From Paenibacillus taiwanensis DSM 18679 (lineage in GTDB: Bacteria; Bacillota; Bacilli; Paenibacillales; Paenibacillaceae), in NCBI RefSeq assembly GCF_000425125.1, contig NZ_KE384307.1, forward strand, positions 532,508 through 596,507: DNA of 64,000 nt, written 5' to 3'. Position 1 is the first letter of the stretch. Each line of letters begins with the position of its first letter. Below, in pieces: positions 1-64,000 of this stretch. A model generated the notes under the pieces. It did not search any database and had not been told where the DNA came from. It worked only from the letters and a program-made list of their open reading frames with translations. The translations under genes and the position numbers were made by a program.

Positions 1-110
1 GAACAAGATGCACATGCCCCCTGTTTACTCTTTTTGACATGTTTTAGAACAGCCCAAGCTGCATATCCGAAAATGGCGACCAATAGTATAATTTCGAACC
101 ACGACATCAT
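1..110 (-). CDS. FeoB-associated Cys-rich membrane protein (partial, 3' end off window)
   Basis: The first 36 residues are visible and the rest lies beyond the left edge. The start ATG at 110 has a good ribosome site (GGAAAGGAAG) upstream. A single hydrophobic helix (about residues 4-20) follows the start, then a basic stretch with KHVKKSK and the beginning of a cysteine cluster (CASC) at the window edge. This architecture and the position directly downstream of feoB match the small FeoB-associated Cys-rich membrane proteins found in many Firmicutes. Their exact role in ferrous iron uptake is not settled. It is probably the last gene of the feoAB operon, 32 nt after the feoB stop. Confidence 0.8.
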   Translation of the reverse strand, partial: MMSWFEIILLVAIFGYAAWAVLKHVKKSKQGACASC

Positions 111-142
111 TATCGCTTCCTTTCCTAGATAAGCAAATTGAT

Positions 143-2170
143 TCAAGCAAATCCGAGCAGCATGCCGCCAAACCGAATAAGCAAGGCAACGAGGTAGGCC
201 ACCACTAAAGCATAGCTCATGGAAAATAATGTCCATTTCCATGAAGCAACCTCACGCCGAATAATACCGACGGTTGCCAAACACGGAACGTACAACAGTA
301 CGAATGCGCAGAAGGCATAAGCTGTTAATGGCGTAAATGCATGTGCAATCTGAGCCTCCAGCATAGCGGCATCAGGTGCGTGATAAATAATGTTCATCGT
401 GGATACGACGATTTCCTTAGCCATAAATCCGGTTACAAGTGCTGCGCCTGCTTGCCACGTACCAAATCCAAGTGGCACAAACAATGGTGCCAATACACCG
501 CCTAGCTTGGCTAAATAGCTTTCATTCATCGCTACGCCAAAGCCATCAGGACCGGCATAGGACAAGAGCCAGATCAGGACAGATCCACCGAGAATAAAGG
601 TGCCTGCTTTCCGTACGAAGCCCTTTCCTTTCTCCCATGTGCTGCGAAACAAGGTACGCCACTGTGGCATGCGATAAGGGGGCAATTCAACTACAAAGAC
701 GGTCTGCTCTTCTTTCATGAAGCTAAGGGAGAATACCTTTGCCAAAATTAACGTGAGTACGATGCCAAGCAAATATAAGGACAAGACCACAAAGGCTTGA
801 TGCTGCTCAAAAAAAACACCCGCAAACAAGGCGTACACCGATAGTCTAGCAGAACAGGACATAAACGGAACGAGCAGTGTAGTGACGAGCCTTTCACGCG
901 GCTGTTCGATGGTCCGCGCAGCCATTATTCCTGGTACGCTACAACCAAAGCCGATAACAAAGGGAATGAACGCTTTTCCGTTTAACCCAACCGCTTCCAT
1001 TAACCTGTCCATAACGATCGTGACACGGGCCATGTATCCAGAATCTTCTACGAAAGAAATAAACAAAAACAAAATGAAAATTTGTGGCACAAACACAAGT
1101 ACACCACCAACACCTGCAATGATCCCTTCTTGAATCAAAGCATGGGTAAAAGCTGAAGCGCCGACCGTATCAAGCAGTGATGAGGTCCAATCGGTAAAGG
1201 CGCCACCAAAGAAACCGTCAAGCAAATCCGATAACGGAGATCCAATCCATTCAAACGTAACTTTAAACATGAAGTACATCACAGCAATAAAGATGGGAAT
1301 GCCTAGCCAACGGTTTGTAACTATGTTATCGATCCGATCCGTCAAATTTGGCTTGGCGGGTGCGGTATGGGATAAGCTTTCAGCAACTATTTGCTTAATA
1401 TACGCAGTCCTGACCGTACGAATGTGCTGTGGAAGATGGAGCGCTGTTCCAGCGGCTTGCAAATGTTGCTCGGTCTCTTCGTACAGGCGCTCAACCGCAG
1501 GTTCAATCTCAGCGTATTGCTGAACCCATTCGTGAATGGTGTTGTTATTTTCTAAATATTGCAGGGCAAGCCATCTGCTTGGAATGTGTGCGATAGCTGG
1601 CAGCAGTGCTTCCAAGCGCTGAATAGCTGCCTCCACACATTCACCATAATCCAGCCGGAAGGTGGAAGGCGGCTTTGCAAGCATGCCATCTGGCGTCAAG
1701 TCGTCCAGTAAAGCCGGGATTCCTTGATCACGACGTGCATTGACCTTGTATACGGGCACACCCAAGCGGCTTCCCAACAATTCGGATTTAATATATATGC
1801 CTCGACCTTCAGCGACATCATTCATGTTTAAGGCAATTAACGTTGGTGCACCGTATTCCAGCAGCTGTATTGTTAAAAATAAATTTCTCTCCAATTGGGA
1901 GGCATCAACGACGTTAAGTATTACATTTGGTTGGTCATGCAATAAGTAATGAACGGCAACCCCTTCATCTCGGGACATCGGTTGCAAGGAGTAGATACCA
2001 GGAAGATCAATTAACTGAGCTGCATGATTACGCAGCATTCCGACCTTTTTCTCTACTGTAACGCCAGTCCAGTTTCCCACATATGCATAGGAGCGAGTAA
2101 GAGAATTAAACAAAGAAGTCTTGCCTGTATTTGGATTGCCGACAAGGGCAGTGGACCAGGAGTTCAACAT
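143..2170 (-). CDS. feoB: Ferrous iron transport protein B
   Basis: FeoB, the membrane permease for Fe(II), with a cytosolic G domain. The N-terminal GTPase shows G1 GNPNTGKT (about residues 11-18), G3 DLPG, and G4 NMND. A helical spacer follows to about residue 275, then a membrane domain with the two inverted gate motifs: the first around FVPQIFILFLFI and SGYMAR, with the Cys-containing CSARLSVY segment, and the second around MAKEIVVSTMN. At 675 residues it is of usual length for Gram-positive FeoB. The ATG start overlaps the end of feoA by 7 nt, indicating translational coupling. Expression is probably iron-repressed through the Fur box upstream of feoA. Confidence 0.97.
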   Translation of the reverse strand: MLNSWSTALVGNPNTGKTSLFNSLTRSYAYVGNWTGVTVEKKVGMLRNHAAQLIDLPGIYSLQPMSRDEGVAVHYLLHDQPNVILNVVDASQLERNLFLTIQLLEYGAPTLIALNMNDVAEGRGIYIKSELLGSRLGVPVYKVNARRDQGIPALLDDLTPDGMLAKPPSTFRLDYGECVEAAIQRLEALLPAIAHIPSRWLALQYLENNNTIHEWVQQYAEIEPAVERLYEETEQHLQAAGTALHLPQHIRTVRTAYIKQIVAESLSHTAPAKPNLTDRIDNIVTNRWLGIPIFIAVMYFMFKVTFEWIGSPLSDLLDGFFGGAFTDWTSSLLDTVGASAFTHALIQEGIIAGVGGVLVFVPQIFILFLFISFVEDSGYMARVTIVMDRLMEAVGLNGKAFIPFVIGFGCSVPGIMAARTIEQPRERLVTTLLVPFMSCSARLSVYALFAGVFFEQHQAFVVLSLYLLGIVLTLILAKVFSLSFMKEEQTVFVVELPPYRMPQWRTLFRSTWEKGKGFVRKAGTFILGGSVLIWLLSYAGPDGFGVAMNESYLAKLGGVLAPLFVPLGFGTWQAGAALVTGFMAKEIVVSTMNIIYHAPDAAMLEAQIAHAFTPLTAYAFCAFVLLYVPCLATVGIIRREVASWKWTLFSMSYALVVAYLVALLIRFGGMLLGFA

Positions 2171-2424
2171 ACATCCACCTCGATTAAAGTCGCTTCGACT
2201 TTACGCAAACCGAACAGCTGCCCGTTCGCTTCAAGCATCAGCGGGCCGCCTAGCAAGCTGCAACGTTTCACTTTTACAAGTGTCCCTATGGTCACACCAA
2301 GATCCAGTAGACGATGGGAAACTGCAGAAGATAGTCGGGCTAAGCTTGTAATATACGCTGCTTCACCTGGCTTTAGATGGCCTAGCGATTTGCATGTACA
2401 AGGGGATTGGATGTGTGAAGTCAT
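2164..2424 (-). CDS. feoA: Ferrous iron transport protein A (SH3-like)
   Basis: A small cytosolic FeoA protein of 86 residues. It has the family pattern of an SH3-like barrel: LGHLKPGEAAYI near the start, RLLDLGVTIGTLVKV in the middle (the typical R-L-x-[ED]-L-G-x-x-x-G-x motif) and a C-terminal LRKVEATLIEV strand. FeoA is thought to modulate the FeoB GTPase. It is first in the operon and overlaps feoB. The N-terminus contains two cysteines (CTC) that are not part of the core family pattern. A Fur box lies about 30 nt upstream. Confidence 0.93.
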   Translation of the reverse strand: MTSHIQSPCTCKSLGHLKPGEAAYITSLARLSSAVSHRLLDLGVTIGTLVKVKRCSLLGGPLMLEANGQLFGLRKVEATLIEVDVC

Positions 2425-2452
2425 ACCTGATTCCTACTTTCAGCTTCAAGAG

Positions 2453-2467
2453 TGATAATCTTTATCA
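2453..2467. promoter_or_regulatory. Fur box upstream of feoAB
   Basis: TGATAATCTTTATCA matches the Bacillus 7-1-7 Fur consensus TGATAATNATTATCA with one mismatch. It lies 29 nt upstream of the feoA start, where bound Fur-Fe would block transcription. The seen part is the palindrome; repression by iron is inferred from the known Fur regulon. Confidence 0.85.
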
Positions 2468-2654
2468 TTTACATTTGTAATGTATCACTTTTTGAGCGCA
2501 GCCCTTGTGATTAATATCATATTTAGGAGAGACATTTGTCACAATAAGCACTTTTTTTACAGCAATTTACCGAAATCAGGTATCTTTTACTTTGCTTTAT
2601 GTCGTTGTTTCCAGTAGAATGAAGAAAATTAAAACGTAAAAAGGAGAAAGCGGA

Positions 2655-3623
2655 ATGAAAACGAATCATTGTAAAATTGTCGACTGCACCATTCGAGACG
2701 GCGGCCTCGTAAATAATTGGGACTTCAGTGTAGAATTTGTGCAAGATCTGTATGCCGCATTAAATGAAGCGGGCGTCGATTATATGGAAATCGGCTACAA
2801 AAATTCGCCTAAGCTGTTAAGTGGCGCTGATGAAACGGGTCCGTGGCGATTTTTGAATGATGATTTCTTGCGTAAGGTCATTCCGCAAAAAGGTCAAACC
2901 AAGTTATCTGCACTGGTAGATATTGGTCGTGTGGACGAAAATGACATTTTACCGCGCAGTGAAAGCTTGTTGGATCTCATTCGAGTCGCTTGTTACATTA
3001 AAGACGTTGACAAAGCGCTAGAGCTTATTCAGACGTTCCATGATCGTGGTTACGAGACCACTTTGAATATTATGGCGTTATCCAATGTAATGGAAAACGA
3101 CTTAAATGAAGCGTTCCTGATGATTAAGGAAAGTCCGGTTGACGTAGTTTATATTGTAGATTCTTACGGCAGCATGGATCATAACGATTTTTATTTCTTG
3201 GTGACGAAGTTCCAAGAACATCTGCCTAACAAGAGTCTTGGAGTGCATACACATAACAATATGCAGCTTGCATTTTCCAACACGCTCGTTGCAGCAGAAA
3301 GAGGCGTAGAACTGCTGGATTCCTCTGTTTATGGTATGGGACGTGGAGCAGGTAACTGTCCTACGGAAGCGCTGCTAACGCATTTGAAGAACAGCAAGTA
3401 CCATTTGCGCCCAACTTTACGTTTCTTGGAGAAACATATGATTCCGATGCGTGAGCAGTGGGAATGGGGCTATCTCGTTCCATACTTGATTACAGGCACG
3501 TTGGATGAGCATCCACGTTCTGCAATGGCATTGCTTGCTTCCCCGGAACGTAACAAGTTTACCGAATTTTATGACCGGATGATGACACCAGAAGGAAATT
3601 TTGTGCAGAAGAAACCGGAATAA
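2655..3623 (+). CDS. Aldolase-type TIM-barrel (HMGL-like) protein of unknown substrate
   Basis: A 322-residue protein with the HMG-CoA lyase/DRE-TIM metallolyase signature. DCTIRDGG near residue 9 is equivalent to the D-x-T-x-R-D-G catalytic loop, and HTHNN near residue 205 supplies the metal-binding histidines. The chain is similar to 4-hydroxy-2-oxovalerate aldolases but has no dehydrogenase partner and no DmpG-like communication domain. The start has a clear ribosome site (AAAGGAGAAAGCGGA-ATG). It appears monocistronic and ends in a strong terminator. The fold and probable divalent-metal aldol chemistry are supported; the substrate is unknown. Confidence 0.8.
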   Translation: MKTNHCKIVDCTIRDGGLVNNWDFSVEFVQDLYAALNEAGVDYMEIGYKNSPKLLSGADETGPWRFLNDDFLRKVIPQKGQTKLSALVDIGRVDENDILPRSESLLDLIRVACYIKDVDKALELIQTFHDRGYETTLNIMALSNVMENDLNEAFLMIKESPVDVVYIVDSYGSMDHNDFYFLVTKFQEHLPNKSLGVHTHNNMQLAFSNTLVAAERGVELLDSSVYGMGRGAGNCPTEALLTHLKNSKYHLRPTLRFLEKHMIPMREQWEWGYLVPYLITGTLDEHPRSAMALLASPERNKFTEFYDRMMTPEGNFVQKKPE

Positions 3624-3641
3624 TTTCAATTTCTCCATACG

Positions 3642-3685
3642 TACAGCATGGCTGCTCCTTAGGAGCGGTCGTGCTGTATTTTTAT
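3642..3685 (+). terminator. Rho-independent terminator after aldolase-like gene
   Basis: A stem built from TACAGCA/TGCTGTA with an inner GCTCCT/AGGAGC helix, followed by a T-rich tract. Confidence 0.85.
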
Positions 3686-3733
3686 TTCTCGTTATGATGC
3701 GATAAGGGACCATATAATAATACATCCGCACGA

Positions 3734-3994
3734 TTAATTCGTGCGGATGTATTGTCTGTCGCCAGTCTTGGGATTGTAGTATACTTGATATTGGAAACCG
3801 TCACGCGGATCAATAAAGATTTCCTTTGTTGGGACATAATCAGCATTTAGACCGATAGCATCACGCACATTGTCATGCTGCTTATAGCGCTTGTCGTACA
3901 CTTTCTTACCGATAATAATAAGAATTATAAGACCAATAAGCGGTATTCCATAGAAGACTACGGCAATACCGAGTATAGTTGCGACGCCGGACAT
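3734..3994 (-). CDS. Small membrane protein of unknown function
   Basis: An 86-residue protein not recognised as a named family. It has a hydrophobic segment covering about residues 5-28 (one long or two short helices), followed by a basic patch KKVYDKRYK and a soluble tail containing DPRDGFQYQVYYNPKTG. The ATG overlaps the TAA of the upstream YbjQ-family gene (TAATG), so the two are probably translated together. A role tied to the YbjQ protein is inference from this coupling only. Confidence 0.75.
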   Translation of the reverse strand: MSGVATILGIAVVFYGIPLIGLIILIIIGKKVYDKRYKQHDNVRDAIGLNADYVPTKEIFIDPRDGFQYQVYYNPKTGDRQYIRTN

Positions 3995-4320
3995 TAATAG
4001 TTCACCGGTCTAAGCCGTACGACAGTTCCATAGGCTACAATTTCACTCATATTTTGTCCGATGTCTCCACTGTCAAAGCGCATCATAATAACAGCATCTC
4101 CACCCATCGCGTGGGCGTTCTGAATCATACGATCCATCGCTTGACGACGTGCATCTTCAATCATTTGCGTATATTGTTTGACTTCTCCTCCAACTAGACC
4201 CTTCAGCGAAGCCATAATGTCTCCACCAATGCCGCGAGCGCGTACCACAACTCCAAAGGCCGTTCCTAAAGTTTCAGCGATCTCAGCATTTGCAACACGT
4301 TCCGTAGTTGATACCAGCAT
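3994..4320 (-). CDS. YbjQ/UPF0145 family protein
   Basis: A 108-residue cytosolic protein of the YbjQ (UPF0145, putative heavy-metal-binding) family. Diagnostic segments are GTAFGVVVRARGIGGD, GGEVKQYTQMIEDARRQA, and the C-terminal NAHAMGGDAVIMMRFDSGDI followed by YGTVV. The length is normal for the family, which forms pentameric rings in solved structures. The function is not established. It is followed by a translationally coupled small membrane protein. A GGAGCTGACGTT-ATG context gives an acceptable ribosome site. Confidence 0.88.
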   Translation of the reverse strand: MLVSTTERVANAEIAETLGTAFGVVVRARGIGGDIMASLKGLVGGEVKQYTQMIEDARRQAMDRMIQNAHAMGGDAVIMMRFDSGDIGQNMSEIVAYGTVVRLRPVNY

Positions 4321-4611
4321 AACGTCAGCTCCTCTTAGTGACAGGCCATCTTGACGGCCATTTACTTTTAATACGATTAGTTTCCTCTTTTCGTTTCATT
4401 CACATGCATGGGTATGTTTCATTTTTTATGACCCATCTGGGTAACAGGCTCGTTCAACCCTAATATGATTTGATGCTAAAATGAAAGAATTGTTATTAAA
4501 TACGAAGGATTTTATTGGAATGAAGCTGTACATTGTTTATTATGTAAGGAGACAGAGATAAATAATAATAGAGCACATATTTTTAGCTTTTATGAGGAGA
4601 GTAGGATAGTG

Positions 4612-5616
4612 ATGAAAGTCAGTATTTTTGATGTGGCCAAAAAAGCTGGCTTATCTGTCGTCACGGTGTCGCGCGTACTTAATAATGCAAAGACCGTACG
4701 GGAGAAAAATAGGCAGAAGGTGTTGCAGGCGATGAAGGAATTGGATTATCATCCGAATGCAGCAGCTCGCAGCTTGGCTAAAGGAAAGACAGGTGTTATC
4801 GGGGTAATCGTAACCACATTACAGGATTCATTCCTGGACAGTGTAGTGCAAAACGTATCCAGCCAACTTAAGGACTACGGATACTATCTAGCACTTTCAG
4901 TTGCCAATTATCCTACAGAAGAAGGACACGGTACGGAACTGATCCAAGAAGATCGGGTGGACGGGTTGCTCATTTTATCCGCAGTCCATGAAGAACTGTA
5001 TATCGTGGAGCTGAAGAAGCGCAAAATTCCTTTCGTACTAATTGACAATCAAGTGATGCAGCCTTCTGTATCCTGTGTGCTTGTCGATAATTTGAAGGGT
5101 GGATACGAGGCGACTCAGCATCTGATTGATTTGGGTCATAAGCGAATCGCGCACATTAGAGGACCTGCATTCTTTTTGAGTGCCCACGAGCGCGAGCGTG
5201 GTTTTATGCAGGCGATGGCGGAAGCGGATTTAGAACCGTTCGCAATAGAAACGGGCGACTTTTCCATTACTTCAGGCTACGAAGCCATGATGCGTTGGAT
5301 TGAATCGGGTAATGTGCCGGAGGCCATATTTGCGGCCGACGATTTTATGGCAATCGGCGCGATCAACGCTTTAACTGAGGCGGGGTATAAGGTGCCACGA
5401 GATGTCTCAATCGTGGGGTACGATGATCAAATATTGGCCTCCCAGCTCAAGCCACGCTTGACAACGATGAAGCAGCCAGCTGAACAAATTGCTAGAATGG
5501 CAGTGGATGTGTTGATGAAGCAAGTGAATGGCACTAACAAACGCAGCATGACCTTCAAATTTGACTCGGAGCTTGTAGTACGTGAATCAACTGCTCCGCG
5601 CTTGCCACAGTCATAA
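4612..5616 (+). CDS. LacI family transcriptional regulator
   Basis: A 334-residue repressor-type regulator. The N-terminal LacI helix-turn-helix is clear (VSIFDVAKKAGLSVVTVSRV, about residues 2-21) with the hinge helix SLAKGKT. The periplasmic-binding-protein-like effector domain follows, with typical elements VDGLLIL, LIDLGHKRIAHI, ERGFMQAM, AADDFMAIGAI and VSIVGYDD, and ends in the family C-terminal KF.SELVVRESTA. GTG at 4609 and ATG at 4612 are alternative starts behind GAGGAG. No sugar operon is adjacent, so the effector and targets cannot be assigned from context. Confidence 0.92.
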   Translation: MKVSIFDVAKKAGLSVVTVSRVLNNAKTVREKNRQKVLQAMKELDYHPNAAARSLAKGKTGVIGVIVTTLQDSFLDSVVQNVSSQLKDYGYYLALSVANYPTEEGHGTELIQEDRVDGLLILSAVHEELYIVELKKRKIPFVLIDNQVMQPSVSCVLVDNLKGGYEATQHLIDLGHKRIAHIRGPAFFLSAHERERGFMQAMAEADLEPFAIETGDFSITSGYEAMMRWIESGNVPEAIFAADDFMAIGAINALTEAGYKVPRDVSIVGYDDQILASQLKPRLTTMKQPAEQIARMAVDVLMKQVNGTNKRSMTFKFDSELVVRESTAPRLPQS

Positions 5617-5648
5617 TTGTAATCGTTTTCCTTTTGCAACCCCAGCAG

Positions 5649-5686
5649 GCATGAGTGATCTTTGACAGGTCGCTCATGCTTTTTTT
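5649..5686 (+). terminator. Terminator after lacI-type regulator
   Basis: GCATGAGTGA pairs with TCGCTCATGC (one G-T wobble) and is followed by seven T. Confidence 0.88.
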
Positions 5687-5808
5687 AAGTGGTGGACACG
5701 GTTAAACTTGGTGTATACAATCGGTATCAGCAAATGAGGGTTGTAATACAACTGATCAAGCTAGCTGGCCCAGCGTTTAATTTGAAAATGTGATACAGGA
5801 GGTGCGTG

Positions 5809-6693
5809 ATGAGCGACCGCATGATTAAAAGGCTTATATTATGGATTCCAACAATTACGATTGGATTGTGGGAGTACATACGCCATACTGTCCTTCTTCC
5901 GTATATGTCGATGGACCTCGGTAATATACTGGCACCGATCATTGTGTTTGCGGTGTCGGCTATCTTCTTAACGAAGCTATTTGCACTATTAGAAGAGACT
6001 CAGCGCAAGCTGCGACAAGAGCAGCAATTAAAAGCTGAATTGGAGGAGCGTGAGCGACTTGCTCAAGAGCTGCATGACGGAATTTCACAATCGTTGTTTA
6101 TGCTATCGGTTAAAATTAATCGACTAGAGCATGCAGAGGGCGAGGAGCGCCAAATTCAATTTGATAAACTAAAGCAGACGGTACACCACGTACATGATGA
6201 CGTGAGGCAGGCGATAGCTAATTTGCAGGCTGCGCCACAGGAGGCAGATTTCTCATGGACCCATACGTTTATGCAGATGATTGAAGAAATGCGGGTAGAT
6301 ACGGAATGGGAACCAGAAGTAGACTGGCGGCTCGATGACGAGCAGATGACGATAAAAGAGAAAATTACGCTGTTTTCCTGTGTACGAGAAGCCTTAACTA
6401 ATGTTCGCAAGCATGCACAAGCCAAACATGTCACAGTTTTGTCGGAGGGAGGGAATGAGCAGTTTTATTGTGAGGTGCGAGATGATGGAGCGGGAATGAA
6501 GGACGATCCCTTTTCCCTGCCAGGAAAATATGGCATGAAAATGATGAGAGATCGAATACATAACATGGGTTGGCAAATGTCCGTCTATCGGCAGCACGAG
6601 GAAACCGTAATTTGCATTCGTAAGGGAAAGGAGATGTCTTGGAATGAACACGAAGCAGCAAGACCAGCGATTTCGCATATTAATTGCGGATGA
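5809..6693 (+). CDS. NarL/DesK-class sensor histidine kinase
   Basis: A membrane sensor kinase of about 294 residues. Two N-terminal hydrophobic helices (about residues 6-25 and 33-55) flank a very short external loop. A coiled linker follows, then a HisKA_3 dimerisation domain with ERERLAQELHDGISQSLF (phospho-acceptor His about residue 89), then an HATPase_c domain with the N box VREALTNVRKHA and the G box DDGAGM. AGGAGG lies 6 nt before this ATG; a GTG one codon upstream is a weaker alternative. The 3' end overlaps the response regulator by 50 nt. The small sensor suggests an intramembrane signal, but the stimulus is unknown. Confidence 0.9.
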   Translation: MSDRMIKRLILWIPTITIGLWEYIRHTVLLPYMSMDLGNILAPIIVFAVSAIFLTKLFALLEETQRKLRQEQQLKAELEERERLAQELHDGISQSLFMLSVKINRLEHAEGEERQIQFDKLKQTVHHVHDDVRQAIANLQAAPQEADFSWTHTFMQMIEEMRVDTEWEPEVDWRLDDEQMTIKEKITLFSCVREALTNVRKHAQAKHVTVLSEGGNEQFYCEVRDDGAGMKDDPFSLPGKYGMKMMRDRIHNMGWQMSVYRQHEETVICIRKGKEMSWNEHEAARPAISHINCG

Positions 6694-7303
6694 CAATGCA
6701 CACGCGCGTGAGGGTATTAATGATATTTTATCAATTGATCCTTTGTTTCATCTCGTTGGCGAGGCGGTAAATGGGGAAGAAGCATTAAGTTTAACCGAAC
6801 ATTTAATGCCCGACTTAATTTTGATGGACATTTCGATGCCTGTTATGGGCGGATTGGAAGCGACCCGTCGTATTAAGGAAAGGTTTCCTTATGTAAAAAT
6901 TGTCATGGTCACTGTCTCGGACGACATCACTCATTTATTTGAAGCGCTAAAAGTAGGTGCGCAAGGCTATTTGCTGAAAAACTTGCAGCCTGCTGCATGG
7001 CATGAATATTTACGTGCGGTTGCTATTGATGAAGCACCTATGTCGCAGGAGTTGGCGATGCGTTTGTTGCAGGAGTTTGCACCCAAGCAAAGCACTCGTC
7101 CTGTACACGCTTCACCATTAACAGCACGGGAACGTGAAATATTGGAGCGTGTAGCGAAGGGGGAATCCAACCGGGAGATTGCATTACGTTTGACGTTGTC
7201 TGAGCATACGGTCAAAAATCATCTCAAAAATATTTTACAGAAGCTGCATTTGGACAATCGAGTACAGCTTACCCGCTATGCGTTTGAGAATGGACTGGCG
7301 TGA
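6644..7303 (+). CDS. NarL-family response regulator
   Basis: A 219-residue two-domain regulator. The receiver domain (about 1-125) has acidic pair DDN near residue 17, phospho-acceptor Asp near 62 in LILMDISMP, and the conserved Lys in YLLKNLQP. The C-terminal LuxR-type helix-turn-helix has LTAREREILERVAKGESN and the recognition helix SEHTVKNHL. It overlaps the upstream kinase gene, so the two form a cognate pair. No terminator is visible directly after it. The regulon cannot be read from the neighbours. Confidence 0.92.
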   Translation: MNTKQQDQRFRILIADDNAHAREGINDILSIDPLFHLVGEAVNGEEALSLTEHLMPDLILMDISMPVMGGLEATRRIKERFPYVKIVMVTVSDDITHLFEALKVGAQGYLLKNLQPAAWHEYLRAVAIDEAPMSQELAMRLLQEFAPKQSTRPVHASPLTAREREILERVAKGESNREIALRLTLSEHTVKNHLKNILQKLHLDNRVQLTRYAFENGLA

Positions 7304-7474
7304 AACAAAGAGGACAAGTGCTATTATACCGAATAGAGATGAGATAGTGAGTGCACGACAAGGAACAATAAGGCTGAAAGATGGAAAAAAGTTCGTATAT
7401 GTGCCTGATTTGTATTGCGCGCCATTTTAAGGTGTGTTATATTAATCTATGTCGTCTTAATAGGGCGCATATAA

Positions 7475-7551
7475 CGGGACGTAGCTCAGCTTGGTAGAGC
7501 ACTTGGTTTGGGACCAAGGGGTCGCATGTTCAAATCGTGTCGTCCCGACCA
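7475..7551 (+). tRNA. tRNA-Pro (anticodon TGG)
   Basis: The 77-nt sequence folds as a tRNA. Acceptor stem CGGGACG pairs with CGTCCCG, D stem GCTC/GAGC, anticodon stem CTTGG/CCAAG with loop TTTGGGA (anticodon TGG, proline), and T arm GCATG-TTCAAAT-CGTGT. The CCA end is encoded. A single gene, not part of a cluster. Confidence 0.97.
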
Positions 7552-7564
7552 TTATGATCATCAC

Positions 7565-7593
7565 AACGTATTCCATTTGGGATACGTTTTTTT
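7565..7593 (+). terminator. Probable terminator after tRNA-Pro
   Basis: An imperfect stem AACGTATTCC / GGATACGTT with a one-base bulge is followed by a run of T. Confidence 0.65.
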
Positions 7594-7692
7594 GTCGTTT
7601 GAGCAGGCTACGATGATGATGGCAATGAGGATGACTCATACATCCAAGATTGACTTGGTGATTTCGATGGCAGCGCATCTCTAAGAGAAGAA

Positions 7693-7728
7693 GGACCTCA
7701 CTCCTCCGTTAAAGAGGAGTTGAGGTCC
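7693..7728. terminator. Strong hairpin between tRNA-Pro and the gmd-like gene
   Basis: GGACCTCA-CTCCTC pairs with GAGGAG-T-TGAGGTCC, a 14-bp stem with a single bulged T. It lies downstream of the minus-strand gmd-like gene and probably ends that transcript. The T-rich tail on the minus strand (TTCTTCTCTTAG) is imperfect, so it is called with moderate confidence. Confidence 0.6.
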
Positions 7729-7810
7729 GTTGTCTGTTTAGCGGGGGGGGGAGGGTGTTTGGTCATGCAAACCTTCTGGGGACAGGGCGTTCCCTAATCG
7801 CTGCATAGAC

Positions 7811-8761
7811 TTAGACTCGCTCGCGCCAGTAACCTAGCAGATCAGACATAGTTTGCTCAAACGGAATCGTTGGTTTCCAACCTGTCTGACGTTCAAACTT
7901 CGAGGCATCCCCAAGCAAAATCTCAACGTCAGAAGGACGCATCCGACTTGGGTCTGGTACCACCTCGATAGAGATCGTACTCATGCTGAGCAGCAAATTC
8001 AGCATTTCTTCGATGGTGACACAAGTGCCAGAGGCGATATTATAACATTCGCCAGCCTCTCCCTTTTCTAATCCTACCCAGTATGCGCGTACAATGTCCC
8101 GCACATCTGTAAAATCGCGTTTGGCTTGCAAGTTGCCAACAGAAACGATGGGAGGTCGAATTCCTTTCTCAATCTCTGCGATTTGCTTCGCAAAGTTTGA
8201 GGTTACAAACTGCTCGCCGCGACGCGGTCCCGTATGATTGAAAGTTCTTGTGCGAATCACGTGTATGCCATAACTTTTAAAGTATTGATAGCCTAGATAA
8301 TCCTGGGCAGCTTTACTTACAGCATAAGGGCTAAGCGGCCGCAGTGGATTGTCTTCGCTTATGGGGGTCTCATGTGGTTCGACGTGGCCATATTCTTCGC
8401 TAGAGCAAGCAATCTGGATCTTAGCGGGTAGTTCCAGCCTTCTTACGGCCTCGAATATATTCAACTGACCTGCAACGTTGTTGTATATGGTGTCTACTGG
8501 AGAATTCCATGATGTAGGTACGAAGCTTTGAGCGGCAAGGTGGAAAATGTAGTCGGGTTTTTCGGCAGCGAGCAGCGTTTCGACTGAGAACGGGTCACGG
8601 AGTTCACATTCAATCAGTCGAATTTGGGACTGAATATGCTCAATGTGATCCATCCGGCTGCGGTTGCGGATAGTTCCGATGACCTCGACTTGTTGGTCCA
8701 GCAGAAATTCGGCCATATGACTGCCGACGAATCCAGAAATGCCGGTTACTAGAGCCTTCAT
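7811..8761 (-). CDS. gmd: GDP-mannose 4,6-dehydratase-like NAD-dependent epimerase/dehydratase
   Basis: A 316-residue extended short-chain dehydrogenase. The Rossmann motif GISGFVGSH is at residues 8-16, FHLAAQSFV follows, then the active-site triad SSEEYG (Ser plus Glu) and YAVSK (Tyr/Lys). The RTRTFNHTGPRRGEQFV segment and the KRDFTDVRD motif are typical of GDP-mannose dehydratases and of the related GDP-4-keto-6-deoxymannose reductases (Rmd). Its start overlaps the stop of the mannose-1-phosphate guanylyltransferase gene, so it acts on GDP-mannose or its product. Dehydratase is favoured because the Glu after the catalytic Ser pair is retained, but Rmd (giving GDP-rhamnose) is possible. Confidence 0.75.
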   Translation of the reverse strand: MKALVTGISGFVGSHMAEFLLDQQVEVIGTIRNRSRMDHIEHIQSQIRLIECELRDPFSVETLLAAEKPDYIFHLAAQSFVPTSWNSPVDTIYNNVAGQLNIFEAVRRLELPAKIQIACSSEEYGHVEPHETPISEDNPLRPLSPYAVSKAAQDYLGYQYFKSYGIHVIRTRTFNHTGPRRGEQFVTSNFAKQIAEIEKGIRPPIVSVGNLQAKRDFTDVRDIVRAYWVGLEKGEAGECYNIASGTCVTIEEMLNLLLSMSTISIEVVPDPSRMRPSDVEILLGDASKFERQTGWKPTIPFEQTMSDLLGYWRERV

Positions 8762-9810
8762 TGGGTTGGTTTCACCTCTTTAAGTTGATGTGATTCCCAG
8801 GTATGCATGCTTTCGTTAATAACTTCCTTAATGCGTTGTTCCTCTGAGCGATGACAGACGAGCAGGCCATCCTCAGTTGAAATAATGATGAGGTCGCGTA
8901 CGCCAATAACAGCAGTATGTTTGTCGCTAATGACGATATTGTCTTTTGCATGAAACGAGTTTACATATCCGTTTAGCAAATTGCCATACGGATCAGTGCC
9001 GTAATGCCTGCGGACCGAATTCCATGTACCCACATCGTCCCACTCGAAATCGACAGGAATAACAAACAAATTAGGTGCTTTTTCAATAATGGCGTAGTCA
9101 ACTGAAAGCTTAGGAATAGTGGAGTAAATTGTATCCGTGTGCGGATAGTGTTCTGAAAGTGGGCTCCATATGGAAGGACAAAAACGATTCATCAAGTGGG
9201 CGATTGTAGAAGGTCTCCATACAAAAATACCGCTATTCCAATACGTTCCAGGTAATCTGACAAGTTCATCCGCGACGCTGAGGCTGGGCTTCTCAATAAA
9301 TGAAGATACGGAGCGAAGTTTTCTGTGTTTGCTCGACTCCGACGTGCGGATGTAACCATAGCCAGTTTCAGGTCGACTTGGCACAATTCCAAGCATGACG
9401 GTGGTGCGGTTATGAAGCGCTTCTTGTTCAGCCGCTTCCAAGGCGTTTCGTAATCGTTGGTAGTCCGATATATATTGGTCGGACGGCACCATAACGATCA
9501 CATCGTCCATCTCCTGATGAAGAAAGAATAAGGCAGTGAGGGCAGTGCACGGGCCTGTATCACGGGCCACAGGCTCAATAATAAGTCGGTCTGTGGATAA
9601 TTCAGGTAGTTGCTCCTTTACGAGTCCTACATAAGCGTCAATTGTTGCTACAAATATTCGATCTTCCGGAAGCCATTGTCTAAAGCGCTTATACGTTTCT
9701 TGCAGCATCGATTTGTTGGAGAGAAGGGGGAGAAATTGCTTGGGCTTCGATGTTGTGCTGCTTGGCCAGAAACGTGTGCCTCGGCCTCCAGCCATGATGA
9801 CGACGTTCAA
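8758..9810 (-). CDS. manC: Mannose-1-phosphate guanylyltransferase
   Basis: A 350-residue nucleotidyltransferase making GDP-mannose from mannose 1-phosphate and GTP. The N-terminal signature MAGGRGTRFWPSS, followed by KPKQFLPL, is the classic pyrophosphorylase motif. Downstream are the IIEPVARDTGPC segment, FIEKPS, and VDYAIIEKA with EWDDVGTW, all characteristic of this family. There is no C-terminal phosphomannose isomerase domain, so it is the short monofunctional form. Translation seems to start at TTG 9810 behind a GGGGTG site. It overlaps the following dehydratase gene by 4 nt. The pair feeds cell-surface polysaccharide or S-layer glycan synthesis (inference). Confidence 0.92.
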   Translation of the reverse strand: MNVVIMAGGRGTRFWPSSTTSKPKQFLPLLSNKSMLQETYKRFRQWLPEDRIFVATIDAYVGLVKEQLPELSTDRLIIEPVARDTGPCTALTALFFLHQEMDDVIVMVPSDQYISDYQRLRNALEAAEQEALHNRTTVMLGIVPSRPETGYGYIRTSESSKHRKLRSVSSFIEKPSLSVADELVRLPGTYWNSGIFVWRPSTIAHLMNRFCPSIWSPLSEHYPHTDTIYSTIPKLSVDYAIIEKAPNLFVIPVDFEWDDVGTWNSVRRHYGTDPYGNLLNGYVNSFHAKDNIVISDKHTAVIGVRDLIIISTEDGLLVCHRSEEQRIKEVINESMHTWESHQLKEVKPTQ

Positions 9811-10119
9811 CGAGGTTCACCCCATTTCGTGTAGACCAAAATAGAACGGTGCATATTTCTACTCCATTTTAGTACCTATTGTATGTGCAAATGAATTTGG
9901 CTTGAAACGGCACTTGTGCCGACAACAGATGAAAGATACGACGATTGGGAGTGGAAAAAGTAATTTCTATGCCATGCTGGATATAGCTGCATATCATCCT
10001 ATCTCCTATGCTATGCATGCGCGTAATAAACGCTACTGCTGGATAAAGGAAGAATGATGGCAAGAGCACGTGTTACGTTTCTTTAAGTCATAAAAGGAGT
10101 TCAATTACGTGAAAGAGGC

Positions 10120-10149
10120 TTGCAAAAGAATTTATTTTCTGGCTATAAT
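10120..10149 (+). promoter_or_regulatory. Sigma-A promoter of pheST
   Basis: TTGCAA at 10120-10125 and TATAAT at 10144-10149 with an 18-bp spacer, leading into the T-box leader. Confidence 0.75.
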
Positions 10150-10155
10150 ATAGAC

Positions 10156-10510
10156 TAGTCTGATGCATGGTGACATATGATGACATGTGTCGACGACGTT
10201 AGCTTGATTTATGTTAATCATTAATGATGCTGAGATGGAGATAAGTAAGCTTGCGCCACTTGCCAGGGAGAGGATGCCGATGATTGAGAGTATCCTTCAA
10301 GTTAGGACTTGCTGAATTTCACTCCGGAGCAGGAGCTTGAACAGAAGCTGTTTAGAGTTGGCTTCAGAAGTAGAGTGTCCCGGCCGCGAACCGTTATAAT
10401 CGCTTGAAGTGAGATATGCAGATGCAGCAACTAATGCTGTATCAGATATCTAATTAGGGTGGTACCACGGCCTTTTCGTCCCTTACCGGATGGAAAGGTC
10501 TTTTTTGTAT
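10156..10510 (+). promoter_or_regulatory. T-box riboswitch leader (Phe) of pheST
   Basis: A tRNA-sensing leader. The conserved T-box AGGGTGGTACCACGG is at 10456-10470 and is directly followed by the competing terminator, in which GGCCTTT pairs with AAAGGTC before TTTTTT (10469-10507). Upstream is a Stem I region with the GGGAGAGG element near 10265. TTC at 10318-10320 is the candidate specifier codon, in line with phenylalanine, although I did not fold the stem to prove it. Uncharged tRNA-Phe is expected to stabilise the antiterminator and allow pheST expression. Confidence 0.92.
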
Positions 10511-10544
10511 GAATATGGATTGGAAATGAAGGAGGAACACATGT

Positions 10545-11579
10545 ATGAAGGAGCGTTTACACGCACTGCGCGAAAATGTGCTGGATCTGCTGCAGGAAGT
10601 GATAACGGAACAACAGCTAAACGATCTTCGCATTAAATTTTTAGGTAAAAAGGGTGAACTCACGGAAATTTTGCGTGGTATGGGCAGTTTAAGCGCAGAA
10701 GAGCGCCCTATTATCGGTCAAGTCGCGAACGAAGTACGCGGATCAATTGAGAATATTATTAACGAGAAGCAAGAAGCTTTTGTACGTGCGCAGACGGAGC
10801 ACCGTTTGCAAGCCGAGCTTATTGACGTAACGCTTCCAGGCCGTAAGTTGACAAGTGGCGCTATCCATCCTTTAAACAAAGTTATTCAAGAGATTGAAGA
10901 TGTCTTTATTGGAATGGGCTACCAAGTAGCAGAAGGTCCCGAAGTGGAAAGTGATTATTATAACTTTGAGGCGCTTAATTTGCCTAAAAACCATCCTGCA
11001 CGTGATATGCAAGATTCGTTCTACATTACGGAAGATATTTTAATGCGTACACAGACATCTCCGGTTCAGGTGCGGACGATGGAGTTGATGAAAGGTGAAG
11101 TGCCACTCAAAGTGATTTGCCCAGGACGTGTGTACCGTCGTGATGATGATGATGCAACACATTCCTTTATGTTCCATCAGATCGAGGGTCTAGTCATCGA
11201 CAAAAATATTCGCATGAGCGATTTGAAAGGGACATTGCTGCAATTCGTAAACGAGATGTTTGGGCCACACATGCAAATTCGGCTGCGTCCAAGCTTCTTC
11301 CCGTTCACGGAGCCAAGCGCAGAGGTTGACGTGACTTGTGTACAATGTGCAGGCAAAGGATGCCGGATGTGCAAGCAGACTGGATGGCTCGAAATTTTGG
11401 GCTGCGGCATGGTTCATCCGCGTGTACTGGAGATGGGTGGTTATGATCCAGAAGTATATTCCGGCTTTGCGTTTGGTATGGGCGTAGAACGTATTGCACT
11501 GCTGAAATACGGCATTGACGATATTCGTCATTTCTATACGAATGACGTCCGCTTCTTGCAGCAATTCGATCGGATGTAG
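10545..11579 (+). CDS. pheS: Phenylalanine--tRNA ligase alpha subunit
   Basis: The catalytic alpha subunit of the alpha2-beta2 phenylalanyl-tRNA synthetase, 344 residues. It has an N-terminal coiled-coil tRNA-binding arm (about 1-85), then the class II core. Motif 2 is visible around [20 protein letters not shown], and motif 3 as [15 protein letters not shown] cysteine pair set ([12 protein letters not shown]) forms the small insertion seen in many bacterial PheS. GGAGGAACACATGT precedes the ATG. It is transcribed from the T-box leader with pheT 33 nt downstream. Confidence 0.98.
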
Positions 11580-11612
11580 TATGAGGACTAGAGGAAGGAA
11601 GGAAAAATCATA

Positions 11613-14051
11613 ATGAATGTATCCTATAAATGGTTATCTGAATATATCGATTTAACTGGCGCAACAGCTCAACAATTAGCTGAGCGCATTACACGCGCAG
11701 GCATTGAAATAGACCATGTGGAGAACCGAAATCCAGGTCTTGATAACATCGTTGTTGGTTATGTTACGGCTAGGGAGAAGCATCCTGACGCGGATAAGCT
11801 GAATGTGTGTACGGTAGACGTAGGAGCAGCCGACATGCTTCAAATCGTATGCGGCGCTAAAAACGTTGATGCGGGCCAAAAAGTCCCTGTAGCAACGATT
11901 GGAGCTGTTATGCCTGATGGCATGAAGATTAAGCGCGCCAAGCTGCGTGGAGTTGAATCTCAAGGGATGATCTGCTCAGCGAAGGAGCTTGGCCTTAATG
12001 ACAAGCTGCTGCCAAAAGAAATGCAAGAAGGCATATTGGTTCTGCCGGCAGAGGTTCAATCAGGCACACCAATTGCTGAAATTTTGGAACTTAATGATTA
12101 TGTCTTGGAGTTCGACCTGACGCCGAATCGCTCGGATTGCTTAAGTATGCTGGGTGCGGCCTATGAAGTCGGTGCTATTTTGGATCGTCCTGTCAAGCTG
12201 CCTGATGAAACGATAGAAGAAACTGGCGGGTCAGCAGCTGACCATATTTCCATAGAAATTACTGCACCAGAGGCTTGCAGTCGATACGCAGCTCGTTACA
12301 TTACAGGCGTTAAGATTGCACCTTCGCCATTATGGCTCCAGAATCGTTTGTTAGCAGCCGGAGTACGTCCGATCAATAACATCGTAGATGCAACGAACTT
12401 TGTGATGCTCGAGTATGGACAGCCATTACATGCATTTGACGCGGATCAATTGTCTAATGGGCATATTGAAGTACGGATGGCTCGTGCAGGGGAGACGATT
12501 GTGACGCTTGACGGTCAAGAGCGCAAGCTGGACCCGCAAATGCTGCTCATTACAGACGGTGTGAAACCTGTAGCCCTTGCCGGAGTGATGGGCGGAGCAA
12601 ATTCTGAGGTGACAGAATCAACAGTAAACATCCTGCTTGAATCCGCCAAATTTGATGGTGGGGTTGTAAGGAAGGCGTCCCGTCAGCTTGGATTGCGTTC
12701 AGAGGCTTCCCTTCGCATCGAGAAAGAAGTGAATCCGGAAGCAGTTATTCCTGCATTGAATCGTGCGGCTGAACTGATTCGTCAGTTGACGGGCGGTACA
12801 GTTGCAGCAGGCATCGTGGAAAAAGTGACCACACAACATATACGCCAAACGATTCAATTGTCCGTTGAGAAAACGAATCGCATGTTAGGTACTTCGCTTA
12901 CAGCGGCAGAAATTCACTCGATCCTTAGAAGGCTTGGATTTGAGGGGAATGAAGCTGAGAGCGGCGTGTTTGAGGTGCAAATTCCGGCTCGACGTGGCGA
13001 TATTACACTTGCCGTTGACTTGATTGAAGAAGTGGCGCGTATGTACGGCTACGACAATATTCCAACAACACCAATAGAAGGGGCGACAACACCGGGACAT
13101 TTAACTAAGTCGCAACGTATCCGTCGTGAAATTCGCCGTTTGTTGGCAGGCGGAGGTCTTCATGAAGCGATCACGTATTCATTTACGCACCCGCAGGAAA
13201 CGGAGCTGTTCCCAACGTTATCGCCTAACGCTAAAGCTGTAAAGCTGGCGATGCCGATGAGTGAAGACCGTAGCGTATTGCGCACAAGCTTTATACCAGG
13301 CTTGTTGGATACAGCAGGTTACAACCGCAATCGCAAGAACGAGGATGTGCAGCTGTTTGAAGTAGGCAGCATTTATGTGACCGACGATGCGGCACTTGCG
13401 GAGCTTCCAGAAGAGAAAACCGTGCTGGCCCTCTTGATGACAGGAAAGCGCAGCACGCCGCAATGGAATGTAAAGGCCGAACCAGTAGATTTTTATGATA
13501 TTAAAGGAGCGCTGGATAGTCTGTTCAGCCACTTGGGCATTATAGGGCGTGTACGTTATGCGGCAGACCGTCCGGCAGGTTTCCATCCAGGTCGATCTGC
13601 CAGCATTTATTTGCAGACAGATGCAGGTGAAGTGCTGCTCGGTACAATTGGGCAAATTCATCCAGACCTCCAGCGCAGCAAGGATTTAGGCGAAACTTAT
13701 GTGGCCGAGATTTTGCTGCAACCAGTCATTGACACGACAAGTTTTGCAATCGAGTATCAAGTGCTTCCGCGCTTCCCGGCAGTTGAACGCGACATTGCTT
13801 TGGTATTGGATCGTAAGGCTGAAGTTGGTCATTATGTGAACATAGCGAAGGAAACAGCAGGAGCTTGGCTGGAATCGGTACGTGTATTTGATGTGTACAC
13901 AGGTGATCGTATTGCGGCAGACAAAAAGAGTGTCGCCATCTCGCTTGTCTATCGTAATCCAGAACAAACCTTTACAGATGAAGAAATTACAGCACTGCAC
14001 GGTAAAGTCGTTGCTGCATTAGAAGCACAAGGTGCAGAACTGCGTAAATAA
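11613..14051 (+). CDS. pheT: Phenylalanine--tRNA ligase beta subunit
   Basis: The 812-residue beta subunit. Domains in order are an N-terminal B1 region, a tRNA-binding OB fold (about 40-150; VVGYVTAREKHPDADKLNVC), B3/B4 editing domain, B5 domain (QTIQLSVEKTNRMLG), a catalytic-like core, and a C-terminal ferredoxin-like anticodon-binding domain (RFPAVERDIALVLD). The length is usual. It forms an operon with pheS and is followed by a long terminator. In Bacillus subtilis this gene is followed by rnhC; here a zapA gene follows directly. Confidence 0.98.
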   Translation: MNVSYKWLSEYIDLTGATAQQLAERITRAGIEIDHVENRNPGLDNIVVGYVTAREKHPDADKLNVCTVDVGAADMLQIVCGAKNVDAGQKVPVATIGAVMPDGMKIKRAKLRGVESQGMICSAKELGLNDKLLPKEMQEGILVLPAEVQSGTPIAEILELNDYVLEFDLTPNRSDCLSMLGAAYEVGAILDRPVKLPDETIEETGGSAADHISIEITAPEACSRYAARYITGVKIAPSPLWLQNRLLAAGVRPINNIVDATNFVMLEYGQPLHAFDADQLSNGHIEVRMARAGETIVTLDGQERKLDPQMLLITDGVKPVALAGVMGGANSEVTESTVNILLESAKFDGGVVRKASRQLGLRSEASLRIEKEVNPEAVIPALNRAAELIRQLTGGTVAAGIVEKVTTQHIRQTIQLSVEKTNRMLGTSLTAAEIHSILRRLGFEGNEAESGVFEVQIPARRGDITLAVDLIEEVARMYGYDNIPTTPIEGATTPGHLTKSQRIRREIRRLLAGGGLHEAITYSFTHPQETELFPTLSPNAKAVKLAMPMSEDRSVLRTSFIPGLLDTAGYNRNRKNEDVQLFEVGSIYVTDDAALAELPEEKTVLALLMTGKRSTPQWNVKAEPVDFYDIKGALDSLFSHLGIIGRVRYAADRPAGFHPGRSASIYLQTDAGEVLLGTIGQIHPDLQRSKDLGETYVAEILLQPVIDTTSFAIEYQVLPRFPAVERDIALVLDRKAEVGHYVNIAKETAGAWLESVRVFDVYTGDRIAADKKSVAISLVYRNPEQTFTDEEITALHGKVVAALEAQGAELRK

Positions 14052-14117
14052 TGGAAATATAACAGATAAATATGCGCTACCTTTACAGCGATATCATATT
14101 GTTATGGGAAGTTAAAT

Positions 14118-14182
14118 AGGGCAAACCTCGTCATTTCAAGCGCCGCTGCGCGCTCGCATGGAATGGAGGGGTTGCCCTTTTC
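14118..14182 (+). terminator. Terminator after pheT
   Basis: A long stem in which AGGGCAAACCTC pairs with GAGGGGTTGCCCT, with additional pairing inside around GCCGCTGCGCGC, followed by TTTT. Confidence 0.85.
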
Positions 14183-14369
14183 CTATTTATACGCCAAGAT
14201 GATATATAGCTAAACTTCTGCTAAAGCCTGATAATGACAGCGCCTAGGAGCAGGAAAAAGCGCTTACTATATCGAAATAATTACAAATGAATGGTTATAA
14301 CCATGCGGTCTGCCGCCGATAGCACAAAGGATGCGGCTGTCGTTCACAGTAAGAAGGAGGACGAGTATA
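14183..14369. other. Intergenic region before zapA
   Basis: With the pheT terminator this makes a 318-nt gene-free stretch. I see no RNA gene or convincing conserved motif in it. It ends in a strong ribosome site (AAGGAGGA) for the ZapA-type gene. Confidence 0.5.
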
Positions 14370-17300
14370 ATGACCTCACCAGACAAGCACCGGGTCACTG
14401 TTGAAATATATGGAACACAATATAAGATTGTAGGTACAACTAGCAAGGAATATATGCGGAATATTGCAGCTATTGTGGATGAGCATATGAGAACGATTGC
14501 GGAAGGGAATCCGCGGCTTGATATACCACGGATTGCGGTGTTGTCCGCCGTGCACATCGCTGAGCAGGTACAGCGTATTAAGGATGAGCAGGCACGTCTT
14601 GCGAATGAAATTCAAGTGATCGAAAAAGAGAAGCAAGCAGCAGAAGCTTCTAAGCAAAGCTTAGAGTCGCAGCTTCAAGCTCTGACCGCTAGTCATGAGG
14701 AAGAGTTGAAGCAAGAGCGCGAGGCGAACCATAACGAGGTTCAGCGTCTTCGTGAAGCTGAGCAGCGGTCAACAGCGGCATTGCAGCAGGAACAAGCAGC
14801 GAAGAAAGCGGCTGATGAGCATGTTTTGAAGCTGAAAGAGCAGGTGAAGGAGGCTGAACGCCGTGTTCAGGCGTGCACGGGACGTGAGCAGGATTTGAAG
14901 CGTCGCCTTCAGGATAGTGAGCAGAAGCTAGTTCGTTTACATGAACAAGTGGAGAAGCAGAAAAAAGAGCACGAGCAGGAACTTCATGCTCGTGTTCAAG
15001 CGATGACAGAAGATCATAAGCAGGCTTTGCACAGGCTAAAGAGTGAGCATGAGGCTGCGGTGAAGACAGCTTCTTTAAAGCTTACGACGGAGCTGCAACA
15101 GTCGGAAGCAAAATATGCCGCTGCAATTAAGCAGGCGGAAATGAAGCAAGCTGAGTTAACGAAGCAAGGTGAAGCCAAGTTGGCCGAGGCTTTAAAGCAA
15201 GCAGAGGCTAAACATGTCGATGCCATGAAACAATCGACGATAAAGCACGATGCGAGCTTAAAGCAAGCGCGCGAACAGCACCAAAGTATCGTCAAGCAGC
15301 TACAAGACAAGCACAGTGCTGCAATAAAGGAGTTGCAAGAGAAGTTACAGCAAGAACTGGCCTTGAAATCTAAGCGCGTTGCCGAATTGGAAGCAGAACA
15401 TCAAAGTGTCGTAGAGAATCTTAATAAGCAGCTAGAGGAGCGGACCGCGACTTTGGAAGCTCGTCATCAGGAGGACATGGAAACGATGTCTGCACTGCAT
15501 GAGGAAGCTATCGAGACACTTAAGATGACCCGTGATGCCCACGAAGAGCGTTTGCGCGCAGGTTGGGAAGAGCAGTCAAAGCAAGCGGATAGCCGTATTC
15601 GCCAGCTTGAGGGCCATCTAGGAAGAGCGGAAGAGCTGGATCGTGCTCGTCAAGTCGAGATGGAGCGGCTTATGCGTGCTAGAGATGAAGCTATTGCAGA
15701 AGCTGAGCAGCATTTGGCTACAGTACAACAATTACAGGATAACCTTACGTTACAAATAGAAGCAGTGGAACAGTCTAAACAAGATCGTGTTACTTATGAA
15801 GCGCTTATCCAAGAGCTGGAAGAACAGTGCAATCAGTTAACGAGTGAGCAAGAAGCGACCAAATTGGACAAGAAGCAGCTGGAGGAGCAATGTGATGCTC
15901 TACAGCAAGAGGAGCGGCAGACTCGCAAGCAGCTTGCTGAGCTAAAGCAAAAGTTGGAACTGCTGCAAGCTATTGAGGCTCAAGCCAAGGAAGAGCTGGA
16001 GCTAGCACAACTGGAGTCCGATGCTATTTTGCAATCGGAACGTGAAGCCCATACGATGGCTCTGGAGGAGCAGGCTCAGTCGCTAAAGCAGCAGTGGCAG
16101 GCAGAGCAGGAAGAGCATCTGGCTCAAATGTTGCAGCTTGAACGTGAAACTCATGCTAAGGCGATGGCGGAGCAAGCCGAATCTCTCAAGCAAGATTGGC
16201 AAGTGATGCATGAACAGGAACTGAACGCTCTCCGCAAGGAGCTGGATCAACGTTTGCAGCAGGCTGAGGCCGAGGCGAACGAACGGATGCAGGAAGTGCT
16301 GCGTGAGGCGGACAAGCGTGCTCAGGCGGCGGAAGCGGAAACAGGTGAACTGCTTCAATTAGTAGAAGCCGAAGCAACTGAGCGTCTTAAGGCGGTTGAG
16401 GCTGAGGCAAATGAACGTATCCAGGCTGTAGAAGCGGCTGCTAATGAGCGTATTCAAGCAGTAGAAGCTAATGCACATGACCGGATTCAGACAGCGGAAA
16501 CTGCTGCCGATGAACGGATTCAGGTGGCACTGGAGCTGGCTGATTCTCGTGTTGCAGCTGCGGAAGCACTTGCTGAAGAACGTGCACACTATGCAGAGGT
16601 GTCACTTGAAGCACAGATGAAGTCGATGGAACTAGAAGCTAATGAGCGCATTCAATCAACAGAAGCGATGATGAATGAGTTGGTGCAAGCATCAGAAGAA
16701 GCTGCAAATCAACGGGTGCAGGCGGCAAATGCAGCGGCAAACGAGCGGATTCAAACGATCGAAGAGACGATGCAGGCGCAGCTTGTAGCAGCACAACAGT
16801 TAGCAGATGAGCGGATAGCAGCGATTGAGAGCGAGGCAAACAGACGTGTGGGCGACGCCCTAAAAGATGCTGAACAGCGTGTACAGCAGTTGCAGAATGC
16901 CCTTGAAGAAGCCACTCAACGTGAACTTGAGGCTAAAGAGGAAGCGAGTCTGCACATTAAGGCGGTTCAGGAAGAGATTGAAAAACAACTGCACGAGATG
17001 GAGCTTGAGCGGAGTAAACAATTCCAAGCATTGCAGGAAGAGGCTAATGCGCTGTTGAAGCTTGCAGGAGAAGAAGCGGAGCAGCAAGTAAAAGCGGTGC
17101 AGGCTGCTGCTGAGATCAAAGTAGCAGAAGCCAACAAGCAGGCGGAAATACGTGTAAGAGCGTTCCAAGAAGAGTATGAAGGCAAAATAAAGGGTCTTAT
17201 GACAAGCGTGGATGAGCAAACACTTCAGTCCAAGCAAATGCAATCAGACCTTCAGGAGCAATGGGAAAAGCGCGAGCAGGCATGGTTGTTGGAAAAACAA

Positions 17301-17660
17301 ACAATAGAGCAAGAGACAGCATGTCATCTGTCTGTTATTGCAGATGCAGAGCAGACGAACGAACAGCTCCTAGCTGAAGAAAGCCGTCTGCGTCAGGAAT
17401 TGGCGGAGCTGCGTCAAGCGTTGGACGAAGCAGCCGCATCGACTACGCTAGTGTCCGATGCAAGCTCGGAAGAAATGGTGATTATTCAAGAGCAATTTGA
17501 GATGATGTCGCACCAGTTCCGATTGTCGCAGCTTGAGCGAGACATGGAGCGAGCGAAGGCGCAGCAGATAGAGGAAGAGTACAACAAGCTAAAAGAGGAA
17601 TATGGCAAGCTTCAATCGGAGTTTAACGAATGGCTGGAGCTTATCGAACAAGGCAGTTAG
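14370..17660 (+). CDS. zapA: Giant ZapA-domain coiled-coil protein
   Basis: A 1,096-residue protein starting at ATG 14370 behind AGAAGGAGGACG; codons upstream of this ATG are open but lack such a site. Residues about 1-75 are a clear ZapA domain (HRVTVEIYGTQYKIVG, EYMRNIAAIVDEHM, RIAVLSAVHIAEQVQRI), which in other bacteria binds and bundles FtsZ. Normal ZapA has 80-110 residues. Here about 1,000 further residues rich in Glu, Gln, Ala, Lys and Arg follow, with almost no proline or glycine. They include 11-residue repeats at about 245-332 and 634-941 and a duplicated segment of about 34 residues near 555-625. No signal peptide or membrane helix is seen. The next gene is cvpA, as in Bacillus, which supports true zapA synteny. 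A function in division is inferred from the head domain and synteny. Confidence 0.88.
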   Translation: MTSPDKHRVTVEIYGTQYKIVGTTSKEYMRNIAAIVDEHMRTIAEGNPRLDIPRIAVLSAVHIAEQVQRIKDEQARLANEIQVIEKEKQAAEASKQSLESQLQALTASHEEELKQEREANHNEVQRLREAEQRSTAALQQEQAAKKAADEHVLKLKEQVKEAERRVQACTGREQDLKRRLQDSEQKLVRLHEQVEKQKKEHEQELHARVQAMTEDHKQALHRLKSEHEAAVKTASLKLTTELQQSEAKYAAAIKQAEMKQAELTKQGEAKLAEALKQAEAKHVDAMKQSTIKHDASLKQAREQHQSIVKQLQDKHSAAIKELQEKLQQELALKSKRVAELEAEHQSVVENLNKQLEERTATLEARHQEDMETMSALHEEAIETLKMTRDAHEERLRAGWEEQSKQADSRIRQLEGHLGRAEELDRARQVEMERLMRARDEAIAEAEQHLATVQQLQDNLTLQIEAVEQSKQDRVTYEALIQELEEQCNQLTSEQEATKLDKKQLEEQCDALQQEERQTRKQLAELKQKLELLQAIEAQAKEELELAQLESDAILQSEREAHTMALEEQAQSLKQQWQAEQEEHLAQMLQLERETHAKAMAEQAESLKQDWQVMHEQELNALRKELDQRLQQAEAEANERMQEVLREADKRAQAAEAETGELLQLVEAEATERLKAVEAEANERIQAVEAAANERIQAVEANAHDRIQTAETAADERIQVALELADSRVAAAEALAEERAHYAEVSLEAQMKSMELEANERIQSTEAMMNELVQASEEAANQRVQAANAAANERIQTIEETMQAQLVAAQQLADERIAAIESEANRRVGDALKDAEQRVQQLQNALEEATQRELEAKEEASLHIKAVQEEIEKQLHEMELERSKQFQALQEEANALLKLAGEEAEQQVKAVQAAAEIKVAEANKQAEIRVRAFQEEYEGKIKGLMTSVDEQTLQSKQMQSDLQEQWEKREQAWLLEKQTIEQETACHLSVIADAEQTNEQLLAEESRLRQELAELRQALDEAAASTTLVSDASSEEMVIIQEQFEMMSHQFRLSQLERDMERAKAQQIEEEYNKLKEEYGKLQSEFNEWLELIEQGS
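15102..15365 (+). repeat. Hendecad repeat array 1 inside giant zapA
   Basis: Eight consecutive 11-residue units (residues 245-332), for example SEAKYAAAIKQ, GEAKLAEALKQ and AEAKHVDAMKQ. Each unit is 33 nt. The same register appears to continue, more loosely, for several units on both sides. DNA copies are diverged, so this is an old expansion. Confidence 0.8.
16269..17192 (+). repeat. Hendecad repeat array 2 inside giant zapA (28 units)
   Basis: Twenty-eight uninterrupted units of exactly 11 residues (residues 634-941, 924 nt). Examples are AEANERIQAVE, AAANERIQAVE, TAADERIQVAL and QLADERIAAIE. The consensus in the first two thirds is roughly x-x-A-[ND]-E-R-[IV]-Q-x-x-E. No insertion or deletion breaks the register. 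Hendecads are known to form right-handed or nearly straight coiled coils. Confidence 0.85.
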
Positions 17661-17673
17661 GAAGGCATCAGTG

Positions 17674-18291
17674 ATGATCGCTACGATACAGAGCAAGTGG
17701 ATGGAAACGTGGACGTGGTTTATAGCTTTGCTGCACACGTGGAATACGTTGGATTGGACAATTGTTGCAGTTTGTATAATGTGCATCATAATCGGAGCGA
17801 TAAGAGGCTTGCGTGCGCAAGCTCTTTCGCTCTTTGGTTATGTTGTTGCTTTTATTATTGCCGCAAAAAGTTATACATACTTTGTGCCGTGGGTTCGTAA
17901 ACGGCTATTTAAGTCGGAAAGAAGTATAGATTCGACAGATATGACTTCGCTGACTCCGACGGACCTGAATCAGACATGGGATCAGCTCATTCATGCCGTG
18001 ATTTCATTTTGTATGTTGTTTTTGTTTGTAATGGCTGGACTATGGCTGCTTAAATACGCTCTGAAAAGATGGTCCTCTGTAAAGCCGATTCGTACATTTG
18101 ATCGGATAATGGGGGCGTTTCTTGGTATTGTACAATTTGTTTGTTTTTGGTGTATCGCTTATATTTTGCTAAGAGCTTGGCCGTCAGGCGCACTGCAAGA
18201 ATGGGTGCGGCATTCGGTATGGATGGATAAGACAGGAGAATGGGTCCCTTCATTAATCGCACAAGCTATGCAATGGGCACAGTGGATATAG
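17674..18291 (+). CDS. CvpA family membrane protein
   Basis: An integral membrane protein of about 205 residues resembling the colicin V production protein family (YshB in Bacillus). It has about four hydrophobic helices: WTIVAVCIMCIIIGAIRG and LSLFGYVVAFIIA near the N-terminus, LIHAVISFCMLFLFVMAGLW in the middle, and a C-terminal one around FLGIVQFVCFWCIAYILL. The conserved R-G-x-x-x-Q-x-L-S motif appears as RGLRAQALS. ATG 17674 (or GTG 17671) follows the zapA stop by 10-13 nt with AGGAAGG as ribosome site, so it is probably co-transcribed with zapA. The molecular role is not established. Confidence 0.85.
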   Translation: MIATIQSKWMETWTWFIALLHTWNTLDWTIVAVCIMCIIIGAIRGLRAQALSLFGYVVAFIIAAKSYTYFVPWVRKRLFKSERSIDSTDMTSLTPTDLNQTWDQLIHAVISFCMLFLFVMAGLWLLKYALKRWSSVKPIRTFDRIMGAFLGIVQFVCFWCIAYILLRAWPSGALQEWVRHSVWMDKTGEWVPSLIAQAMQWAQWI

Positions 18292-18350
18292 GTGCATACA
18301 TAGGTACATACATTGGCCCTTGTTGCTTAGGGAACTGTTGTAGAAGCTAG

Positions 18351-18728
18351 TTATTCGACGATGAGTTTAGCTGTCATTTCTTTGTGGCCTGGTCCGCACA
18401 TAATAGTGCATTTGAATTCGTAGGTGCCTGTTTGTGTAGGAGTAACCACTTGGCTGGTCTGATTCGGAGTTAATTCAAGGCCGATATCTTTAATTTTGAT
18501 ACCGTGATTGCCGGAAGATTCAAGTATGAATTTAACCGGCTCACCGGCCTTCACGCGATACTCAGGCTGTTCGAATTTATAATTGGTCGCTTTAATAATA
18601 ATTTCTTTAGCCGCAAATGCAGGCTCGCCGGCTCCCTGTGTGGGACTCCCTTGTTGATTGCTTCCGCATGCAACCATAACGCATGCAAGCGCAAGCATAG
18701 CTGCAGCGAGTGCAATAGGTCGTTTCAT
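18351..18728 (-). CDS. Cupredoxin-domain lipoprotein with CuA-like copper site
   Basis: A predicted lipoprotein of 125 residues. The start at 18728 has GAGGAGG 10 nt upstream. The signal sequence ends in the lipobox VMVAC, placing the mature protein on the outer face of the membrane. A cupredoxin beta-sandwich follows, with GNHGIKI (candidate His ligand) and the C-terminal loop CTIMCGPGHKEM, which has the spacing C-x3-C-x3-H-x2-M of the CuA centre of cytochrome c oxidase subunit II. The acidic residue usual between the two cysteines is absent. There is no transmembrane hairpin or other oxidase subunit here, so a copper carrier or electron-transfer role is inferred. Confidence 0.82.
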   Translation of the reverse strand: MKRPIALAAAMLALACVMVACGSNQQGSPTQGAGEPAFAAKEIIIKATNYKFEQPEYRVKAGEPVKFILESSGNHGIKIKDIGLELTPNQTSQVVTPTQTGTYEFKCTIMCGPGHKEMTAKLIVE

Positions 18729-18965
18729 AACTGCAAATCCTCCTCGTAGTTCACGACGCATTATTACGTGTGTATTTTGAACACTGGTAAGTGTCATGAA
18801 GATAACTATACGCAACGGAAAATGCAATTCCTGTCGTTTTACCGAAGTGAGATGTGACGGTTATGTGACTTTTGGGACGCTACAGCTATGTTTTGCGTTA
18901 TGAATAGATAGCTGATCCTTTCGGCATTCGATTACAACATATCGTTTGAGCTACAAACCGAACCG

Positions 18966-19331
18966 TTATGCTCGATCAGAGCTGCGGCCAGCTTCAAACG
19001 GAGTAGCAATCGGAATAAACAAGTCGATTAATCCGACGACCAACGCCGCCAGTAAGGCACCAATAATGGATACGGAAACGCCACTGACAAAGAACTGAGC
19101 GACATAGATAACAACGGCGCTAGCCAGAAAGCCAACGATTCCGCGGCCAAAAGGGGTTACGCGTTTGCCGAAGATGCCTTCTACAATCCATCCGAACAAC
19201 GCGATAACTAAAGCCAGAACTAATGCGCTCCAGAAACCGCCTACTGTAAAGGCGGGTACAAGCCAAGCCGTAACCATAAGTACGATGGCTGCTACGATAA
19301 AACGGACTACATGACCGAGAAAACTCATCAT
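18966..19331 (-). CDS. Phage holin family (PF04020-like) membrane protein
   Basis: A 121-residue membrane protein with about four hydrophobic helices (about 6-26, 32-50, 63-83 and 85-107) and a polar C-terminus. The pattern matches the family annotated as Mycobacterium phage holin superfamily IV. In Firmicutes these are ordinary chromosomal membrane proteins of unknown role. AGGAGG lies just before the double ATG. No phage genes are near it, so the family name should not be taken as prophage evidence. Confidence 0.75.
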   Translation of the reverse strand: MMSFLGHVVRFIVAAIVLMVTAWLVPAFTVGGFWSALVLALVIALFGWIVEGIFGKRVTPFGRGIVGFLASAVVIYVAQFFVSGVSVSIIGALLAALVVGLIDLFIPIATPFEAGRSSDRA

Positions 19332-19484
19332 TTTTACCTCCTTGTTCGTTTATAAAGGGTGCAGTTTGTGCAACAATTAGTGTATCCTGATGCGGCAAGT
19401 TCATTAATTCCATGTTTCGACAATATTAGCCACTATTTAAAGCTTAGGCTATAATGATTTCAACGAGAGGAGTCGTGACTTCGT

Positions 19485-21842
19485 TTGAACGTTAAAATAT
19501 TTCAGACTTTAGAATATAACAAAATATTAAGCGGTCTAGTGCGTCATGCAGCTACTGCACTTGGGGAGCAGGCGGCGTTAGCCCTCCTGCCAAGTTCTAA
19601 GCTGGATGAAGTGAAGAACCGTTTGCAGGCAACTGATGAGGCATATACGGTTGATCGGCTGAAGGGGGCAGCGCCATTTGCTGGCGTTACAGACATACGT
19701 CCTGCCTTGAAGCGTGCGCGTATTAGTGCGATGCTGAATCCGATGGAATTGTGGGATATTTCATCGCTCATCCATGCGAGTAGACGATTAAGCCGTTACA
19801 TTAGCTCTGTAAATGAAGATAATCCTGTTCCTTTGCTGAATTCATTAGTAGAGCAATTCAGCGACCAGAAATCACTGGAGGATGAAATTCGCCAATGCAT
19901 TGATGATCAAGGGGAAGTGATGGATCAGGCCAGCTTTGAACTGGCTACAATTCGTCGTGAGCTCCGCATTGGGGAAACAAGAATTCGGGAGAAGTTAGAA
20001 TCGCTTGTCCGTTCACAAAGCACAGCCAAGATGCTGCAAGAGCAGCTTGTTACAATTCGAAATGATCGTTATGTCATTCCCGTCAAGCAAGAATATCGTG
20101 CGCATTTCGGTGGGATCGTTCATGACCAGTCCAGCTCAGGCGCAACTTTGTTTATCGAGCCAGAGTCAATTGTAGCCATGAATAACAAGCTTCGTGAGAC
20201 CAAGCTGCGTGAGGAGCGGGAAGTTGAACGTATTTTGTCCCGCTTGACCGATTTGGTTGGCGAACAGACAGACATGCTGTTGTATGATACGGATTTGGTT
20301 GGGGATCTGGACTTTATGTTTGCCAAGGCCAGATATGCACATGAGATGAAAGCGACACTTCCAACGATGAATGATCATGGGTATTTGAAGCTGAAAAAAG
20401 GTCGTCATCCGCTTATTTCAAGTGATATAGTCGTTCCTACTGATGTCGAGCTGGGGAAAGAGTATTCCACGATAATCGTTACGGGACCCAATACGGGGGG
20501 TAAAACCGTATCGCTCAAGACGATTGGACTGTTAAGCTTGATGGCGATGTCCGGTTTATTTGTACCCGCTAATGAGGGTAGTGAGCTTTGTGTATTTGAC
20601 GCCATTTATGCGGATATCGGAGATGAGCAAAGTATAGAGCAGAGCCTCAGTACATTTTCCAGTCATTTGACTAATATTATTCGAATCTTGCATGCCATGA
20701 CACCTAAAAGTCTAGTGTTGCTTGATGAGGTGGGTGCGGGAACGGATCCTGCTGAGGGATCAGCGCTTGCGATTGCAATTCTGGAGCATATTCATCGGAC
20801 AGGATGCCGCATGGTTGCAACAACGCATTATTCCGAGTTAAAGGCTTATGCGTATGATCGTGCTGGTGTCATTAATGCGAGTATGGAATTTGATGTGCAG
20901 ACGCTGCGACCTACTTACCGCTTGCTCATTGGTGTTCCAGGGCGAAGCAACGCTTTTGCTATAGCAGAGCGACTTGGACTGCCTGGTTCTATTATTGAAC
21001 ATGCACGTGGTGAAGTGACAGAAGAAGATATGCGTGTAGAAAACATGATTGCTTCTTTGGAGCAAAATCGTGTGACTGCGGAAGCTGAACGGGAGTCAGC
21101 GGAGAAGCTTAGACAAGATTATGAAGCGCTGCGTCAAACGCTGGAAGAGGAGCATGCCAAGCTGCAAGCCGATAAGCAGAAGCGAATCGATCGTGCGGAA
21201 GAGGATGCGAGATCTATCGTGGACAAGGCGCGCAGAGAAGCTGACGATATCATTACGGAACTGAGGATACTGGCTCTGGAAGGTGTTAAGGTTAAGGATC
21301 ATCAGCTTACTGAAGCACGTAAACGTTTAGATGAAGCTGCTCCTGCCAAGAAACTGAATGCCCAAGTAACAAAACCGAAGACGGTGCGCCAAATTGGACC
21401 TGGTGATGAAGTGATGGTATACAGCTTAAATCAGAAGGGTCACGTGGTGGAGATGACGGGCAGCGATGTGATCGTACAACTGGGTATTATGAAAATGAAA
21501 GTCAGCAAAGACGATCTGGAGCTTGTCTCAGCTGCCAAGCAGGAAGCAGTTAAGAAGCAAAAGGCGGGTCCAAGCGTGACACGTACACGAGATGACTCTG
21601 TGCGCTCAGAGTTGGACTTGCGCGGAGCTAATCTTGAGGAGGCGATTATGGAGGTTGATCGTTTTCTGGATGAAGCGCTGCTTAGCAATTTAGGACAAGT
21701 TTATATTATTCATGGTAAAGGCACAGGTGTATTACGTTCTGGTATTCAGGAGTTTTTACGAAAGCATAAACACGTCAAGAGCTTCCGGCTTGGCAATTAT
21801 GGCGAGGGCGGAGCTGGAATTACCGTTGCGGAAATGAAGTAA
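19485..21842 (+). CDS. mutS2: Endonuclease MutS2
   Basis: A 785-residue MutS2. It contains the MutS core without the mismatch-recognition domain I, the ABC-type ATPase with Walker A GPNTGGKT (about residue 334) and Walker B LVLLDEVGAGTDPAEGSALA. A long coiled-coil arm (about 515-620) follows, with a C-terminal Smr nuclease domain (about 707-785; SELDLRGANLEEA, IIHGKGTGVLR). MutS2 acts on branched DNA and, in Bacillus, on collided ribosomes. Translation starts at TTG 19485 after GAGAGGAG; no better start is available. The gene precedes a DUF350 gene, as in Bacillus. Confidence 0.95.
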   Translation: MNVKIFQTLEYNKILSGLVRHAATALGEQAALALLPSSKLDEVKNRLQATDEAYTVDRLKGAAPFAGVTDIRPALKRARISAMLNPMELWDISSLIHASRRLSRYISSVNEDNPVPLLNSLVEQFSDQKSLEDEIRQCIDDQGEVMDQASFELATIRRELRIGETRIREKLESLVRSQSTAKMLQEQLVTIRNDRYVIPVKQEYRAHFGGIVHDQSSSGATLFIEPESIVAMNNKLRETKLREEREVERILSRLTDLVGEQTDMLLYDTDLVGDLDFMFAKARYAHEMKATLPTMNDHGYLKLKKGRHPLISSDIVVPTDVELGKEYSTIIVTGPNTGGKTVSLKTIGLLSLMAMSGLFVPANEGSELCVFDAIYADIGDEQSIEQSLSTFSSHLTNIIRILHAMTPKSLVLLDEVGAGTDPAEGSALAIAILEHIHRTGCRMVATTHYSELKAYAYDRAGVINASMEFDVQTLRPTYRLLIGVPGRSNAFAIAERLGLPGSIIEHARGEVTEEDMRVENMIASLEQNRVTAEAERESAEKLRQDYEALRQTLEEEHAKLQADKQKRIDRAEEDARSIVDKARREADDIITELRILALEGVKVKDHQLTEARKRLDEAAPAKKLNAQVTKPKTVRQIGPGDEVMVYSLNQKGHVVEMTGSDVIVQLGIMKMKVSKDDLELVSAAKQEAVKKQKAGPSVTRTRDDSVRSELDLRGANLEEAIMEVDRFLDEALLSNLGQVYIIHGKGTGVLRSGIQEFLRKHKHVKSFRLGNYGEGGAGITVAEMK

Positions 21843-21870
21843 CAGGCAAAGCCTTCATGGGAGGAACAAA

Positions 21871-22290
21871 GTGGAACAATGGATTGAACGATGGTTGAGC
21901 AATCCGTATTTTGAGATGCTCGCTTATTTTTCGGTTGCAAGTGTAGCGCTTGTAGTTCTGTTATCAATATTTGAATTGGTGACCCCTTATAAGTGCTGGG
22001 AGGAAATCAAGAAGGGCAACATCAGCGTAGCAATGGCAACGGGAGGCAAAATATTCGGTATATGCAACATATTCCGATTTGGCGTAGAAGCCCATGACTC
22101 TTTGTACGCTTCACTACAGTGGGCTGTTCTAGGTTTTATTTTGCTGCTGGCTGCTTACTTTCTGGTCGGCTTTCTAATGCCGAATTTTAAGCTCGATCAG
22201 GAAATTCAACGTGATAATCGTGCTGTGGGCTTACTGGCTATGATTTTATCGATCTCGTTATCGTATATTATTGGCGCAAGTCTGAAATAA
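21871..22290 (+). CDS. DUF350 family membrane protein (YshE-like)
   Basis: A 139-residue membrane protein with four hydrophobic segments, two DUF350-type hairpins. The central motif IKKGNISVAMATGGKIFGI and the later DNRAVGLLAMILSISLSYIIG match this family. It starts at GTG 21871 with GGGAGG upstream, 28 nt after mutS2, and is probably co-transcribed. The position after mutS2 is the same as yshE in Bacillus subtilis. Function unknown. Confidence 0.85.
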   Translation: MEQWIERWLSNPYFEMLAYFSVASVALVVLLSIFELVTPYKCWEEIKKGNISVAMATGGKIFGICNIFRFGVEAHDSLYASLQWAVLGFILLLAAYFLVGFLMPNFKLDQEIQRDNRAVGLLAMILSISLSYIIGASLK

Positions 22291-22345
22291 AGATGCACAG
22301 ATGGAACTCAACTCAGTATATTAACGGGGTCGGAGGACAGCTCAA

Positions 22346-22426
22346 ATGAAGTACTTATGGGGAACTTTGTTTGCACTTGCCGCATTGTTTTTAATTGTTG
22401 GAGTGTACTATTGGATAAATATGTAG
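22346..22426 (+). CDS. 26-residue single-pass membrane peptide
   Basis: A very short open reading frame: MKYLWGTLFALAALF, then a hydrophobic stretch to about residue 22, ending YYWINM. A good ribosome site (GGAGG, 9 nt spacing) precedes the ATG. It sits in the short gap between the DUF350 gene and the zinc-ribbon gene on the same strand. Real translation is likely from the site and the composition, but there is no homology support. Confidence 0.6.
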   Translation: MKYLWGTLFALAALFLIVGVYYWINM

Positions 22427-22449
22427 GATAGGGAAGGCTGGGAATTAAC

Positions 22450-23022
22450 ATGTCTACAGATGTAATTTGCCCTTGGTGTGATACCGAAATCGTATGGGAT
22501 GAAGTGCTTGGACCTGAGGAAGAGTGTCCTTATTGCCACAATGAATTGCAGGAGTACCGCACACTAAGTGTTCCGCTTGAGGCAGAAGAGGATGAGGAAG
22601 AAGGCATCGAATCGATGCAGGTTAAAGGGACTAAAAAAGGTGGAAATGCGTATACCAACGCTGTCCAACCGGGGAAGCAATCTGAAGCTGCAATGGGCTG
22701 GGAAGATGACAGCATGCTATTAAGCTCACCGGATCAATTACAATTCGAAGAAGGAGTTGGTCGTGTGCTGCACGATCAACTAGAAGTTCCGGAGTGTCCG
22801 CACTGCCGTGAGTACATGCTGCTTGCAGGTCAGGAAACAGTAACCGCTTCAGCATTTCAACCGCATCGTCCAGCTGCATTGGACAAGCCGCTACTGCAAG
22901 CACCTTTTACACTAGATGTGTATGTATGCGCCTCTTGCTTCCATGTCTCCAAATCGCTCAGTATGCGTGAGCGGGAAACGCTTATGAAGCAAGTGAATCA
23001 ATTAGGTGAAGGTGACAACTGA
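22450..23022 (+). CDS. Zinc-ribbon-like protein of unknown function
   Basis: A 190-residue soluble protein not recognised as a characterised family. Four CxxC knuckles are visible: CPWC and CPYC in the first 30 residues, then CPHC and CASC in the C-terminal half, consistent with two zinc sites. Between the halves is an acidic low-complexity linker (EAEEDEEEG) and a basic/polar stretch. The C-terminus ends in a helix after SKSLSMRERE. A nucleic-acid or protein interaction role is possible but unproven. It may belong to the same transcript as the small peptide upstream. Confidence 0.75.
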   Translation: MSTDVICPWCDTEIVWDEVLGPEEECPYCHNELQEYRTLSVPLEAEEDEEEGIESMQVKGTKKGGNAYTNAVQPGKQSEAAMGWEDDSMLLSSPDQLQFEEGVGRVLHDQLEVPECPHCREYMLLAGQETVTASAFQPHRPAALDKPLLQAPFTLDVYVCASCFHVSKSLSMRERETLMKQVNQLGEGDN

Positions 23023-23131
23023 GCAGGGTCGTTTCGTTGTTAGTAAATTTTAGATAGGCTGATGACGTTGTACGCTTCGGGGAAGATTAAGCAGGAAATG
23101 CTTAACGAGCTGAGAGCGAGGGGGTCATCTC

Positions 23132-24325
23132 GTGCAGGCGAAATGGGATACGCAGTCAAGGTTACTGCTAATCGTATATGGTTTGTTTGCATGTGCTAAT
23201 GCCTGTTCAGGAACGTTTGTAAACGTGTTTCTTTGGAAATTGAAGCCCGATTATGCGCTCATTGGATGGTTTGCTCTTGTACAGCAGCTGTCCTTGGGCG
23301 CTGTTTTTATGTTCGGGGGTAAATGGGTTAAAGAGTATAATAAAATGAATTGTTTGCGGCTAGGGATCATTTTTGCCGGCGTGTTTTATGCTGTCGTATT
23401 ACTTCTTGGCAAGCAGGCTATTCATTGGATTTGGCTGCTAGGACTACTGCTTGGGGCTGCAATGGGAGCCTTCTGGCTAGCTTTTAATGTAGTCTACTTT
23501 GAAGTGACTGACGCAAATAATCGTGACCGGTTTAATGGTTGGGTCGGGCTCATTGGCTCTGCATCGACAATGGTAGCTCCGTGGCTGGCAGGTTTGCTAA
23601 TTGCAAGCTTTGGGGAGAAGGGATACACCTTTATGTTTACGGCCTCATTGGTAATTTTCTCATGTGGGGTTGTGCTTAGCTTTTGGCTGAAAAAGAGGCC
23701 ACCAGGGCAAGCGTATGTTTGGCGTATCCCGTTAAAGTTATGGCTAGACCGAACAAGTCCCTGGCATATTACATTTTGGGCTTTGGCTGCGCAAGGGCTG
23801 CGTGACGGTGCTTATAGCTTTCTGATTAGTTTGCTTGTATTTGTAGCTACGACCAATGAACTGAAGGTTGGTAACTACACCCTTATTTCTTCGATTGCTG
23901 CGCTGCTGTCTTATTATGCGGTAGGGCGTTGGTTAAAATGGAATTATCGGGCGAATGGAATGATAGTGGGCGCAATGGCAATGGCCCTTGCGATTATCCC
24001 ATTGTTTGTCAGGGTTGATTATTATTATTTAATCGTGTTTGGTATCGGCATGGCACTGACATCACCGTTGTTTATTATTCCGATGACTTCCGTTACTTTT
24101 GACTTGATGGGGCAGTCGGAGCAAGCTGTGAATCATCGAGTGGAATTAACCGTTTTGCGGGAATTTGGCCTGTTGGCAGGTCGAATGGTATCAATTGTTG
24201 CCTTTATTTTGATTATGTCCTGGTCTACACGGACAGAGACCGTCGTTTTATTTTTAGCGGTGATCGGCTGCATGCCCGTCATTAGTGCCTTAATGATGCG
24301 TAAATTAGTTAGACAGCACAATTAA
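23132..24325 (+). CDS. Major facilitator superfamily transporter
   Basis: A 397-residue polytopic membrane protein with about 12 hydrophobic segments in two halves. The loop between helices 2 and 3 is FGGKWVKEYNKM, in the position of the MFS motif A. It starts at GTG 23132 after a GAGAGCGAGGGGG ribosome site. It resembles the YqgE-type MFS proteins of Bacillus, but I cannot assign a substrate, and the neighbours do not suggest one. It ends in a bidirectional terminator shared with the convergent FAD oxidase. Confidence 0.82.
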   Translation: MQAKWDTQSRLLLIVYGLFACANACSGTFVNVFLWKLKPDYALIGWFALVQQLSLGAVFMFGGKWVKEYNKMNCLRLGIIFAGVFYAVVLLLGKQAIHWIWLLGLLLGAAMGAFWLAFNVVYFEVTDANNRDRFNGWVGLIGSASTMVAPWLAGLLIASFGEKGYTFMFTASLVIFSCGVVLSFWLKKRPPGQAYVWRIPLKLWLDRTSPWHITFWALAAQGLRDGAYSFLISLLVFVATTNELKVGNYTLISSIAALLSYYAVGRWLKWNYRANGMIVGAMAMALAIIPLFVRVDYYYLIVFGIGMALTSPLFIIPMTSVTFDLMGQSEQAVNHRVELTVLREFGLLAGRMVSIVAFILIMSWSTRTETVVLFLAVIGCMPVISALMMRKLVRQHN

Positions 24326-24328
24326 TTA

Positions 24329-24372
24329 CAAAATGCCGTTATCCACTTGGCAAGCTGGATAACGGCATTTTG
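24329..24372. terminator. Bidirectional terminator
   Basis: CAAAATGCCGTTATCCA pairs perfectly over 17 bp with TGGATAACGGCATTTTG. A/T runs on both sides let it serve the MFS gene and the convergent FAD oxidase gene. Confidence 0.92.
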
Positions 24373-24377
24373 TGATA

Positions 24378-25616
24378 TTAGCTGACAGGTGGCGCCGGAT
24401 GGTGAGAACGCGTCAAGCTGAACAGATGTGCATCGGGATGTTCGCCTTGTTTAATTAGCGTAAGAATAATATTAGCGGCAATCGTTGAATAGGCAATGCC
24501 ATTTCCCCCATACCCTTCAATAAAAAAACAATGTGGATATTGAGGGTGTGGCCCTATCATAGGATATCCGTCATGCGTAGAGCCGAAAGCGGCTGTCCAA
24601 GCGTACTGTGAGCGAATCGGTGCTAAAGCAGGAAAAAGCTTTTCAATTTCCTGCTCAAGTAAATACGTCTTATGTTTAAGCATTCGATCCCTTTCCTCGG
24701 GGATAACGGTAGCAACATCAAGTCCGCCTGCCACGATTCGATTATCCACTGTTGTACGTAAATATAAATAGGGCCGCGCAGTTTCCCATATTAAGCATCT
24801 ATCTGGCCAAATCCGCTCGAGGTCGGGAATAGGTGTGGTTACAAGGGCGTATGTACTTTCAATGACGGCGTTGGTATCAGCTTTTATTTCTTGAGTCTCG
24901 TAGCCGGTTGCGAATATGACGTAGCTTGCCTCTACAACTGCCCCTTTACCAGAGACCAACTGCACACCATGTGCGAGCCAATTATGATGGACAATCTTTG
25001 TCTCTTCATAAATACGTACTCCATATCGTGAAACAGCTGTATCAAACAAAGCATGTACGAAGCGAAATGGGTTCACTTCTGCATCGCCACGGGAGTAAAT
25101 AGCAGCGGGTTTGCTGAAACCGTATCTCGCTTTAATATGAGAGGCTTCCAGCCACTCCACATCAAACCCACACAATATCAATTGCTCATATTCTTCTTTT
25201 AAGGCCGGGACATCTGCTTCTTCAGTGGCATAATACAAACTTGGGCGCGAATCAAGTTCAGGGTCCATCATTAATTCGTCCTTTATTCGCAGCAACTTTT
25301 GCACCGCTTCTTTACATAAGGTGTAGAATCGTGTGCCGCTTTCACGACCGAAGGTATGGATGCAGGAACTTAAAGTTTTATCGTTAGAGCCCTGCAATAA
25401 ACCGGTGCTGGCGCACGTGCTTCCGTGACCGATGCGACGTTTGTCGACTACAACTACGTGCAACCCTGCCTTACTGCATTCGTAGGCGGCCAATGCGCCG
25501 CTAATGCCCGCCCCGATAATGGCGACATCACAAGTGACATTATCCATTAGCGGAGGGTAGCTACTGACTTGCTCTAAGGAATGAGTCCAGGCTATTTGTC
25601 CAGACTTTAAATCCAT
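24378..25616 (-). CDS. FAD-dependent oxidoreductase (DAO family)
   Basis: A flavoenzyme of 412 residues in the D-amino-acid oxidase/glycine oxidase superfamily. The Rossmann FAD motif is VAIIGAGISGALAAYE, followed by VVVDKRRIGHGSTCASTGLL, and the C-terminal FAD-contact loop is FFIEGYGGNGIAYST. The start at 25616 is chosen because AGGAG lies 8 nt upstream; an in-frame ATG at 25640 has no such site. It resembles the YurR/gamma-glutamylputrescine oxidase-like group, which oxidises amines or amino acids. The true substrate is not readable from context. Confidence 0.85.
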   Translation of the reverse strand: MDLKSGQIAWTHSLEQVSSYPPLMDNVTCDVAIIGAGISGALAAYECSKAGLHVVVVDKRRIGHGSTCASTGLLQGSNDKTLSSCIHTFGRESGTRFYTLCKEAVQKLLRIKDELMMDPELDSRPSLYYATEEADVPALKEEYEQLILCGFDVEWLEASHIKARYGFSKPAAIYSRGDAEVNPFRFVHALFDTAVSRYGVRIYEETKIVHHNWLAHGVQLVSGKGAVVEASYVIFATGYETQEIKADTNAVIESTYALVTTPIPDLERIWPDRCLIWETARPYLYLRTTVDNRIVAGGLDVATVIPEERDRMLKHKTYLLEQEIEKLFPALAPIRSQYAWTAAFGSTHDGYPMIGPHPQYPHCFFIEGYGGNGIAYSTIAANIILTLIKQGEHPDAHLFSLTRSHHPAPPVS

Positions 25617-25742
25617 CCAGATCTCTCCTTTCGAATACATAATTCCCTACAGATGTGTCCATAATACATACAGGTAAGCTTGTAGTTGACACAGGATCGC
25701 GCCAATATGGTTTATGACATTTTTACAGAAGGAGATGCCTTG

Positions 25743-25994
25743 ATGCAGCATTACGGTTCACAAATGAAGCCCTTGACGGGCAAAGAGTTAGAGTACATTG
25801 TCGATTGCATATCCAATGAAGATTTACTCGTTAAGCAAAGCGCAGCGACAGCTGCAAGCACGTCCAATCCTGCAGTTGCCCAAGCGCTCACACACATGAT
25901 TCACGTTCATGAGCAGCATATGGGAATTTTATTAAATACGATTCAGCAGCATGTGCAGTTGGCACCAACACAACCTACGTCGTCTCAATCCTAG
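25743..25994 (+). CDS. CotF-like spore coat protein (short)
   Basis: A predicted soluble protein of 83 residues. I start it at ATG 25743 because AGAAGGAG lies 8 nt upstream; an open frame extends upstream to TTG 25686 without a ribosome site. The sequence EYIVDCISNEDLLVKQSAATAA resembles the helical ferritin-like spore coat (CotF) family. It is 28 nt upstream of a second CotF-like gene, so both are probably expressed together in the mother cell. Confidence 0.65.
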   Translation: MQHYGSQMKPLTGKELEYIVDCISNEDLLVKQSAATAASTSNPAVAQALTHMIHVHEQHMGILLNTIQQHVQLAPTQPTSSQS

Positions 25995-26022
25995 TTTGAA
26001 TTGCAGAAAGGAGACTTAACGA

Positions 26023-26415
26023 ATGTATTCGAATCCATCTTCGTCGTTTATGCCAGAAGAAGATTTATTGTATACGATTTTGGCTGATTTGAAACGGACG
26101 GTAGGCGAATATACTACCGCCACGACAGAATCAAGTTGTCCTGCTGTTCGTCAGATGTTTACGGATCTGACAAACAGTACATTAAAGATGCAAGGGGAAC
26201 TGTATACTTTGATGAGTCAGTTAAACATGTACAGCACTGCATCCCCAGCACTGCGTCAGGAAGTTCAGAAGCAATTACAGCAAAGTCAGCAGTCCCAACA
26301 GAAGCTACAGCATTTTGTTCAGCAGAAGCTTGGTCAATCCGCGCATCATGCCGTGCCGCAGCATCTTGTCCAAGGGCAAGCAGCTCAACATCAGCCGCCA
26401 TCTGTTTATATGTAA
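26023..26415 (+). CDS. CotF family spore coat protein
   Basis: A 130-residue coat-type protein. The N-terminal half (LLYTILADLKRTVGEYTTA, then FTDLTNSTLKMQGELYTLM) has the helical CotF pattern. The C-terminus is Gln/Ser/His rich (QQSQQSQQKLQHFVQQ), typical of coat-associated tails. The ribosome site AAAGGAGACTTAACG precedes the ATG. It is followed by a strong terminator, closing a two-gene coat operon. Confidence 0.75.
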   Translation: MYSNPSSSFMPEEDLLYTILADLKRTVGEYTTATTESSCPAVRQMFTDLTNSTLKMQGELYTLMSQLNMYSTASPALRQEVQKQLQQSQQSQQKLQHFVQQKLGQSAHHAVPQHLVQGQAAQHQPPSVYM

Positions 26416-26452
26416 GTTACCTCAATAAGCAGGTAACATAAGGAATACGAGG

Positions 26453-26482
26453 AGAACTCGCCATTTGGCGAGTTCTTTTTTT
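26453..26482 (+). terminator. Terminator after coat gene pair
   Basis: AGAACTCGCC and GGCGAGTTCT form a perfect 10-bp stem with loop ATTT and a long T run. Confidence 0.92.
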
Positions 26483-26592
26483 CTTTATTGTTTCGTTCCT
26501 TCTTGGCATATAGTTGCATTGGGTGTATCATATTTGAATATCATGACAATCGATCGGTTCATTAGAAGCGCGATCGCGGGAGGATATGGGGT

Positions 26593-27093
26593 ATGAAGGA
26601 ACTAAGTGAACTGAGCTTGAATATTTTGAAACTTCTTAAAGAAGATGCACGTCGTTCGCCTGATCTTCTCGCTACTATGCTTGGAGTAGAAGAAAGCGCT
26701 GTACAGACAGCCATTAACGAAATGGAAGCAGATCATGTTATCGTGAAGTATGCGACCGTTGTGAATTGGAGCAAAGTAGACGAGGAAAAAGTAACAGCAC
26801 TAATTGAAGTTCAAATTACGCCTGAGCGCGAGCGCGGATTTGAAGGGATCGCAGAGCGTATTTATTTGTTCCCGCAAGTTAAGTCTGTTTATTTAATGTC
26901 AGGCGCATATGACTTGTTGGTTGAAGTTGAAGGGAAGAACTTACGCGAGGTAGCTAACTTTGTATCGGATAAGCTCTCGCCGATTCAATCTGTACTATCA
27001 ACGAAGACCCACTTTATTTTGAAGAAATATAAGCAAGACGGTATCATCTTCGAGGAACGTGAGGACGATCAACGGCTTGTAATCTCCCCATGA
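26593..27093 (+). CDS. Lrp/AsnC family transcriptional regulator (AlaR-like)
   Basis: A 166-residue regulator. The winged helix-turn-helix is N-terminal (LNILKLLKEDARRSPDLLATMLGVEE), and the RAM/AsnC ligand domain begins near residue 65 (ALIEVQITPERERGF, VYLMSGAYDLLVEVEGK). It lies 11 nt upstream of a class I aminotransferase gene. The same arrangement, yugG-yugH (alaR-alaT), occurs in Bacillus subtilis, so control of the aminotransferase by an amino acid ligand is likely. Confidence 0.88.
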   Translation: MKELSELSLNILKLLKEDARRSPDLLATMLGVEESAVQTAINEMEADHVIVKYATVVNWSKVDEEKVTALIEVQITPERERGFEGIAERIYLFPQVKSVYLMSGAYDLLVEVEGKNLREVANFVSDKLSPIQSVLSTKTHFILKKYKQDGIIFEEREDDQRLVISP

Positions 27094-27104
27094 GGTGATG
27101 TGAC

Positions 27105-28313
27105 ATGATCAACGATACGATAACTTCCAAGTCATCACGTAATATGGGTGATTATTTGAATCCGCTGGTTCGTTCCATTAAGCCGTCGGGTATCCGTAAG
27201 TTTTTTGATCTGGTGAGCGGCAGTAAAGATATTATTACGCTTGGGGTTGGCGAGCCTGATTTTTGTACCCCGTGGCACGTGCGTGAAGCCTGCGTATATT
27301 CATTGGAGCGGGGCAAGACGAAGTATACTTCCAATGCCGGCATGCCAGAGCTTCGGGAAGCGATTGGGCAATACTTGGACGACTCTTTCCAGGTCACTTA
27401 TGACCCGGATAAGGAGATTCTTGTAACTGTTGGTGGTTCCGAGGCGATCGACCTTGCGCTGCGTGCGCTTGTCTGTCCTGGTGACGAGATTTTGGTTCCA
27501 GAGCCTTGTTACATTTCCTACTCACCTATCATCTCAATCGGCGGCGGTGTACCCGTAGGTATTGAGACTTTTGCCAAGGATGAATTTAAACTGACACCTG
27601 AGGCGTTGCAAGCGGCAATAACACCTAAGTCCAAACTTCTTGTTCTCTGTTATCCGAGCAATCCGACAGGTGGCATCATGACCTATGAAGACTGGCTGCC
27701 AATTGCGAAGATTGTGGAAGACAACGATCTTATCGTCATCTCCGATGAAATATACGCCGAATTAACGTATGATCAGAAGCATGTTAGCTTTGCTTCGCTG
27801 CCAGGGATGAAGGACAGGACTGTGCTTGTTAGTGGTTTTTCCAAAGCATTTGCGATGACAGGCTGGCGGATGGGATACGCTTGTGCGCACCCTGACTTGA
27901 TCGCTGCAATGCTCAAGATTCATCAATATACAGTAATGTGTGCGCCGATTATGGGGCAAGTAGCTGCACTTGAAGCGCTGAAAAATGGAAAAGAAGAGAA
28001 AGAGCATATGGTTGAATCCTATAATATGCGACGCAGACTGGTAGTTAAAGGATTCAGGGAGATAGGACTAGAATGCCATGAACCTCAAGGCGCATTTTAT
28101 GCATTCCCATCTATTCAATCGACAGGTTTAACCTCGGAGCAGTTTGCTGAGCGTCTTCTTTATGAGGCTAAAGTAGCGGCTGTGCCTGGAGATGTATTCG
28201 GCCAGGGCGGGGAAGGCTTTATTCGCTGCTCTTATGCGACATCTGTCGCGCAGTTGACAGAAGCAATCGAGCGAATGGGAAAACTTGTGACAAAAATCAA
28301 ACAGGAAATGTGA
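27105..28313 (+). CDS. Class I/II PLP aminotransferase (AlaT/YugH-like)
   Basis: A 402-residue fold-type I aminotransferase. The cofactor Lys lies in SGFSKAFAMTGWRMGY; YPSNPTGG and SDEIYAELTY give the PLP ring and phosphate contacts, and FIRCSYA carries the carboxylate-binding Arg. GAGGTGATGTGAC precedes the ATG. With the adjacent AsnC-type regulator it corresponds to the Bacillus alanine/aromatic aminotransferase YugH. The amino acid specificity is inferred from that synteny and is not read from residues. Confidence 0.9.
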   Translation: MINDTITSKSSRNMGDYLNPLVRSIKPSGIRKFFDLVSGSKDIITLGVGEPDFCTPWHVREACVYSLERGKTKYTSNAGMPELREAIGQYLDDSFQVTYDPDKEILVTVGGSEAIDLALRALVCPGDEILVPEPCYISYSPIISIGGGVPVGIETFAKDEFKLTPEALQAAITPKSKLLVLCYPSNPTGGIMTYEDWLPIAKIVEDNDLIVISDEIYAELTYDQKHVSFASLPGMKDRTVLVSGFSKAFAMTGWRMGYACAHPDLIAAMLKIHQYTVMCAPIMGQVAALEALKNGKEEKEHMVESYNMRRRLVVKGFREIGLECHEPQGAFYAFPSIQSTGLTSEQFAERLLYEAKVAAVPGDVFGQGGEGFIRCSYATSVAQLTEAIERMGKLVTKIKQEM

Positions 28314-28425
28314 AATCACTCAAATTTAGCAATAAAAAGCGCTAGTTTTCCTCAAAATGTTCTGGTATAATATAACATGTCTCGTTGTGCTTGTCCCATG
28401 AAATGGAATGTTTGGGCGGCAGTAG

Positions 28426-28743
28426 GTGGTTGATTATCCAGCAGCGGAAGGGGGAAGTGGCTTGTTTTGTTCGGACTTTACATTGACAACTTATAAGCGT
28501 CATTTGTTCAGGGAAGACATTAATCATCCAAAATGGTCGGGCAAAACAAGAGACGTTTCATCCAAGCTGCTTGCTTTAGAGCTAGAAATCCGTATGCTCC
28601 GCAAGCAAATGGAACAAATGTTTCAAGAGGAGCAGTCCTTTACCGCAGACAACGTGATAGAAATCAGCAGTATGCTGGATGTGAAGATTAACGAATATAT
28701 GAAGTCACACGTCAAGAGTGACGACTCACAGAGAAGGCCCTAA
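28426..28743 (+). CDS. Spo0E family sporulation phosphatase-like protein
   Basis: The C-terminal half is a short two-helix Spo0E-like unit: LEIRMLRKQMEQMF, then NVIEISSMLDVKINEYM, where SSMLD corresponds to the SQELD signature of aspartyl-phosphate phosphatases acting on Spo0A-P. The start is uncertain. GTG 28426 opens the frame, but TTG 28462, with GGAAGGGGG 7 nt upstream, is a plausible true start giving 93 residues. The N-terminal 40 residues have no family match. Confidence 0.7.
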   Translation: MVDYPAAEGGSGLFCSDFTLTTYKRHLFREDINHPKWSGKTRDVSSKLLALELEIRMLRKQMEQMFQEEQSFTADNVIEISSMLDVKINEYMKSHVKSDDSQRRP

Positions 28744-28758
28744 GGGTCTTCTTTTTTT
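28733..28758 (+). terminator. Terminator overlapping the Spo0E-like stop
   Basis: GAAGGCCC pairs with GGGTCTTC (one wobble) followed by seven T. The stop codon lies in the loop. Confidence 0.85.
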
Positions 28759-28831
28759 GCTGTGTCGCTTTATGGTATCATGAGAGAGACAACAGAGTAT
28801 GATTACGGATACGAGTGAAGGGAGTAGCACC

Positions 28832-29395
28832 ATGAACAAAAGAAAATGGGGATGGATGTCAATCGGGCTTGTTTTGCTGCTGTTTGTAAGCGGATGCGGT
28901 GGGAAAAGCGATGGGTTTCGAATCTTTATGATGAACGAATCAACAGTTCCTTCTGCGATTACTCAGGCGATTGAAGACGATTTGAATAAGCAATTAGCGG
29001 GGAAGTTCACCTTAACCGTAACAACACCAGCCATGTATAATTTACAGATGCTGCTGCTACAATATGCAGCGGAGACAAATTCCATTGCGATCATTCCTAT
29101 AAAAGATTTAAAAAATGTGACAAAGAATGGCGGTCATATTCCGTTGGACAGCTATTTTGATCCAGCTAAGTTCCCTGAAGGTGTGATGGATGGTCAAATA
29201 GAAGTTCCTGGTACAGAGAAAGGTAAAAGCGAATATGTTACGGAGCAGCATTTGTTTGCTATTCCAATTACGAAGATGCCGTTAATGAAGAAGTATGGTG
29301 TAATCGAATCTTACTTATATGCAGCCATTCCTGTCAACACCCCGAACGTAGAGCAGTCGGTGCAAGTGATGAAGATGCTTCTCGAAGAAAAATAA
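28832..29395 (+). CDS. Lipoprotein of unknown function
   Basis: A 187-residue predicted lipoprotein, starting at ATG 28832 with GAAGGGAG upstream. The signal MNKRKWGWMSIG is followed by a hydrophobic core and lipobox VSGC. The mature part has a mixed alpha/beta look, with segments like FRIFMMNESTVPSAI and SIAIIPIKDLKNV, somewhat like a small periplasmic-binding fold, but I recognise no family. It could be a solute- or protein-binding surface protein. Confidence 0.7.
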   Translation: MNKRKWGWMSIGLVLLLFVSGCGGKSDGFRIFMMNESTVPSAITQAIEDDLNKQLAGKFTLTVTTPAMYNLQMLLLQYAAETNSIAIIPIKDLKNVTKNGGHIPLDSYFDPAKFPEGVMDGQIEVPGTEKGKSEYVTEQHLFAIPITKMPLMKKYGVIESYLYAAIPVNTPNVEQSVQVMKMLLEEK

Positions 29396-29456
29396 CAATA
29401 ACTTATATTTATAAAGATAACTTATATCTATAGAGGCTGGACAGGAGGAATGAACG

Positions 29457-30029
29457 GTGATTATCGGCGTAACAGGCCATGTCGGCAGCGGCAAGACGTC
29501 CTTTATGCTCCGTTACGCGTCGTCATTTGGTCGTGAAGGCCTCTTTGTTGTGGCTGGTCTGAATGTGGTTCCTGCTATGGAGGGGGCCACATCCTTTAGG
29601 TGGCAAGTCATTGATGTGTTGGGAGCAAAAGGTAAGCTGCTCCCGGCTGTACTGGATCGGATCAACTGTGAGGCTAACATATTTAGGGCAGATCGGCGTG
29701 TACTTGTTGTGGATAGCATAACAGGCTATTTTGCAGCCTGCCATCAACAATTGTTGGCCCATGACCTGGTCACAGAGGAAGTATACAAACAGGGGCTTGA
29801 AGAGTATCGTTTGCAGTTGGAGCGTGCGATTTTTTCATATCAAGGTAACCTATTTATTATAAGTGCGGAGCCTGCTGAATTGACACCATTTATGAGTGCT
29901 AACGAACGTGTCTATCATGAACAACTGGGGGCATTTAATCGGGCAGTCGGATTAAAGTGCCATCAGTGGTTTAAGATGACGGCGGGGATGGCAGTTGATG
30001 TCACAGCAGTCCAGTTTCGTGGACTTTAA
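29457..30029 (+). CDS. CobU-like P-loop protein (adenosylcobinamide kinase-type)
   Basis: A 190-residue P-loop protein. Walker A is GHVGSGKTS (residues 7-15), and VLVVDSITGYFAA is in the Walker B position. Overall length and arrangement match CobU (adenosylcobinamide kinase/guanylyltransferase), and a cobalamin adenosyltransferase gene follows 28 nt later. However, the segment expected to hold the guanylylated His and Arg-Pro before the conserved Trp reads VVPAMEGATSFRW here, with Met where the His should be. A full bifunctional enzyme is therefore doubtful. GTG 29457 is used as start after AGGAGGAATGAACG. Confidence 0.65.
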   Translation: MIIGVTGHVGSGKTSFMLRYASSFGREGLFVVAGLNVVPAMEGATSFRWQVIDVLGAKGKLLPAVLDRINCEANIFRADRRVLVVDSITGYFAACHQQLLAHDLVTEEVYKQGLEEYRLQLERAIFSYQGNLFIISAEPAELTPFMSANERVYHEQLGAFNRAVGLKCHQWFKMTAGMAVDVTAVQFRGL

Positions 30030-30063
30030 ATAGGAATGTCGTTAATAGGAGGCGTGTTTGCAG

Positions 30064-30654
30064 ATGAACCTATATACAAGAACAGGCGATGAAGGCATGA
30101 CATCGTTAAAAGGCGGACGGGTGCCGAAAGATCATTTACGTGTAGAGGCTTACGGGCAGTTGGACGAATTAAATGCATTTGTTGGCTCGGCCATTGCTTG
30201 CTGTGCAGATGGCAGCTATGGCTTGCTGCGTGAGCAGCTTTTGGAAATTCAGCATGAACTGTTTGATTGCGGTTCCGATTTGGCATTTGCGGAGAATAAG
30301 CAGGGCAAGGCTGAGTATAAAGTGACAGCGGATATGGTTCAGCGCTTGGAACGATGGATCGATGAGCATGAGCGAGTCAATCCCGCTTTGCAACGATTTA
30401 TATTGCCTGGTGGCAGCCCGACTGCTGCTGCCTTGCATGTGTGTCGTACAGTGTGCCGGCGCGCAGAGCGGCATATCGTGAAGCTGGCACATGAGGAGTC
30501 TATCCATGATCAAGCTCTGCATTATGTGAATCGATTGTCCGATTATTTCTTTGCGGCGGCAAGGAGAGCGAATGTAATTGCCGTGGTCAGCGATGTTGAA
30601 TACACACGTAGCGCGAACGTATTTGGTCGTAAAGTGAAGGAACAGCATGACTAA
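30064..30654 (+). CDS. Corrinoid adenosyltransferase (PduO type)
   Basis: A 196-residue ATP:cob(I)alamin adenosyltransferase that attaches the 5'-deoxyadenosyl group to cob(I)alamin. The signature [20 protein letters not shown] is at the N-terminus, DELNAFVG follows, and the ATP/cobalamin site [10 protein letters not shown] with LNRLSDYFF-like [14 protein letters not shown] is near the C-terminus. ATG 30064 gives the usual N-terminus; TTG 30058 is closer to AGGAGG. It overlaps the next gene by 8 nt. Together with the CobU-like gene it suggests corrinoid salvage. Confidence 0.93.
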
Positions 30655-31654
30655 ACCTATACAATCTCCGCTCCAAACGGAGTCTGAGATTAATAACCAT
30701 ATAAGCGCGGAGCAGCCGATATGGGAAGCGGCGGAGCTTATTTATACGGTCCAGGAAGAGGAAGCCGGCATCCTGCTTCGCACGGTATTGCTGTCACGAC
30801 TGCATATGTCAAGACGGCTTATTACCCGCTTAAAGAAACTGGAGCATGCTATTACGGTTAATGGCACGCGGACATACAGTCACAAGCCGCTAGAGGCTGG
30901 CGACATCGTACGTATTCGTATTGCAGAGCCACAACTCGATACGATTGAGCCAGAGCCGATTGCGATTGATGTACTGTTTGAAGACGATGATATTTTAGTT
31001 GTGCATAAGCCAGCAGGTATCGTCGTACATCCGACGAAGGGATATTCATCGGGTACGCTCGCTAATGGGGTTGTCCATTATTGGAGAAGTCGGGGAGAGC
31101 ATACCCGTTTTCGGCCAGTTCATCGCCTTGATCAGGAGACTTCTGGTGTGCTTGTCATCGCCAAGCATGCATTTGCTCATCAACAGCTGTCCGAGCAGAT
31201 GAAAAGAAATCAAATGGTTAAACGATACATCGCCTTTACGGAAGGGGTCCCTCAACTGGCGCGGGGGACGGTGAATGCACCAATCGATCGAGACCCGGAT
31301 GAGCCGCATATGAGAATAGTGACGCCGGCAGGGTATGATTCGATTACCCACTATGATGTCGTTAACACCTATGGTACGATAGCCGCCAAGGTTGAATGCG
31401 AGCTAGAAACAGGTCGAACACATCAAATACGGGTACATATGCAGCATTTAGGTTGCCCGCTGATCGGTGATAAATTTTATAATCAAGACTCGATATTGTC
31501 GATTCCGATGACAAGGCATGCGCTGCACGCGGCTTATTTATCTTTTGATCATCCGATGTCAGGAGAAAAAGTTGTCTTTACTGCACCGCTGCCTGCTGAA
31601 TTGGAACAGTTGGAGATGACATTAAGCAAACGAAAGGAGACGAGTACACAATGA
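30647..31654 (+). CDS. RluA family pseudouridine synthase
   Basis: A 335-residue RNA pseudouridine synthase. The catalytic motif is [16 protein letters not shown] (Asp active site); other family motifs are [15 protein letters not shown] and the C-terminal [18 protein letters not shown] and CPLIGDKFY. An S4-like RNA-binding segment ([19 protein letters not shown]) precedes the catalytic domain. It overlaps both the upstream adenosyltransferase and the downstream ArsC-like gene, so it sits in a tightly coupled operon. The exact uridine target (rRNA or tRNA) cannot be read from the sequence. Confidence 0.93.
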
Positions 31655-32016
31655 AAGTAACAGTGTATCAATATACAAAGTGCAGTACATGTCGTAATGC
31701 TGTGAAATGGCTGCAAGCACATGACGTGGAAGTAGAACTTATTCCGATTTTTGAGGAGCCGCCAACGGCAGAGCAGCTCCGTAAGCTAATTGCAGACAGT
31801 GGATTAGAGCTAAAAAAGTGGTTTAATACTTCCGGCGAGGTGTACAAAGCGTTGTCTCTCAAGGACAAGCTGCCATCTATGTCAGAGCAAGAGCAAATTG
31901 AGCTGCTCGCCTCTAATGGACGTTTGATCAAGCGTCCTGTCGTTACTGATGGAGTACGTGTGACGGTAGGATTCCGTGAAGATATGTATGAGCAGGTGTG
32001 GGGAGCTACTTCCTAA
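31651..32016 (+). CDS. ArsC/Spx/MgsR family thioredoxin-fold protein
   Basis: A 121-residue thioredoxin-fold protein. The N-terminal YTKCSTCRNAVKWL has the CxxC redox pair of Spx/MgsR and YffB-like proteins, and the later RPVVTDGVRVTVGF is the typical R-P-[VI] segment. The length is close to Spx (about 130). It may be an arsenate-reductase-like oxidoreductase or a regulatory Spx paralogue. ATG overlaps the previous stop (ATGA). Confidence 0.87.
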   Translation: MKVTVYQYTKCSTCRNAVKWLQAHDVEVELIPIFEEPPTAEQLRKLIADSGLELKKWFNTSGEVYKALSLKDKLPSMSEQEQIELLASNGRLIKRPVVTDGVRVTVGFREDMYEQVWGATS

Positions 32017-32185
32017 CTAACCTGATCTTACCTAATTGACGCTAGAAACCATGTTCATTTACAATCGTCCTTTCATCTGCATACTAATTTTTGAAGATAA
32101 GTTGCGTTGTTATATGAAAAGAAATGATAAGAACAACCGGTTCATAGGTTAATGAATTCGTTTGCACTTGTACAATAAAATATGC

Positions 32186-32234
32186 GGTATAGCAACAACA
32201 GCTCAGTCTCAGACTGAGCTGTTGTTGCTATACC
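32186..32234. repeat. Perfect 24-bp inverted repeat with 1-nt centre
   Basis: Left arm 32186-32209 and right arm 32211-32234 are perfectly complementary around a single C (32210); the arm begins GGTATAGCAACAACAGC. The sequence has no long T run on the plus side. On the minus strand it is followed by TATTTTATT, so it could end transcription of the ABC remnant at 32268-32612. Confidence 0.85.
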
Positions 32235-32267
32235 TATCAATTTGCATGAAAGAGTGCGTGTTGATGA

Positions 32268-32612
32268 TCAGTTACGGGGCAGAACAGGAAGACAAGGAGA
32301 ACCAGAGCGTTCAACAGGAGAAATTTTCCAGCCGCTCATTTTATTTTGCTGCGTCCATAACTTAGCGTAAAGTCCAGCTTGCTGTAACAACTCCTCGTGG
32401 CGCCCTCCTTGTTCTACAACTTTGCCTCGATCAAGGACAATGATGGAGTCAGCACGCACTACTGTTTTTAGTCGATGCGCGATCATAATGACTGTACGTC
32501 CTTTAACGAGCCGTGCAATTGCTTTTTGCATCTCGACCTCGTTTTCTGGATCAAGCGAAGAAGTGGCCTCATCAAGCAACAGGTAGGCGCTCACATAGCA
32601 AGTGTGTAGCAT
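32268..32612 (-). pseudogene. Remnant of an ABC transporter ATP-binding/permease protein
   Basis: Only the C-terminal part of an ABC exporter ATPase is left. LLLDEATSSLDPENE is Walker B with the D-loop, MIAHRLKTV is the H-loop histidine, and VLDRGKVVEQGGRHEELL is the usual C-terminal segment. Walker A, Q-loop and the LSGGQ signature are missing; the open frame upstream (MLHTCYVSAY) has no homology and no convincing ribosome site. The deletion boundary is near 32585. The remaining part is intact in frame, which points to a large deletion or rearrangement instead of slow decay. Confidence 0.85.
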
Positions 32613-32698
32613 CGTAATGGCAGAATTCGTTATCGGCTGTTGCTAGGCAGCTATGCTATACTAAATACAGAAGCTTCGCGAAAGGAGCATTATAATTG

Positions 32699-33610
32699 AT
32701 GATGCATGATCAAGAATTAAACACAGCTGTAAGTCAGAGGCCAAGCGTGCTGTTAGTTGACGGGATGGCTGTGCTGTTTCGTGCTTACTATGCGACTGCC
32801 TACGGTGGTTCGATCCGTAGAATGAGCGACGGTACGCCCACTAATGCAATCTTTGGTTTTATTCGTTATTTCTGGGATGCGGTAGAACGATTTAAGCCCT
32901 CTCATATTATATGCTGTTGGGATTTAAGCAGCAAAACGTTTCGTTCGCAGCAATTTTCCGAGTATAAAGCGAATCGAGCGGAGTGTCCAGAGGATCTAGT
33001 GCCTCAATTCCAATTGATCCGTGATGTCATGGATTCCTTTGGCATACCGAATGTTTCATGCGAAGGTTATGAGGCCGATGATTGTATCGGGACATTGGCA
33101 CGTATTTATCGCGATCAGAATGAGGTTATGATCTTGACAGGGGATCATGATATGCTCCAGCTAGTCCATGAGCATACAAAGGTCATCATCATGAAGAAGG
33201 GCCACGGCAATTATGCTGTGTACAGCCCTGATTACTTGATGGAAGAGCGACAATTAACGCCTGAACAGGTGATAGATGTTAAGGGATTAATGGGGGATAC
33301 TTCTGATAATTATCCAGGTGTGCGCGGCATAGGCGAGAAAACAGCGTACAAGCTTGTGCAGCAATACGGAACGATTGAAGGTATATTGGACAATCTGCAT
33401 GAGTTGACCAAAGGGGTTCGTACGAAGATTGAAGCGGATATGGACATGCTCCATCTATCCCGACAGTTGGCTCGTATTGAATGTGAGGTTCCGTTGGAAT
33501 GTGAGCTGGACGCGTGTGTGTTTGCTCCTGATGCGGAAGAAGTGAGATCCATATTTGAACGGCTGGAAATGAAAAGTATGATTGCTTTTACCGGTGTATC
33601 TTCCACATAA
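32699..33610 (+). CDS. 5'-3' exonuclease (YpcP-like, PolA N-terminal type)
   Basis: A 303-residue flap/5'-nuclease. The N-terminal LLVDGMAVLFRAYYA and the acidic motifs EGYEADDCIGTLA, ILTGDHDMLQL and GLMGDTSDNYPGVRGIGEKTA match the PolA-type 5'-nuclease with its helix-hairpin-helix element. No polymerase domain is present. AAAGGAG lies upstream of TTG 32696 and ATG 32699. It may remove RNA primers or flaps. Confidence 0.9.
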   Translation: MMHDQELNTAVSQRPSVLLVDGMAVLFRAYYATAYGGSIRRMSDGTPTNAIFGFIRYFWDAVERFKPSHIICCWDLSSKTFRSQQFSEYKANRAECPEDLVPQFQLIRDVMDSFGIPNVSCEGYEADDCIGTLARIYRDQNEVMILTGDHDMLQLVHEHTKVIIMKKGHGNYAVYSPDYLMEERQLTPEQVIDVKGLMGDTSDNYPGVRGIGEKTAYKLVQQYGTIEGILDNLHELTKGVRTKIEADMDMLHLSRQLARIECEVPLECELDACVFAPDAEEVRSIFERLEMKSMIAFTGVSST

Positions 33611-33775
33611 TAGCGTTGGAATGTGTAATGCCGGGTATTTAGCACATGCCCGGTATTATACAGAACCTGACACTGCAACAGGATGGTGCAGCGTTAGGTT
33701 CCTACAACGCAGTATAAGAGCGGTATAATGTAATGTAACATCAAGAACGGATACATAGGGAAGGAAGAGAGTGCA

Positions 33776-34960
33776 TTGCGTCAGAAGCATACGACACCCA
33801 TTAGAAGTGGGCTGCAATCAGACAGACAAAGAAGTACATTTATGTTAAAAATAGCGACGCTGGTTACTGCCTTAAGTGTAATGATTACAGTTGCTGTACC
33901 TAGTCAAGTCCAGACAGCACATGCAGTTGGGGCAGTACAAGCAGTTTCTATTTCCGCAGCGGCTCCACTCGCTGCTCCAAAGGCTCAACTGAAATCTGTT
34001 CAGGTAGGCAAGCAGTCTTTTAAAGTATCTACCGTTACCATTCCTAAAGGTTATCGTGTTTCCGCCACATTCGGCAAGCAGCAGTATGGAACTTCCGCTA
34101 GTCTCGGCGGAATTGTGAAAGCCAATCAAGCCGTTGCTGCTATAAATGGTACGTTTTTTGAAGCTTATACGGGTGTACCTGAACCGTGGGGAACGTTAAT
34201 CATTAACGGAAAGATTGAACATATGGGGAATACCGGAACGATAATCGGTTTTGATCGACAGGGCCAAGTGTTGATGGACACCCTTCGCATCCAGATAACA
34301 GGTACAGTGGAGAGTAAAGCTACTGGGAAGAAGAACAACTGGTATACCTATTTTGTGAATCGAACACCGGCTAAAAACGGTTCCTCAGCTGTTCTTTATA
34401 CCCCGATGCGGGGCAAAAACATCGGATTTACATATGGTAAAGCAGTAGTGGTGGAGCAGGGCGTCGTCAAAAAGATCGCTGCGGGTCAAAATGTTGCAAT
34501 CCCGACAAACGGATTTGTGCTTGTCTATACAGGCAAGGAAATGCGTATGGCGGACCGATTTGCGGTAGGTGATCTTGTTGACGTACAGACCAAATATACA
34601 AATGCGGCAGGTAAAGAGTTGGATTGGTCCGAAGTTCAGACCGCAATTGGAGCTGGGCCTAGACTGGTTAAAGAGGGTCAAATTGCCTTAAATCCTGCGC
34701 AAGAAGGCTTTAAGCAGGACAAAATATTAAGTCTATCCGCTACACGCAGCGGTATTGGTGTTATGTCAGATGGATCAGTAATGCTGGCTACAATCCCTTC
34801 GGCGACGATGAGCCAGTGGGCCGCAATCTGGAAGCAGCTTGGCGCGAAGCAGGCGATGAATCTGGACGGCGGAGCATCATCGGGTCTATATGCGAATGGT
34901 AAAATGATAACAGAGCCAGGGCGCGCGCTCAGTAATGCTTTGCTGTTCCGCAAGCCGTAG
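33776..34960 (+). CDS. Phosphodiester glycosidase-family (NAGPA/DUF2233-like) exported protein
   Basis: A 394-residue secreted protein starting at TTG 33776 (GGAAGGAAGAGAG upstream) or at ATG 33842. The signal peptide core LKIATLVTALSVMITVAV ends near AHA. The C-terminal two thirds carry the family motifs AAINGTFFEAYTGVPEPWGTLI and the terminal MNLDGGASSGLYANG, with GAGPRLVKEG between. Such proteins hydrolyse phosphodiester-linked sugars, for example in cell wall polymers. No C-terminal repeat domain is attached. Confidence 0.87.
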   Translation: MRQKHTTPIRSGLQSDRQRSTFMLKIATLVTALSVMITVAVPSQVQTAHAVGAVQAVSISAAAPLAAPKAQLKSVQVGKQSFKVSTVTIPKGYRVSATFGKQQYGTSASLGGIVKANQAVAAINGTFFEAYTGVPEPWGTLIINGKIEHMGNTGTIIGFDRQGQVLMDTLRIQITGTVESKATGKKNNWYTYFVNRTPAKNGSSAVLYTPMRGKNIGFTYGKAVVVEQGVVKKIAAGQNVAIPTNGFVLVYTGKEMRMADRFAVGDLVDVQTKYTNAAGKELDWSEVQTAIGAGPRLVKEGQIALNPAQEGFKQDKILSLSATRSGIGVMSDGSVMLATIPSATMSQWAAIWKQLGAKQAMNLDGGASSGLYANGKMITEPGRALSNALLFRKP

Positions 34961-35054
34961 CCATAGTTAAACTATTATGTAAGTTGGATAAGGTTAGTTG
35001 GAAGTCCATTTATTTTATAGTGGTGTGGATGGTGCAAATCAAATAAAACAAGTA

Positions 35055-35094
35055 CAACAATAGAAGCAGACAATTGTGGCTGCTTCTATTGTTG
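35055..35094. terminator. Probable bidirectional terminator
   Basis: CAACAATAGAAGCAG and CTGCTTCTATTGTTG form a perfect 15-bp stem with a 10-nt loop between the convergent glycosidase-family and DUF3055 genes. The T tails are weak on both sides. Confidence 0.65.
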
Positions 35095-35116
35095 CTTCAA
35101 TAATAGTTGATGGCCG

Positions 35117-35410
35117 CTAATCCGTAAAATGCGCTTCCCCTACGACCAAGTATAAAAACTGACGAAGTTCCTCGGCTTCTTCACTGCCTAATTTGAAATG
35201 TGTCTCCAAGTAACCTTCGTCCTGTAAGTCATCCTGACCGATAATGCCTGTAATTCCGCTTTGCAGATCGGTTACCAGCTTCTTCCCATAGAAGCGGCTT
35301 GTCGTAGTTACGGCAAGGTCAAAGCGATGCAAGCTTTCTCCTATAAATGTCACAAAGCGTGATGTAGTTTCTTCCGTGTAATCAGACAGAAAGTCTAATT
35401 CGTCATTCAT
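35117..35410 (-). CDS. DUF3055-like cytosolic protein
   Basis: A 97-residue soluble protein. TRFVTFIGESLHRFDLAVT, RFYGKKLVTDLQSG and IIGQDDLQDEGYLE resemble the DUF3055 family of short Firmicute proteins of unknown function. The start has GGAGGGGGCGAATAGGG upstream. It stands alone between two plus-strand genes. Confidence 0.65.
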   Translation of the reverse strand: MNDELDFLSDYTEETTSRFVTFIGESLHRFDLAVTTTSRFYGKKLVTDLQSGITGIIGQDDLQDEGYLETHFKLGSEEAEELRQFLYLVVGEAHFTD

Positions 35411-35490
35411 CCCTATTCGCCCCCTCCATAGATACGGTCTTATTATAGCCTATTACGTTAAATATTGGATATAAATAATGAATCCTAATA

Positions 35491-35518
35491 TTGACAGGAC
35501 GAATCGTCATGCTATAAT
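35491..35518 (+). promoter_or_regulatory. Sigma-A promoter upstream of HRDC gene
   Basis: TTGACA (35491-35496) and TATAAT (35513-35518), 16-bp spacer, both perfect hexamers. Transcription would start near 35525. Confidence 0.85.
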
Positions 35519-35543
35519 AAGCTTAAATTCATAACTAGGATGA

Positions 35544-35592
35544 GGAAGCACCTCTTCGACGACGATATACGTTGGAGGCGTGCTTCCTTTTT
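35544..35592 (+). terminator. Leader terminator/attenuator before the HRDC gene
   Basis: GGAAGCA-CCTC pairs with GAGG-CG-TGCTTCC, followed by TTTTT. It lies only about 20 nt after the predicted start and 64 nt before the coding region, so it either ends a short RNA or regulates read-through. Confidence 0.75.
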
Positions 35593-35655
35593 GCTGTCTG
35601 CATATCGCCGGATTGTTGTGAAGGACTATTATTTTATAGTAGGAGGTAAGGCGAT

Positions 35656-36774
35656 ATGGTAGTCGTATGGATGACCCGACTGGAGAAGGTGACAGCAGCC
35701 GGTGTGACTATTACCGGGCTGGTAAGTGCTGGTGAAGAAGAAGGGAAATGGATTGTATTGTGGGAAACAGGGGTGTCCGATCCAGTGGACGACATGGCGG
35801 ATAACCATATACAGCAGGAATCTGTCACTTGGTATGAAGGCGGGGTGTGGCTTGAGATGCGGGCGGCCCTGCGAGCGGGCATGGCGCGCTTGCTCAGCAT
35901 TGGGTTCCAGCCTGCCCTTGGTTTTATGCCGGATACGAATATTCATGAGCGCCGTATGAAAGAGCAGAACGAGTGGATTAACTGCTATGGAGATTTGAAT
36001 GTGAATGAGATGTTGTATGAGCGTTTAACGGCGTGGCGCAGAGAGCAGGCAATGACTTTGAAGAGAGCGCCGTTTTGGATTGCCACGAATCGAATGCTTA
36101 GACTGGTAAGTGCATTTGTACCGTATACGGCCGAAGAGCTGCGGCAGTTACCTGGATTTGGTGAGGCGAAGGTAAGGGCGTATGCAGATTCGATCACGGC
36201 TATTACTAAGACAGTCGGCCGTGCAACAGAGTATCCTTTGAACTGGGTGCGTGAGACGGTTTCAGAGCCTTTATTTCTCAAGTGGGTATATGAGCAGGAG
36301 CAAAGCAAGCTGAATAATGAATTTAGAAGGCTTGTGGAACGTCGATTGTTGCTTGAAGGAATTCAGAATCAGATGTCAGCAGAACGGTTGACAGCGCATC
36401 TGAAAGTCGATCGAAGGGAGCTGTTGGTGCGGATTGAAGCGCTGGTCGCTGACGGCTACGACGTCCATAACTTTATTGAGATAGAACTAGCCAGCCTATC
36501 AAGTGATGAGCGTCAAGCCATTCAAGCTGCGCTTGCTGAATTGGGCGTGGATTATTTAAAGCCGGTATTTGTCCGTGTGTATGGGGAGGAAGCGTTGCAG
36601 GTGGGAGCTAGTGAATTGCAGCGCAAATATGAATATATTCGGCTCGTAAGAATGAGCTTGAACAGCCAAGCAATGGGGAATCGGGTTGACGTCCATGAAT
36701 TAAGTGCTAACCAAGCTCCAGACATGACGACAGAAGGCAAGTCAAGCAATAGGAAGGGAAGACAGACAGCTTAG
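35656..36774 (+). CDS. HRDC-domain protein with RecQ-type C-terminal helix-turn-helix
   Basis: A 372-residue protein. The N-terminal 110 residues have no clear family match. Residues about 118-185 form an HRDC domain (LTAWRREQAMTLKRAPFWIA, ELRQLPGFGEAKVRAYADSI). The C-terminal part about 230-345 contains a helix-turn-helix of the type found at RecQ C-termini (MSAERLTAHLKVDRRELLVRIEALVADGY). No helicase motifs exist, so this is a stand-alone RecQ tail. AGGAGG precedes the ATG. A nucleic acid-binding role is inferred. Confidence 0.8.
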   Translation: MVVVWMTRLEKVTAAGVTITGLVSAGEEEGKWIVLWETGVSDPVDDMADNHIQQESVTWYEGGVWLEMRAALRAGMARLLSIGFQPALGFMPDTNIHERRMKEQNEWINCYGDLNVNEMLYERLTAWRREQAMTLKRAPFWIATNRMLRLVSAFVPYTAEELRQLPGFGEAKVRAYADSITAITKTVGRATEYPLNWVRETVSEPLFLKWVYEQEQSKLNNEFRRLVERRLLLEGIQNQMSAERLTAHLKVDRRELLVRIEALVADGYDVHNFIEIELASLSSDERQAIQAALAELGVDYLKPVFVRVYGEEALQVGASELQRKYEYIRLVRMSLNSQAMGNRVDVHELSANQAPDMTTEGKSSNRKGRQTA

Positions 36775-36801
36775 TTTCATGGCTGGATTGATACACACAT
36801 A

Positions 36802-36829
36802 GCCCGCTAACCAACATGGATTAGCGGGC
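36802..36829. terminator. Inverted repeat between HRDC gene and corA
   Basis: GCCCGCTAA and TTAGCGGGC, 9-bp perfect stem with a 10-nt loop between the convergent genes. There is no T run on the plus side, so terminator function is uncertain. Confidence 0.5.
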
Positions 36830-36880
36830 GGATCATACAGGGAATGAACCTGCGTATATGATCTTGTTTAATCGTTAACG

Positions 36881-37816
36881 TTATAGCCAATCTTTTTTAC
36901 GGAACCAATACAACATAAATAGGGCGAGTGCCAGCATAAAGCCGCTGACATATAACGAGCCATACTCATTATGCATAAATGGCACATAATCAAAGTTCAT
37001 GCCGTAGAAGCCAGTAATAAAGGTCAGGGGCATAAAGATCGTTGTGACGGCTGTAAAGACACGCATAATTTCATTGGCCCGGTTCGCAATGCTCGATTGG
37101 TACGATTCTCGTAAGTTTGCCATTAAGTCGCGGAACGTTTCAAATGTTTCTGCCACTTTTACAGCATTTTCATAAATGTCTCGGAAATACTTTTGCAGAT
37201 TATCATCGATCAGCCGCAAGTCTTTGCGATATAGAACAAGAAGGACTTCCTTTTGCGGACCTAGTCCCTTCTTGAGCCACAAGATTTCACTTCGCAAATT
37301 AATGATTTCGTTTAAGTGTGATTTCTTCGCATTGACGAGTACGACTTCCTCAAGGTTGTCAATCTTGGCTTCAATTCGATCCGCTACTGTAAAGTAGTTG
37401 TCCACAACTGTATCAGCGAGTATATAGAGCATACGGTCCGGTGTGCTTACTTCCTGTTCCCACAGCAAGGGCTTTACGGTTCGTAATTCATTAATTTTCT
37501 GCTTCGTAACAGTAATTAAATAATGCTTCCCTAGAAAAATGTTTAACGCACGCAGAAATATTTCTTCATCATCAAAACGAATACTGTTAATCACAATAAA
37601 GTAATGACCTTCGTATATTTCCATCTTCGGCCGCTGTTCGTCTTCGCTTAGGCAGTCCTCAACTGCCAGATCATGAATGTGAAACATCGGCTGTAATACA
37701 AGAAGATCATCAACGTCCGCATCGATCCAGTAGAATCCTGCATCAGGCGGGGTCAATGTGACACTAATGTCTTCGATCGGTGTAAACACACCGTCGTTGA
37801 CGAGACGTATTTTCAT
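36881..37816 (-). CDS. corA: CorA family divalent cation transporter
   Basis: A 311-residue magnesium/cobalt transporter of the CorA family. The start at 37816 is chosen because AAGGAG lies 8 nt upstream; the open frame runs further. A cytosolic alpha/beta domain (about 1-150) and long stalk helix (about 160-250) are followed by two C-terminal membrane helices, with the pore signature GFYGMNF between them and a basic C-terminus (YWFRKKDWL). A structured intergenic segment upstream may hold regulation. Confidence 0.92.
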   Translation of the reverse strand: MKIRLVNDGVFTPIEDISVTLTPPDAGFYWIDADVDDLLVLQPMFHIHDLAVEDCLSEDEQRPKMEIYEGHYFIVINSIRFDDEEIFLRALNIFLGKHYLITVTKQKINELRTVKPLLWEQEVSTPDRMLYILADTVVDNYFTVADRIEAKIDNLEEVVLVNAKKSHLNEIINLRSEILWLKKGLGPQKEVLLVLYRKDLRLIDDNLQKYFRDIYENAVKVAETFETFRDLMANLRESYQSSIANRANEIMRVFTAVTTIFMPLTFITGFYGMNFDYVPFMHNEYGSLYVSGFMLALALFMLYWFRKKDWL

Positions 37817-38110
37817 CACCATCACTCCTTCATGCCACCGCTTATTGGTAGCTTGCGTCGTCGTTATCATGACGATTCATAACTAGCAACGTGAGGATGC
37901 GGGGATGGTGAAGTTGTTCACAGTGTCTGGAGTGAATGAAAGCAGCGTCAGGCGTGTAAAGACACCATCATAGTGTCCCCAAGCGCGAACAACTAACGAC
38001 AGCCACAAGCACAAGCTTACGTGATCGTCGAATCGTCATATTCGGTTGTCCGTTCTTACCGTGGCACGGCCTCGGGTCGCCATCCATCCGAAATTCACCT
38101 CTACACAATA
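37817..38110 (-). other. Leader region of corA with possible RNA structure
   Basis: No gene is seen. Read on the minus strand, nested complementary segments occur: TTCGG...CCGAA around 38040-38090 enclosing a CCGTGCCACGG hairpin, and GACAC/GTGTC near 37961-37978. I compared it from memory with the magnesium M-box and found no convincing match. It is recorded as an unassigned structured leader candidate. Confidence 0.4.
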
Positions 38111-38321
38111 GAATGTTAACAAGTGCCTGCATCCGTCAGGGCTGAAGCACTTGTCTAGTATAACGCGGCATTAATAGCCTTTCAAGGGATAAACAGATGA
38201 AACTTATGCCTTCAATATATGGTGTTCTGCCATTACTTGTGATTTGACTCTTGACGAAATGCTTGCCAATGCCTTAAATTATTACCAAGTCCAATTGATG
38301 ACCAATTTCATAAGTGAATGG
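38111..38321. other. Intergenic region upstream of the SAM riboswitch
   Basis: No gene and no clear motif are visible apart from a short hairpin near 38127-38154 (AAGTGC...GCACTT). It should contain the promoter of the met operon, but I cannot pick one securely. Confidence 0.4.
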
Positions 38322-38522
38322 CAATCTTATCAAGAGCAGGTGGAGGGACAAGCCCGATGATACCCGGCAACCGGCGCAAGCAGTATGTTTTGCGCAGCGG
38401 TGCTAATTCTTGCAGATGCATGGTGTACGAATGATTTGCGCCTTGCAGCTGATAGATGAGAGAGGCGCATGAATATATGCAGGCATGACCTTTCTCGTAA
38501 CGTACAGAGAAAGGTTTTTTTG
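38322..38522 (+). promoter_or_regulatory. SAM-I (S-box) riboswitch with terminator, met operon leader
   Basis: The conserved S-box core is evident: CTTATCAAGAGCAGGTGGAG at 38325-38344, then GGGACAAGCCCGATGA, ACCCGGCAACCGGC, GGTGCTAATTCTTGC and finally GATGAGAGAGGCGC. The expression platform is a terminator, ACCTTTCTC/GAGAAAGGT (38488-38515), ending in a T run. SAM binding is expected to favour the terminator and switch off metA-metI-metC. Confidence 0.96.
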
Positions 38523-38601
38523 TATACAATTTTAACTAAAAGTCGAATTTGCTTACGTTATTGCTCATCTTTTAGGACACATTTCGAAGGGGGAGAGCGT
38601 C

Positions 38602-39543
38602 ATGCCGATTAAAATACCGGACCATTTGCCGGCGAAAGAAATATTGACTCAGGAGAACATATTCGTCATGGATGAATCACGCGCTTATACGCAAGATATT
38701 CGTCCGCTGCGAATTGTTATACTTAACTTAATGCCGACAAAAGAGACCACTGAAACACAGTTGTTACGTCTAATCGGGAACACGCCGCTGCAAGTGGATG
38801 TGACGTTGCTTCATCCTGCGACCCACATATCCAAAAATACTTCGGCGGAGCATCTTTCGTCCTTCTATAAGACATTTGAAGATGTGGAAGATGAACAATT
38901 TGACGGCATGATTATTACAGGTGCTCCTGTCGAGCAAATGGAGTACGAAGAGGTTACGTATTGGAAGGAACTCTGTGACATTATGGAGTGGTCTAAAGAT
39001 CATGTGACTTCAACTATGCATATATGTTGGGCTTCACAAGCAGGGCTGTATTATCATTATGGTGTACCCAAACATGCGCTTGCTAACAAATGTTTTGGGG
39101 TGTTCCACCATTCACTAAGCAAGGAAAACGTTAAGCTCACTCGTGGCTTTGATGAGTTATTTTTAGTGCCGCAATCTCGTCATACGGAAGTCCGTAGGGA
39201 GGACATTGAGCAGAAGGAAGGCTTGGATATTTTATCTGAGTCTGATGAAGCGGGTGTCTATTTAGTAGCGAGCGAAGACGGTCGTCATATTTTCGTAACC
39301 GGACACGCCGAATACGATACGTGTACATTAAAATGGGAGTACGATCGTGACGTGGCTAAAGGCATGGAAATGGAGCTGCCCTGTAACTACTATCCGAACA
39401 ACGATCCGACCAAAACGCCGCGTTCCACCTGGAGAGGGCACGCCAACTTGCTATTTTCCAACTGGCTTAACTACTATGTATACCAAGAAACGCCGTTTGA
39501 ACTACGTTCTGTAACTGCACGTAAAGAAGGGGCAGGTGTATAG
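38602..39543 (+). CDS. metA: Homoserine O-acetyltransferase
   Basis: A 313-residue MetA. The nucleophile Cys142 lies in [16 protein letters not shown], and His235 and Glu237 in TGHAEYD complete the catalytic residues. Residue 111 is Glu (GAPVE), the residue that marks acetyl-CoA, not succinyl-CoA, use in Bacillus-type enzymes. This first committed step of methionine synthesis yields O-acetylhomoserine for MetI. GGGGGAGAGCGTC precedes the ATG. It is the first gene after the S-box and lies 1 nt upstream of metI. Confidence 0.96.
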
Positions 39544-39544
39544 C

Positions 39545-40753
39545 ATGATTAACCGAGATGAGCAGTCTTATCGGATGGAAAGTCAATTAGCGCAAATTGG
39601 TTCTATTCAGGAGCCGATTACTGGCGCCGTAACTTTTCCTATTTACCAAGCTACGGCTTATCGGCATCCACGCTTAGGACAGAGTACAGGCTTTGATTAC
39701 ATTCGAACCAAAAACCCGACACGGGCGGTATTGGAGGATGCGGCAGCCTTGTTAGAGCGTGGAGATGCAGGCTTTGCCTGTAGTTCGGGCATGGCGGCGC
39801 TTCAAACCGTCTTTGCCCTATTCGGACAAGGTGATCATTTGATCGTCTCTTTGGACCTATACGGCGGCACGTACCGGATGCTAGAAAGACTGCTTTCTCG
39901 CTTTGGGGTGACGGCTTCTTATGTGGATACGAACGATCTGGAGGCGATAGAATCTGTTCGTCAACCGTCCACGAAAGCGATTTTTATCGAAACTCCTACA
40001 AATCCGCTAATGATGATTACCGATATTGAAGCAGTTGCCAAATGGGCGCGATCCCATAACATGCTGACAATCGTGGACAATACTTTACTTACACCGTTTT
40101 TCCAGCGTCCCATTGAGTTGGGAGCCGATATCATCGTACACAGTGCCACCAAATATTTGGGCGGTCACAACGATGTGCTTGCCGGACTTATCGTAACCAA
40201 GGGCAAAGAGTTGTCCGAGGAAATGGCGTTTCTTCACAACTCTATTGGTGCTGTGCTTAGTCCGAGTGACTCCTATCAGCTTATGCGCGGAATGAAGACA
40301 TTGGCGCTGCGTATGGAGCGGCACGAATACAATGCCACACGAGTTGCAGAGTGGCTAAATACACACGAATCAATAGACACGGTGTATTATCCAGCACTTG
40401 AGAATCACCCTGGCTTTGCAATCCAACGCAAGCAATCATCAGGCAACACTGGCATACTATCCTTCCGCTTGCATGATGCTCGTTATGTGGAACCGATCTT
40501 GCGTCATATTAAGTTAATCGCCTTTGCAGAAAGCTTGGGCGGCGTAGAATCGCTGATGACGTATCCTGCTGTCCAGACACATGCCGACATCCCGCAAGAA
40601 ATACGGGAAGCTGTAGGTGTAGATGATCGTCTGCTGCGTTTCTCTGTTGGAATCGAACATGTAGATGATATTATTGCGGATCTGGAACAAGCGTTAGCTG
40701 CGGCCAAAGAAGAGCTGGCGTCAGCAACTGTTTTGGAAGCAGAAGGGGTGTAG
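39545..40753 (+). CDS. metI: Cystathionine gamma-synthase / O-acetylhomoserine thiolyase
   Basis: A 402-residue trans-sulfuration enzyme (PLP fold type I, Cys/Met metabolism family). The PLP Lys lies in HSATKYLGGHNDVLAG; FACSSGMAALQTVFAL and IETPTNPLM are family motifs. Start ATG 39545 immediately follows metA; GTG 39536 would overlap it. By position between metA and metC behind an S-box it matches Bacillus MetI, which joins O-acetylhomoserine with cysteine or sulfide. The distinction from the following paralogue is based on order, not residues. Confidence 0.87.
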   Translation: MINRDEQSYRMESQLAQIGSIQEPITGAVTFPIYQATAYRHPRLGQSTGFDYIRTKNPTRAVLEDAAALLERGDAGFACSSGMAALQTVFALFGQGDHLIVSLDLYGGTYRMLERLLSRFGVTASYVDTNDLEAIESVRQPSTKAIFIETPTNPLMMITDIEAVAKWARSHNMLTIVDNTLLTPFFQRPIELGADIIVHSATKYLGGHNDVLAGLIVTKGKELSEEMAFLHNSIGAVLSPSDSYQLMRGMKTLALRMERHEYNATRVAEWLNTHESIDTVYYPALENHPGFAIQRKQSSGNTGILSFRLHDARYVEPILRHIKLIAFAESLGGVESLMTYPAVQTHADIPQEIREAVGVDDRLLRFSVGIEHVDDIIADLEQALAAAKEELASATVLEAEGV

Positions 40754-40756
40754 AGT

Positions 40757-41917
40757 ATGAGTCAGGGGCATCATAACGACCAATTTGCAACTCGTCTTAT
40801 TCATTTTGGCAGTGAAGTGTGCAAGCATACAGGGGCTTCGAGCGTGCCGATTATTCAAGCTTCGACGTTTCACCATGAAGATATTTATAATCCGCCGCGT
40901 CATGATTACTCCCGTTCAGGTAATCCGACCCGTGAAGCTTTAGAGGAGTATATTACGGTGCTGGAAGGTGGCACGCGAGGCTTTGCCTTTGCATCGGGCA
41001 TGGCCGCTATATCAACGGCATTCCTTTTATTTTCGGCAGGTGATCATGTCATCGTGACGGAGGATGTATACGGTGGTACATACCGACTGCTGACTACTGT
41101 GTTGAATCGCTTAAACATTGAATCCACTTTTGTGGATATGACAGATATAGCGCAGGTTCAAGCAGCTATTCGTCCGAACACAAAAGCTGTATACATGGAG
41201 ACACCATCCAACCCGACCCTTAAAATTACTGACATTAAGGCTGTAACGGCGTGGGCCAAGTCCAAAGGACTCCTTACGTTGGTAGACAATACGTTTATGA
41301 CCCCATACCATCAGCGTCCGATCGAATTAGGGGTCGATATTGTCATCCATAGTGCCACCAAATTTCTTGGCGGACACAGCGACGTGCTTGCAGGTCTTAT
41401 TGTGACGCACGATCCAGAGCTGGGACATCAAGTGAAAGTGCTGCAAAATGGACTCGGTACTGTGCTTGGGGTGCAGGATAGCTGGCTGCTAATTCGCGGC
41501 ATGAAAACATTGGAAGCCCGTATGAAGCAGTGTGAGGAAAGTGCGCGTCGGTTGGCTGTATGGCTGAGTGAGCGAAAAGATATCGTGAATGTATACTATC
41601 CAGGTTTGCCTAACCATCCAGGACGCGACCTCCATGAACAGCAATCAAGTGGGTACGGAGCTGTCGTTTCGTTTGATGTGGGTTCGGGTGAACGTGCCAA
41701 ACAAGTGTTAAACAAGGTGCGTTTGCCGCTTGTTGCTGTTAGTTTGGGGGCAGTAGAGAGCATTTTATCGTATCCGGCTATGATGTCTCATGCAGCTATG
41801 CCACCAGAAGTGCGTGCGGAAAGAGGAATTACGGATGGGCTGCTCCGTTTCTCCGTTGGTCTGGAACACATTGAAGATTTGTTGGCTGACTTGGAGCAAG
41901 CCTTAAATACAAATTGA
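40757..41917 (+). CDS. metC: Cystathionine beta-lyase (MetC-like)
   Basis: A 386-residue paralogue of the preceding enzyme, with PLP Lys in HSATKFLGGHSDVLAG, and family motifs FAFASGMAAISTAFLL and METPSNPTLK. It starts 3 nt after the metI stop, so it is co-transcribed. By comparison with Bacillus it should cleave cystathionine to homocysteine, though assignment of beta-lyase versus gamma-synthase cannot be proven from sequence alone. It ends in a long A/T-rich terminator. Confidence 0.87.
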   Translation: MSQGHHNDQFATRLIHFGSEVCKHTGASSVPIIQASTFHHEDIYNPPRHDYSRSGNPTREALEEYITVLEGGTRGFAFASGMAAISTAFLLFSAGDHVIVTEDVYGGTYRLLTTVLNRLNIESTFVDMTDIAQVQAAIRPNTKAVYMETPSNPTLKITDIKAVTAWAKSKGLLTLVDNTFMTPYHQRPIELGVDIVIHSATKFLGGHSDVLAGLIVTHDPELGHQVKVLQNGLGTVLGVQDSWLLIRGMKTLEARMKQCEESARRLAVWLSERKDIVNVYYPGLPNHPGRDLHEQQSSGYGAVVSFDVGSGERAKQVLNKVRLPLVAVSLGAVESILSYPAMMSHAAMPPEVRAERGITDGLLRFSVGLEHIEDLLADLEQALNTN

Positions 41918-41948
41918 GACGGTTTATAAATACCCTGCTTTGCCAGAT

Positions 41949-41984
41949 AAACCGATATATTTTATAACTAAAATATATCGGTTT
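41949..41984 (+). terminator. Terminator of the met operon
   Basis: AAACCGATATATTTTA and TAAAATATATCGGTTT form a perfect 16-bp stem with a 4-nt loop. The T run after it is short. Confidence 0.85.
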
Positions 41985-42151
41985 CGTCGAAGGTGAAGGG
42001 GGTATTTTTCTCGGGCAAACTATGTTACGATGATTATTAGCTTTCAGAATTAAGCTTATTATTCATAACTTATTGCACGTACGAATACAGTTTCAACATA
42101 CGACGAGCTTGGCCGTCGAATCCGTGCATCCTAATAGGAGAGGAAGTGACG

Positions 42152-43300
42152 GTGACGATGATATCACCGGTAGATCGCATTTTAGACAAAGCTTTGCGCG
42201 GTGAGCGCATTAATGCAGAAGAATGCGTAACGCTGTTCGAATCTGATCAGATCGAGAAGATGGGACATGTCGCGAACGAGATTATGAAAAAGTGGCATCC
42301 AGACCCGATTGCGACATTTGTTATTGGACGAAATATTAACTATACGAATGTATGTGACACTTATTGTCGATTTTGTGCTTTCTATAGAGCGCCTGGATCG
42401 AAGGAAGGTTACGTACTGCCTAATGAAGTCATTTTCCAGAAGATTCAGGAAACGCTTGATGTTAACGGTACTGAAATTTTGATGCAGGGTGGCACAAACC
42501 CTAATTTGCCGTTTAGCTATTATACTGACTTGTTGAAGGAAATCAAGCAGCGTTTTCCTAAGATTACGATGCATTCTTTCTCACCAGCTGAAATATGGAA
42601 GATGAAAGAAGTGTCAGACGGATTGTCCCTTGAAGAGGTTGTGCGTCAAATTCATCAAGCGGGTCTCGACTCGCTGCCAGGCGGCGGCGCGGAAATATTG
42701 GACGACCGCACTCGTCGCAAGATCAGTCGCTTAAAGGGGACTTGGCGCGAGTGGATGGACGTAATGCAGACTGCACATAAAGTAGGGATGACAACTACGG
42801 GGACGATGGTTATCGGCTTCGGCGAATCGATGGAGGAACGAGCGCTTCATTTGGAGCGTATCCGGATCGCACAAGATGAATGCAAACAATTTAATTATCC
42901 ATCAAGAGGATTTTTGGCGTTTATCCCGTGGACGTTCCAACCGGATAATACGAATATGAAGGCGGAGCGGGTCACGCCTGAGCAGTATTTGAAGACACTT
43001 GCCATTAGCCGCATTTTCCTGGATAATATTCCGAACTTCCAATCGTCATGGGTGACGATGGGACCAGAAGTAGGCAAGCAAACGTTAAGTTATGGCTGCA
43101 ATGACTTTGGTAGCACGATGATCGAGGAAAATGTGGTATCAGCAGCAGGTGCAACCCATAAGGTTAACATTGAAAGTATTTTACGTATCATTCGGGAAGC
43201 GGGCAAAGTACCTGCACAACGTGATACACAGTACAACATTTTACAGGTGTTTCATGACGAGAAGGATGCTGTGACGCGTGACTTTATTATGCAGAACTAA
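42152..43300 (+). CDS. mqnC: Cyclic dehypoxanthinyl futalosine synthase
   Basis: A radical SAM enzyme of about 382 residues in the futalosine route to menaquinone. The cluster motif CDTYCRFC (C-x3-C-x2-C) is near residue 66; EILMQGGTNPNLPF and HSFSPAEI follow, then DSLPGGGAEIL, all features of MqnC. The start could be GTG 42146, GTG 42152 or ATG 42158; 42152 has the best distance from AGGAGAGG. Other mqn genes are not in the window, so the pathway must be completed elsewhere. Confidence 0.93.
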   Translation: MTMISPVDRILDKALRGERINAEECVTLFESDQIEKMGHVANEIMKKWHPDPIATFVIGRNINYTNVCDTYCRFCAFYRAPGSKEGYVLPNEVIFQKIQETLDVNGTEILMQGGTNPNLPFSYYTDLLKEIKQRFPKITMHSFSPAEIWKMKEVSDGLSLEEVVRQIHQAGLDSLPGGGAEILDDRTRRKISRLKGTWREWMDVMQTAHKVGMTTTGTMVIGFGESMEERALHLERIRIAQDECKQFNYPSRGFLAFIPWTFQPDNTNMKAERVTPEQYLKTLAISRIFLDNIPNFQSSWVTMGPEVGKQTLSYGCNDFGSTMIEENVVSAAGATHKVNIESILRIIREAGKVPAQRDTQYNILQVFHDEKDAVTRDFIMQN

Positions 43301-43341
43301 CAGCATATAACATTTTTGAAGTTTATTTTTAAGCATATTTT

Positions 43342-43394
43342 AAGCGTATTGAGAATAAGAAGCTAATCGGGCTTTTGTTCTTAATACGCTTTTT
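43342..43394 (+). terminator. Terminator after mqnC
   Basis: AAGCGTATT pairs with AATACGCTT, with inner GAGAA/TTCTT pairing, followed by TTTTT. Confidence 0.8.
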
Positions 43395-43530
43395 AGCATG
43401 CGTTGAAAGCTGCAACCGCTGTATACTAGGCATGTTCTGTTAACGTCTGAATGGATTACCAAATCTCACTTCGTATATATGGTTCTAAGCCCCCATATAC
43501 TGAATAAGGAACGAAAAAGGAGTGAGCTTC

Positions 43531-44451
43531 ATGGAACTGTTCACCGTATCCATTCCCAGTGCACAGCTTAAAGAATTGGAATCCTTAACGGAGCTATTGA
43601 AATGTGAAATGGGCGATTTACATACAAGTTCAAGCAGAGTGACATTAGACACTTTCCAAACAGACAAATTAGCAGGTGTGACATGCAGCGGCTTGTTGCC
43701 TGAATTCCAGCTTCATGTTCATGGACAGGATGTGTGGAAACGCGCAGCTAGTGCTGTAGCGGAGTATATTTTGGCCGTAAAGGAAGGAGTGCTCATACGT
43801 TCGTTAATTGCAAAAGAAAAGCATGTGGAGGATGCGGATCGTAACAAGATTGAAGCTTATTGTTATCAGTTGCTTAATGGTTATGAGGAACAGGGTTCCC
43901 CAGAAGTAAGACGTAGACGTAAAAGCAAAGTAACTAAGGCTTTACAGCTTTATCTTGAAGAGCACACCGTATTAAACGTTGACGGATTTATCCGATTTCG
44001 TTTGGAAAGTTATATGACGGAGCTACGTGAAGTAGTGGATTATGCCATTGATGAATATGTGCTGGAACGCCAATATCAAGAATTTATTAGTTTGCTTAAG
44101 TATTTCGTCTACATTCAGGATACTAAAATTCCAATGGCACATCTTATGCACAAAGGCTGCCATGAATTTACGCTGCTCGATGAGCAATGGCTGCCGATTG
44201 AACCTTCCCACGTTGTGGATGGAATGATCGTGGAGATGATTGATTGTGATATGGAAATGGAAGACATGATCGTAAGTACGCTCATTAATGTCTCGCCAGG
44301 TCATATCGTTATTCATACACGTGATCCCGAATCACAAGTGATCAAAACGATTCAACAAATATTTGAAGCGCGGGTTCATGTGTGCGTTTACTGTAATTCA
44401 TGCGAACCTTGTTTAACAAACAATTGGAAGTCTCAGGACTTGGTTCCTTAA
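43531..44451 (+). CDS. ytxC: Putative sporulation protein YtxC
   Basis: A 306-residue protein of the YtxC family, named in sporulation-linked gene lists but with no defined activity. ATG 43531 has AAAAAGGAG upstream. The region VNVDGFIRFRLESYMTELREVVDYAIDE-like (about residues 152-180) with LLKYFVYIQ is the best conserved block. The C-terminus has an unusual CVYCNSCEPC cluster. It lies upstream of thrS, as in Bacillus subtilis, which supports the call. Confidence 0.85.
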   Translation: MELFTVSIPSAQLKELESLTELLKCEMGDLHTSSSRVTLDTFQTDKLAGVTCSGLLPEFQLHVHGQDVWKRAASAVAEYILAVKEGVLIRSLIAKEKHVEDADRNKIEAYCYQLLNGYEEQGSPEVRRRRKSKVTKALQLYLEEHTVLNVDGFIRFRLESYMTELREVVDYAIDEYVLERQYQEFISLLKYFVYIQDTKIPMAHLMHKGCHEFTLLDEQWLPIEPSHVVDGMIVEMIDCDMEMEDMIVSTLINVSPGHIVIHTRDPESQVIKTIQQIFEARVHVCVYCNSCEPCLTNNWKSQDLVP

Positions 44452-44521
44452 ATATGAAGCAGCAAAGAAAGCAATCAACAAACAAACGGTACGCCGGTTA
44501 GCAAAGCAATGCGCAGGTTAC

Positions 44522-44550
44522 TTGACCGTCTGCTTGATTTCGCATATAAT
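44522..44550 (+). promoter_or_regulatory. Sigma-A promoter of thrS
   Basis: TTGACC (44522-44527) and TATAAT (44545-44550) with 17-bp spacer, just upstream of the T-box leader. Confidence 0.85.
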
Positions 44551-44556
44551 ATCCCA

Positions 44557-44911
44557 TATTAAAGTTTACATCGATATAGCGATGATAAAGACATGGATGC
44601 ACATGGTGGTCCGAACAGAGAGAGGGAACTAGGCTGGAATTCCCTTCGGTACGCATATGCATTTACCCCTTTAGAGCTTTGAATGGGAACGATCACCAGC
44701 TTATACATAGGCTGTCGTATTCAGTATCATTCAACGATTCATTCTCGTTAGCGAATGACTCAAGGATTGATTCCGTCGCCACACTGGCTAAGAAGTGTGT
44801 CAAGCGCACAGTTGTGCCGCAAGGGCACAAGTGGAATCATTCAAATGAGGGTGGAACCACGGGTATAAACAACAACACTCGTCCCTTCTTATAAGGGCGG
44901 GTGTTTTTTTG
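44557..44911 (+). promoter_or_regulatory. T-box riboswitch leader (Thr) of thrS
   Basis: The T-box AGGGTGGAACCACGG lies at 44848-44862, followed by the terminator stem ACACTCGTCCCTT / AAGGGCGGGTGT and a T run. The Stem I region includes CAGAGAGAGGGAACT near 44616-44630. Thr specificity is inferred from the downstream gene; I did not assign the specifier codon. Confidence 0.93.
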
Positions 44912-44959
44912 TTTTTTATAACATGATATCAATCAGTATAAATAAGGGGGCGCTCATAC

Positions 44960-46924
44960 ATGTCTATGATACGAGTAACTTTACCAGATGGTGCTGTTCG
45001 TGAGTACGAACGCGGAGCAACAATTGAAGATGTAGCAGCATCCATTAGCAGCGGGCTAAAGAAAAATGCAGTAGCGGGTAAATTGAATGGAAAAGTGGTT
45101 GACCTGTACACGCCAATTGAGGAAGATGCGGCTGTTGCCATCGTAACGCCTGATTCAGAAGAGGGATTAGAAGTTATTCGTCACAGCTCAGCACATTTAA
45201 TGGCACAGGCGATTAAGCGATTGTATAAGGATGCCGACGTCAAGCTTGGTATCGGACCTGTCATTGAAGAAGGTTTCTATTACGATATCGATATGAACAT
45301 ATCGCTGACGCCTGAGGATCTCGTTAAGATTGAAAAAGAAATGGAGCGTATCGTAAACGAGAACTTGCCGATTCGTCGTCGTGTCGTTTCGCGTGAAGAA
45401 GCGCTTCGTATTTATGAAGAGATTGGTGACCCTTTAAAATTAGAACTAATTAACGATCTTCCTGCGGATTCAGAGCTTACGATCTACGATCAAGGCGAGT
45501 TTTTCGATTTATGCCGCGGACCACACGTGCCAAGCACAGCTAAGCTGAAAGTATTTAAATTGCTTAATCTGGCAGGCGCTTACTGGAGAGGCGATGCGAA
45601 GAACAAAATGTTGCAGCGTATTTATGGAACGGCGTTTGTCAAGAAAGCGCAGCTTGATGAGTATCTTCATTATTTGGAAGAAGCAAAGAAACGTGATCAC
45701 CGCAAGCTCGGTAAAGAGTTGAAAATCTTCACATTTTCTCGTGAAGTGGGACAAGGTCTGCCGATCTGGCTTCCTAATGGGGCTACACTTCGTCGTACGA
45801 TGGAGCGTTATATTGTAGACATGGAGGAACGTCTTGGCTACAACCACGTGTATACACCTGTCTTGGCTAACGTAGATTTGTACAAAACTTCCGGTCACTG
45901 GGAGCACTATCAAGAGGATATGTTCCCTGTGATGGTGATGGATAATGAGGAACTTGTGCTTCGACCGATGAACTGTCCGCATCATATGATGGTTTACAAG
46001 AGCGATATGCGCAGTTATCGCGATCTGCCTATTCGTATCGCAGAACTAGGTATGATGCATCGTTATGAGATGTCAGGGGCGTTAACTGGCTTGCATCGCG
46101 TACGAGCGATGACGCTAAACGACGCGCACATATTCTGTCGTCCAGATCAGATCAAAGAAGAGTTCGCACGAGTCATCAACTTGCTGCGCAAAGTGTATGA
46201 GGACTTCGGCATTAAAGAGTACCGTTTCCGCTTGTCCTACCGTGATCCGCAGGATACGGAAAAGTATTTCCCAGACGATGCGATGTGGGAAATGTCGCAG
46301 CGTATGCTGCGTGAGGTTGTGGAAGAGATGGGCTTGCCGTTCTTTGAAGCAGAAGGAGAGGCGGCCTTCTACGGACCTAAAGTAGACGTCCAAATCAAGA
46401 CTGCACTCGGCAAGGAAGAAACACTTGGAACGGCACAACTGGACTTCCTGCTGCCAGAACGTTTCCAACTGGAATATGTGGGTGAAGATGGACTGAAGCA
46501 CCGCCCGGTAGTTATTCACCGCGGCATCATTAGTACGATGGAACGTATGACGGCTTTCTTGCTTGAGAACTTTGCGGGTGCATTGCCGCTTTGGTTGTCG
46601 CCAGTGCAAGCTAAGATTTTGCCTGTTTCACCGAACTATGAAGAGTATGCTAAGGAAGTCGAAGAGCAGTTGCGCGAAGCAGGTATTCGTGTAGAGGCGG
46701 ATTTACGCAACGAGAAGCTTGGTTATAAGATTCGTGAGGCACAGCTCGAGAAAATGTCTTACATGCTCGTAGTAGGCGAAAATGAGAAAAATAACGGTGC
46801 AGTATCTGTTCGTAAACGCGGTCATGGTGATCTCGGTATGATGTCGGTGGCCGATGCTGTTGCCATGCTGAACGAAGAAATTCGTACACGTAAAATGCCG
46901 GAAGTAAAAGCAGAAGAAGAATAA
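44960..46924 (+). CDS. thrS: Threonine--tRNA ligase
   Basis: A 654-residue threonyl-tRNA synthetase with all usual parts: N-terminal TGS domain (about 1-63), the editing domain with [15 protein letters not shown] (the H-x3-H zinc-like site) and CRGPHVPST, the class II core with motif 2 [17 protein letters not shown] and zinc ligands in RPMNCPHHM, motif 3 [11 protein letters not shown], and the C-terminal anticodon-binding domain. AAGGGGG precedes the ATG. Transcription is controlled by the T-box leader; a terminator follows. Confidence 0.98.
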
Positions 46925-46981
46925 ATATTGAGTAGACGCAGAACTGTTCGTTAGGAATGATCCTGTACGCTGCTCATGATT

Positions 46982-47023
46982 AATGCTCGACCTATGCTAT
47001 TGGCATATGGTCGAGCATTTTTT
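46982..47023 (+). terminator. Terminator after thrS
   Basis: AATGCTCGACC pairs with GGTCGAGCATT with an inner TATGC/GCATA stem, followed by TTTTTT. Confidence 0.92.
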
Positions 47024-47122
47024 GTTAGCACATCTTTTAATGTCGCAGGTGTTCTTTTTTTGTCGAAAATGAATAAAAGAAAATGGTGCTGGACATCCTT
47101 CCCACTAGGGAGGAGTGACCAT

Positions 47123-47983
47123 ATGTTTACAGTACGTATGAATGGTAGTAAACAAAGAACATCAACTGTGTGGAGTGACATCATCGTGAAAGTGAACAGG
47201 CTGTCGTTGTGGGTGTGCTGTATGTTGGTAGTATTAGGCGTGAGCTTGGTGAGTGAGCCGTATGCTCAAGTCCAAGCAGCACACATTACACATAGTATGA
47301 TGACGCAGCATCAGCGTGAGCAGCTAGCATGGAATACGATTGGAAAATGGTTCTATGCCAACCATGTGACTGAACACGGTGCAGTTCGTCATCTGCAACA
47401 AAATACAGTAAGTAGTATGAAAGTTAACCATTTGACCGTAACGCAATCGAACCTGTTTGTATACGTAGACACGCAACATAAATCTGCTGCTGCACCAAAG
47501 AAAAATACGGATCAAGCTGTATCGACTAGTGGCCGCTTGCTTTATAACGATGAGCTGTATGCACCTGTGCAAGCGCAGGTTGAAAAGGAAGTGACGGTGG
47601 TTGCCACCGGTTATACCGCAGGAATCGAGTCAACTGGGAAGAAACCAGGGCATCCTGAGTATGGCATTACCTATTCCGGTGTAAAAGTACGACGTGACTA
47701 TGTGTCTACAATTGCGGCAGATTTGTCCGTGTTCCCGCTGGGGACTATTCTGTATATTCCAGGGTACGGATATGGTATAGTCGCAGATATTGGCTCGAAA
47801 ATTAAGGGGAAGAAATTAGATCTTTATTTTGATACAACGAAGCAGGTTTATAAGCAATGGGGTAAAAAAGAAGTAGAGGTTCAAGTCATTCAGCTCGGTC
47901 AGGGCAAAGTGACAGAGAAATGGCTAAACCAGCTTAACGAAACGGTTGTCAAACATCGTGGCATACCGAAAAAACCTCTGTAG
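47123..47983 (+). CDS. 3D-domain exported protein
   Basis: A 286-residue predicted secreted or membrane-anchored protein. ATG 47123 has GGGAGGAG 7 nt upstream; the frame is open further upstream, into the terminator, and is not used. A hydrophobic segment [18 protein letters not shown] (about 35-52) ends near AQAAH. The C-terminal 3D domain (about 195-270) is clear: [56 protein letters not shown], containing the conserved aspartates. 3D proteins include lytic transglycosylase-like cell wall enzymes; no LysM or SH3 domain is attached. Confidence 0.87.
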
Positions 47984-48153
47984 GTCCCGTCAACTGTTGA
48001 AGACGCATATGAATGGCAATAAACGGTTAATTACACCAAATGGTTGATCGTATATTGCGGCTATACGATTCGCATAATACTTGATGGAGGCACGAAAGTG
48101 TACTTCGAATGCTAGGTATTAGAACAGCGTGATCGTATAGGAGGTGACACTAG

Positions 48154-48291
48154 ATGGGTAAAAACAACAAAAAAAGTAAATTGGGTGCTAACCAAACGTT
48201 TAATGCTGAATTTGCTGCTGAGGCAGCAGGGGTATCCAATGTAGCCAACAAGCCTGCTAAAGGGCAATCTCAAAAGCCGCAGCAACAATAA
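48154..48291 (+). CDS. Gamma-type SASP-like small protein
   Basis: A 45-residue polar protein, absent from long-frame lists. AGGAGGTGAC precedes the ATG. The start is basic (MGKNNKKSKLG), the middle FNAEFAAEAAGVSNV recalls the EFA-[AS]E segment of gamma-type small acid-soluble spore proteins, and the tail is Gln/Lys rich. Cys and Trp are absent, as in SASPs. A SASP call is inference from composition and this motif. Confidence 0.65.
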   Translation: MGKNNKKSKLGANQTFNAEFAAEAAGVSNVANKPAKGQSQKPQQQ

Positions 48292-48347
48292 TACACGCAG
48301 CATGGATGTTAACGTACCACGTGCCATATAAATGATTGAGGTAATAG

Positions 48348-48393
48348 GCTGTCTTAAAAGTCATCAACAGATGACCAAAAGACAGCTTTTTTT
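48348..48393 (+). terminator. Terminator after the SASP-like gene
   Basis: GCTGTCTT/AAGACAGC outer stem, with inner GTCATC/GATGAC pairing, and seven T. Confidence 0.9.
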
Positions 48394-48602
48394 CGTTAAC
48401 ATCATCTGCTTTCTATACGAACATTGCATTTATCATTATGATACACAATGGTCTGATTTACCATCTTCTCCGTCTGGAGACTGAGAACGGATTCAATCCC
48501 TCGGCGCTATGCGGCAGCTTATATTTCCTTTACAATACAAGTATAAGTATAGATAACACAGTAAATCGAATGCAGCATAGCATAATAAAGCGAGGGATTA
48601 AA
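48394..48602. other. Intergenic region upstream of liaF
   Basis: With the terminator it makes a 311-nt gap. The frame of liaF is open back to 48438 but lacks a ribosome site there. I see no clearly recognisable promoter or LiaR box by eye. Confidence 0.4.
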
Positions 48603-49658
48603 ATGAATGAGTACAATCGCGGAAGATGGTTTGGCGGTTTCGTACTAATCTGTATCGGACTTATGTTTCTGTTACAGCAATGGGGCTACGTATCATTTAA
48701 TATTGGTGATTTAATAAGCACCTATTGGCCACTCATCGTCATATTTGTAGGAATTAGCGGGTTGTTGCAAGGTGGTTTCTGGGGTGTGTTCCCATTAGGG
48801 GTTGGTGTTTATTTCTTATTGAGGAACCTAGATATTGTGACGTTATCGATGGGAGATTTTATCAAGCTTGCATTTCCGTTTGCGCTTATCGTAGGGGGGA
48901 TTTTTATTTTGTTCCGTCCTCGACATTCACGTTACCAAGGGCACAGCCGCAATGAATGGAAAGCCAATCGGGAGGAATGGAAAGTCAAACGCAAAGAATG
49001 GAAAGCAGCTCAAAAGCAGCAATGGAAGTCTGGTTGTAACAAGGGGAATGAGGACGTTACCGAATATCCTGACTACAGCAACTATCCAGACCCTTTTAAA
49101 GATGTTGATTACTCCGCACCTAACAAGCAGTCTAGTAGCAATAAGACAACCGACCATTCAAATGTAGGAACAGATCCACATCAATATGATTTTAATGCAG
49201 AACCACATAAACAATATACAACTTCTGATGCGGATAAAGGTCGTATGTACAGTGAACCTTTGTTTGGCAAGCATCGTACCGTTGTGAACAAATCAGGTTT
49301 TATTGGTGACATTCATATGGGGCAGGATTTTTGGGAACTGAAGCCGATGAATGTGTCTCATTTTATCGGAGACACGACGCTTGATTTGACCAAAGCTCAA
49401 ATTTCTTACGGCGAAACCAAAATTAACATCTCAAGCTTTGTTGGCGATGTAAAGGTATACATTCCGAATGATGTGGATTTGGGTGTAGTTGTCACCTCGA
49501 CCTCCTTTATCGGTGATGTGCGTGTATTGGATATGGAAGAGGGCGGCTTCCTTCGTAATGTACAAGCAGAAACACCTCAGTTTTACGAGGCGGGCAAAAA
49601 AGTGCGCATTATTGTAAGTACGTTTATCGGTGATGTCAAAGTGATGAGGGTAGGGTAG
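48603..49658 (+). CDS. liaF: LiaF-like cell-envelope stress protein
   Basis: A 351-residue membrane protein. ATG 48603 is the likely start. Four hydrophobic helices lie in the first 105 residues (GGFVLICIGLMFLLQQWG and others), then a basic stretch with repeated EWK units (NEWKAN, EEWKVK, KEWKAA). A polar linker leads to a C-terminal beta-repeat domain with five F-[IV]-G-D motifs (GFIGDIH, HFIGDTT, SFVGDVK, SFIGDVR, TFIGDVK). It is followed by the LiaS and LiaR genes, so this is the LiaFSR system in which LiaF inhibits LiaS until the envelope is stressed. Confidence 0.88.
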   Translation: MNEYNRGRWFGGFVLICIGLMFLLQQWGYVSFNIGDLISTYWPLIVIFVGISGLLQGGFWGVFPLGVGVYFLLRNLDIVTLSMGDFIKLAFPFALIVGGIFILFRPRHSRYQGHSRNEWKANREEWKVKRKEWKAAQKQQWKSGCNKGNEDVTEYPDYSNYPDPFKDVDYSAPNKQSSSNKTTDHSNVGTDPHQYDFNAEPHKQYTTSDADKGRMYSEPLFGKHRTVVNKSGFIGDIHMGQDFWELKPMNVSHFIGDTTLDLTKAQISYGETKINISSFVGDVKVYIPNDVDLGVVVTSTSFIGDVRVLDMEEGGFLRNVQAETPQFYEAGKKVRIIVSTFIGDVKVMRVG

Positions 49659-49663
49659 AACGA

Positions 49664-50764
49664 ATGGTGATGAAGTGGTTTCGGAATGCTCGGAGTGCAA
49701 AGTGGGAGCTGCTATTCACTTTTATCATATCTGGGTGTGTCATCATTAGTGTGCTCTGGTTCGGATTAGTTCACGGTGGAGAATGGGGCAGCGGCTTAAA
49801 TTGGTGGTTGTATGGCATTATCACAGTGCTTATTGTGTCGGCGATTACTGGATATATATCAGGTGTTCGCTTGCAGCGAAGGTTGGATGTACTTCATTTA
49901 AGCATGATGCAAGTGACCAAAGGAAATTGGTCCGCTCGAATTCCTGATGATGAGGACGCTTCTTTCGCCCGACTCTATTCTGATTTTAATGCGATGATGC
50001 AAACGATGGAGCATAAATTACGTCTGCTGCAAAAGCTGTCTGAGCAGCAGACGATTGATTGGGAGCGAGAAAGCGAAGCGATTGTTCAAGAAGAGCGGAA
50101 GCGGCTGGCGCGTGACCTGCATGACACGGTCAGCCAGCAGCTTTTTGCGTTGCATATGTCCTCTTCTTCTTTACCAAAGGTGATGGAACTGGACATGAAC
50201 CGTGCCAAGGTAGTCGTCGAGCAACTGATTCAGATGTCTCATATCGCGCAGCGGCAGATGAGGGGGCTGATCGCGCAACTGCGTCCGATCGAATTAGATG
50301 GCAAAACGTTGGAGGAAGCGCTGGAGCGCTGGTTCCCTGACTATTGCAATCAGAACGGACTGAAGGGCAAGATCGACATCCAATTGCATGAAGGTTTATC
50401 GGAAGTGAAGGAACATCAATGCTTTTTGATGATTCAAGAAGCAATGGCTAATGTTGTGAAGCATGCACAAGCAAGGCAAGTGACATTGACGATGCAGGAA
50501 ACAGATAGCCGGATTGTACTTGTAGTCGCGGATGATGGCAGAGGGTTTGATATGAACAAGACTGCGCACGGAGGCAGTTACGGTTTATCCACGATGCGGG
50601 AACGTGTGGACAAGTTAGGTGGGCATATGGACCTTGTTAGCCAACCGGGTGCAGGCACGACGATACGGGTACACATCCCTTTATTTGAAGAAACGGAATC
50701 AATTGAAGCAGCTAACATAAATGAAGTAATTGAAGTAAATGGACTAAATAAAGTTAAGGAGTAA
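49664..50764 (+). CDS. liaS: LiaS-like sensor histidine kinase
   Basis: A 366-residue membrane kinase. Two N-terminal membrane helices (about 14-35 and 45-65) enclose a short loop; a HAMP-like linker follows. The HisKA_3 site is KRLARDLHDTVSQQLFAL with phospho-acceptor His near 153, and the ATPase domain has an N box (IQEAMANVVKHA) and G box (DDGRGFD). It lies 5 nt after liaF and upstream of liaR. This short-loop kinase is the intramembrane-sensing type that detects lipid II cycle damage in relatives. Confidence 0.9.
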   Translation: MVMKWFRNARSAKWELLFTFIISGCVIISVLWFGLVHGGEWGSGLNWWLYGIITVLIVSAITGYISGVRLQRRLDVLHLSMMQVTKGNWSARIPDDEDASFARLYSDFNAMMQTMEHKLRLLQKLSEQQTIDWERESEAIVQEERKRLARDLHDTVSQQLFALHMSSSSLPKVMELDMNRAKVVVEQLIQMSHIAQRQMRGLIAQLRPIELDGKTLEEALERWFPDYCNQNGLKGKIDIQLHEGLSEVKEHQCFLMIQEAMANVVKHAQARQVTLTMQETDSRIVLVVADDGRGFDMNKTAHGGSYGLSTMRERVDKLGGHMDLVSQPGAGTTIRVHIPLFEETESIEAANINEVIEVNGLNKVKE

Positions 50765-50849
50765 ATGAAGTAGACAAAGCGAATGATCAATATGCCGTAA
50801 TTGTTGTGCAATTGGGAGCAGGGATGGAGCTAGATGGAGGGGGAAGCAA

Positions 50850-51503
50850 ATGAGTAAGATGACCGTGTTTCTCGTAGATGATCACGAAATGGTTCGACTC
50901 GGCTTGAAGACATACTTGATGCTTGATCCTGATATTGATGTGATTGGGGAAGCAAGCGGAGGCTTAGATGCAATTGAGCAAATTAGCAAACGAAGTGATG
51001 CGCTGCCGGATCTAGTGCTGATGGACTTGATGATGCCGGATATGGACGGAGTTGAGGCTACTAGACAGCTCATTTTAAAATATCCTAAGCTTCGGATCGT
51101 TATGCTGACGAGCTTTATGGAAGATGAGCAGGTTGTCGCTGCAATCCAAGCGGGAGCAACAAGTTATGTGCTCAAAACCGTATCGGCAGAAGATCTTATT
51201 TATGCGATACGAGGTGCTTTTCGTGGAATGCCTGTAATGAGCGGAGAAGTGTCACAGGCATTAACACGTGGACTTCGTAAACGTGCTGCACGACCTGATG
51301 ATGAGGGCTTAACGGAGCGCGAGAAAGAAGTGCTTCTCCTTATTGCAGACGGCAAATCTAATAAAGATATTTCGGATGAGCTTCATATTAGCATTAAAAC
51401 GGTAAAAACGCATGTCTCCAATCTTCTTATGAAATGTGAGATGCAGGATCGTACGCAATTGGCTGTATACGCTCATCGAAAAGGATGGGTTAAATTAAGT
51501 TAA
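50850..51503 (+). CDS. liaR: LiaR-like response regulator
   Basis: A 217-residue NarL-type regulator. The receiver has acidic residues DDHE near residue 9-12, phospho-acceptor Asp near 59 (VLMDLMMPD) and the Lys in VLKTVS. The LuxR-type helix-turn-helix is LTEREKEVLLLIADGKSN, with recognition helix ISIKTVKTHVSNLL. GGAGGGGGAAG precedes the ATG. It partners the kinase upstream. Confidence 0.92.
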   Translation: MSKMTVFLVDDHEMVRLGLKTYLMLDPDIDVIGEASGGLDAIEQISKRSDALPDLVLMDLMMPDMDGVEATRQLILKYPKLRIVMLTSFMEDEQVVAAIQAGATSYVLKTVSAEDLIYAIRGAFRGMPVMSGEVSQALTRGLRKRAARPDDEGLTEREKEVLLLIADGKSNKDISDELHISIKTVKTHVSNLLMKCEMQDRTQLAVYAHRKGWVKLS

Positions 51504-51550
51504 GTTGAACCATCCTAATGGTAACTATCATTAGGAAGAAGGTTGTCAGC

Positions 51551-51961
51551 ATGCGTGAAATAGATAGTTCGATTTCTGGACGTCAATATCGATATGATGG
51601 AATTAAGGAAGTATTAGAATCATGTGGATTCGCAGTCGGAGGAAATTGGAATTATAAAGGCGGCAGCTTTGACAAGTCAGTGGAGACACACGAGGATGTT
51701 GTTGTACGTATCCCATTTCTAGCGATTGATGGCCCCTTTGACGCAGAGTCAGATAATGAAACGATTATCGAGCTGCATAGTCCATTGGTCCTGAAACATG
51801 TGGTGCAGCGAGGCAATGATCCCCATGCAGAAATGCACCTGATGGGCGCACTGATCGATCAATTCCAAACGCCTGTACAGCCTGATGCTGAAGTGTCCGA
51901 TGAAGAATGGAAGGCGGGCCGACAGCTCATCTTGCAGATTGAATACAAATTGAACAAATAA
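51551..51961 (+). CDS. YugN-like family protein
   Basis: A 136-residue soluble protein starting at ATG 51551 (AGGAAGAAGG upstream). FAVGGNWNYKGGSFDKSV, then VVRIPFLAIDGPFD and the later LVLKHVVQRG, match the YugN-like family of Bacillus. Function unknown. It lies 48 nt after liaR and could be read through from that operon; a terminator follows. Confidence 0.75.
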   Translation: MREIDSSISGRQYRYDGIKEVLESCGFAVGGNWNYKGGSFDKSVETHEDVVVRIPFLAIDGPFDAESDNETIIELHSPLVLKHVVQRGNDPHAEMHLMGALIDQFQTPVQPDAEVSDEEWKAGRQLILQIEYKLNK

Positions 51962-51974
51962 TACCACTTGAAAG

Positions 51975-52027
51975 CAGCTTATCTTCTATCTCAAGCTTAT
52001 AGAGATGGAGAGATGAGCTGTTTTTTT
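51975..52027 (+). terminator. Terminator after YugN-like gene
   Basis: CAGCTTATCTTCTATCTC pairs with GAGATGGAGAGATGAGCTG with minor mismatches, then seven T. Confidence 0.85.
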
Positions 52028-52063
52028 GTTGATCAATGAGGTTTTATTGTGTTTTATGTTGTT

Positions 52064-52083
52064 TTTAAGGTAAGTTTAAGGTT
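52064..52083 (+). promoter_or_regulatory. Direct repeat, candidate OmpR-type regulator site upstream of htrA
   Basis: TTTAAGGT is repeated as TTTAAGGTaagTTTAAGGTT, with the two copies starting 11 bp apart (52064 and 52075). OmpR/PhoB-type regulators bind such tandem half-sites spaced by one helical turn. The site is 75 nt upstream of htrA, and a two-component system of that class lies just downstream. Regulation is inferred. Confidence 0.5.
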
Positions 52084-52157
52084 GAGAGTGCAAGATAGGA
52101 ACATAACGTTATAGAGAATATCAAAATTGATATCGAACATCGTGGGAGGGGTTCTTT

Positions 52158-53813
52158 ATGGAAGACAATCGCAAACCATTTTCTAATTCCGAATCGGAAC
52201 TGAAACATACATCAGCTCAAGCATCTAATGAGCAGCATCAGGCGGAACAAGAGCAAGCAGCAGGCAAGCAAAGTGATACGCAACAAGGACATTCATCCTA
52301 CTACTATGCCTATGGTCCTTATCAGTCGGTTAATTCGGAAGACACAGCATCTACAACGTCAAGAGATGCATACGGCGCATCCAGTGATGTGCAAGTTACA
52401 CCGCCTAATCCAGTGAAGCCACTGCCGTTTTCAAGTGCGACACGTCAATCCTTTAATCAATATGGTGGTGGTTCAGCAGACGGATCAAACGGGGGATCGG
52501 GGATCGCGCCGCCAGGGAACTGGAATTTTAACAATCAGAAGCCTCAGCGTAAGGGGACGTCGTTTAAGGCTATGTTTGCTTCCTTTATGGCGGGAATGAT
52601 CGTCATCACATCCTTGATGTATGCAGCGGACCGTACGAATTTGTTTACGGGTGAAGCAGCGAGCTCTAACAACCATTCCAGTGAGGCAGCGCAGACAGTT
52701 GTGAACAATACACCAACCCCATTTCCAAATGGAGCTGCGTCGGTAGCAGAGGTTGCCAAGTCGGCCAGTCCAGCAGTTGTTAAGATCGAGACATATGCTT
52801 CCGCACGAAGAGGCGGAGGTGGAGGCTATTCGAACCCTTGGATGGATGATCCGTTCTTTAAGCAATTTTTCGGTGACAACTACGGCGGTAATGGAGGAAA
52901 TGGTGGCAATAATCGTTCGGAAGGCACAACTCCTAAATCTGAATTACAGCCGCTTGGCATCGGAACGGGATTTATTTTTGATAAGAGCGGATATATTTTA
53001 ACGAACAATCACGTGGTTGAAGGCGGAGAAATGGTTCAAGTTACCGTCGAAGGGTATGAGAAGCCGCTCGAAGCAGAGGTGCTCGGTAAGAGCCAAGACC
53101 TTGATCTAGCTGTTCTCAAAATTAAAGGCGAGGATTTTCCAACGTTAAAGCTTGGGAATTCAGATGGGGCACAAGTAGGGGAGCAGTTGGTTGCTATTGG
53201 TAACCCGTCAGGCTTTGATCATACGGTAACTACAGGCGTATTAAGTGCAAAAGAACGTTCAATTAATATTGATGATAATGGCACGACACGCCAATATGAA
53301 CATTTGCTGCAAACGGACGCTTCGATTAATCCAGGCAACTCGGGTGGTCCGCTGCTAAATATGAAAGGCGAAGTAATCGGAATGAACGTTGCGGTGAGCA
53401 AGCAAGCACAAGGTATTGGATTTGCGATTCCATCGAACGTAATCAACAAAGTGGTTGAGAACTTAAAAGCAAACAAAGAAATTCCTAAAGAGCCAAGTCC
53501 GTTCATCGGTGCTACTTTAATGACGATGACAGATGAGATCGCTAAAAAAATCGGTGTCGAAAGCATGGACGGTGCGTTGGTAGCCAACGTGATCTATGGT
53601 TCACCTGCTTATAAAGGGGACTTGCGTGCTTATGATATCATTACGGGCATGGAGGGCCATGCTGTAACTAATAAAGAGGGACTAATTGAGGCGATCCAGA
53701 AGAAAAAAGTCGGGGATGTAGTCTCGTTCCAGGTGTATCGTGATGGCAAGAAGATGGACGTTAAAGTAACGATTGGTGATAAAAATAAATTCGAAAATAT
53801 TGAACAGCCTTAA
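52158..53813 (+). CDS. htrA: HtrA/DegP-type membrane-anchored serine protease
   Basis: A 551-residue protease/chaperone of the HtrA family. A long hydrophilic Ser/Gln-rich N-terminus (about 1-135) precedes one membrane helix (AMFASFMAGMIVITSLM). The catalytic triad is visible: His285 in LTNNHVVEGG, Asp316 in DLDLAVLKI, Ser395 in NPGNSGGPLL. A PDZ domain fills the last 95 residues. A Gly/Asn-rich loop (NYGGNGGNGGNN) lies before the protease domain. GGGAGGGG precedes the ATG. It probably degrades misfolded exported proteins, and the adjacent two-component system may control it. Confidence 0.95.
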   Translation: MEDNRKPFSNSESELKHTSAQASNEQHQAEQEQAAGKQSDTQQGHSSYYYAYGPYQSVNSEDTASTTSRDAYGASSDVQVTPPNPVKPLPFSSATRQSFNQYGGGSADGSNGGSGIAPPGNWNFNNQKPQRKGTSFKAMFASFMAGMIVITSLMYAADRTNLFTGEAASSNNHSSEAAQTVVNNTPTPFPNGAASVAEVAKSASPAVVKIETYASARRGGGGGYSNPWMDDPFFKQFFGDNYGGNGGNGGNNRSEGTTPKSELQPLGIGTGFIFDKSGYILTNNHVVEGGEMVQVTVEGYEKPLEAEVLGKSQDLDLAVLKIKGEDFPTLKLGNSDGAQVGEQLVAIGNPSGFDHTVTTGVLSAKERSINIDDNGTTRQYEHLLQTDASINPGNSGGPLLNMKGEVIGMNVAVSKQAQGIGFAIPSNVINKVVENLKANKEIPKEPSPFIGATLMTMTDEIAKKIGVESMDGALVANVIYGSPAYKGDLRAYDIITGMEGHAVTNKEGLIEAIQKKKVGDVVSFQVYRDGKKMDVKVTIGDKNKFENIEQP

Positions 53814-53862
53814 TAATAGGCTGTGAGGACGATGTAGTATTGGAAACACAATAGTAGAACTA

Positions 53863-53902
53863 GGAAGCGAAGAAAGGATTGCACTTTCTTCGCTTCCTTT
53901 TC
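53863..53902 (+). terminator. Terminator after htrA
   Basis: GGAAGCGAAGAAAG and CTTTCTTCGCTTCC form a perfect 14-bp stem with a 7-nt loop and five T. Confidence 0.92.
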
Positions 53903-53970
53903 TGAAATGGACGTGTCCGTGGTACAATAGATTTAATAAGATGGAACGGTGAAAGGATGACGGCCTGAAC

Positions 53971-54657
53971 ATGCGCTCTTACATTTTAATCGTAGATGAT
54001 GATGAGAAGATTACGTCCATGCTCCGCCGAGGCCTTGTCTTTGAAGGCTTTGAAGTGAATACGGCTTCTAACGGGACAGAGGGACTACGGGAGATGATTG
54101 TGCGTGAGCCGGACTTGCTTGTGCTAGACGTGATGATGCCAGAAGTAGATGGCTGGGAAGTAGTGCGCCGGATGAGAGAGGCGGGTAGCTCTGTGCCTGT
54201 ATTAATGTTAACGGCTAAAGATGAAGTGCAAGATCGCGTGAAAGGGTTGGACTTAGGGGCGGATGATTATTTGGTCAAGCCATTTGCCTTGGAGGAACTG
54301 CTTGCACGTGTTCGGGCTTTGCTTAGACGTCGGACAGACAGCGAAGGTGGCAACCATCGTCTCGCATACGAGGACCTGTTATTGGATCTGCATACACGTG
54401 AAGTTAAACGCGGCAATCATATGATTGAGTTAACAGCGAAGGAGTTTGAGCTGTTGCATCTGTTTATGCAGAACCCGAAGCGAGTGCTTCCTCGTGATGT
54501 CATTATGGAGAAAATTTGGGGTTACGACTATAGTGGTGAGTCCAACGTACTCGAAGTGTATATTGCAATGTTAAGACAAAAAACAGAAGAACATAGCGGA
54601 AAACGAATTATACAGACGATTCGTGGTACTGGCTACGTGTTGAGAGGGGACACATAA
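53971..54657 (+). CDS. OmpR/PhoB-family response regulator
   Basis: A 228-residue regulator. The receiver has DDDEK near residue 8-12, phospho-acceptor Asp near 53 (LVLDVMMPEVDG) and Lys in YLVKPFALEEL. The winged helix has the C-terminal pattern ELTAKEFELLHLFMQ and GESNVLEVYIAMLRQKTE. It stops 3 nt before the kinase gene. It resembles CssR/PhoP-type regulators; exact identity is uncertain. Confidence 0.92.
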   Translation: MRSYILIVDDDEKITSMLRRGLVFEGFEVNTASNGTEGLREMIVREPDLLVLDVMMPEVDGWEVVRRMREAGSSVPVLMLTAKDEVQDRVKGLDLGADDYLVKPFALEELLARVRALLRRRTDSEGGNHRLAYEDLLLDLHTREVKRGNHMIELTAKEFELLHLFMQNPKRVLPRDVIMEKIWGYDYSGESNVLEVYIAMLRQKTEEHSGKRIIQTIRGTGYVLRGDT

Positions 54658-54660
54658 CGG

Positions 54661-56127
54661 ATGTCGATTCGTCTTCGGCTGACCGTTTGGTATTCCGCGT
54701 TATTGGCGTTTACGTTGTTTTTGTTCGGAATTTCCATCTATACATTCGTTGATTACAAAATATACGGGGATATCAAACAGCGTATTAGTGACACGGTGAA
54801 TCAGATCACCATTCTTCCGACGCTGGACTTTCAAAATGGTCTGGACTTTGACGTAACGCCTAGGGATGCTAATCGACTTGTTAATGAGGCATTGTTTACA
54901 CAGCTGACCAATTATACGAACGGAAGCGTCAAGAAGTCCGACGAAATGATTGCAAGTCGTATAGAGCTTAAACCACCGAAGTCCCCGCGCGACATTCGAG
55001 ACGGCTATCGGACTGTTGATATTCGCGGTAATGAATTTCTTATTTATGAACAGGCGATTACGATTAAGAGTCAGATTGTAGGCGCAATTCAGGTACTATC
55101 TTATACGGGACAAGAAGCTAGATTTTTCAGGGAATTACGTAGTATTCTGATCATTTCATCGATGGTGACAGTTGTGCTGGCTTTCTCCTTAGGCCTTTTT
55201 CTAGCTCAAAAGTCACTAAGGCCAATTGAGAACGTCATTAAAGCGACCAATCGGATTCAGAAAGGGACAGACCTCAGCATGCGTATTCCGCGTGAAGGCG
55301 CGCCAGAAGATGAGATTGGACAGCTTACAGAGACGATCAATAGCATGCTAGGCCGGATGGAAACGTTCTACAATGAGCTTGATGAAGCGTACCGTGCGCA
55401 GCGGCGATTCGTGTCTGATGCTTCACACGAGCTGCGCACACCGTTAACGACAATTCGGGGGAATGTAGACCTTCTCGAGAAAATGTGGGTGAATCAGTCC
55501 CAAGCGACTGCGCTTTCAGCGCAAGAGCGTGAGGTCATGTCGCTTGAGGCGCTTAGCGATATCGCAGATGAATCACGGCGGATGACTAGACTGGTGAACG
55601 ATTTGTTGTCACTTGCCCGCGCAGATGCAGGATATACGATGGAGAAGCAGTATTTGGATTTAAAGCCGCTGCTTGACGACGTTGTACGCCGTGCCCAATT
55701 TTTGCCGCGCAAGGCGGATTGGGTGATTGAGGAGGACGCAAGTCTGAGGGAAGTGGCTGTGTATGGCAACAAAGATTATTTGCAGCAAATGCTGTTCATT
55801 TTTATTGAAAATGCATTTAAATATACCGAAAGCGGTTCTGTCATCTTAAGCGCTGTCGTCTTGGACCGTCAAGTAGGGATCAAGATTAAAGATACCGGCA
55901 TAGGCATGAACGAGAAGGAAGTACCGTATATTTTCGAGCGCTTCTATCGGGCTGACGTCTCGCGAGGGGTAACGTCTGGAACAGGATTGGGGTTATCGAT
56001 CGCGAAATGGATTATCGATGAACACAAAGGCTCTGTCGAGGTTGTGACTAAACCCGGTGAAGGGACAACCTTCCTGATTTGGTTGCCGCTTGCAGTTGTC
56101 GACGTGGATAAGGTAGATCCAGTATAA
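54661..56127 (+). CDS. Sensor histidine kinase (HAMP, HisKA, HATPase)
   Basis: A 488-residue two-helix sensor kinase. Helix 1 is about residues 9-28, an extracellular domain runs to about 162, and helix 2 is about 163-182. HAMP follows ([20 protein letters not shown]), then HisKA with [17 protein letters not shown] (His about 256), and an HATPase_c domain with [25 protein letters not shown] and TGLGLSI. The start ATG is 3 nt after the regulator gene, so they form an operon. Proximity to htrA suggests a secretion or envelope stress sensor. Confidence 0.92.
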
Positions 56128-56186
56128 TAGAGAAGTATTCAAAAATAGTGATACTGGATCTTATCCGTTTAGAAAGTAGGTGCATC

Positions 56187-57131
56187 ATGAAGGTTCATAA
56201 AATAACGCCGCGAGGGTATTGTTATGGTGTTGTGGATGCGATGGTTATCGCGCAGCAGACGGCCCGCAATCTGGACTTGCCGCGACCGATTTATATATTA
56301 GGTATGATCGTGCATAATAGTCATGTCACAGATGCATTTGAAGGCGAAGGTATTATTACGCTGGATGGTGCAAACCGTATGGATATTTTGGATCAAGTAG
56401 ATAAAGGAACAATCATATTTACAGCTCATGGTGTTTCCCCTGAAGTGCGCCGCAAGGCAAGGGAGAAAGGCTTAACTACTGTTGATGCGACATGCCCAGA
56501 CGTGACACGTACACATGACTTGATTCGTGAGAAGACAGCCGACGGATATGACATTATTTATATCGGCAAGAAGGGTCATCCGGAGCCAGAAGGTGCAATT
56601 GGTGTAGCTCCTGCTCATGTTCATTTGATTGAAAGAGAAGAAGAAATCGAAACGTTAGCGCTTGATACGGATCGAATCATCATTACGAATCAGACAACGA
56701 TGAGCCAATGGGATATTAAGCATATTATGAATCGACTCATTCAGAAGTTTCCAACAGCCGAAATCCACAATGAAATATGTATGGCAACACAAGAAAGGCA
56801 GCAGGCTGTTGCTGATCAAGCACATGCATGTGAATTACTCATTGTGGTAGGTGATCCGCGCAGCAACAATTCGAATCGCTTGGCACAAGTTTCAGAAGAA
56901 ATAGCGGGAGTGCCTGCTCATCGTATTTCGGACTTGTCAGAGTTGAATTTGGAGTGGCTGAACAACATTGAGGTCGTAGGAGTGACGTCAGGTGCGTCTA
57001 CACCTAGTCCAATTACGAAGGAAGTGGTGCAGTTTCTGGAGCAGTACGATCCAGCTGATGAATCCACATGGGAGAAGAAGCGGACCGTCAATATGAGTAA
57101 GCTGCTTCCTCGGCTCCGCGACAAATCTTAA
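56187..57131 (+). CDS. ispH: 4-hydroxy-3-methylbut-2-enyl diphosphate reductase
   Basis: A 314-residue IspH, the last enzyme of the MEP isoprenoid pathway, forming IPP and DMAPP. The three cluster cysteines are visible: Cys12 in RGYCYGV, one near 103 in DATCPDV, and one near 198 in NEICMAT. HN in IVHNSHV and GHPEPEG are substrate-site motifs. ATG 56187 is chosen over an upstream frame opening that lacks a ribosome site. It is monocistronic or with the DUF2062 gene. Confidence 0.96.
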
Positions 57132-57168
57132 TTTTTGCAACAACTAGGGCGCCGAAAAGAGGTCTGTC

Positions 57169-57630
57169 ATGAAAAGATGGTTCAAATATCAGACACTTAA
57201 GCTTATGCGGACTAACGGCAGTGCTTCTGCTGTCGCGAAAGGTTTCAGCATTGGTCTTGCCATTGAAATGTTTACGCTGCCGACAGCGGGTCTAGCCTTT
57301 TTTTTAATTTTTCCGTTTGTTTATATGCTGCGCGGGCGGATGGCTTCGGCACTGATTGGATTTATTTTTGGTAAAATGATTTATATTCCGGTGGCTGTGC
57401 TAAATGAACGAGTGGGTCACTGGCTGCTGCCCGAACATTTTGTAGTTCATTTTCATGGAATACCGCATTGGCTGAACCATCTCATGACTATTAATTTGCA
57501 TCTTATTGTCGGTGGGATCATTGACGGATGTATTTTAGCCTTTATGATGTATTTGCCTGTCAAGAAAGGGCTGGAATTGCTGCAACATCGTCGTCGTGAG
57601 AAACGAAGATTGCAACGTATGCCAATGTAA
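57169..57630 (+). CDS. DUF2062 membrane protein
   Basis: A 153-residue membrane protein with about three hydrophobic segments (about 27-57, 60-80, 108-130) and strongly basic ends (KRWFKYQTLKLMR, and HRRREKRRLQR at the C-terminus). It matches the DUF2062 family pattern with AKGFSIGLAIEMF near the start. Function unknown. It starts 37 nt after ispH. AAAGAGGTC precedes the ATG. Confidence 0.82.
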   Translation: MKRWFKYQTLKLMRTNGSASAVAKGFSIGLAIEMFTLPTAGLAFFLIFPFVYMLRGRMASALIGFIFGKMIYIPVAVLNERVGHWLLPEHFVVHFHGIPHWLNHLMTINLHLIVGGIIDGCILAFMMYLPVKKGLELLQHRRREKRRLQRMPM

Positions 57631-57684
57631 GCTGATACTTTGATAAGTTAATTCAGGATAATAGAGGGCAAAGCGTATAGAAAA

Positions 57685-57737
57685 ACGGGCCGTGCAGCAC
57701 AGGGATATGATCCCTGTGCTGCGCGACCGTTTTTTTC
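57685..57737 (+). terminator. Terminator after DUF2062 gene
   Basis: GCAGCACAGGGAT / ATCCCTGTGCTGC is a perfect 13-bp stem, extended by ACGG/CCGT pairing, followed by seven T. Confidence 0.93.
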
Positions 57738-57939
57738 ATAGCTGTGAAACTAGATGTATAACCGTGTGATTACATATTAATTATGACGGCGTGTTCACAA
57801 TTGAGAGGATGACATGGATAGGTAGGAGGGAATAGTCTTGACGAAAAGCATAAATAGAGGTATCATTTCTTTAACGGATAAAAGCATAGACGCGAACAAG
57901 CGTTTAAGTAAAGAAGCAAAAGAAGGGAATGGGAATGCT

Positions 57940-59001
57940 ATGATCGTTATCGTATCCAATCATACATCGGAAGCCCGCATGGGGGAGATTGTTAGTTATA
58001 TTGAAGGAAAAGGGCTGCAAGCCCACATTTCTAAAGGTACAGATCGTACCGTTATTGGTATTATTGGTACTGTAGAACCTCCAATGGCAGAACATCTGCG
58101 TCAATTGCATGGCGTAGAAAATGTTGTGAAAATATCGAAGTCCTACAAGTTAGCAAGTCGTGACTTCCATCCAGCTGATACTGTTATCGAGATCGGTGAC
58201 GTACGTATCGGAGGCGGCGAACTTGTTGTAATGGGTGGACCTTGCGCGGTGGAATCCGCAGAGCAGATTGATGAGATTGCTCGTCTGGTCAAATCAGCCG
58301 GCGGTCAAATTTTGCGGGGTGGGGCTTTTAAACCACGGACAGGTCCTTACAGCTTCCAAGGGGTAGGCGTAGAAGGTTTGATCATGATGGCTGAGGCAGG
58401 ACGCAAGCATGGATTGCTTACAATAACGGAAGTAATGACACCGGAATATGTAGATGTGTGTGCCGAGTATGCCGATATTTTGCAGGTAGGCACAAGGAAC
58501 ATGCAGAACTTTGATCTGCTGCGTAAGCTTGGGGAGACGAATCGACCTGTCCTGTTGAAACGTGGCTTCAGCAGCACTTATGATGAATGGCTGAATGCGG
58601 CGGAATACATTTTGGCAGGAGGAAACCCAAACGTTATGTTATGTGAGCGTGGTATTCGAACATTCGAGGGGTACACACGCAACACGCTGGATCTTAGCGC
58701 TATTCCAGTTATGAAGTCTCTGACTCACCTGCCTGTTATATCTGATCCTAGCCACGGAACAGGACGACGTGAACTCGTTGAACCGATGACTAAAGCGTCG
58801 GTAGCTGCTGGTGCGGATGGACTTATCATTGAGATGCATACAGATCCTGACAATTCAATGACGGGTGATGGTGTGCAATCGTTGTTCCCTGATCAATTCG
58901 CACGTCTGCTAAAAGAACTGGAACAGTTAGCACCGCTATGTGGCAGTACCTTTGCAACAGCCAAGGAACCTGCATCTGCATTTGAAAGTTGGAAGAAATA
59001 A
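57940..59001 (+). CDS. aroF: 3-deoxy-7-phosphoheptulonate (DAHP) synthase, type I-beta
   Basis: A 353-residue DAHP synthase, first enzyme of the shikimate pathway. The N-terminal ferredoxin-like regulatory domain ([15 protein letters not shown], then [15 protein letters not shown]) resembles that of the Thermotoga enzyme, which is feedback-inhibited by tyrosine and phenylalanine. The TIM barrel has the metal Cys in [37 protein letters not shown] and [10 protein letters not shown], with SDPSHGTG. An open frame extends 34 codons upstream to TTG 57838, which has AGGAGGG in place; homology favours ATG 57940. No chorismate mutase domain is fused. Confidence 0.93.
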
Positions 59002-59137
59002 AAGGTACGAATATATTATATTTTATGATAACCGTGTTTGGCAGCAGCCAAGGGCGGTTATTTTTGTATGCTGAAACGCTTATAAGGCTTATGATTCAAA
59101 TTACATTTTAAAGGATAAAAGGTAACTATTTCATTGA

Positions 59138-59154
59138 TGTCAGCATACCTTACA
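59138..59154 (+). promoter_or_regulatory. GlnR/TnrA-type box upstream of the glutamine synthetase
   Basis: TGTCAGCATACCTTACA matches TGTNA-N7-TNACA exactly, the Bacillus/Paenibacillus GlnR-TnrA operator. Its centre is about 73 nt upstream of the predicted transcription start, a position compatible with activation by GlnR or TnrA; the direction of control is inference. Confidence 0.75.
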
Positions 59155-59182
59155 TAAAACAAAAAAATACCTGACATAAGTA

Positions 59183-59212
59183 TTGACGAGATCGAATTTC
59201 TGGATTTATAAT
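59183..59212 (+). promoter_or_regulatory. Promoter of the glutamine synthetase gene
   Basis: TTGACG (59183-59188) and TATAAT (59207-59212), 18-bp spacer. Confidence 0.75.
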
Positions 59213-59289
59213 GACAACAATATAAAAACGATGTTGAACAATAAACGTCTTTTGAACGGTTAATGTTCGGATTTTGGGGAGGAATTAAC

Positions 59290-60714
59290 ATGTCGGTGAA
59301 CCAAGTGTTGGAATTGATTCGGGAAAAAAAGATTGAGTATGTAGATTTTCGTTTTGTGGATCTGAGCGGCAAGGCTCACCACATTAGCTTGCCAGCAACG
59401 GAAGTAGACGCAGATACGTTTGTTAACGGTGTAGCATTTGACGGTTCCTCCATTCAAGGCTTCCGTGGTATTGAAGAGTCCGACATGGTTATGATGCCGG
59501 ATACAGCGACAGTATATGTTGATCCATTCACAGCACACGCCACATTAATCGTCATGTGTAACATTCATACCCCAGATGGAGAACGTTATGAGCGTGATCC
59601 ACGTAGCATCGCTCAGAAAGCAGAGGAGTTTCTGCAAACGGCTGGTGTAGGTACAACTGCTTATTTTGCCCCTGAATCCGAATTCTTTATTTTTGATGAT
59701 GTTCGTTATGAAACTTCTATGAATAGCTCTTCCTTCTATGTAGATTCCGAAGAGGCTTCCTGGAACACAAACCGGAAAGAGGAAGGCGGCAACTTGGGCT
59801 TTAAGGTACGCACAAAAGGCGGATATGTACCAGTAGCTCCAGTTGATACACAGCAGGATCTGCGCAGTGAAATGTGCCGATTGCTTCAAGAAGCAGGTTT
59901 GCGCGTGGAACGTCACCATCATGAAGTGGCTACAGCGGGTCAAGGCGAGATCAACTTCCGCTTTGATACGCTAACGAGCACGGCTGATAATTTGATGAAA
60001 TATAAATACATCGTACACAATACGGCTCGCCAGTTCGGCAAGGTAGCCACATTTATGCCGAAACCATTGTTTGGAGATAATGGCAGCGGCATGCACGTTC
60101 ACCAATCGATCTTTGATGGAGACACGCCATTGTTCTACGAAAAAGGTGGTTATGCCAACCTGAGTGAAATGGCATTACATTATATAGGCGGTATTTTGCA
60201 CCATGCACCTGCGCTGCTTGCCATTACAAATCCGAGCACGAACTCCTTTAAGCGTCTAGTACCTGGCTATGAGGCTCCGGTTAACTTGGTGTTTTCCAAG
60301 GGGAACCGTTCCGCAGCGGTACGTATCCCGGTGGCTGCTGTTACGCCTAAAGGTTGTCGTATAGAGTTCCGCACGCCAGATTCCACAGCTAACCCATACT
60401 TGGCATTTGCAGCAATGTTGATGGCTGGACTGGATGGCATCAAGCGTAAGTTGGATCCAAGTGCGCTAGGATACGGCCCATTTGATAAAAATATTTACGA
60501 ATTGTCCGATGCAGACAAAAGAGAAATTCGCAGTGTACCAGGAACGATGGAAGAATCGCTAGATGCGCTTGAGGCTGACCATGAATTTTTGCTGGACGGT
60601 GGCGTATTTACTAAAGACTTCATCGATAACTATATTGCGGTTAAACGTTCGGAAGCTAAATCGGTATCGATTCGAATTCATCCGCAAGAGTACAGTCTTT
60701 ATTTCGATTGCTAA
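59290..60714 (+). CDS. glnA: Class I glutamine synthetase, beta-like
   Basis: A 474-residue glutamine synthetase. GGAGGAATTAAC precedes ATG 59290. Family motifs are FDGSSIQGFRGIEESDM, the ESEFF metal site, HHHEVATAGQGEI, KPLFGDNGSGMH, NPSTNSFKRL, and FRTPDSTANPYLAFAAML. It has an adenylylation-type loop (FDKNIYELSDADK) and a C-terminal HPQEYSLYFD like the proteobacterial and cyanobacterial beta group. The length exceeds the usual 444 residues of the alpha-type GlnA of Bacillus. The beta character is read from residues and length; a recent transfer is only inferred. Monocistronic with a terminator after it. Confidence 0.93.
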   Translation: MSVNQVLELIREKKIEYVDFRFVDLSGKAHHISLPATEVDADTFVNGVAFDGSSIQGFRGIEESDMVMMPDTATVYVDPFTAHATLIVMCNIHTPDGERYERDPRSIAQKAEEFLQTAGVGTTAYFAPESEFFIFDDVRYETSMNSSSFYVDSEEASWNTNRKEEGGNLGFKVRTKGGYVPVAPVDTQQDLRSEMCRLLQEAGLRVERHHHEVATAGQGEINFRFDTLTSTADNLMKYKYIVHNTARQFGKVATFMPKPLFGDNGSGMHVHQSIFDGDTPLFYEKGGYANLSEMALHYIGGILHHAPALLAITNPSTNSFKRLVPGYEAPVNLVFSKGNRSAAVRIPVAAVTPKGCRIEFRTPDSTANPYLAFAAMLMAGLDGIKRKLDPSALGYGPFDKNIYELSDADKREIRSVPGTMEESLDALEADHEFLLDGGVFTKDFIDNYIAVKRSEAKSVSIRIHPQEYSLYFDC

Positions 60715-60723
60715 TTACAACTT

Positions 60724-60767
60724 AACAGGCAGAGTGCACCTTTAGCGGAGCGCTTTGCCTGTTTCTG
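60724..60767 (+). terminator. Terminator after glutamine synthetase gene
   Basis: AACAGGCA pairs with TGCCTGTT, with an inner partly paired segment and a T-rich tail (TTTCTGTTT). Confidence 0.75.
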
Positions 60768-61051
60768 TTTGCGAGGAAGGTGGTACAAAATAGCGGTTAC
60801 AAAGCGTGTTGAGGAAAAATAAAATGTGTTTAGTTTCACAATCTTCTGTTAAAATGGTGTGAAAGTAACAGGAATAACTTTGAAATTGTAAATAAAAAGC
60901 CCCATTTCCGAATGAAATCATTCAAATTAGTCGGTTTTTTTCGTACTATTAACTTGATAGGGAATGCGTTACCTGCTATCATTACAAATAATATTTCATG
61001 CGTATGATGCAAATATGAGATGAGAAATAAGATGAAGGTGGGGAGAACCTT
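60768..61051. other. Intergenic region before serC
   Basis: About 280 nt without a gene, A/T-rich. I see an unassigned short hairpin near 60897-60930 and no RNA gene. A strong AAGGTGGGGAG ribosome site ends it. Confidence 0.4.
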
Positions 61052-62146
61052 ATGGAACAACGTCAACGAGCTTACAACTTTAATGCGGGACCGGCAGCAT
61101 TGCCACTCGAAGTATTGGAGCGTGCCCAGGCGGAATTCGTCGATTTCCGCAACAACGGTATGTCGATCATGGAAATGTCGCACCGTGGACCAGTCTATGA
61201 GGGTGTACACAATGAAGCGAAGGACCTGTTGAAGGAGTTGCTAGGCGTTCCAGATGGCTACGATGTACTGTTTCTGCAAGGAGGAGCCAGCACACAGTTT
61301 GCCATGATTCCGATGAATTTGCTGACACCAGGCAAGATCGGTGCGTATGTTAATACGGGAAGCTGGGCGGTAAAGGCCATTAAGGAAGCGGAGTTGGTAG
61401 GGGAAACACAAGTTATCGCTTCTACAGAGGCGGATCAATTTACACGTGTACCTGCGGTGGCTGACATTGTAGTGCCTGAGCATGCCGCTTATGTGCATGT
61501 CACGTCGAATGAGACGATTGAAGGGACACAATTTCAAGCATTTCCGAATACGGGTGATGTTCCTTTGATTGCAGATATGTCCAGTGATATTTTTAGTCGC
61601 CCGCTTGATGTGTCGCAGTTTGGTATGATCTATGCCGGTGCACAGAAAAATCTAGGTCCTTCAGGTGTAACTGTAGTAATTGCAAAGGAAGAATTGTTAA
61701 CGAACAGTCCGAAGACGATCCCTACGATGCTGCGGTATAGCATTCATCAGAAAAACAATTCCTTGTATAACACTCCACCTTCATTCTCCGTATACATTGT
61801 TAATTTAGTTCTGCAATGGATTAAAGAACGTGGCGGCTTACAAGCGATGCAAGCAGCTAACGAAGCAAAAGCAAAGCTGATCTATGATGCAATCGATGGC
61901 AGCAGTGGCTTCTACAAGGGGGTTGCAGCCGTAGATAGCCGTTCTCGTATGAACGTAACGTTCCGCTTAGCATCGGAAGAGCTGGAGAAGCTGTTTGCTA
62001 AGGAAGCGGAGCAGGCTGGTTTTATCGGTCTCAAGGGTCATCGCAGTGTTGGCGGCTTGCGTGCATCAATTTATAATGCCGTTCCACATGAGAACTGTGC
62101 TGCTTTGAGCCAGTTTATGAACGACTTTCAACAGAAGAACAGCTAA
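61052..62146 (+). CDS. serC: Phosphoserine aminotransferase
   Basis: A 364-residue class V PLP aminotransferase converting 3-phosphohydroxypyruvate to phosphoserine. The N-terminal YNFNAGPAALPLEVLE is diagnostic, as are MEMSHRG and the PLP Lys in IYAGAQKNLGPSG. LFLQGGASTQFAMIPMNL and the C-terminal GHRSVGGLRASIYNAV complete the pattern. Serine synthesis partners (serA, serB) are not in this window. No other gene is in the same transcript. Confidence 0.97.
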   Translation: MEQRQRAYNFNAGPAALPLEVLERAQAEFVDFRNNGMSIMEMSHRGPVYEGVHNEAKDLLKELLGVPDGYDVLFLQGGASTQFAMIPMNLLTPGKIGAYVNTGSWAVKAIKEAELVGETQVIASTEADQFTRVPAVADIVVPEHAAYVHVTSNETIEGTQFQAFPNTGDVPLIADMSSDIFSRPLDVSQFGMIYAGAQKNLGPSGVTVVIAKEELLTNSPKTIPTMLRYSIHQKNNSLYNTPPSFSVYIVNLVLQWIKERGGLQAMQAANEAKAKLIYDAIDGSSGFYKGVAAVDSRSRMNVTFRLASEELEKLFAKEAEQAGFIGLKGHRSVGGLRASIYNAVPHENCAALSQFMNDFQQKNS

Positions 62147-62330
62147 CACCATAATAGACTAAGCTATTTGATTTGTTCTTTTCAGTGGCCCGAAAGAGGA
62201 TGTCTGCTACTATTGGCAGCTTCTCCTTATCGGGTCATTTGCTGTTTAAGGGGACACTCATGAAGTCACATACTTACAAGCACAAGGACGAGATGTGTTG
62301 AGATGGTAAATACAATGTGGTGTACTGAAA

Positions 62331-62371
62331 TAAAAAAAGAAACCCGCTGGCTCGGGGGGGCCAACGGGCTT
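62331..62371 (-). terminator. Terminator of the PhoP-like regulator gene (minus strand)
   Basis: Read on the minus strand, AGCCCGTTGGC pairs with GCCAGCGGGTT, followed by seven T. The loop is a run of C (seven G on the plus strand). Confidence 0.85.
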
Positions 62372-62419
62372 CATATCGAAAATGAGAGGAGTACGTATAA
62401 GGACAAAAATAGTTTACAA

Positions 62420-63130
62420 TTAGGCCAAATGTTTCTTGGACGGTTCTGTCAGCTTATAACCAACGTTCCGAATCGTCATGATGTATTCTGGATTGCGCGC
62501 ATTTTTCTCCAGCTTATCGCGAAGATGGCTAATGTGCACGTCCACAATTCGAGTATCACCCAAGAAATGATAGTCCCATACGCCATGCAGCAGTTGCTGG
62601 CGGCTGAGCACTTTTCCGCGATGGCGGCAAAGGAACACGAGCAACTCAAATTCCTTAGGCGTTAACTCTACGGAACGCCCATCAAGCATAACTTCACGTT
62701 GATCGGCTAACACACTCAAATGCCCGATACTATATATTCGTCCGTCGTCTGAAGGCGGGAGTGATTGGATGCGACGCATTACAGCATGGATGCGGGATAT
62801 AAGCTCTTGCGGACTGAAAGGCTTAGTCATATAATCGTCAGCGCCATTATCAAGACCTGCAATTTTGTCGCCAACGTCTTGCATCGCCGTTAGCATAATA
62901 ACAGGCACCATGTTTTGGTGATCTCTTAGCTTGCGGCATACTTCAAGTCCATCACTTTTCGGAAGCATGCGATCCAATACGATTAGATCAGGGCGGAACG
63001 TGGAAAGAACATCAAATACGGCTTCTCCGTCGTAAACGCACAACACGTCATAACCGGCTAATTTTAAGTTGTATTCAATCAAAGTCGAGATGGATGGCTC
63101 ATCATCGACGACCAGTATTTTGGACTTCAT
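62420..63130 (-). CDS. PhoP/OmpR-family response regulator (no adjacent kinase)
   Basis: A 236-residue regulator. The receiver has DDEP at about residue 9, phospho-acceptor Asp near 53 (IVLDRMLPKSDG) and Lys in YMTKPFSPQEL. The C-terminal winged helix has ELTPKEFELLVFLCRHRG and TRIVDVHISHLRDKLE. GGAGG lies 6 nt before this ATG. It most resembles PhoP-type regulators, but no histidine kinase gene follows: the next gene downstream is convergent serC and upstream is an MMPL-type transporter. The partner must be elsewhere. Confidence 0.88.
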   Translation of the reverse strand: MKSKILVVDDEPSISTLIEYNLKLAGYDVLCVYDGEAVFDVLSTFRPDLIVLDRMLPKSDGLEVCRKLRDHQNMVPVIMLTAMQDVGDKIAGLDNGADDYMTKPFSPQELISRIHAVMRRIQSLPPSDDGRIYSIGHLSVLADQREVMLDGRSVELTPKEFELLVFLCRHRGKVLSRQQLLHGVWDYHFLGDTRIVDVHISHLRDKLEKNARNPEYIMTIRNVGYKLTEPSKKHLA

Positions 63131-63273
63131 CACGTACCTCCCCAGTGTTTACATTCATAATTTAGGCTTGAGTTGCAGTTGATACTCTTATTATGCATCC
63201 TGTTTATCAGCGTCATATTAAACTAACGTAAAATGGGTGTAAAATATGTCATTTTAATAGCAAAAAAATCGCA

Positions 63274-63323
63274 AAAAACAGGGGCGAGCATGCAGAGCCT
63301 GAGCCCATGCTTGCTTACCCCTA
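63274..63323 (-). terminator. Terminator of the MMPL transporter gene (minus strand)
   Basis: Minus-strand stem AGGGG...AAGCATG / CATGCT...CCCCT followed by TTTTTT. Confidence 0.85.
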
Positions 63324-63343
63324 GTTCACATAAGCATTGCCAC

Positions 63344-64000
63344 TTACGCGCTTATTTTTTGACTTTTGTCAGTGTGCTCTAATTTGGGAGCAAACGGCCA
63401 CCAATTGGCTGCGCCAAACATTTTTGCCATAACTGGCACGAAAAATGGAAGCAGCAGGAAGGTGTAAAGCAATAACCCAGAAAGCACGACAGTTGCTATT
63501 TGCATCATCGACAGTACGCCTGAAGGATAGAAAGAAGCGAACGTACCTCCCAGAATGATAACGGCGGATATAATAACCGGGCCCATATTACGCATAGCAA
63601 ACAAAATTGCATCCTTCACACTTAAATGTTTATTTTCATTAAAACGATCCATTAAAAAGATGCTGTAATCAACGCCAAGTGCCATCAACATGACAAATCC
63701 AAAAAATGGAGTTGCCCATGTCACACCTGAATAACCTAGTATGTTTGTAAAAACAAGCTCGGTTATCCCCATCGAAGTAAAGAAGGTCAACAGCAAAGAT
63801 GCAACAATATAAAGCGGCATCACGATAGAACGGAACAACAGGATCAAAATGAACAATATGCCGATCAGCATTAGTGTTACCGTGCGGGTGTAATCTTCAC
63901 CAGAAATTTGCTTGAGGTCGGCAAAAGTGCTGGATACGCCGCCTATGGCGATATCGGATTGTTCAAGCTTTGTATTTTTGACAGCTCGATCGACAGCCGC
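63344..64000 (-). CDS. MMPL/RND-type transporter (C-terminal part, 5' end off window)
   Basis: The C-terminal 218 residues of an MMPL-family membrane transporter. The reading frame stays open to the window edge, so the N-terminus lies beyond it. Visible are five or six hydrophobic helices and the family motif GVDYSIFLMDRFNEN (about 115 residues from the C-terminus). In Bacillus relatives such as YdfJ the substrate is unknown. A soluble segment (LEQSDIAIGGVSSTFADLKQ) precedes the membrane domain. Only the C-terminal half can be described here. Confidence 0.9.
   Translation of the reverse strand, partial: AAVDRAVKNTKLEQSDIAIGGVSSTFADLKQISGEDYTRTVTLMLIGILFILILLFRSIVMPLYIVASLLLTFFTSMGITELVFTNILGYSGVTWATPFFGFVMLMALGVDYSIFLMDRFNENKHLSVKDAILFAMRNMGPVIISAVIILGGTFASFYPSGVLSMMQIATVVLSGLLLYTFLLLPFFVPVMAKMFGAANWWPFAPKLEHTDKSQKISA

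Follow-up and report, generated by a model that had tools for sequence, protein, structure and literature searches.

A long ZapA with a predicted coiled-coil rod between its head and a conserved C-terminal cap, spread through the order Paenibacillales

In the order Paenibacillales, the cell-division protein ZapA occurs in an expanded form in which a ZapA head is followed by a long helical tail that ends in a near-invariant cap. We analyzed it starting from one gene in a 64,000-nucleotide stretch of the genome of Paenibacillus taiwanensis DSM 18679 (the window) and followed it over genus, family, and order. The rod is under purifying selection and changes its length in coiled-coil steps, and the cap is related to the end of the C-terminal helix of ordinary ZapA. 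The reading that explains these features best, which we judge about equally likely to be right or wrong, is that long ZapA acts as an FtsZ cross-linker of long reach, in which the heads bind FtsZ and two dimers are joined through the cap.

The long zapA frame runs without interruption on the forward strand from the ATG at 14370 to 17660 and encodes 1,096 residues, confirming the single unbroken frame of an earlier sequence-only reading (Table 1). That reading had also placed the gene with cvpA and mutS2, which is correct, and the complete order is pheS-pheT-zapA-cvpA-mutS2; in Bacillus subtilis, zapA presumably has the same placing beside pheT, cvpA, and mutS2. In the window cvpA and mutS2 are separated by two genes of opposite strand, and the true start of cvpA probably lies after 17660. 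Since the long zapA is the sole PF05164 match in this genome, it replaces the ordinary gene, as had been suggested; a search for a second, ordinary zapA found none, and each of the 19 genus members studied likewise carries one long ZapA per genome (19/19). An artefact, in which a frameshift joined two genes, was rejected: the frame is open in relatives too, and the rod is under purifying selection.

Table 1. Features of the zapA locus in the window (residues refer to the long ZapA)
Feature	Position	Strand	Basis or remark
Shine-Dalgarno AAGGAGG for zapA	14354..14360	+	strong; sequence
Long zapA, 1,096 aa + stop	14370..17660	+	frame, PF05164
ZapA head, residues 1-75	14370..14594	+	PF05164; PDB 2mmv
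Predicted coiled-coil rod, residues about 76-1022	14595..17435	+	hydrophobic period; low-confidence model
Hendecad array, residues 245-332	15102..15365	+	lag-11 identity
Genus-specific conserved mid-rod block, residues 409-441	15594..15692	+	19/19 genus members
Main hendecad array, single register, residues 634-842	16269..16895	+	lag-11 periodicity
Weaker hendecads, residues about 858-930	16941..17159	+	follow 3-residue phase shift
Probable helix break ahead of tip, residues about 1019-1032	17424..17465	+	Ser/Thr/Asp-rich; low-confidence model
Pre-cap block QEQFEMMSHQFRLSQLERDME, residues 1040-1060	17487..17549	+	conserved in genus
C-terminal cap LKEEYGKLQSEFNEWLELI, residues 1074-1092	17589..17645	+	98/99 complete proteins
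cvpA frame as listed, Colicin_V PF02674	17602..18291	+	frame, Pfam

The N-terminus is a normal ZapA domain, as first read, matching PF05164 with 37.8 bits (cut-off 23.8) and the ZapA structure PDB 2mmv at 6.8e-17. A Pfam scan of the whole protein returned this domain alone, with neither a DivIVA-like N-terminal domain nor EzrA (PF06160). The tail past residue 75 contains no proline and 12 glycines and is predicted to be helical, with a best hydrophobic period of 3.56-3.66 in seven of eight stretches; the eighth, residues 481-633, has no clear peak. Fully helical, this tail of ~1,020 residues would span about 150 nm, in agreement with the length proposed before.

An 11-residue periodicity lies far above chance in two parts of the tail. 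Identity at lag 11 is 0.38 for residues 245-332 against 0.11 shuffled (z 7.7), which upholds the array seen there, and 0.33 for residues 634-941, where shuffled sequences average 0.12 (z 11.7). With about one third identity at this lag, the units are not the perfect repeats that had been described, and the 28 units counted in 634-941 do not share one register. A single register spans about 19 units, to about residue 842; past a phase shift of 3 residues, the array goes on from about 858 with about seven weaker units. Tandem Repeats Finder reported no DNA tandem repeats at score 50. A full-length structure model (mean pLDDT 64.8) failed to recover the head strands, broke the long helix at four places, and left part of the array 245-332 unstructured; it is too poor for use and lends the continuous rod no support. 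The model of a shorter relative consists of two long helices (pLDDT 76.6). Towards the tip, the low-confidence model puts a helix break at 1023-1032, and the following block QEQFEMMSHQFRLSQLERDME is conserved in the genus and in part in the family.

The long form is not a local trait: comparing zapA length across relatives found it in 19 of 19 genus members, and most of the order has an expanded ZapA. PF05164 was matched in at least 293 of 295 family genomes, one of which (G033) has two matches among those listed. A cap profile found a match in all 149 sampled genomes of the order (E<=0.1), in 137 of them within the ZapA frame, as judged for 133 by equal length of the best-cap and ZapA frames and for 4 more, in which PF05164 had no match, by direct reading of head, rod, and cap. 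Head and cap fall in separate frames or contigs in 11 of the 149. Four of these have runs of N between the two, and in the other seven head and cap are on different contigs; the head frame runs to the contig end in three of the seven (G341, G320, G344), and the remainder (G324, G352, G353, G368) are judged by the contig change alone. One genome, G296, has a partial cap match (0.0023) inside its ZapA frame. Among 80 named loci, six are missing the in-frame cap, five because they end early or out of frame and one at a contig end. Direct reading covered 101 proteins including that of the window, from genomes picked non-randomly for diversity and sister pairs; excluding two cut by contigs (G020, G344), the 99 complete proteins range from 123 to 1,740 residues, with tails across the order of about 50 to over 1,600.

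All but one of these 99 proteins terminate in the cap, EEYxKLQxEYNEWIELI. The exception is the 123-residue protein of G296, which is without the NEW motif and is excluded from the cap alignment count, the matrix ranking, and the tail proline count. For each protein, all tail windows were ranked with a matrix derived from 16 segments of short ZapAs from other orders. The cap in its expected register came first for 87 of the 98 proteins, against 0.25 expected, and not for the other 11; 60 runs with column-shuffled matrices gave a mean of 0.28 and a maximum of 5. A profile-profile comparison of the cap with the end of the ordinary ZapA helix reached E 2.2e-5 and a probability of 76%; none of six controls exceeded 0.8%. 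The elongated forms G418 and G450 were omitted from both calculations, and misread reference frames (L051, L052, L054, L055, L056) and duplicates from the latter. Run over 183 genomes outside the family at E<=0.01, the cap profile, which was built without the short ZapAs of other orders, matched in 22, two of the matches being seen to be zapA and these alone extending to the profile's last positions, and missed the ordinary zapA end in 181. It is thus mainly the matrix ranking and the profile-profile comparison that suggest that the cap, now at the far tip, derives from the end of the C-terminal helix of ordinary ZapA, displaced outwards. Because the cap matches that helix's end, the rod is intercalary, lying inside ZapA's own last helix, and not fused onto ZapA as initially described.

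This origin is what points to a cross-linker. According to three papers, ZapA tetramerises through its C-terminal helices, which is needed for bundling and function (PMC12216130, PMC12754632, PMC7246612). As the cap corresponds to the end of the helix that joins dimers in E. coli, a bipolar FtsZ cross-linker becomes the most likely arrangement. We infer from homology that the head dimerises and binds FtsZ like other ZapAs, and the periodicity suggests that the two chains of the dimer would continue as a long coiled-coil rod. The caps may then join two dimers antiparallel, as the E. coli helix does, holding head pairs about 150 nm apart with the rods fully overlapped and up to about 300 nm apart with only the caps overlapped, where ordinary ZapA would keep them a short distance apart. 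Such a reach would exceed the Z-ring width of 80-100 nm, as cited in PMC12754632, so that a cross-linker acting only within the ring is awkward.

The same reach would suit an outward link. The Asn and Trp of the cap's NEW motif occur in none of 18 ordinary ZapA segments at that place, and therefore a different partner may have been acquired by the cap. Long ZapA could then be a tether, a parallel dimer with its head on FtsZ and its cap docked on a membrane protein, the nucleoid, or a later part of the divisome, comparable to E. coli ZapA, which is linked to the chromosome terminus via ZapB, a coiled-coil protein, and MatP. That system also extends Z-ring connections by coiled coil, but with separate proteins. 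The mid-rod block resembles a further docking site: 24-33 of its 33 residues are identical in all 19 genus members, and the best match among 82 other proteins scanned is 14/33. However, the relation of the cap to ZapA's own helix favours ZapA-ZapA joining, and no second protein of the window's genome carries the cap, its lone match being zapA. On this balance we regard a tether as rather unlikely, yet a serious contender.

EzrA, a long helical FtsZ regulator of Bacilli from a different family, bears on the same question. With the best 6-8 of 20 candidates scored per genome, PF06160 exceeded the cut-off in 17 of 149 order genomes, at best with 71.9 bits and in other long frames, and at E<=0.001 it had no match in the window's genome; elsewhere in the class, most above-cut-off genomes exceed 110 bits. 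EzrA thus seems not convincingly present in the order, which would fit a tether. Against this, families outside the order that have no EzrA among the matches listed keep a short ZapA, so its absence fails to explain the rod, and EzrA replacement as the cause was set aside as a weak correlate only.

The evolution of the rod informs us on whether its length matters. Its dN/dS is 0.08-0.18 in ten pairs, which reuse one genome (G005), indicating purifying selection, and 0.13 for the window's rod against a relative (G014). Of 52 indels, counted after dropping one with poor flanks, 21 are multiples of 11 residues where 4.7 are expected (p 1.6e-9), a p-value that assumes uniform sizes and comes from same-clade pairs that are partly dependent and from alignments of self-similar repeats that may favour 11s; of the 40 indels up to 40 residues, 32 are sums of 7s and 11s. 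The rod therefore changes length in coiled-coil quanta with its register kept. Within one genus ZapA spans 614 to 1,612 residues, and the arms flanking the mid-rod block change length independently of each other (rho -0.18, p 0.46), which led us to reject a ruler of fixed length. These two observations would fit near-neutral elongation, in which the helix tolerates the growth and shrinkage of repeats and nothing but head and cap is important, and the register-keeping indels could in part mirror repeat mutation. The low dN/dS, the absence of proline from 81 of 98 tails, and the fact that most of the order has kept an expanded ZapA speak against such drift, which we consider very improbable.

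Rods of this kind also recall Scy and FilP of Streptomyces, division proteins that, like long ZapA, combine a small head with a hendecad rod. According to PMC9858780, Scy has alanine-rich hendecad rods of more than 1,000 residues, FilP is a cytoskeletal protein implicated in division, and lengths in the group run from <200 to >1,000. Long ZapA might by analogy bundle side by side into an FtsZ-anchored cytoskeletal mesh. Scy and FilP differ in being actinobacterial and in their DivIVA-like head, which Pfam did not find here, and the rods of sister species diverge and change length so rapidly that fixed lateral packing is disfavoured; we hold such a scaffold to be improbable.

Two of 20 genomes fetched from other orders of the class have ZapAs with moderate helical extensions, of 207 and 241 residues. 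Two 666-residue frames among the matches listed elsewhere in the phylum turned out to be 107 residues on direct reading, and of four frames of 248-354 residues listed in one family, the two that were read owe their extra length to glycine/proline-rich sequence, which is not coil. The uncharacterised PDB 3hnw (138 residues) has a ZapA-like head, and the head-profile match to its sequence (0.0025) extends into a helical-looking stretch after the head. Ordinary ZapA (PF05164; PDB 2mmv, 86 residues; 1t3u/1w2e) shares the head, the single copy, and the C-terminal helix end, whereas long ZapA, far beyond the usual size of about 80-110 residues, has a rod of tens to about 1,600 residues between head and helix end, and its cap carries NEW. 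In the titles and abstracts listed by searches of one open-access library we found no description of a long or elongated ZapA, or of ZapA from Paenibacillus or Bacillales, experiments included.

ZapA is the textbook small bundler of FtsZ. Going beyond the cross-linker itself, we propose more tentatively, as a possibility short of a probable one, that ZapA forms an order-wide, two-ended strut whose long forms reach 100-300 nm or more, beyond the Z-ring width, with a length tuned by species in whole 11- or 7-residue turns while the ends stay fixed. If heads sit ten times or more further apart in this large and well-sampled group, Z-ring packing models built on a short, fixed spacing do not transfer to it. 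These proteins document how a coiled coil grows inside an existing helix by register-preserving steps, and the cap is a motif by which genomes of the order can be recognised. Natural variation in length from 123 to 1,740 residues, between two conserved ends, amounts to a ready experiment on how cross-linker length relates to ring width, treadmilling, and constriction, and, should the strut reading be true, these natural variants would offer a way to test how division responds to filament spacing.

The window protein is a ZapA by its head, its gene place and its helix end, and its size falls outside the family range. ZapA (PF05164) is the sole Pfam family found in it (37.8 bits, Pfam scan), and the closest solved structure to the head is 2mmv, an 86-residue ZapA (6.8e-17). 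A strong ribosome-binding site precedes the start in the window sequence, and the gene order runs pheS, pheT, zapA, cvpA, two opposite-strand genes, mutS2. The synteny with cvpA and mutS2 noticed in the sequence-only reading is thus borne out, with those two genes separating cvpA from mutS2; in B. subtilis, polX lies between these two. The same reading took the long gene to replace ordinary zapA, and a profile search of the 5.25-Mb genome indeed returned it as the only PF05164 match.

Features of the zapA locus in the window
Feature	Position	Strand	Remark
long zapA	14370-17660	+	1,096 residues; single reading frame
cupredoxin-like gene and 4-TM holin-superfamily gene	18351-19331	-	between cvpA and mutS2

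Each of the 19 genus genomes has exactly one PF05164 match, in open frames of 639-1,616 codons, and matches occur in 293 of 295 family and 145 of 149 order genomes; read directly, the four order genomes missed also show a head, a rod and a cap. G033 is the sole family genome with two matches, among the matches listed. A profile of the cap, the conserved C-terminal motif, matches all 149 order genomes at E<=0.1 (148 at <=8.1e-6, G296 at 0.0023). Comparing lengths and places of the frames matched by PF05164 and by the cap profile put the best cap match inside the ZapA frame in 133 order genomes which, with the four read directly, makes 137. Eleven genomes have it in a different frame or on a different contig: assembly gaps (N) separate head from cap in four, and in seven the cap is on another contig, with three head frames shown reaching the contig end. 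At four loci (L270, L271, L272, L273) the N runs fall within the rod, so that draft assemblies may often interrupt long, repeat-rich zapA genes. The cap is in frame at 74 of 80 named Paenibacillus loci, including one whose record bears the label P. polymyxa ISL-58 (902 aa); at five of the other loci (L201, L208, L210, L219 and L241) the frame stops early or out of frame before it, through either an assembly error or real breakage. We read 101 order proteins directly, and the 99 complete ones span 123-1,740 aa (median 917).

In the class and phylum outside this order, the matches listed are short ZapA frames, mostly of about 75-200. Exceptions read directly comprise frames that proved to be 107 aa, glycine/proline-rich extensions, and moderate, helical-looking extensions in two families outside the order (L142 in G418, 241 aa; L143 in G450, 207 aa). 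The last suggest that the helix was stretched more than once.

Rod dN/dS is 0.08-0.18 in ten pairs (71-1,115 codons, codon comparison); the rod is therefore translated and constrained. Its hendecads had been described as perfect and unbroken. Statistics uphold the periodicity, but one register holds only to about residue 842, followed by a 3-residue shift and weaker units. Across all rods, 583 windows of 110 residues have a clear peak, 330 at period 3.48-3.54 (heptads) and 152 at 3.64-3.68 (hendecads). Among 52 indels in 20 sister pairs, 21 are multiples of 11 (4.7 expected, p 1.6e-9) and 16 multiples of 7 (7.4 expected, p 0.002). Sizes of the form 7a+11b account for 32 of the 40 indels no longer than 40 residues (null 0.375). 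The rods thus vary freely in length but preserve their register, via selection or the mutation mode of repeats; near-neutral expansion of the rod is one of the less likely explanations. All 19 genus members share a 33-residue block (residues 409-441); the top-scoring match in 82 other proteins has 14/33 identities, and the flanking arms vary independently in length. Of 98 tails, 81 contain no proline at all, and the rare prolines in the others cluster 20-60 residues N-terminal of the cap Trp, a position hinting at a linker.

The near-invariant cap forms the C-terminus of 98 of the 99 complete proteins and is the same in a chain of 149 residues as in one of 1,740. Among 79 aligned, two Leu columns are conserved in 79, Trp and two Glu columns in 78, Tyr and Asn in 76, and Lys in 73. 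The last helix of ordinary ZapA ends in ADEYxKLxxEYExLxxLLE, and three sequence tests link the cap to it. With a matrix from 16 ordinary segments, the cap, in the expected register, outscores every other window of the tail in 87 of 98 proteins (chance expectation 0.25/98; shuffled-column maximum 5 in 60 runs). In six-frame whole-genome scans the cap profile, built without the short ZapAs, picks up the C-terminus of ordinary zapA in two genomes belonging to a different family. Outside the family it matches 22 of 183 genomes in total; in the other 20 the matches stop before the last profile positions, and none was seen to lie in zapA, and in the remaining genomes the ordinary end falls below threshold. 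Profile-profile comparison gives E 2.2e-5 (76%), six controls staying at <=0.8%. The simplest history is that insertions or tandem duplications made a coiled coil grow within the ZapA helix, displacing the original end outward.

The model of a 462-residue P. abyssi relative (pLDDT 76.6) has a ZapA head and helices at 51-176 and 198-461. That of the window protein is poor (pLDDT 64.8), with head strands lost and breaks at 253-290, 471-501, 703-715 and 1023-1032, and can be read as 'mostly helix', nothing more. If fully helical, its tail would measure about 151 nm (median of 99 proteins 125 nm, longest 247 nm).

For E. coli and relatives, three papers (PMC12216130, PMC12754632, PMC7246612) describe FtsZ bound by the ZapA head pair and two dimers joined antiparallel by their C-terminal helices; I83E in this coiled coil leaves dimers that neither bundle FtsZ nor complement. 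Because homology places the cap in the dimer-joining helix, long ZapA may well be a long-reach FtsZ cross-linker. The main rival, in which the protein acts as a tether to a different partner, is the less probable of the two; it draws on the reach, which exceeds the ring width, and on the novelty of the cap's Asn-Glu-Trp, whose Asn and Trp occur at their positions in 0 of 18 ordinary ZapA segments. Bundling of rods into a scaffold is also less likely. EzrA (PF06160), an FtsZ regulator common in other Bacilli (profile search of class genomes), has no convincing match in the 149 order genomes (best 71.9 bits; 6-8 of 20 candidates per genome scored).

The closest analogue for rod growth is Scy/FilP (PMC9858780), whose head, however, is of a different family. 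Long ZapA is undescribed within the open-access literature searched. Its natural length series makes the reach of a cross-linker directly testable.
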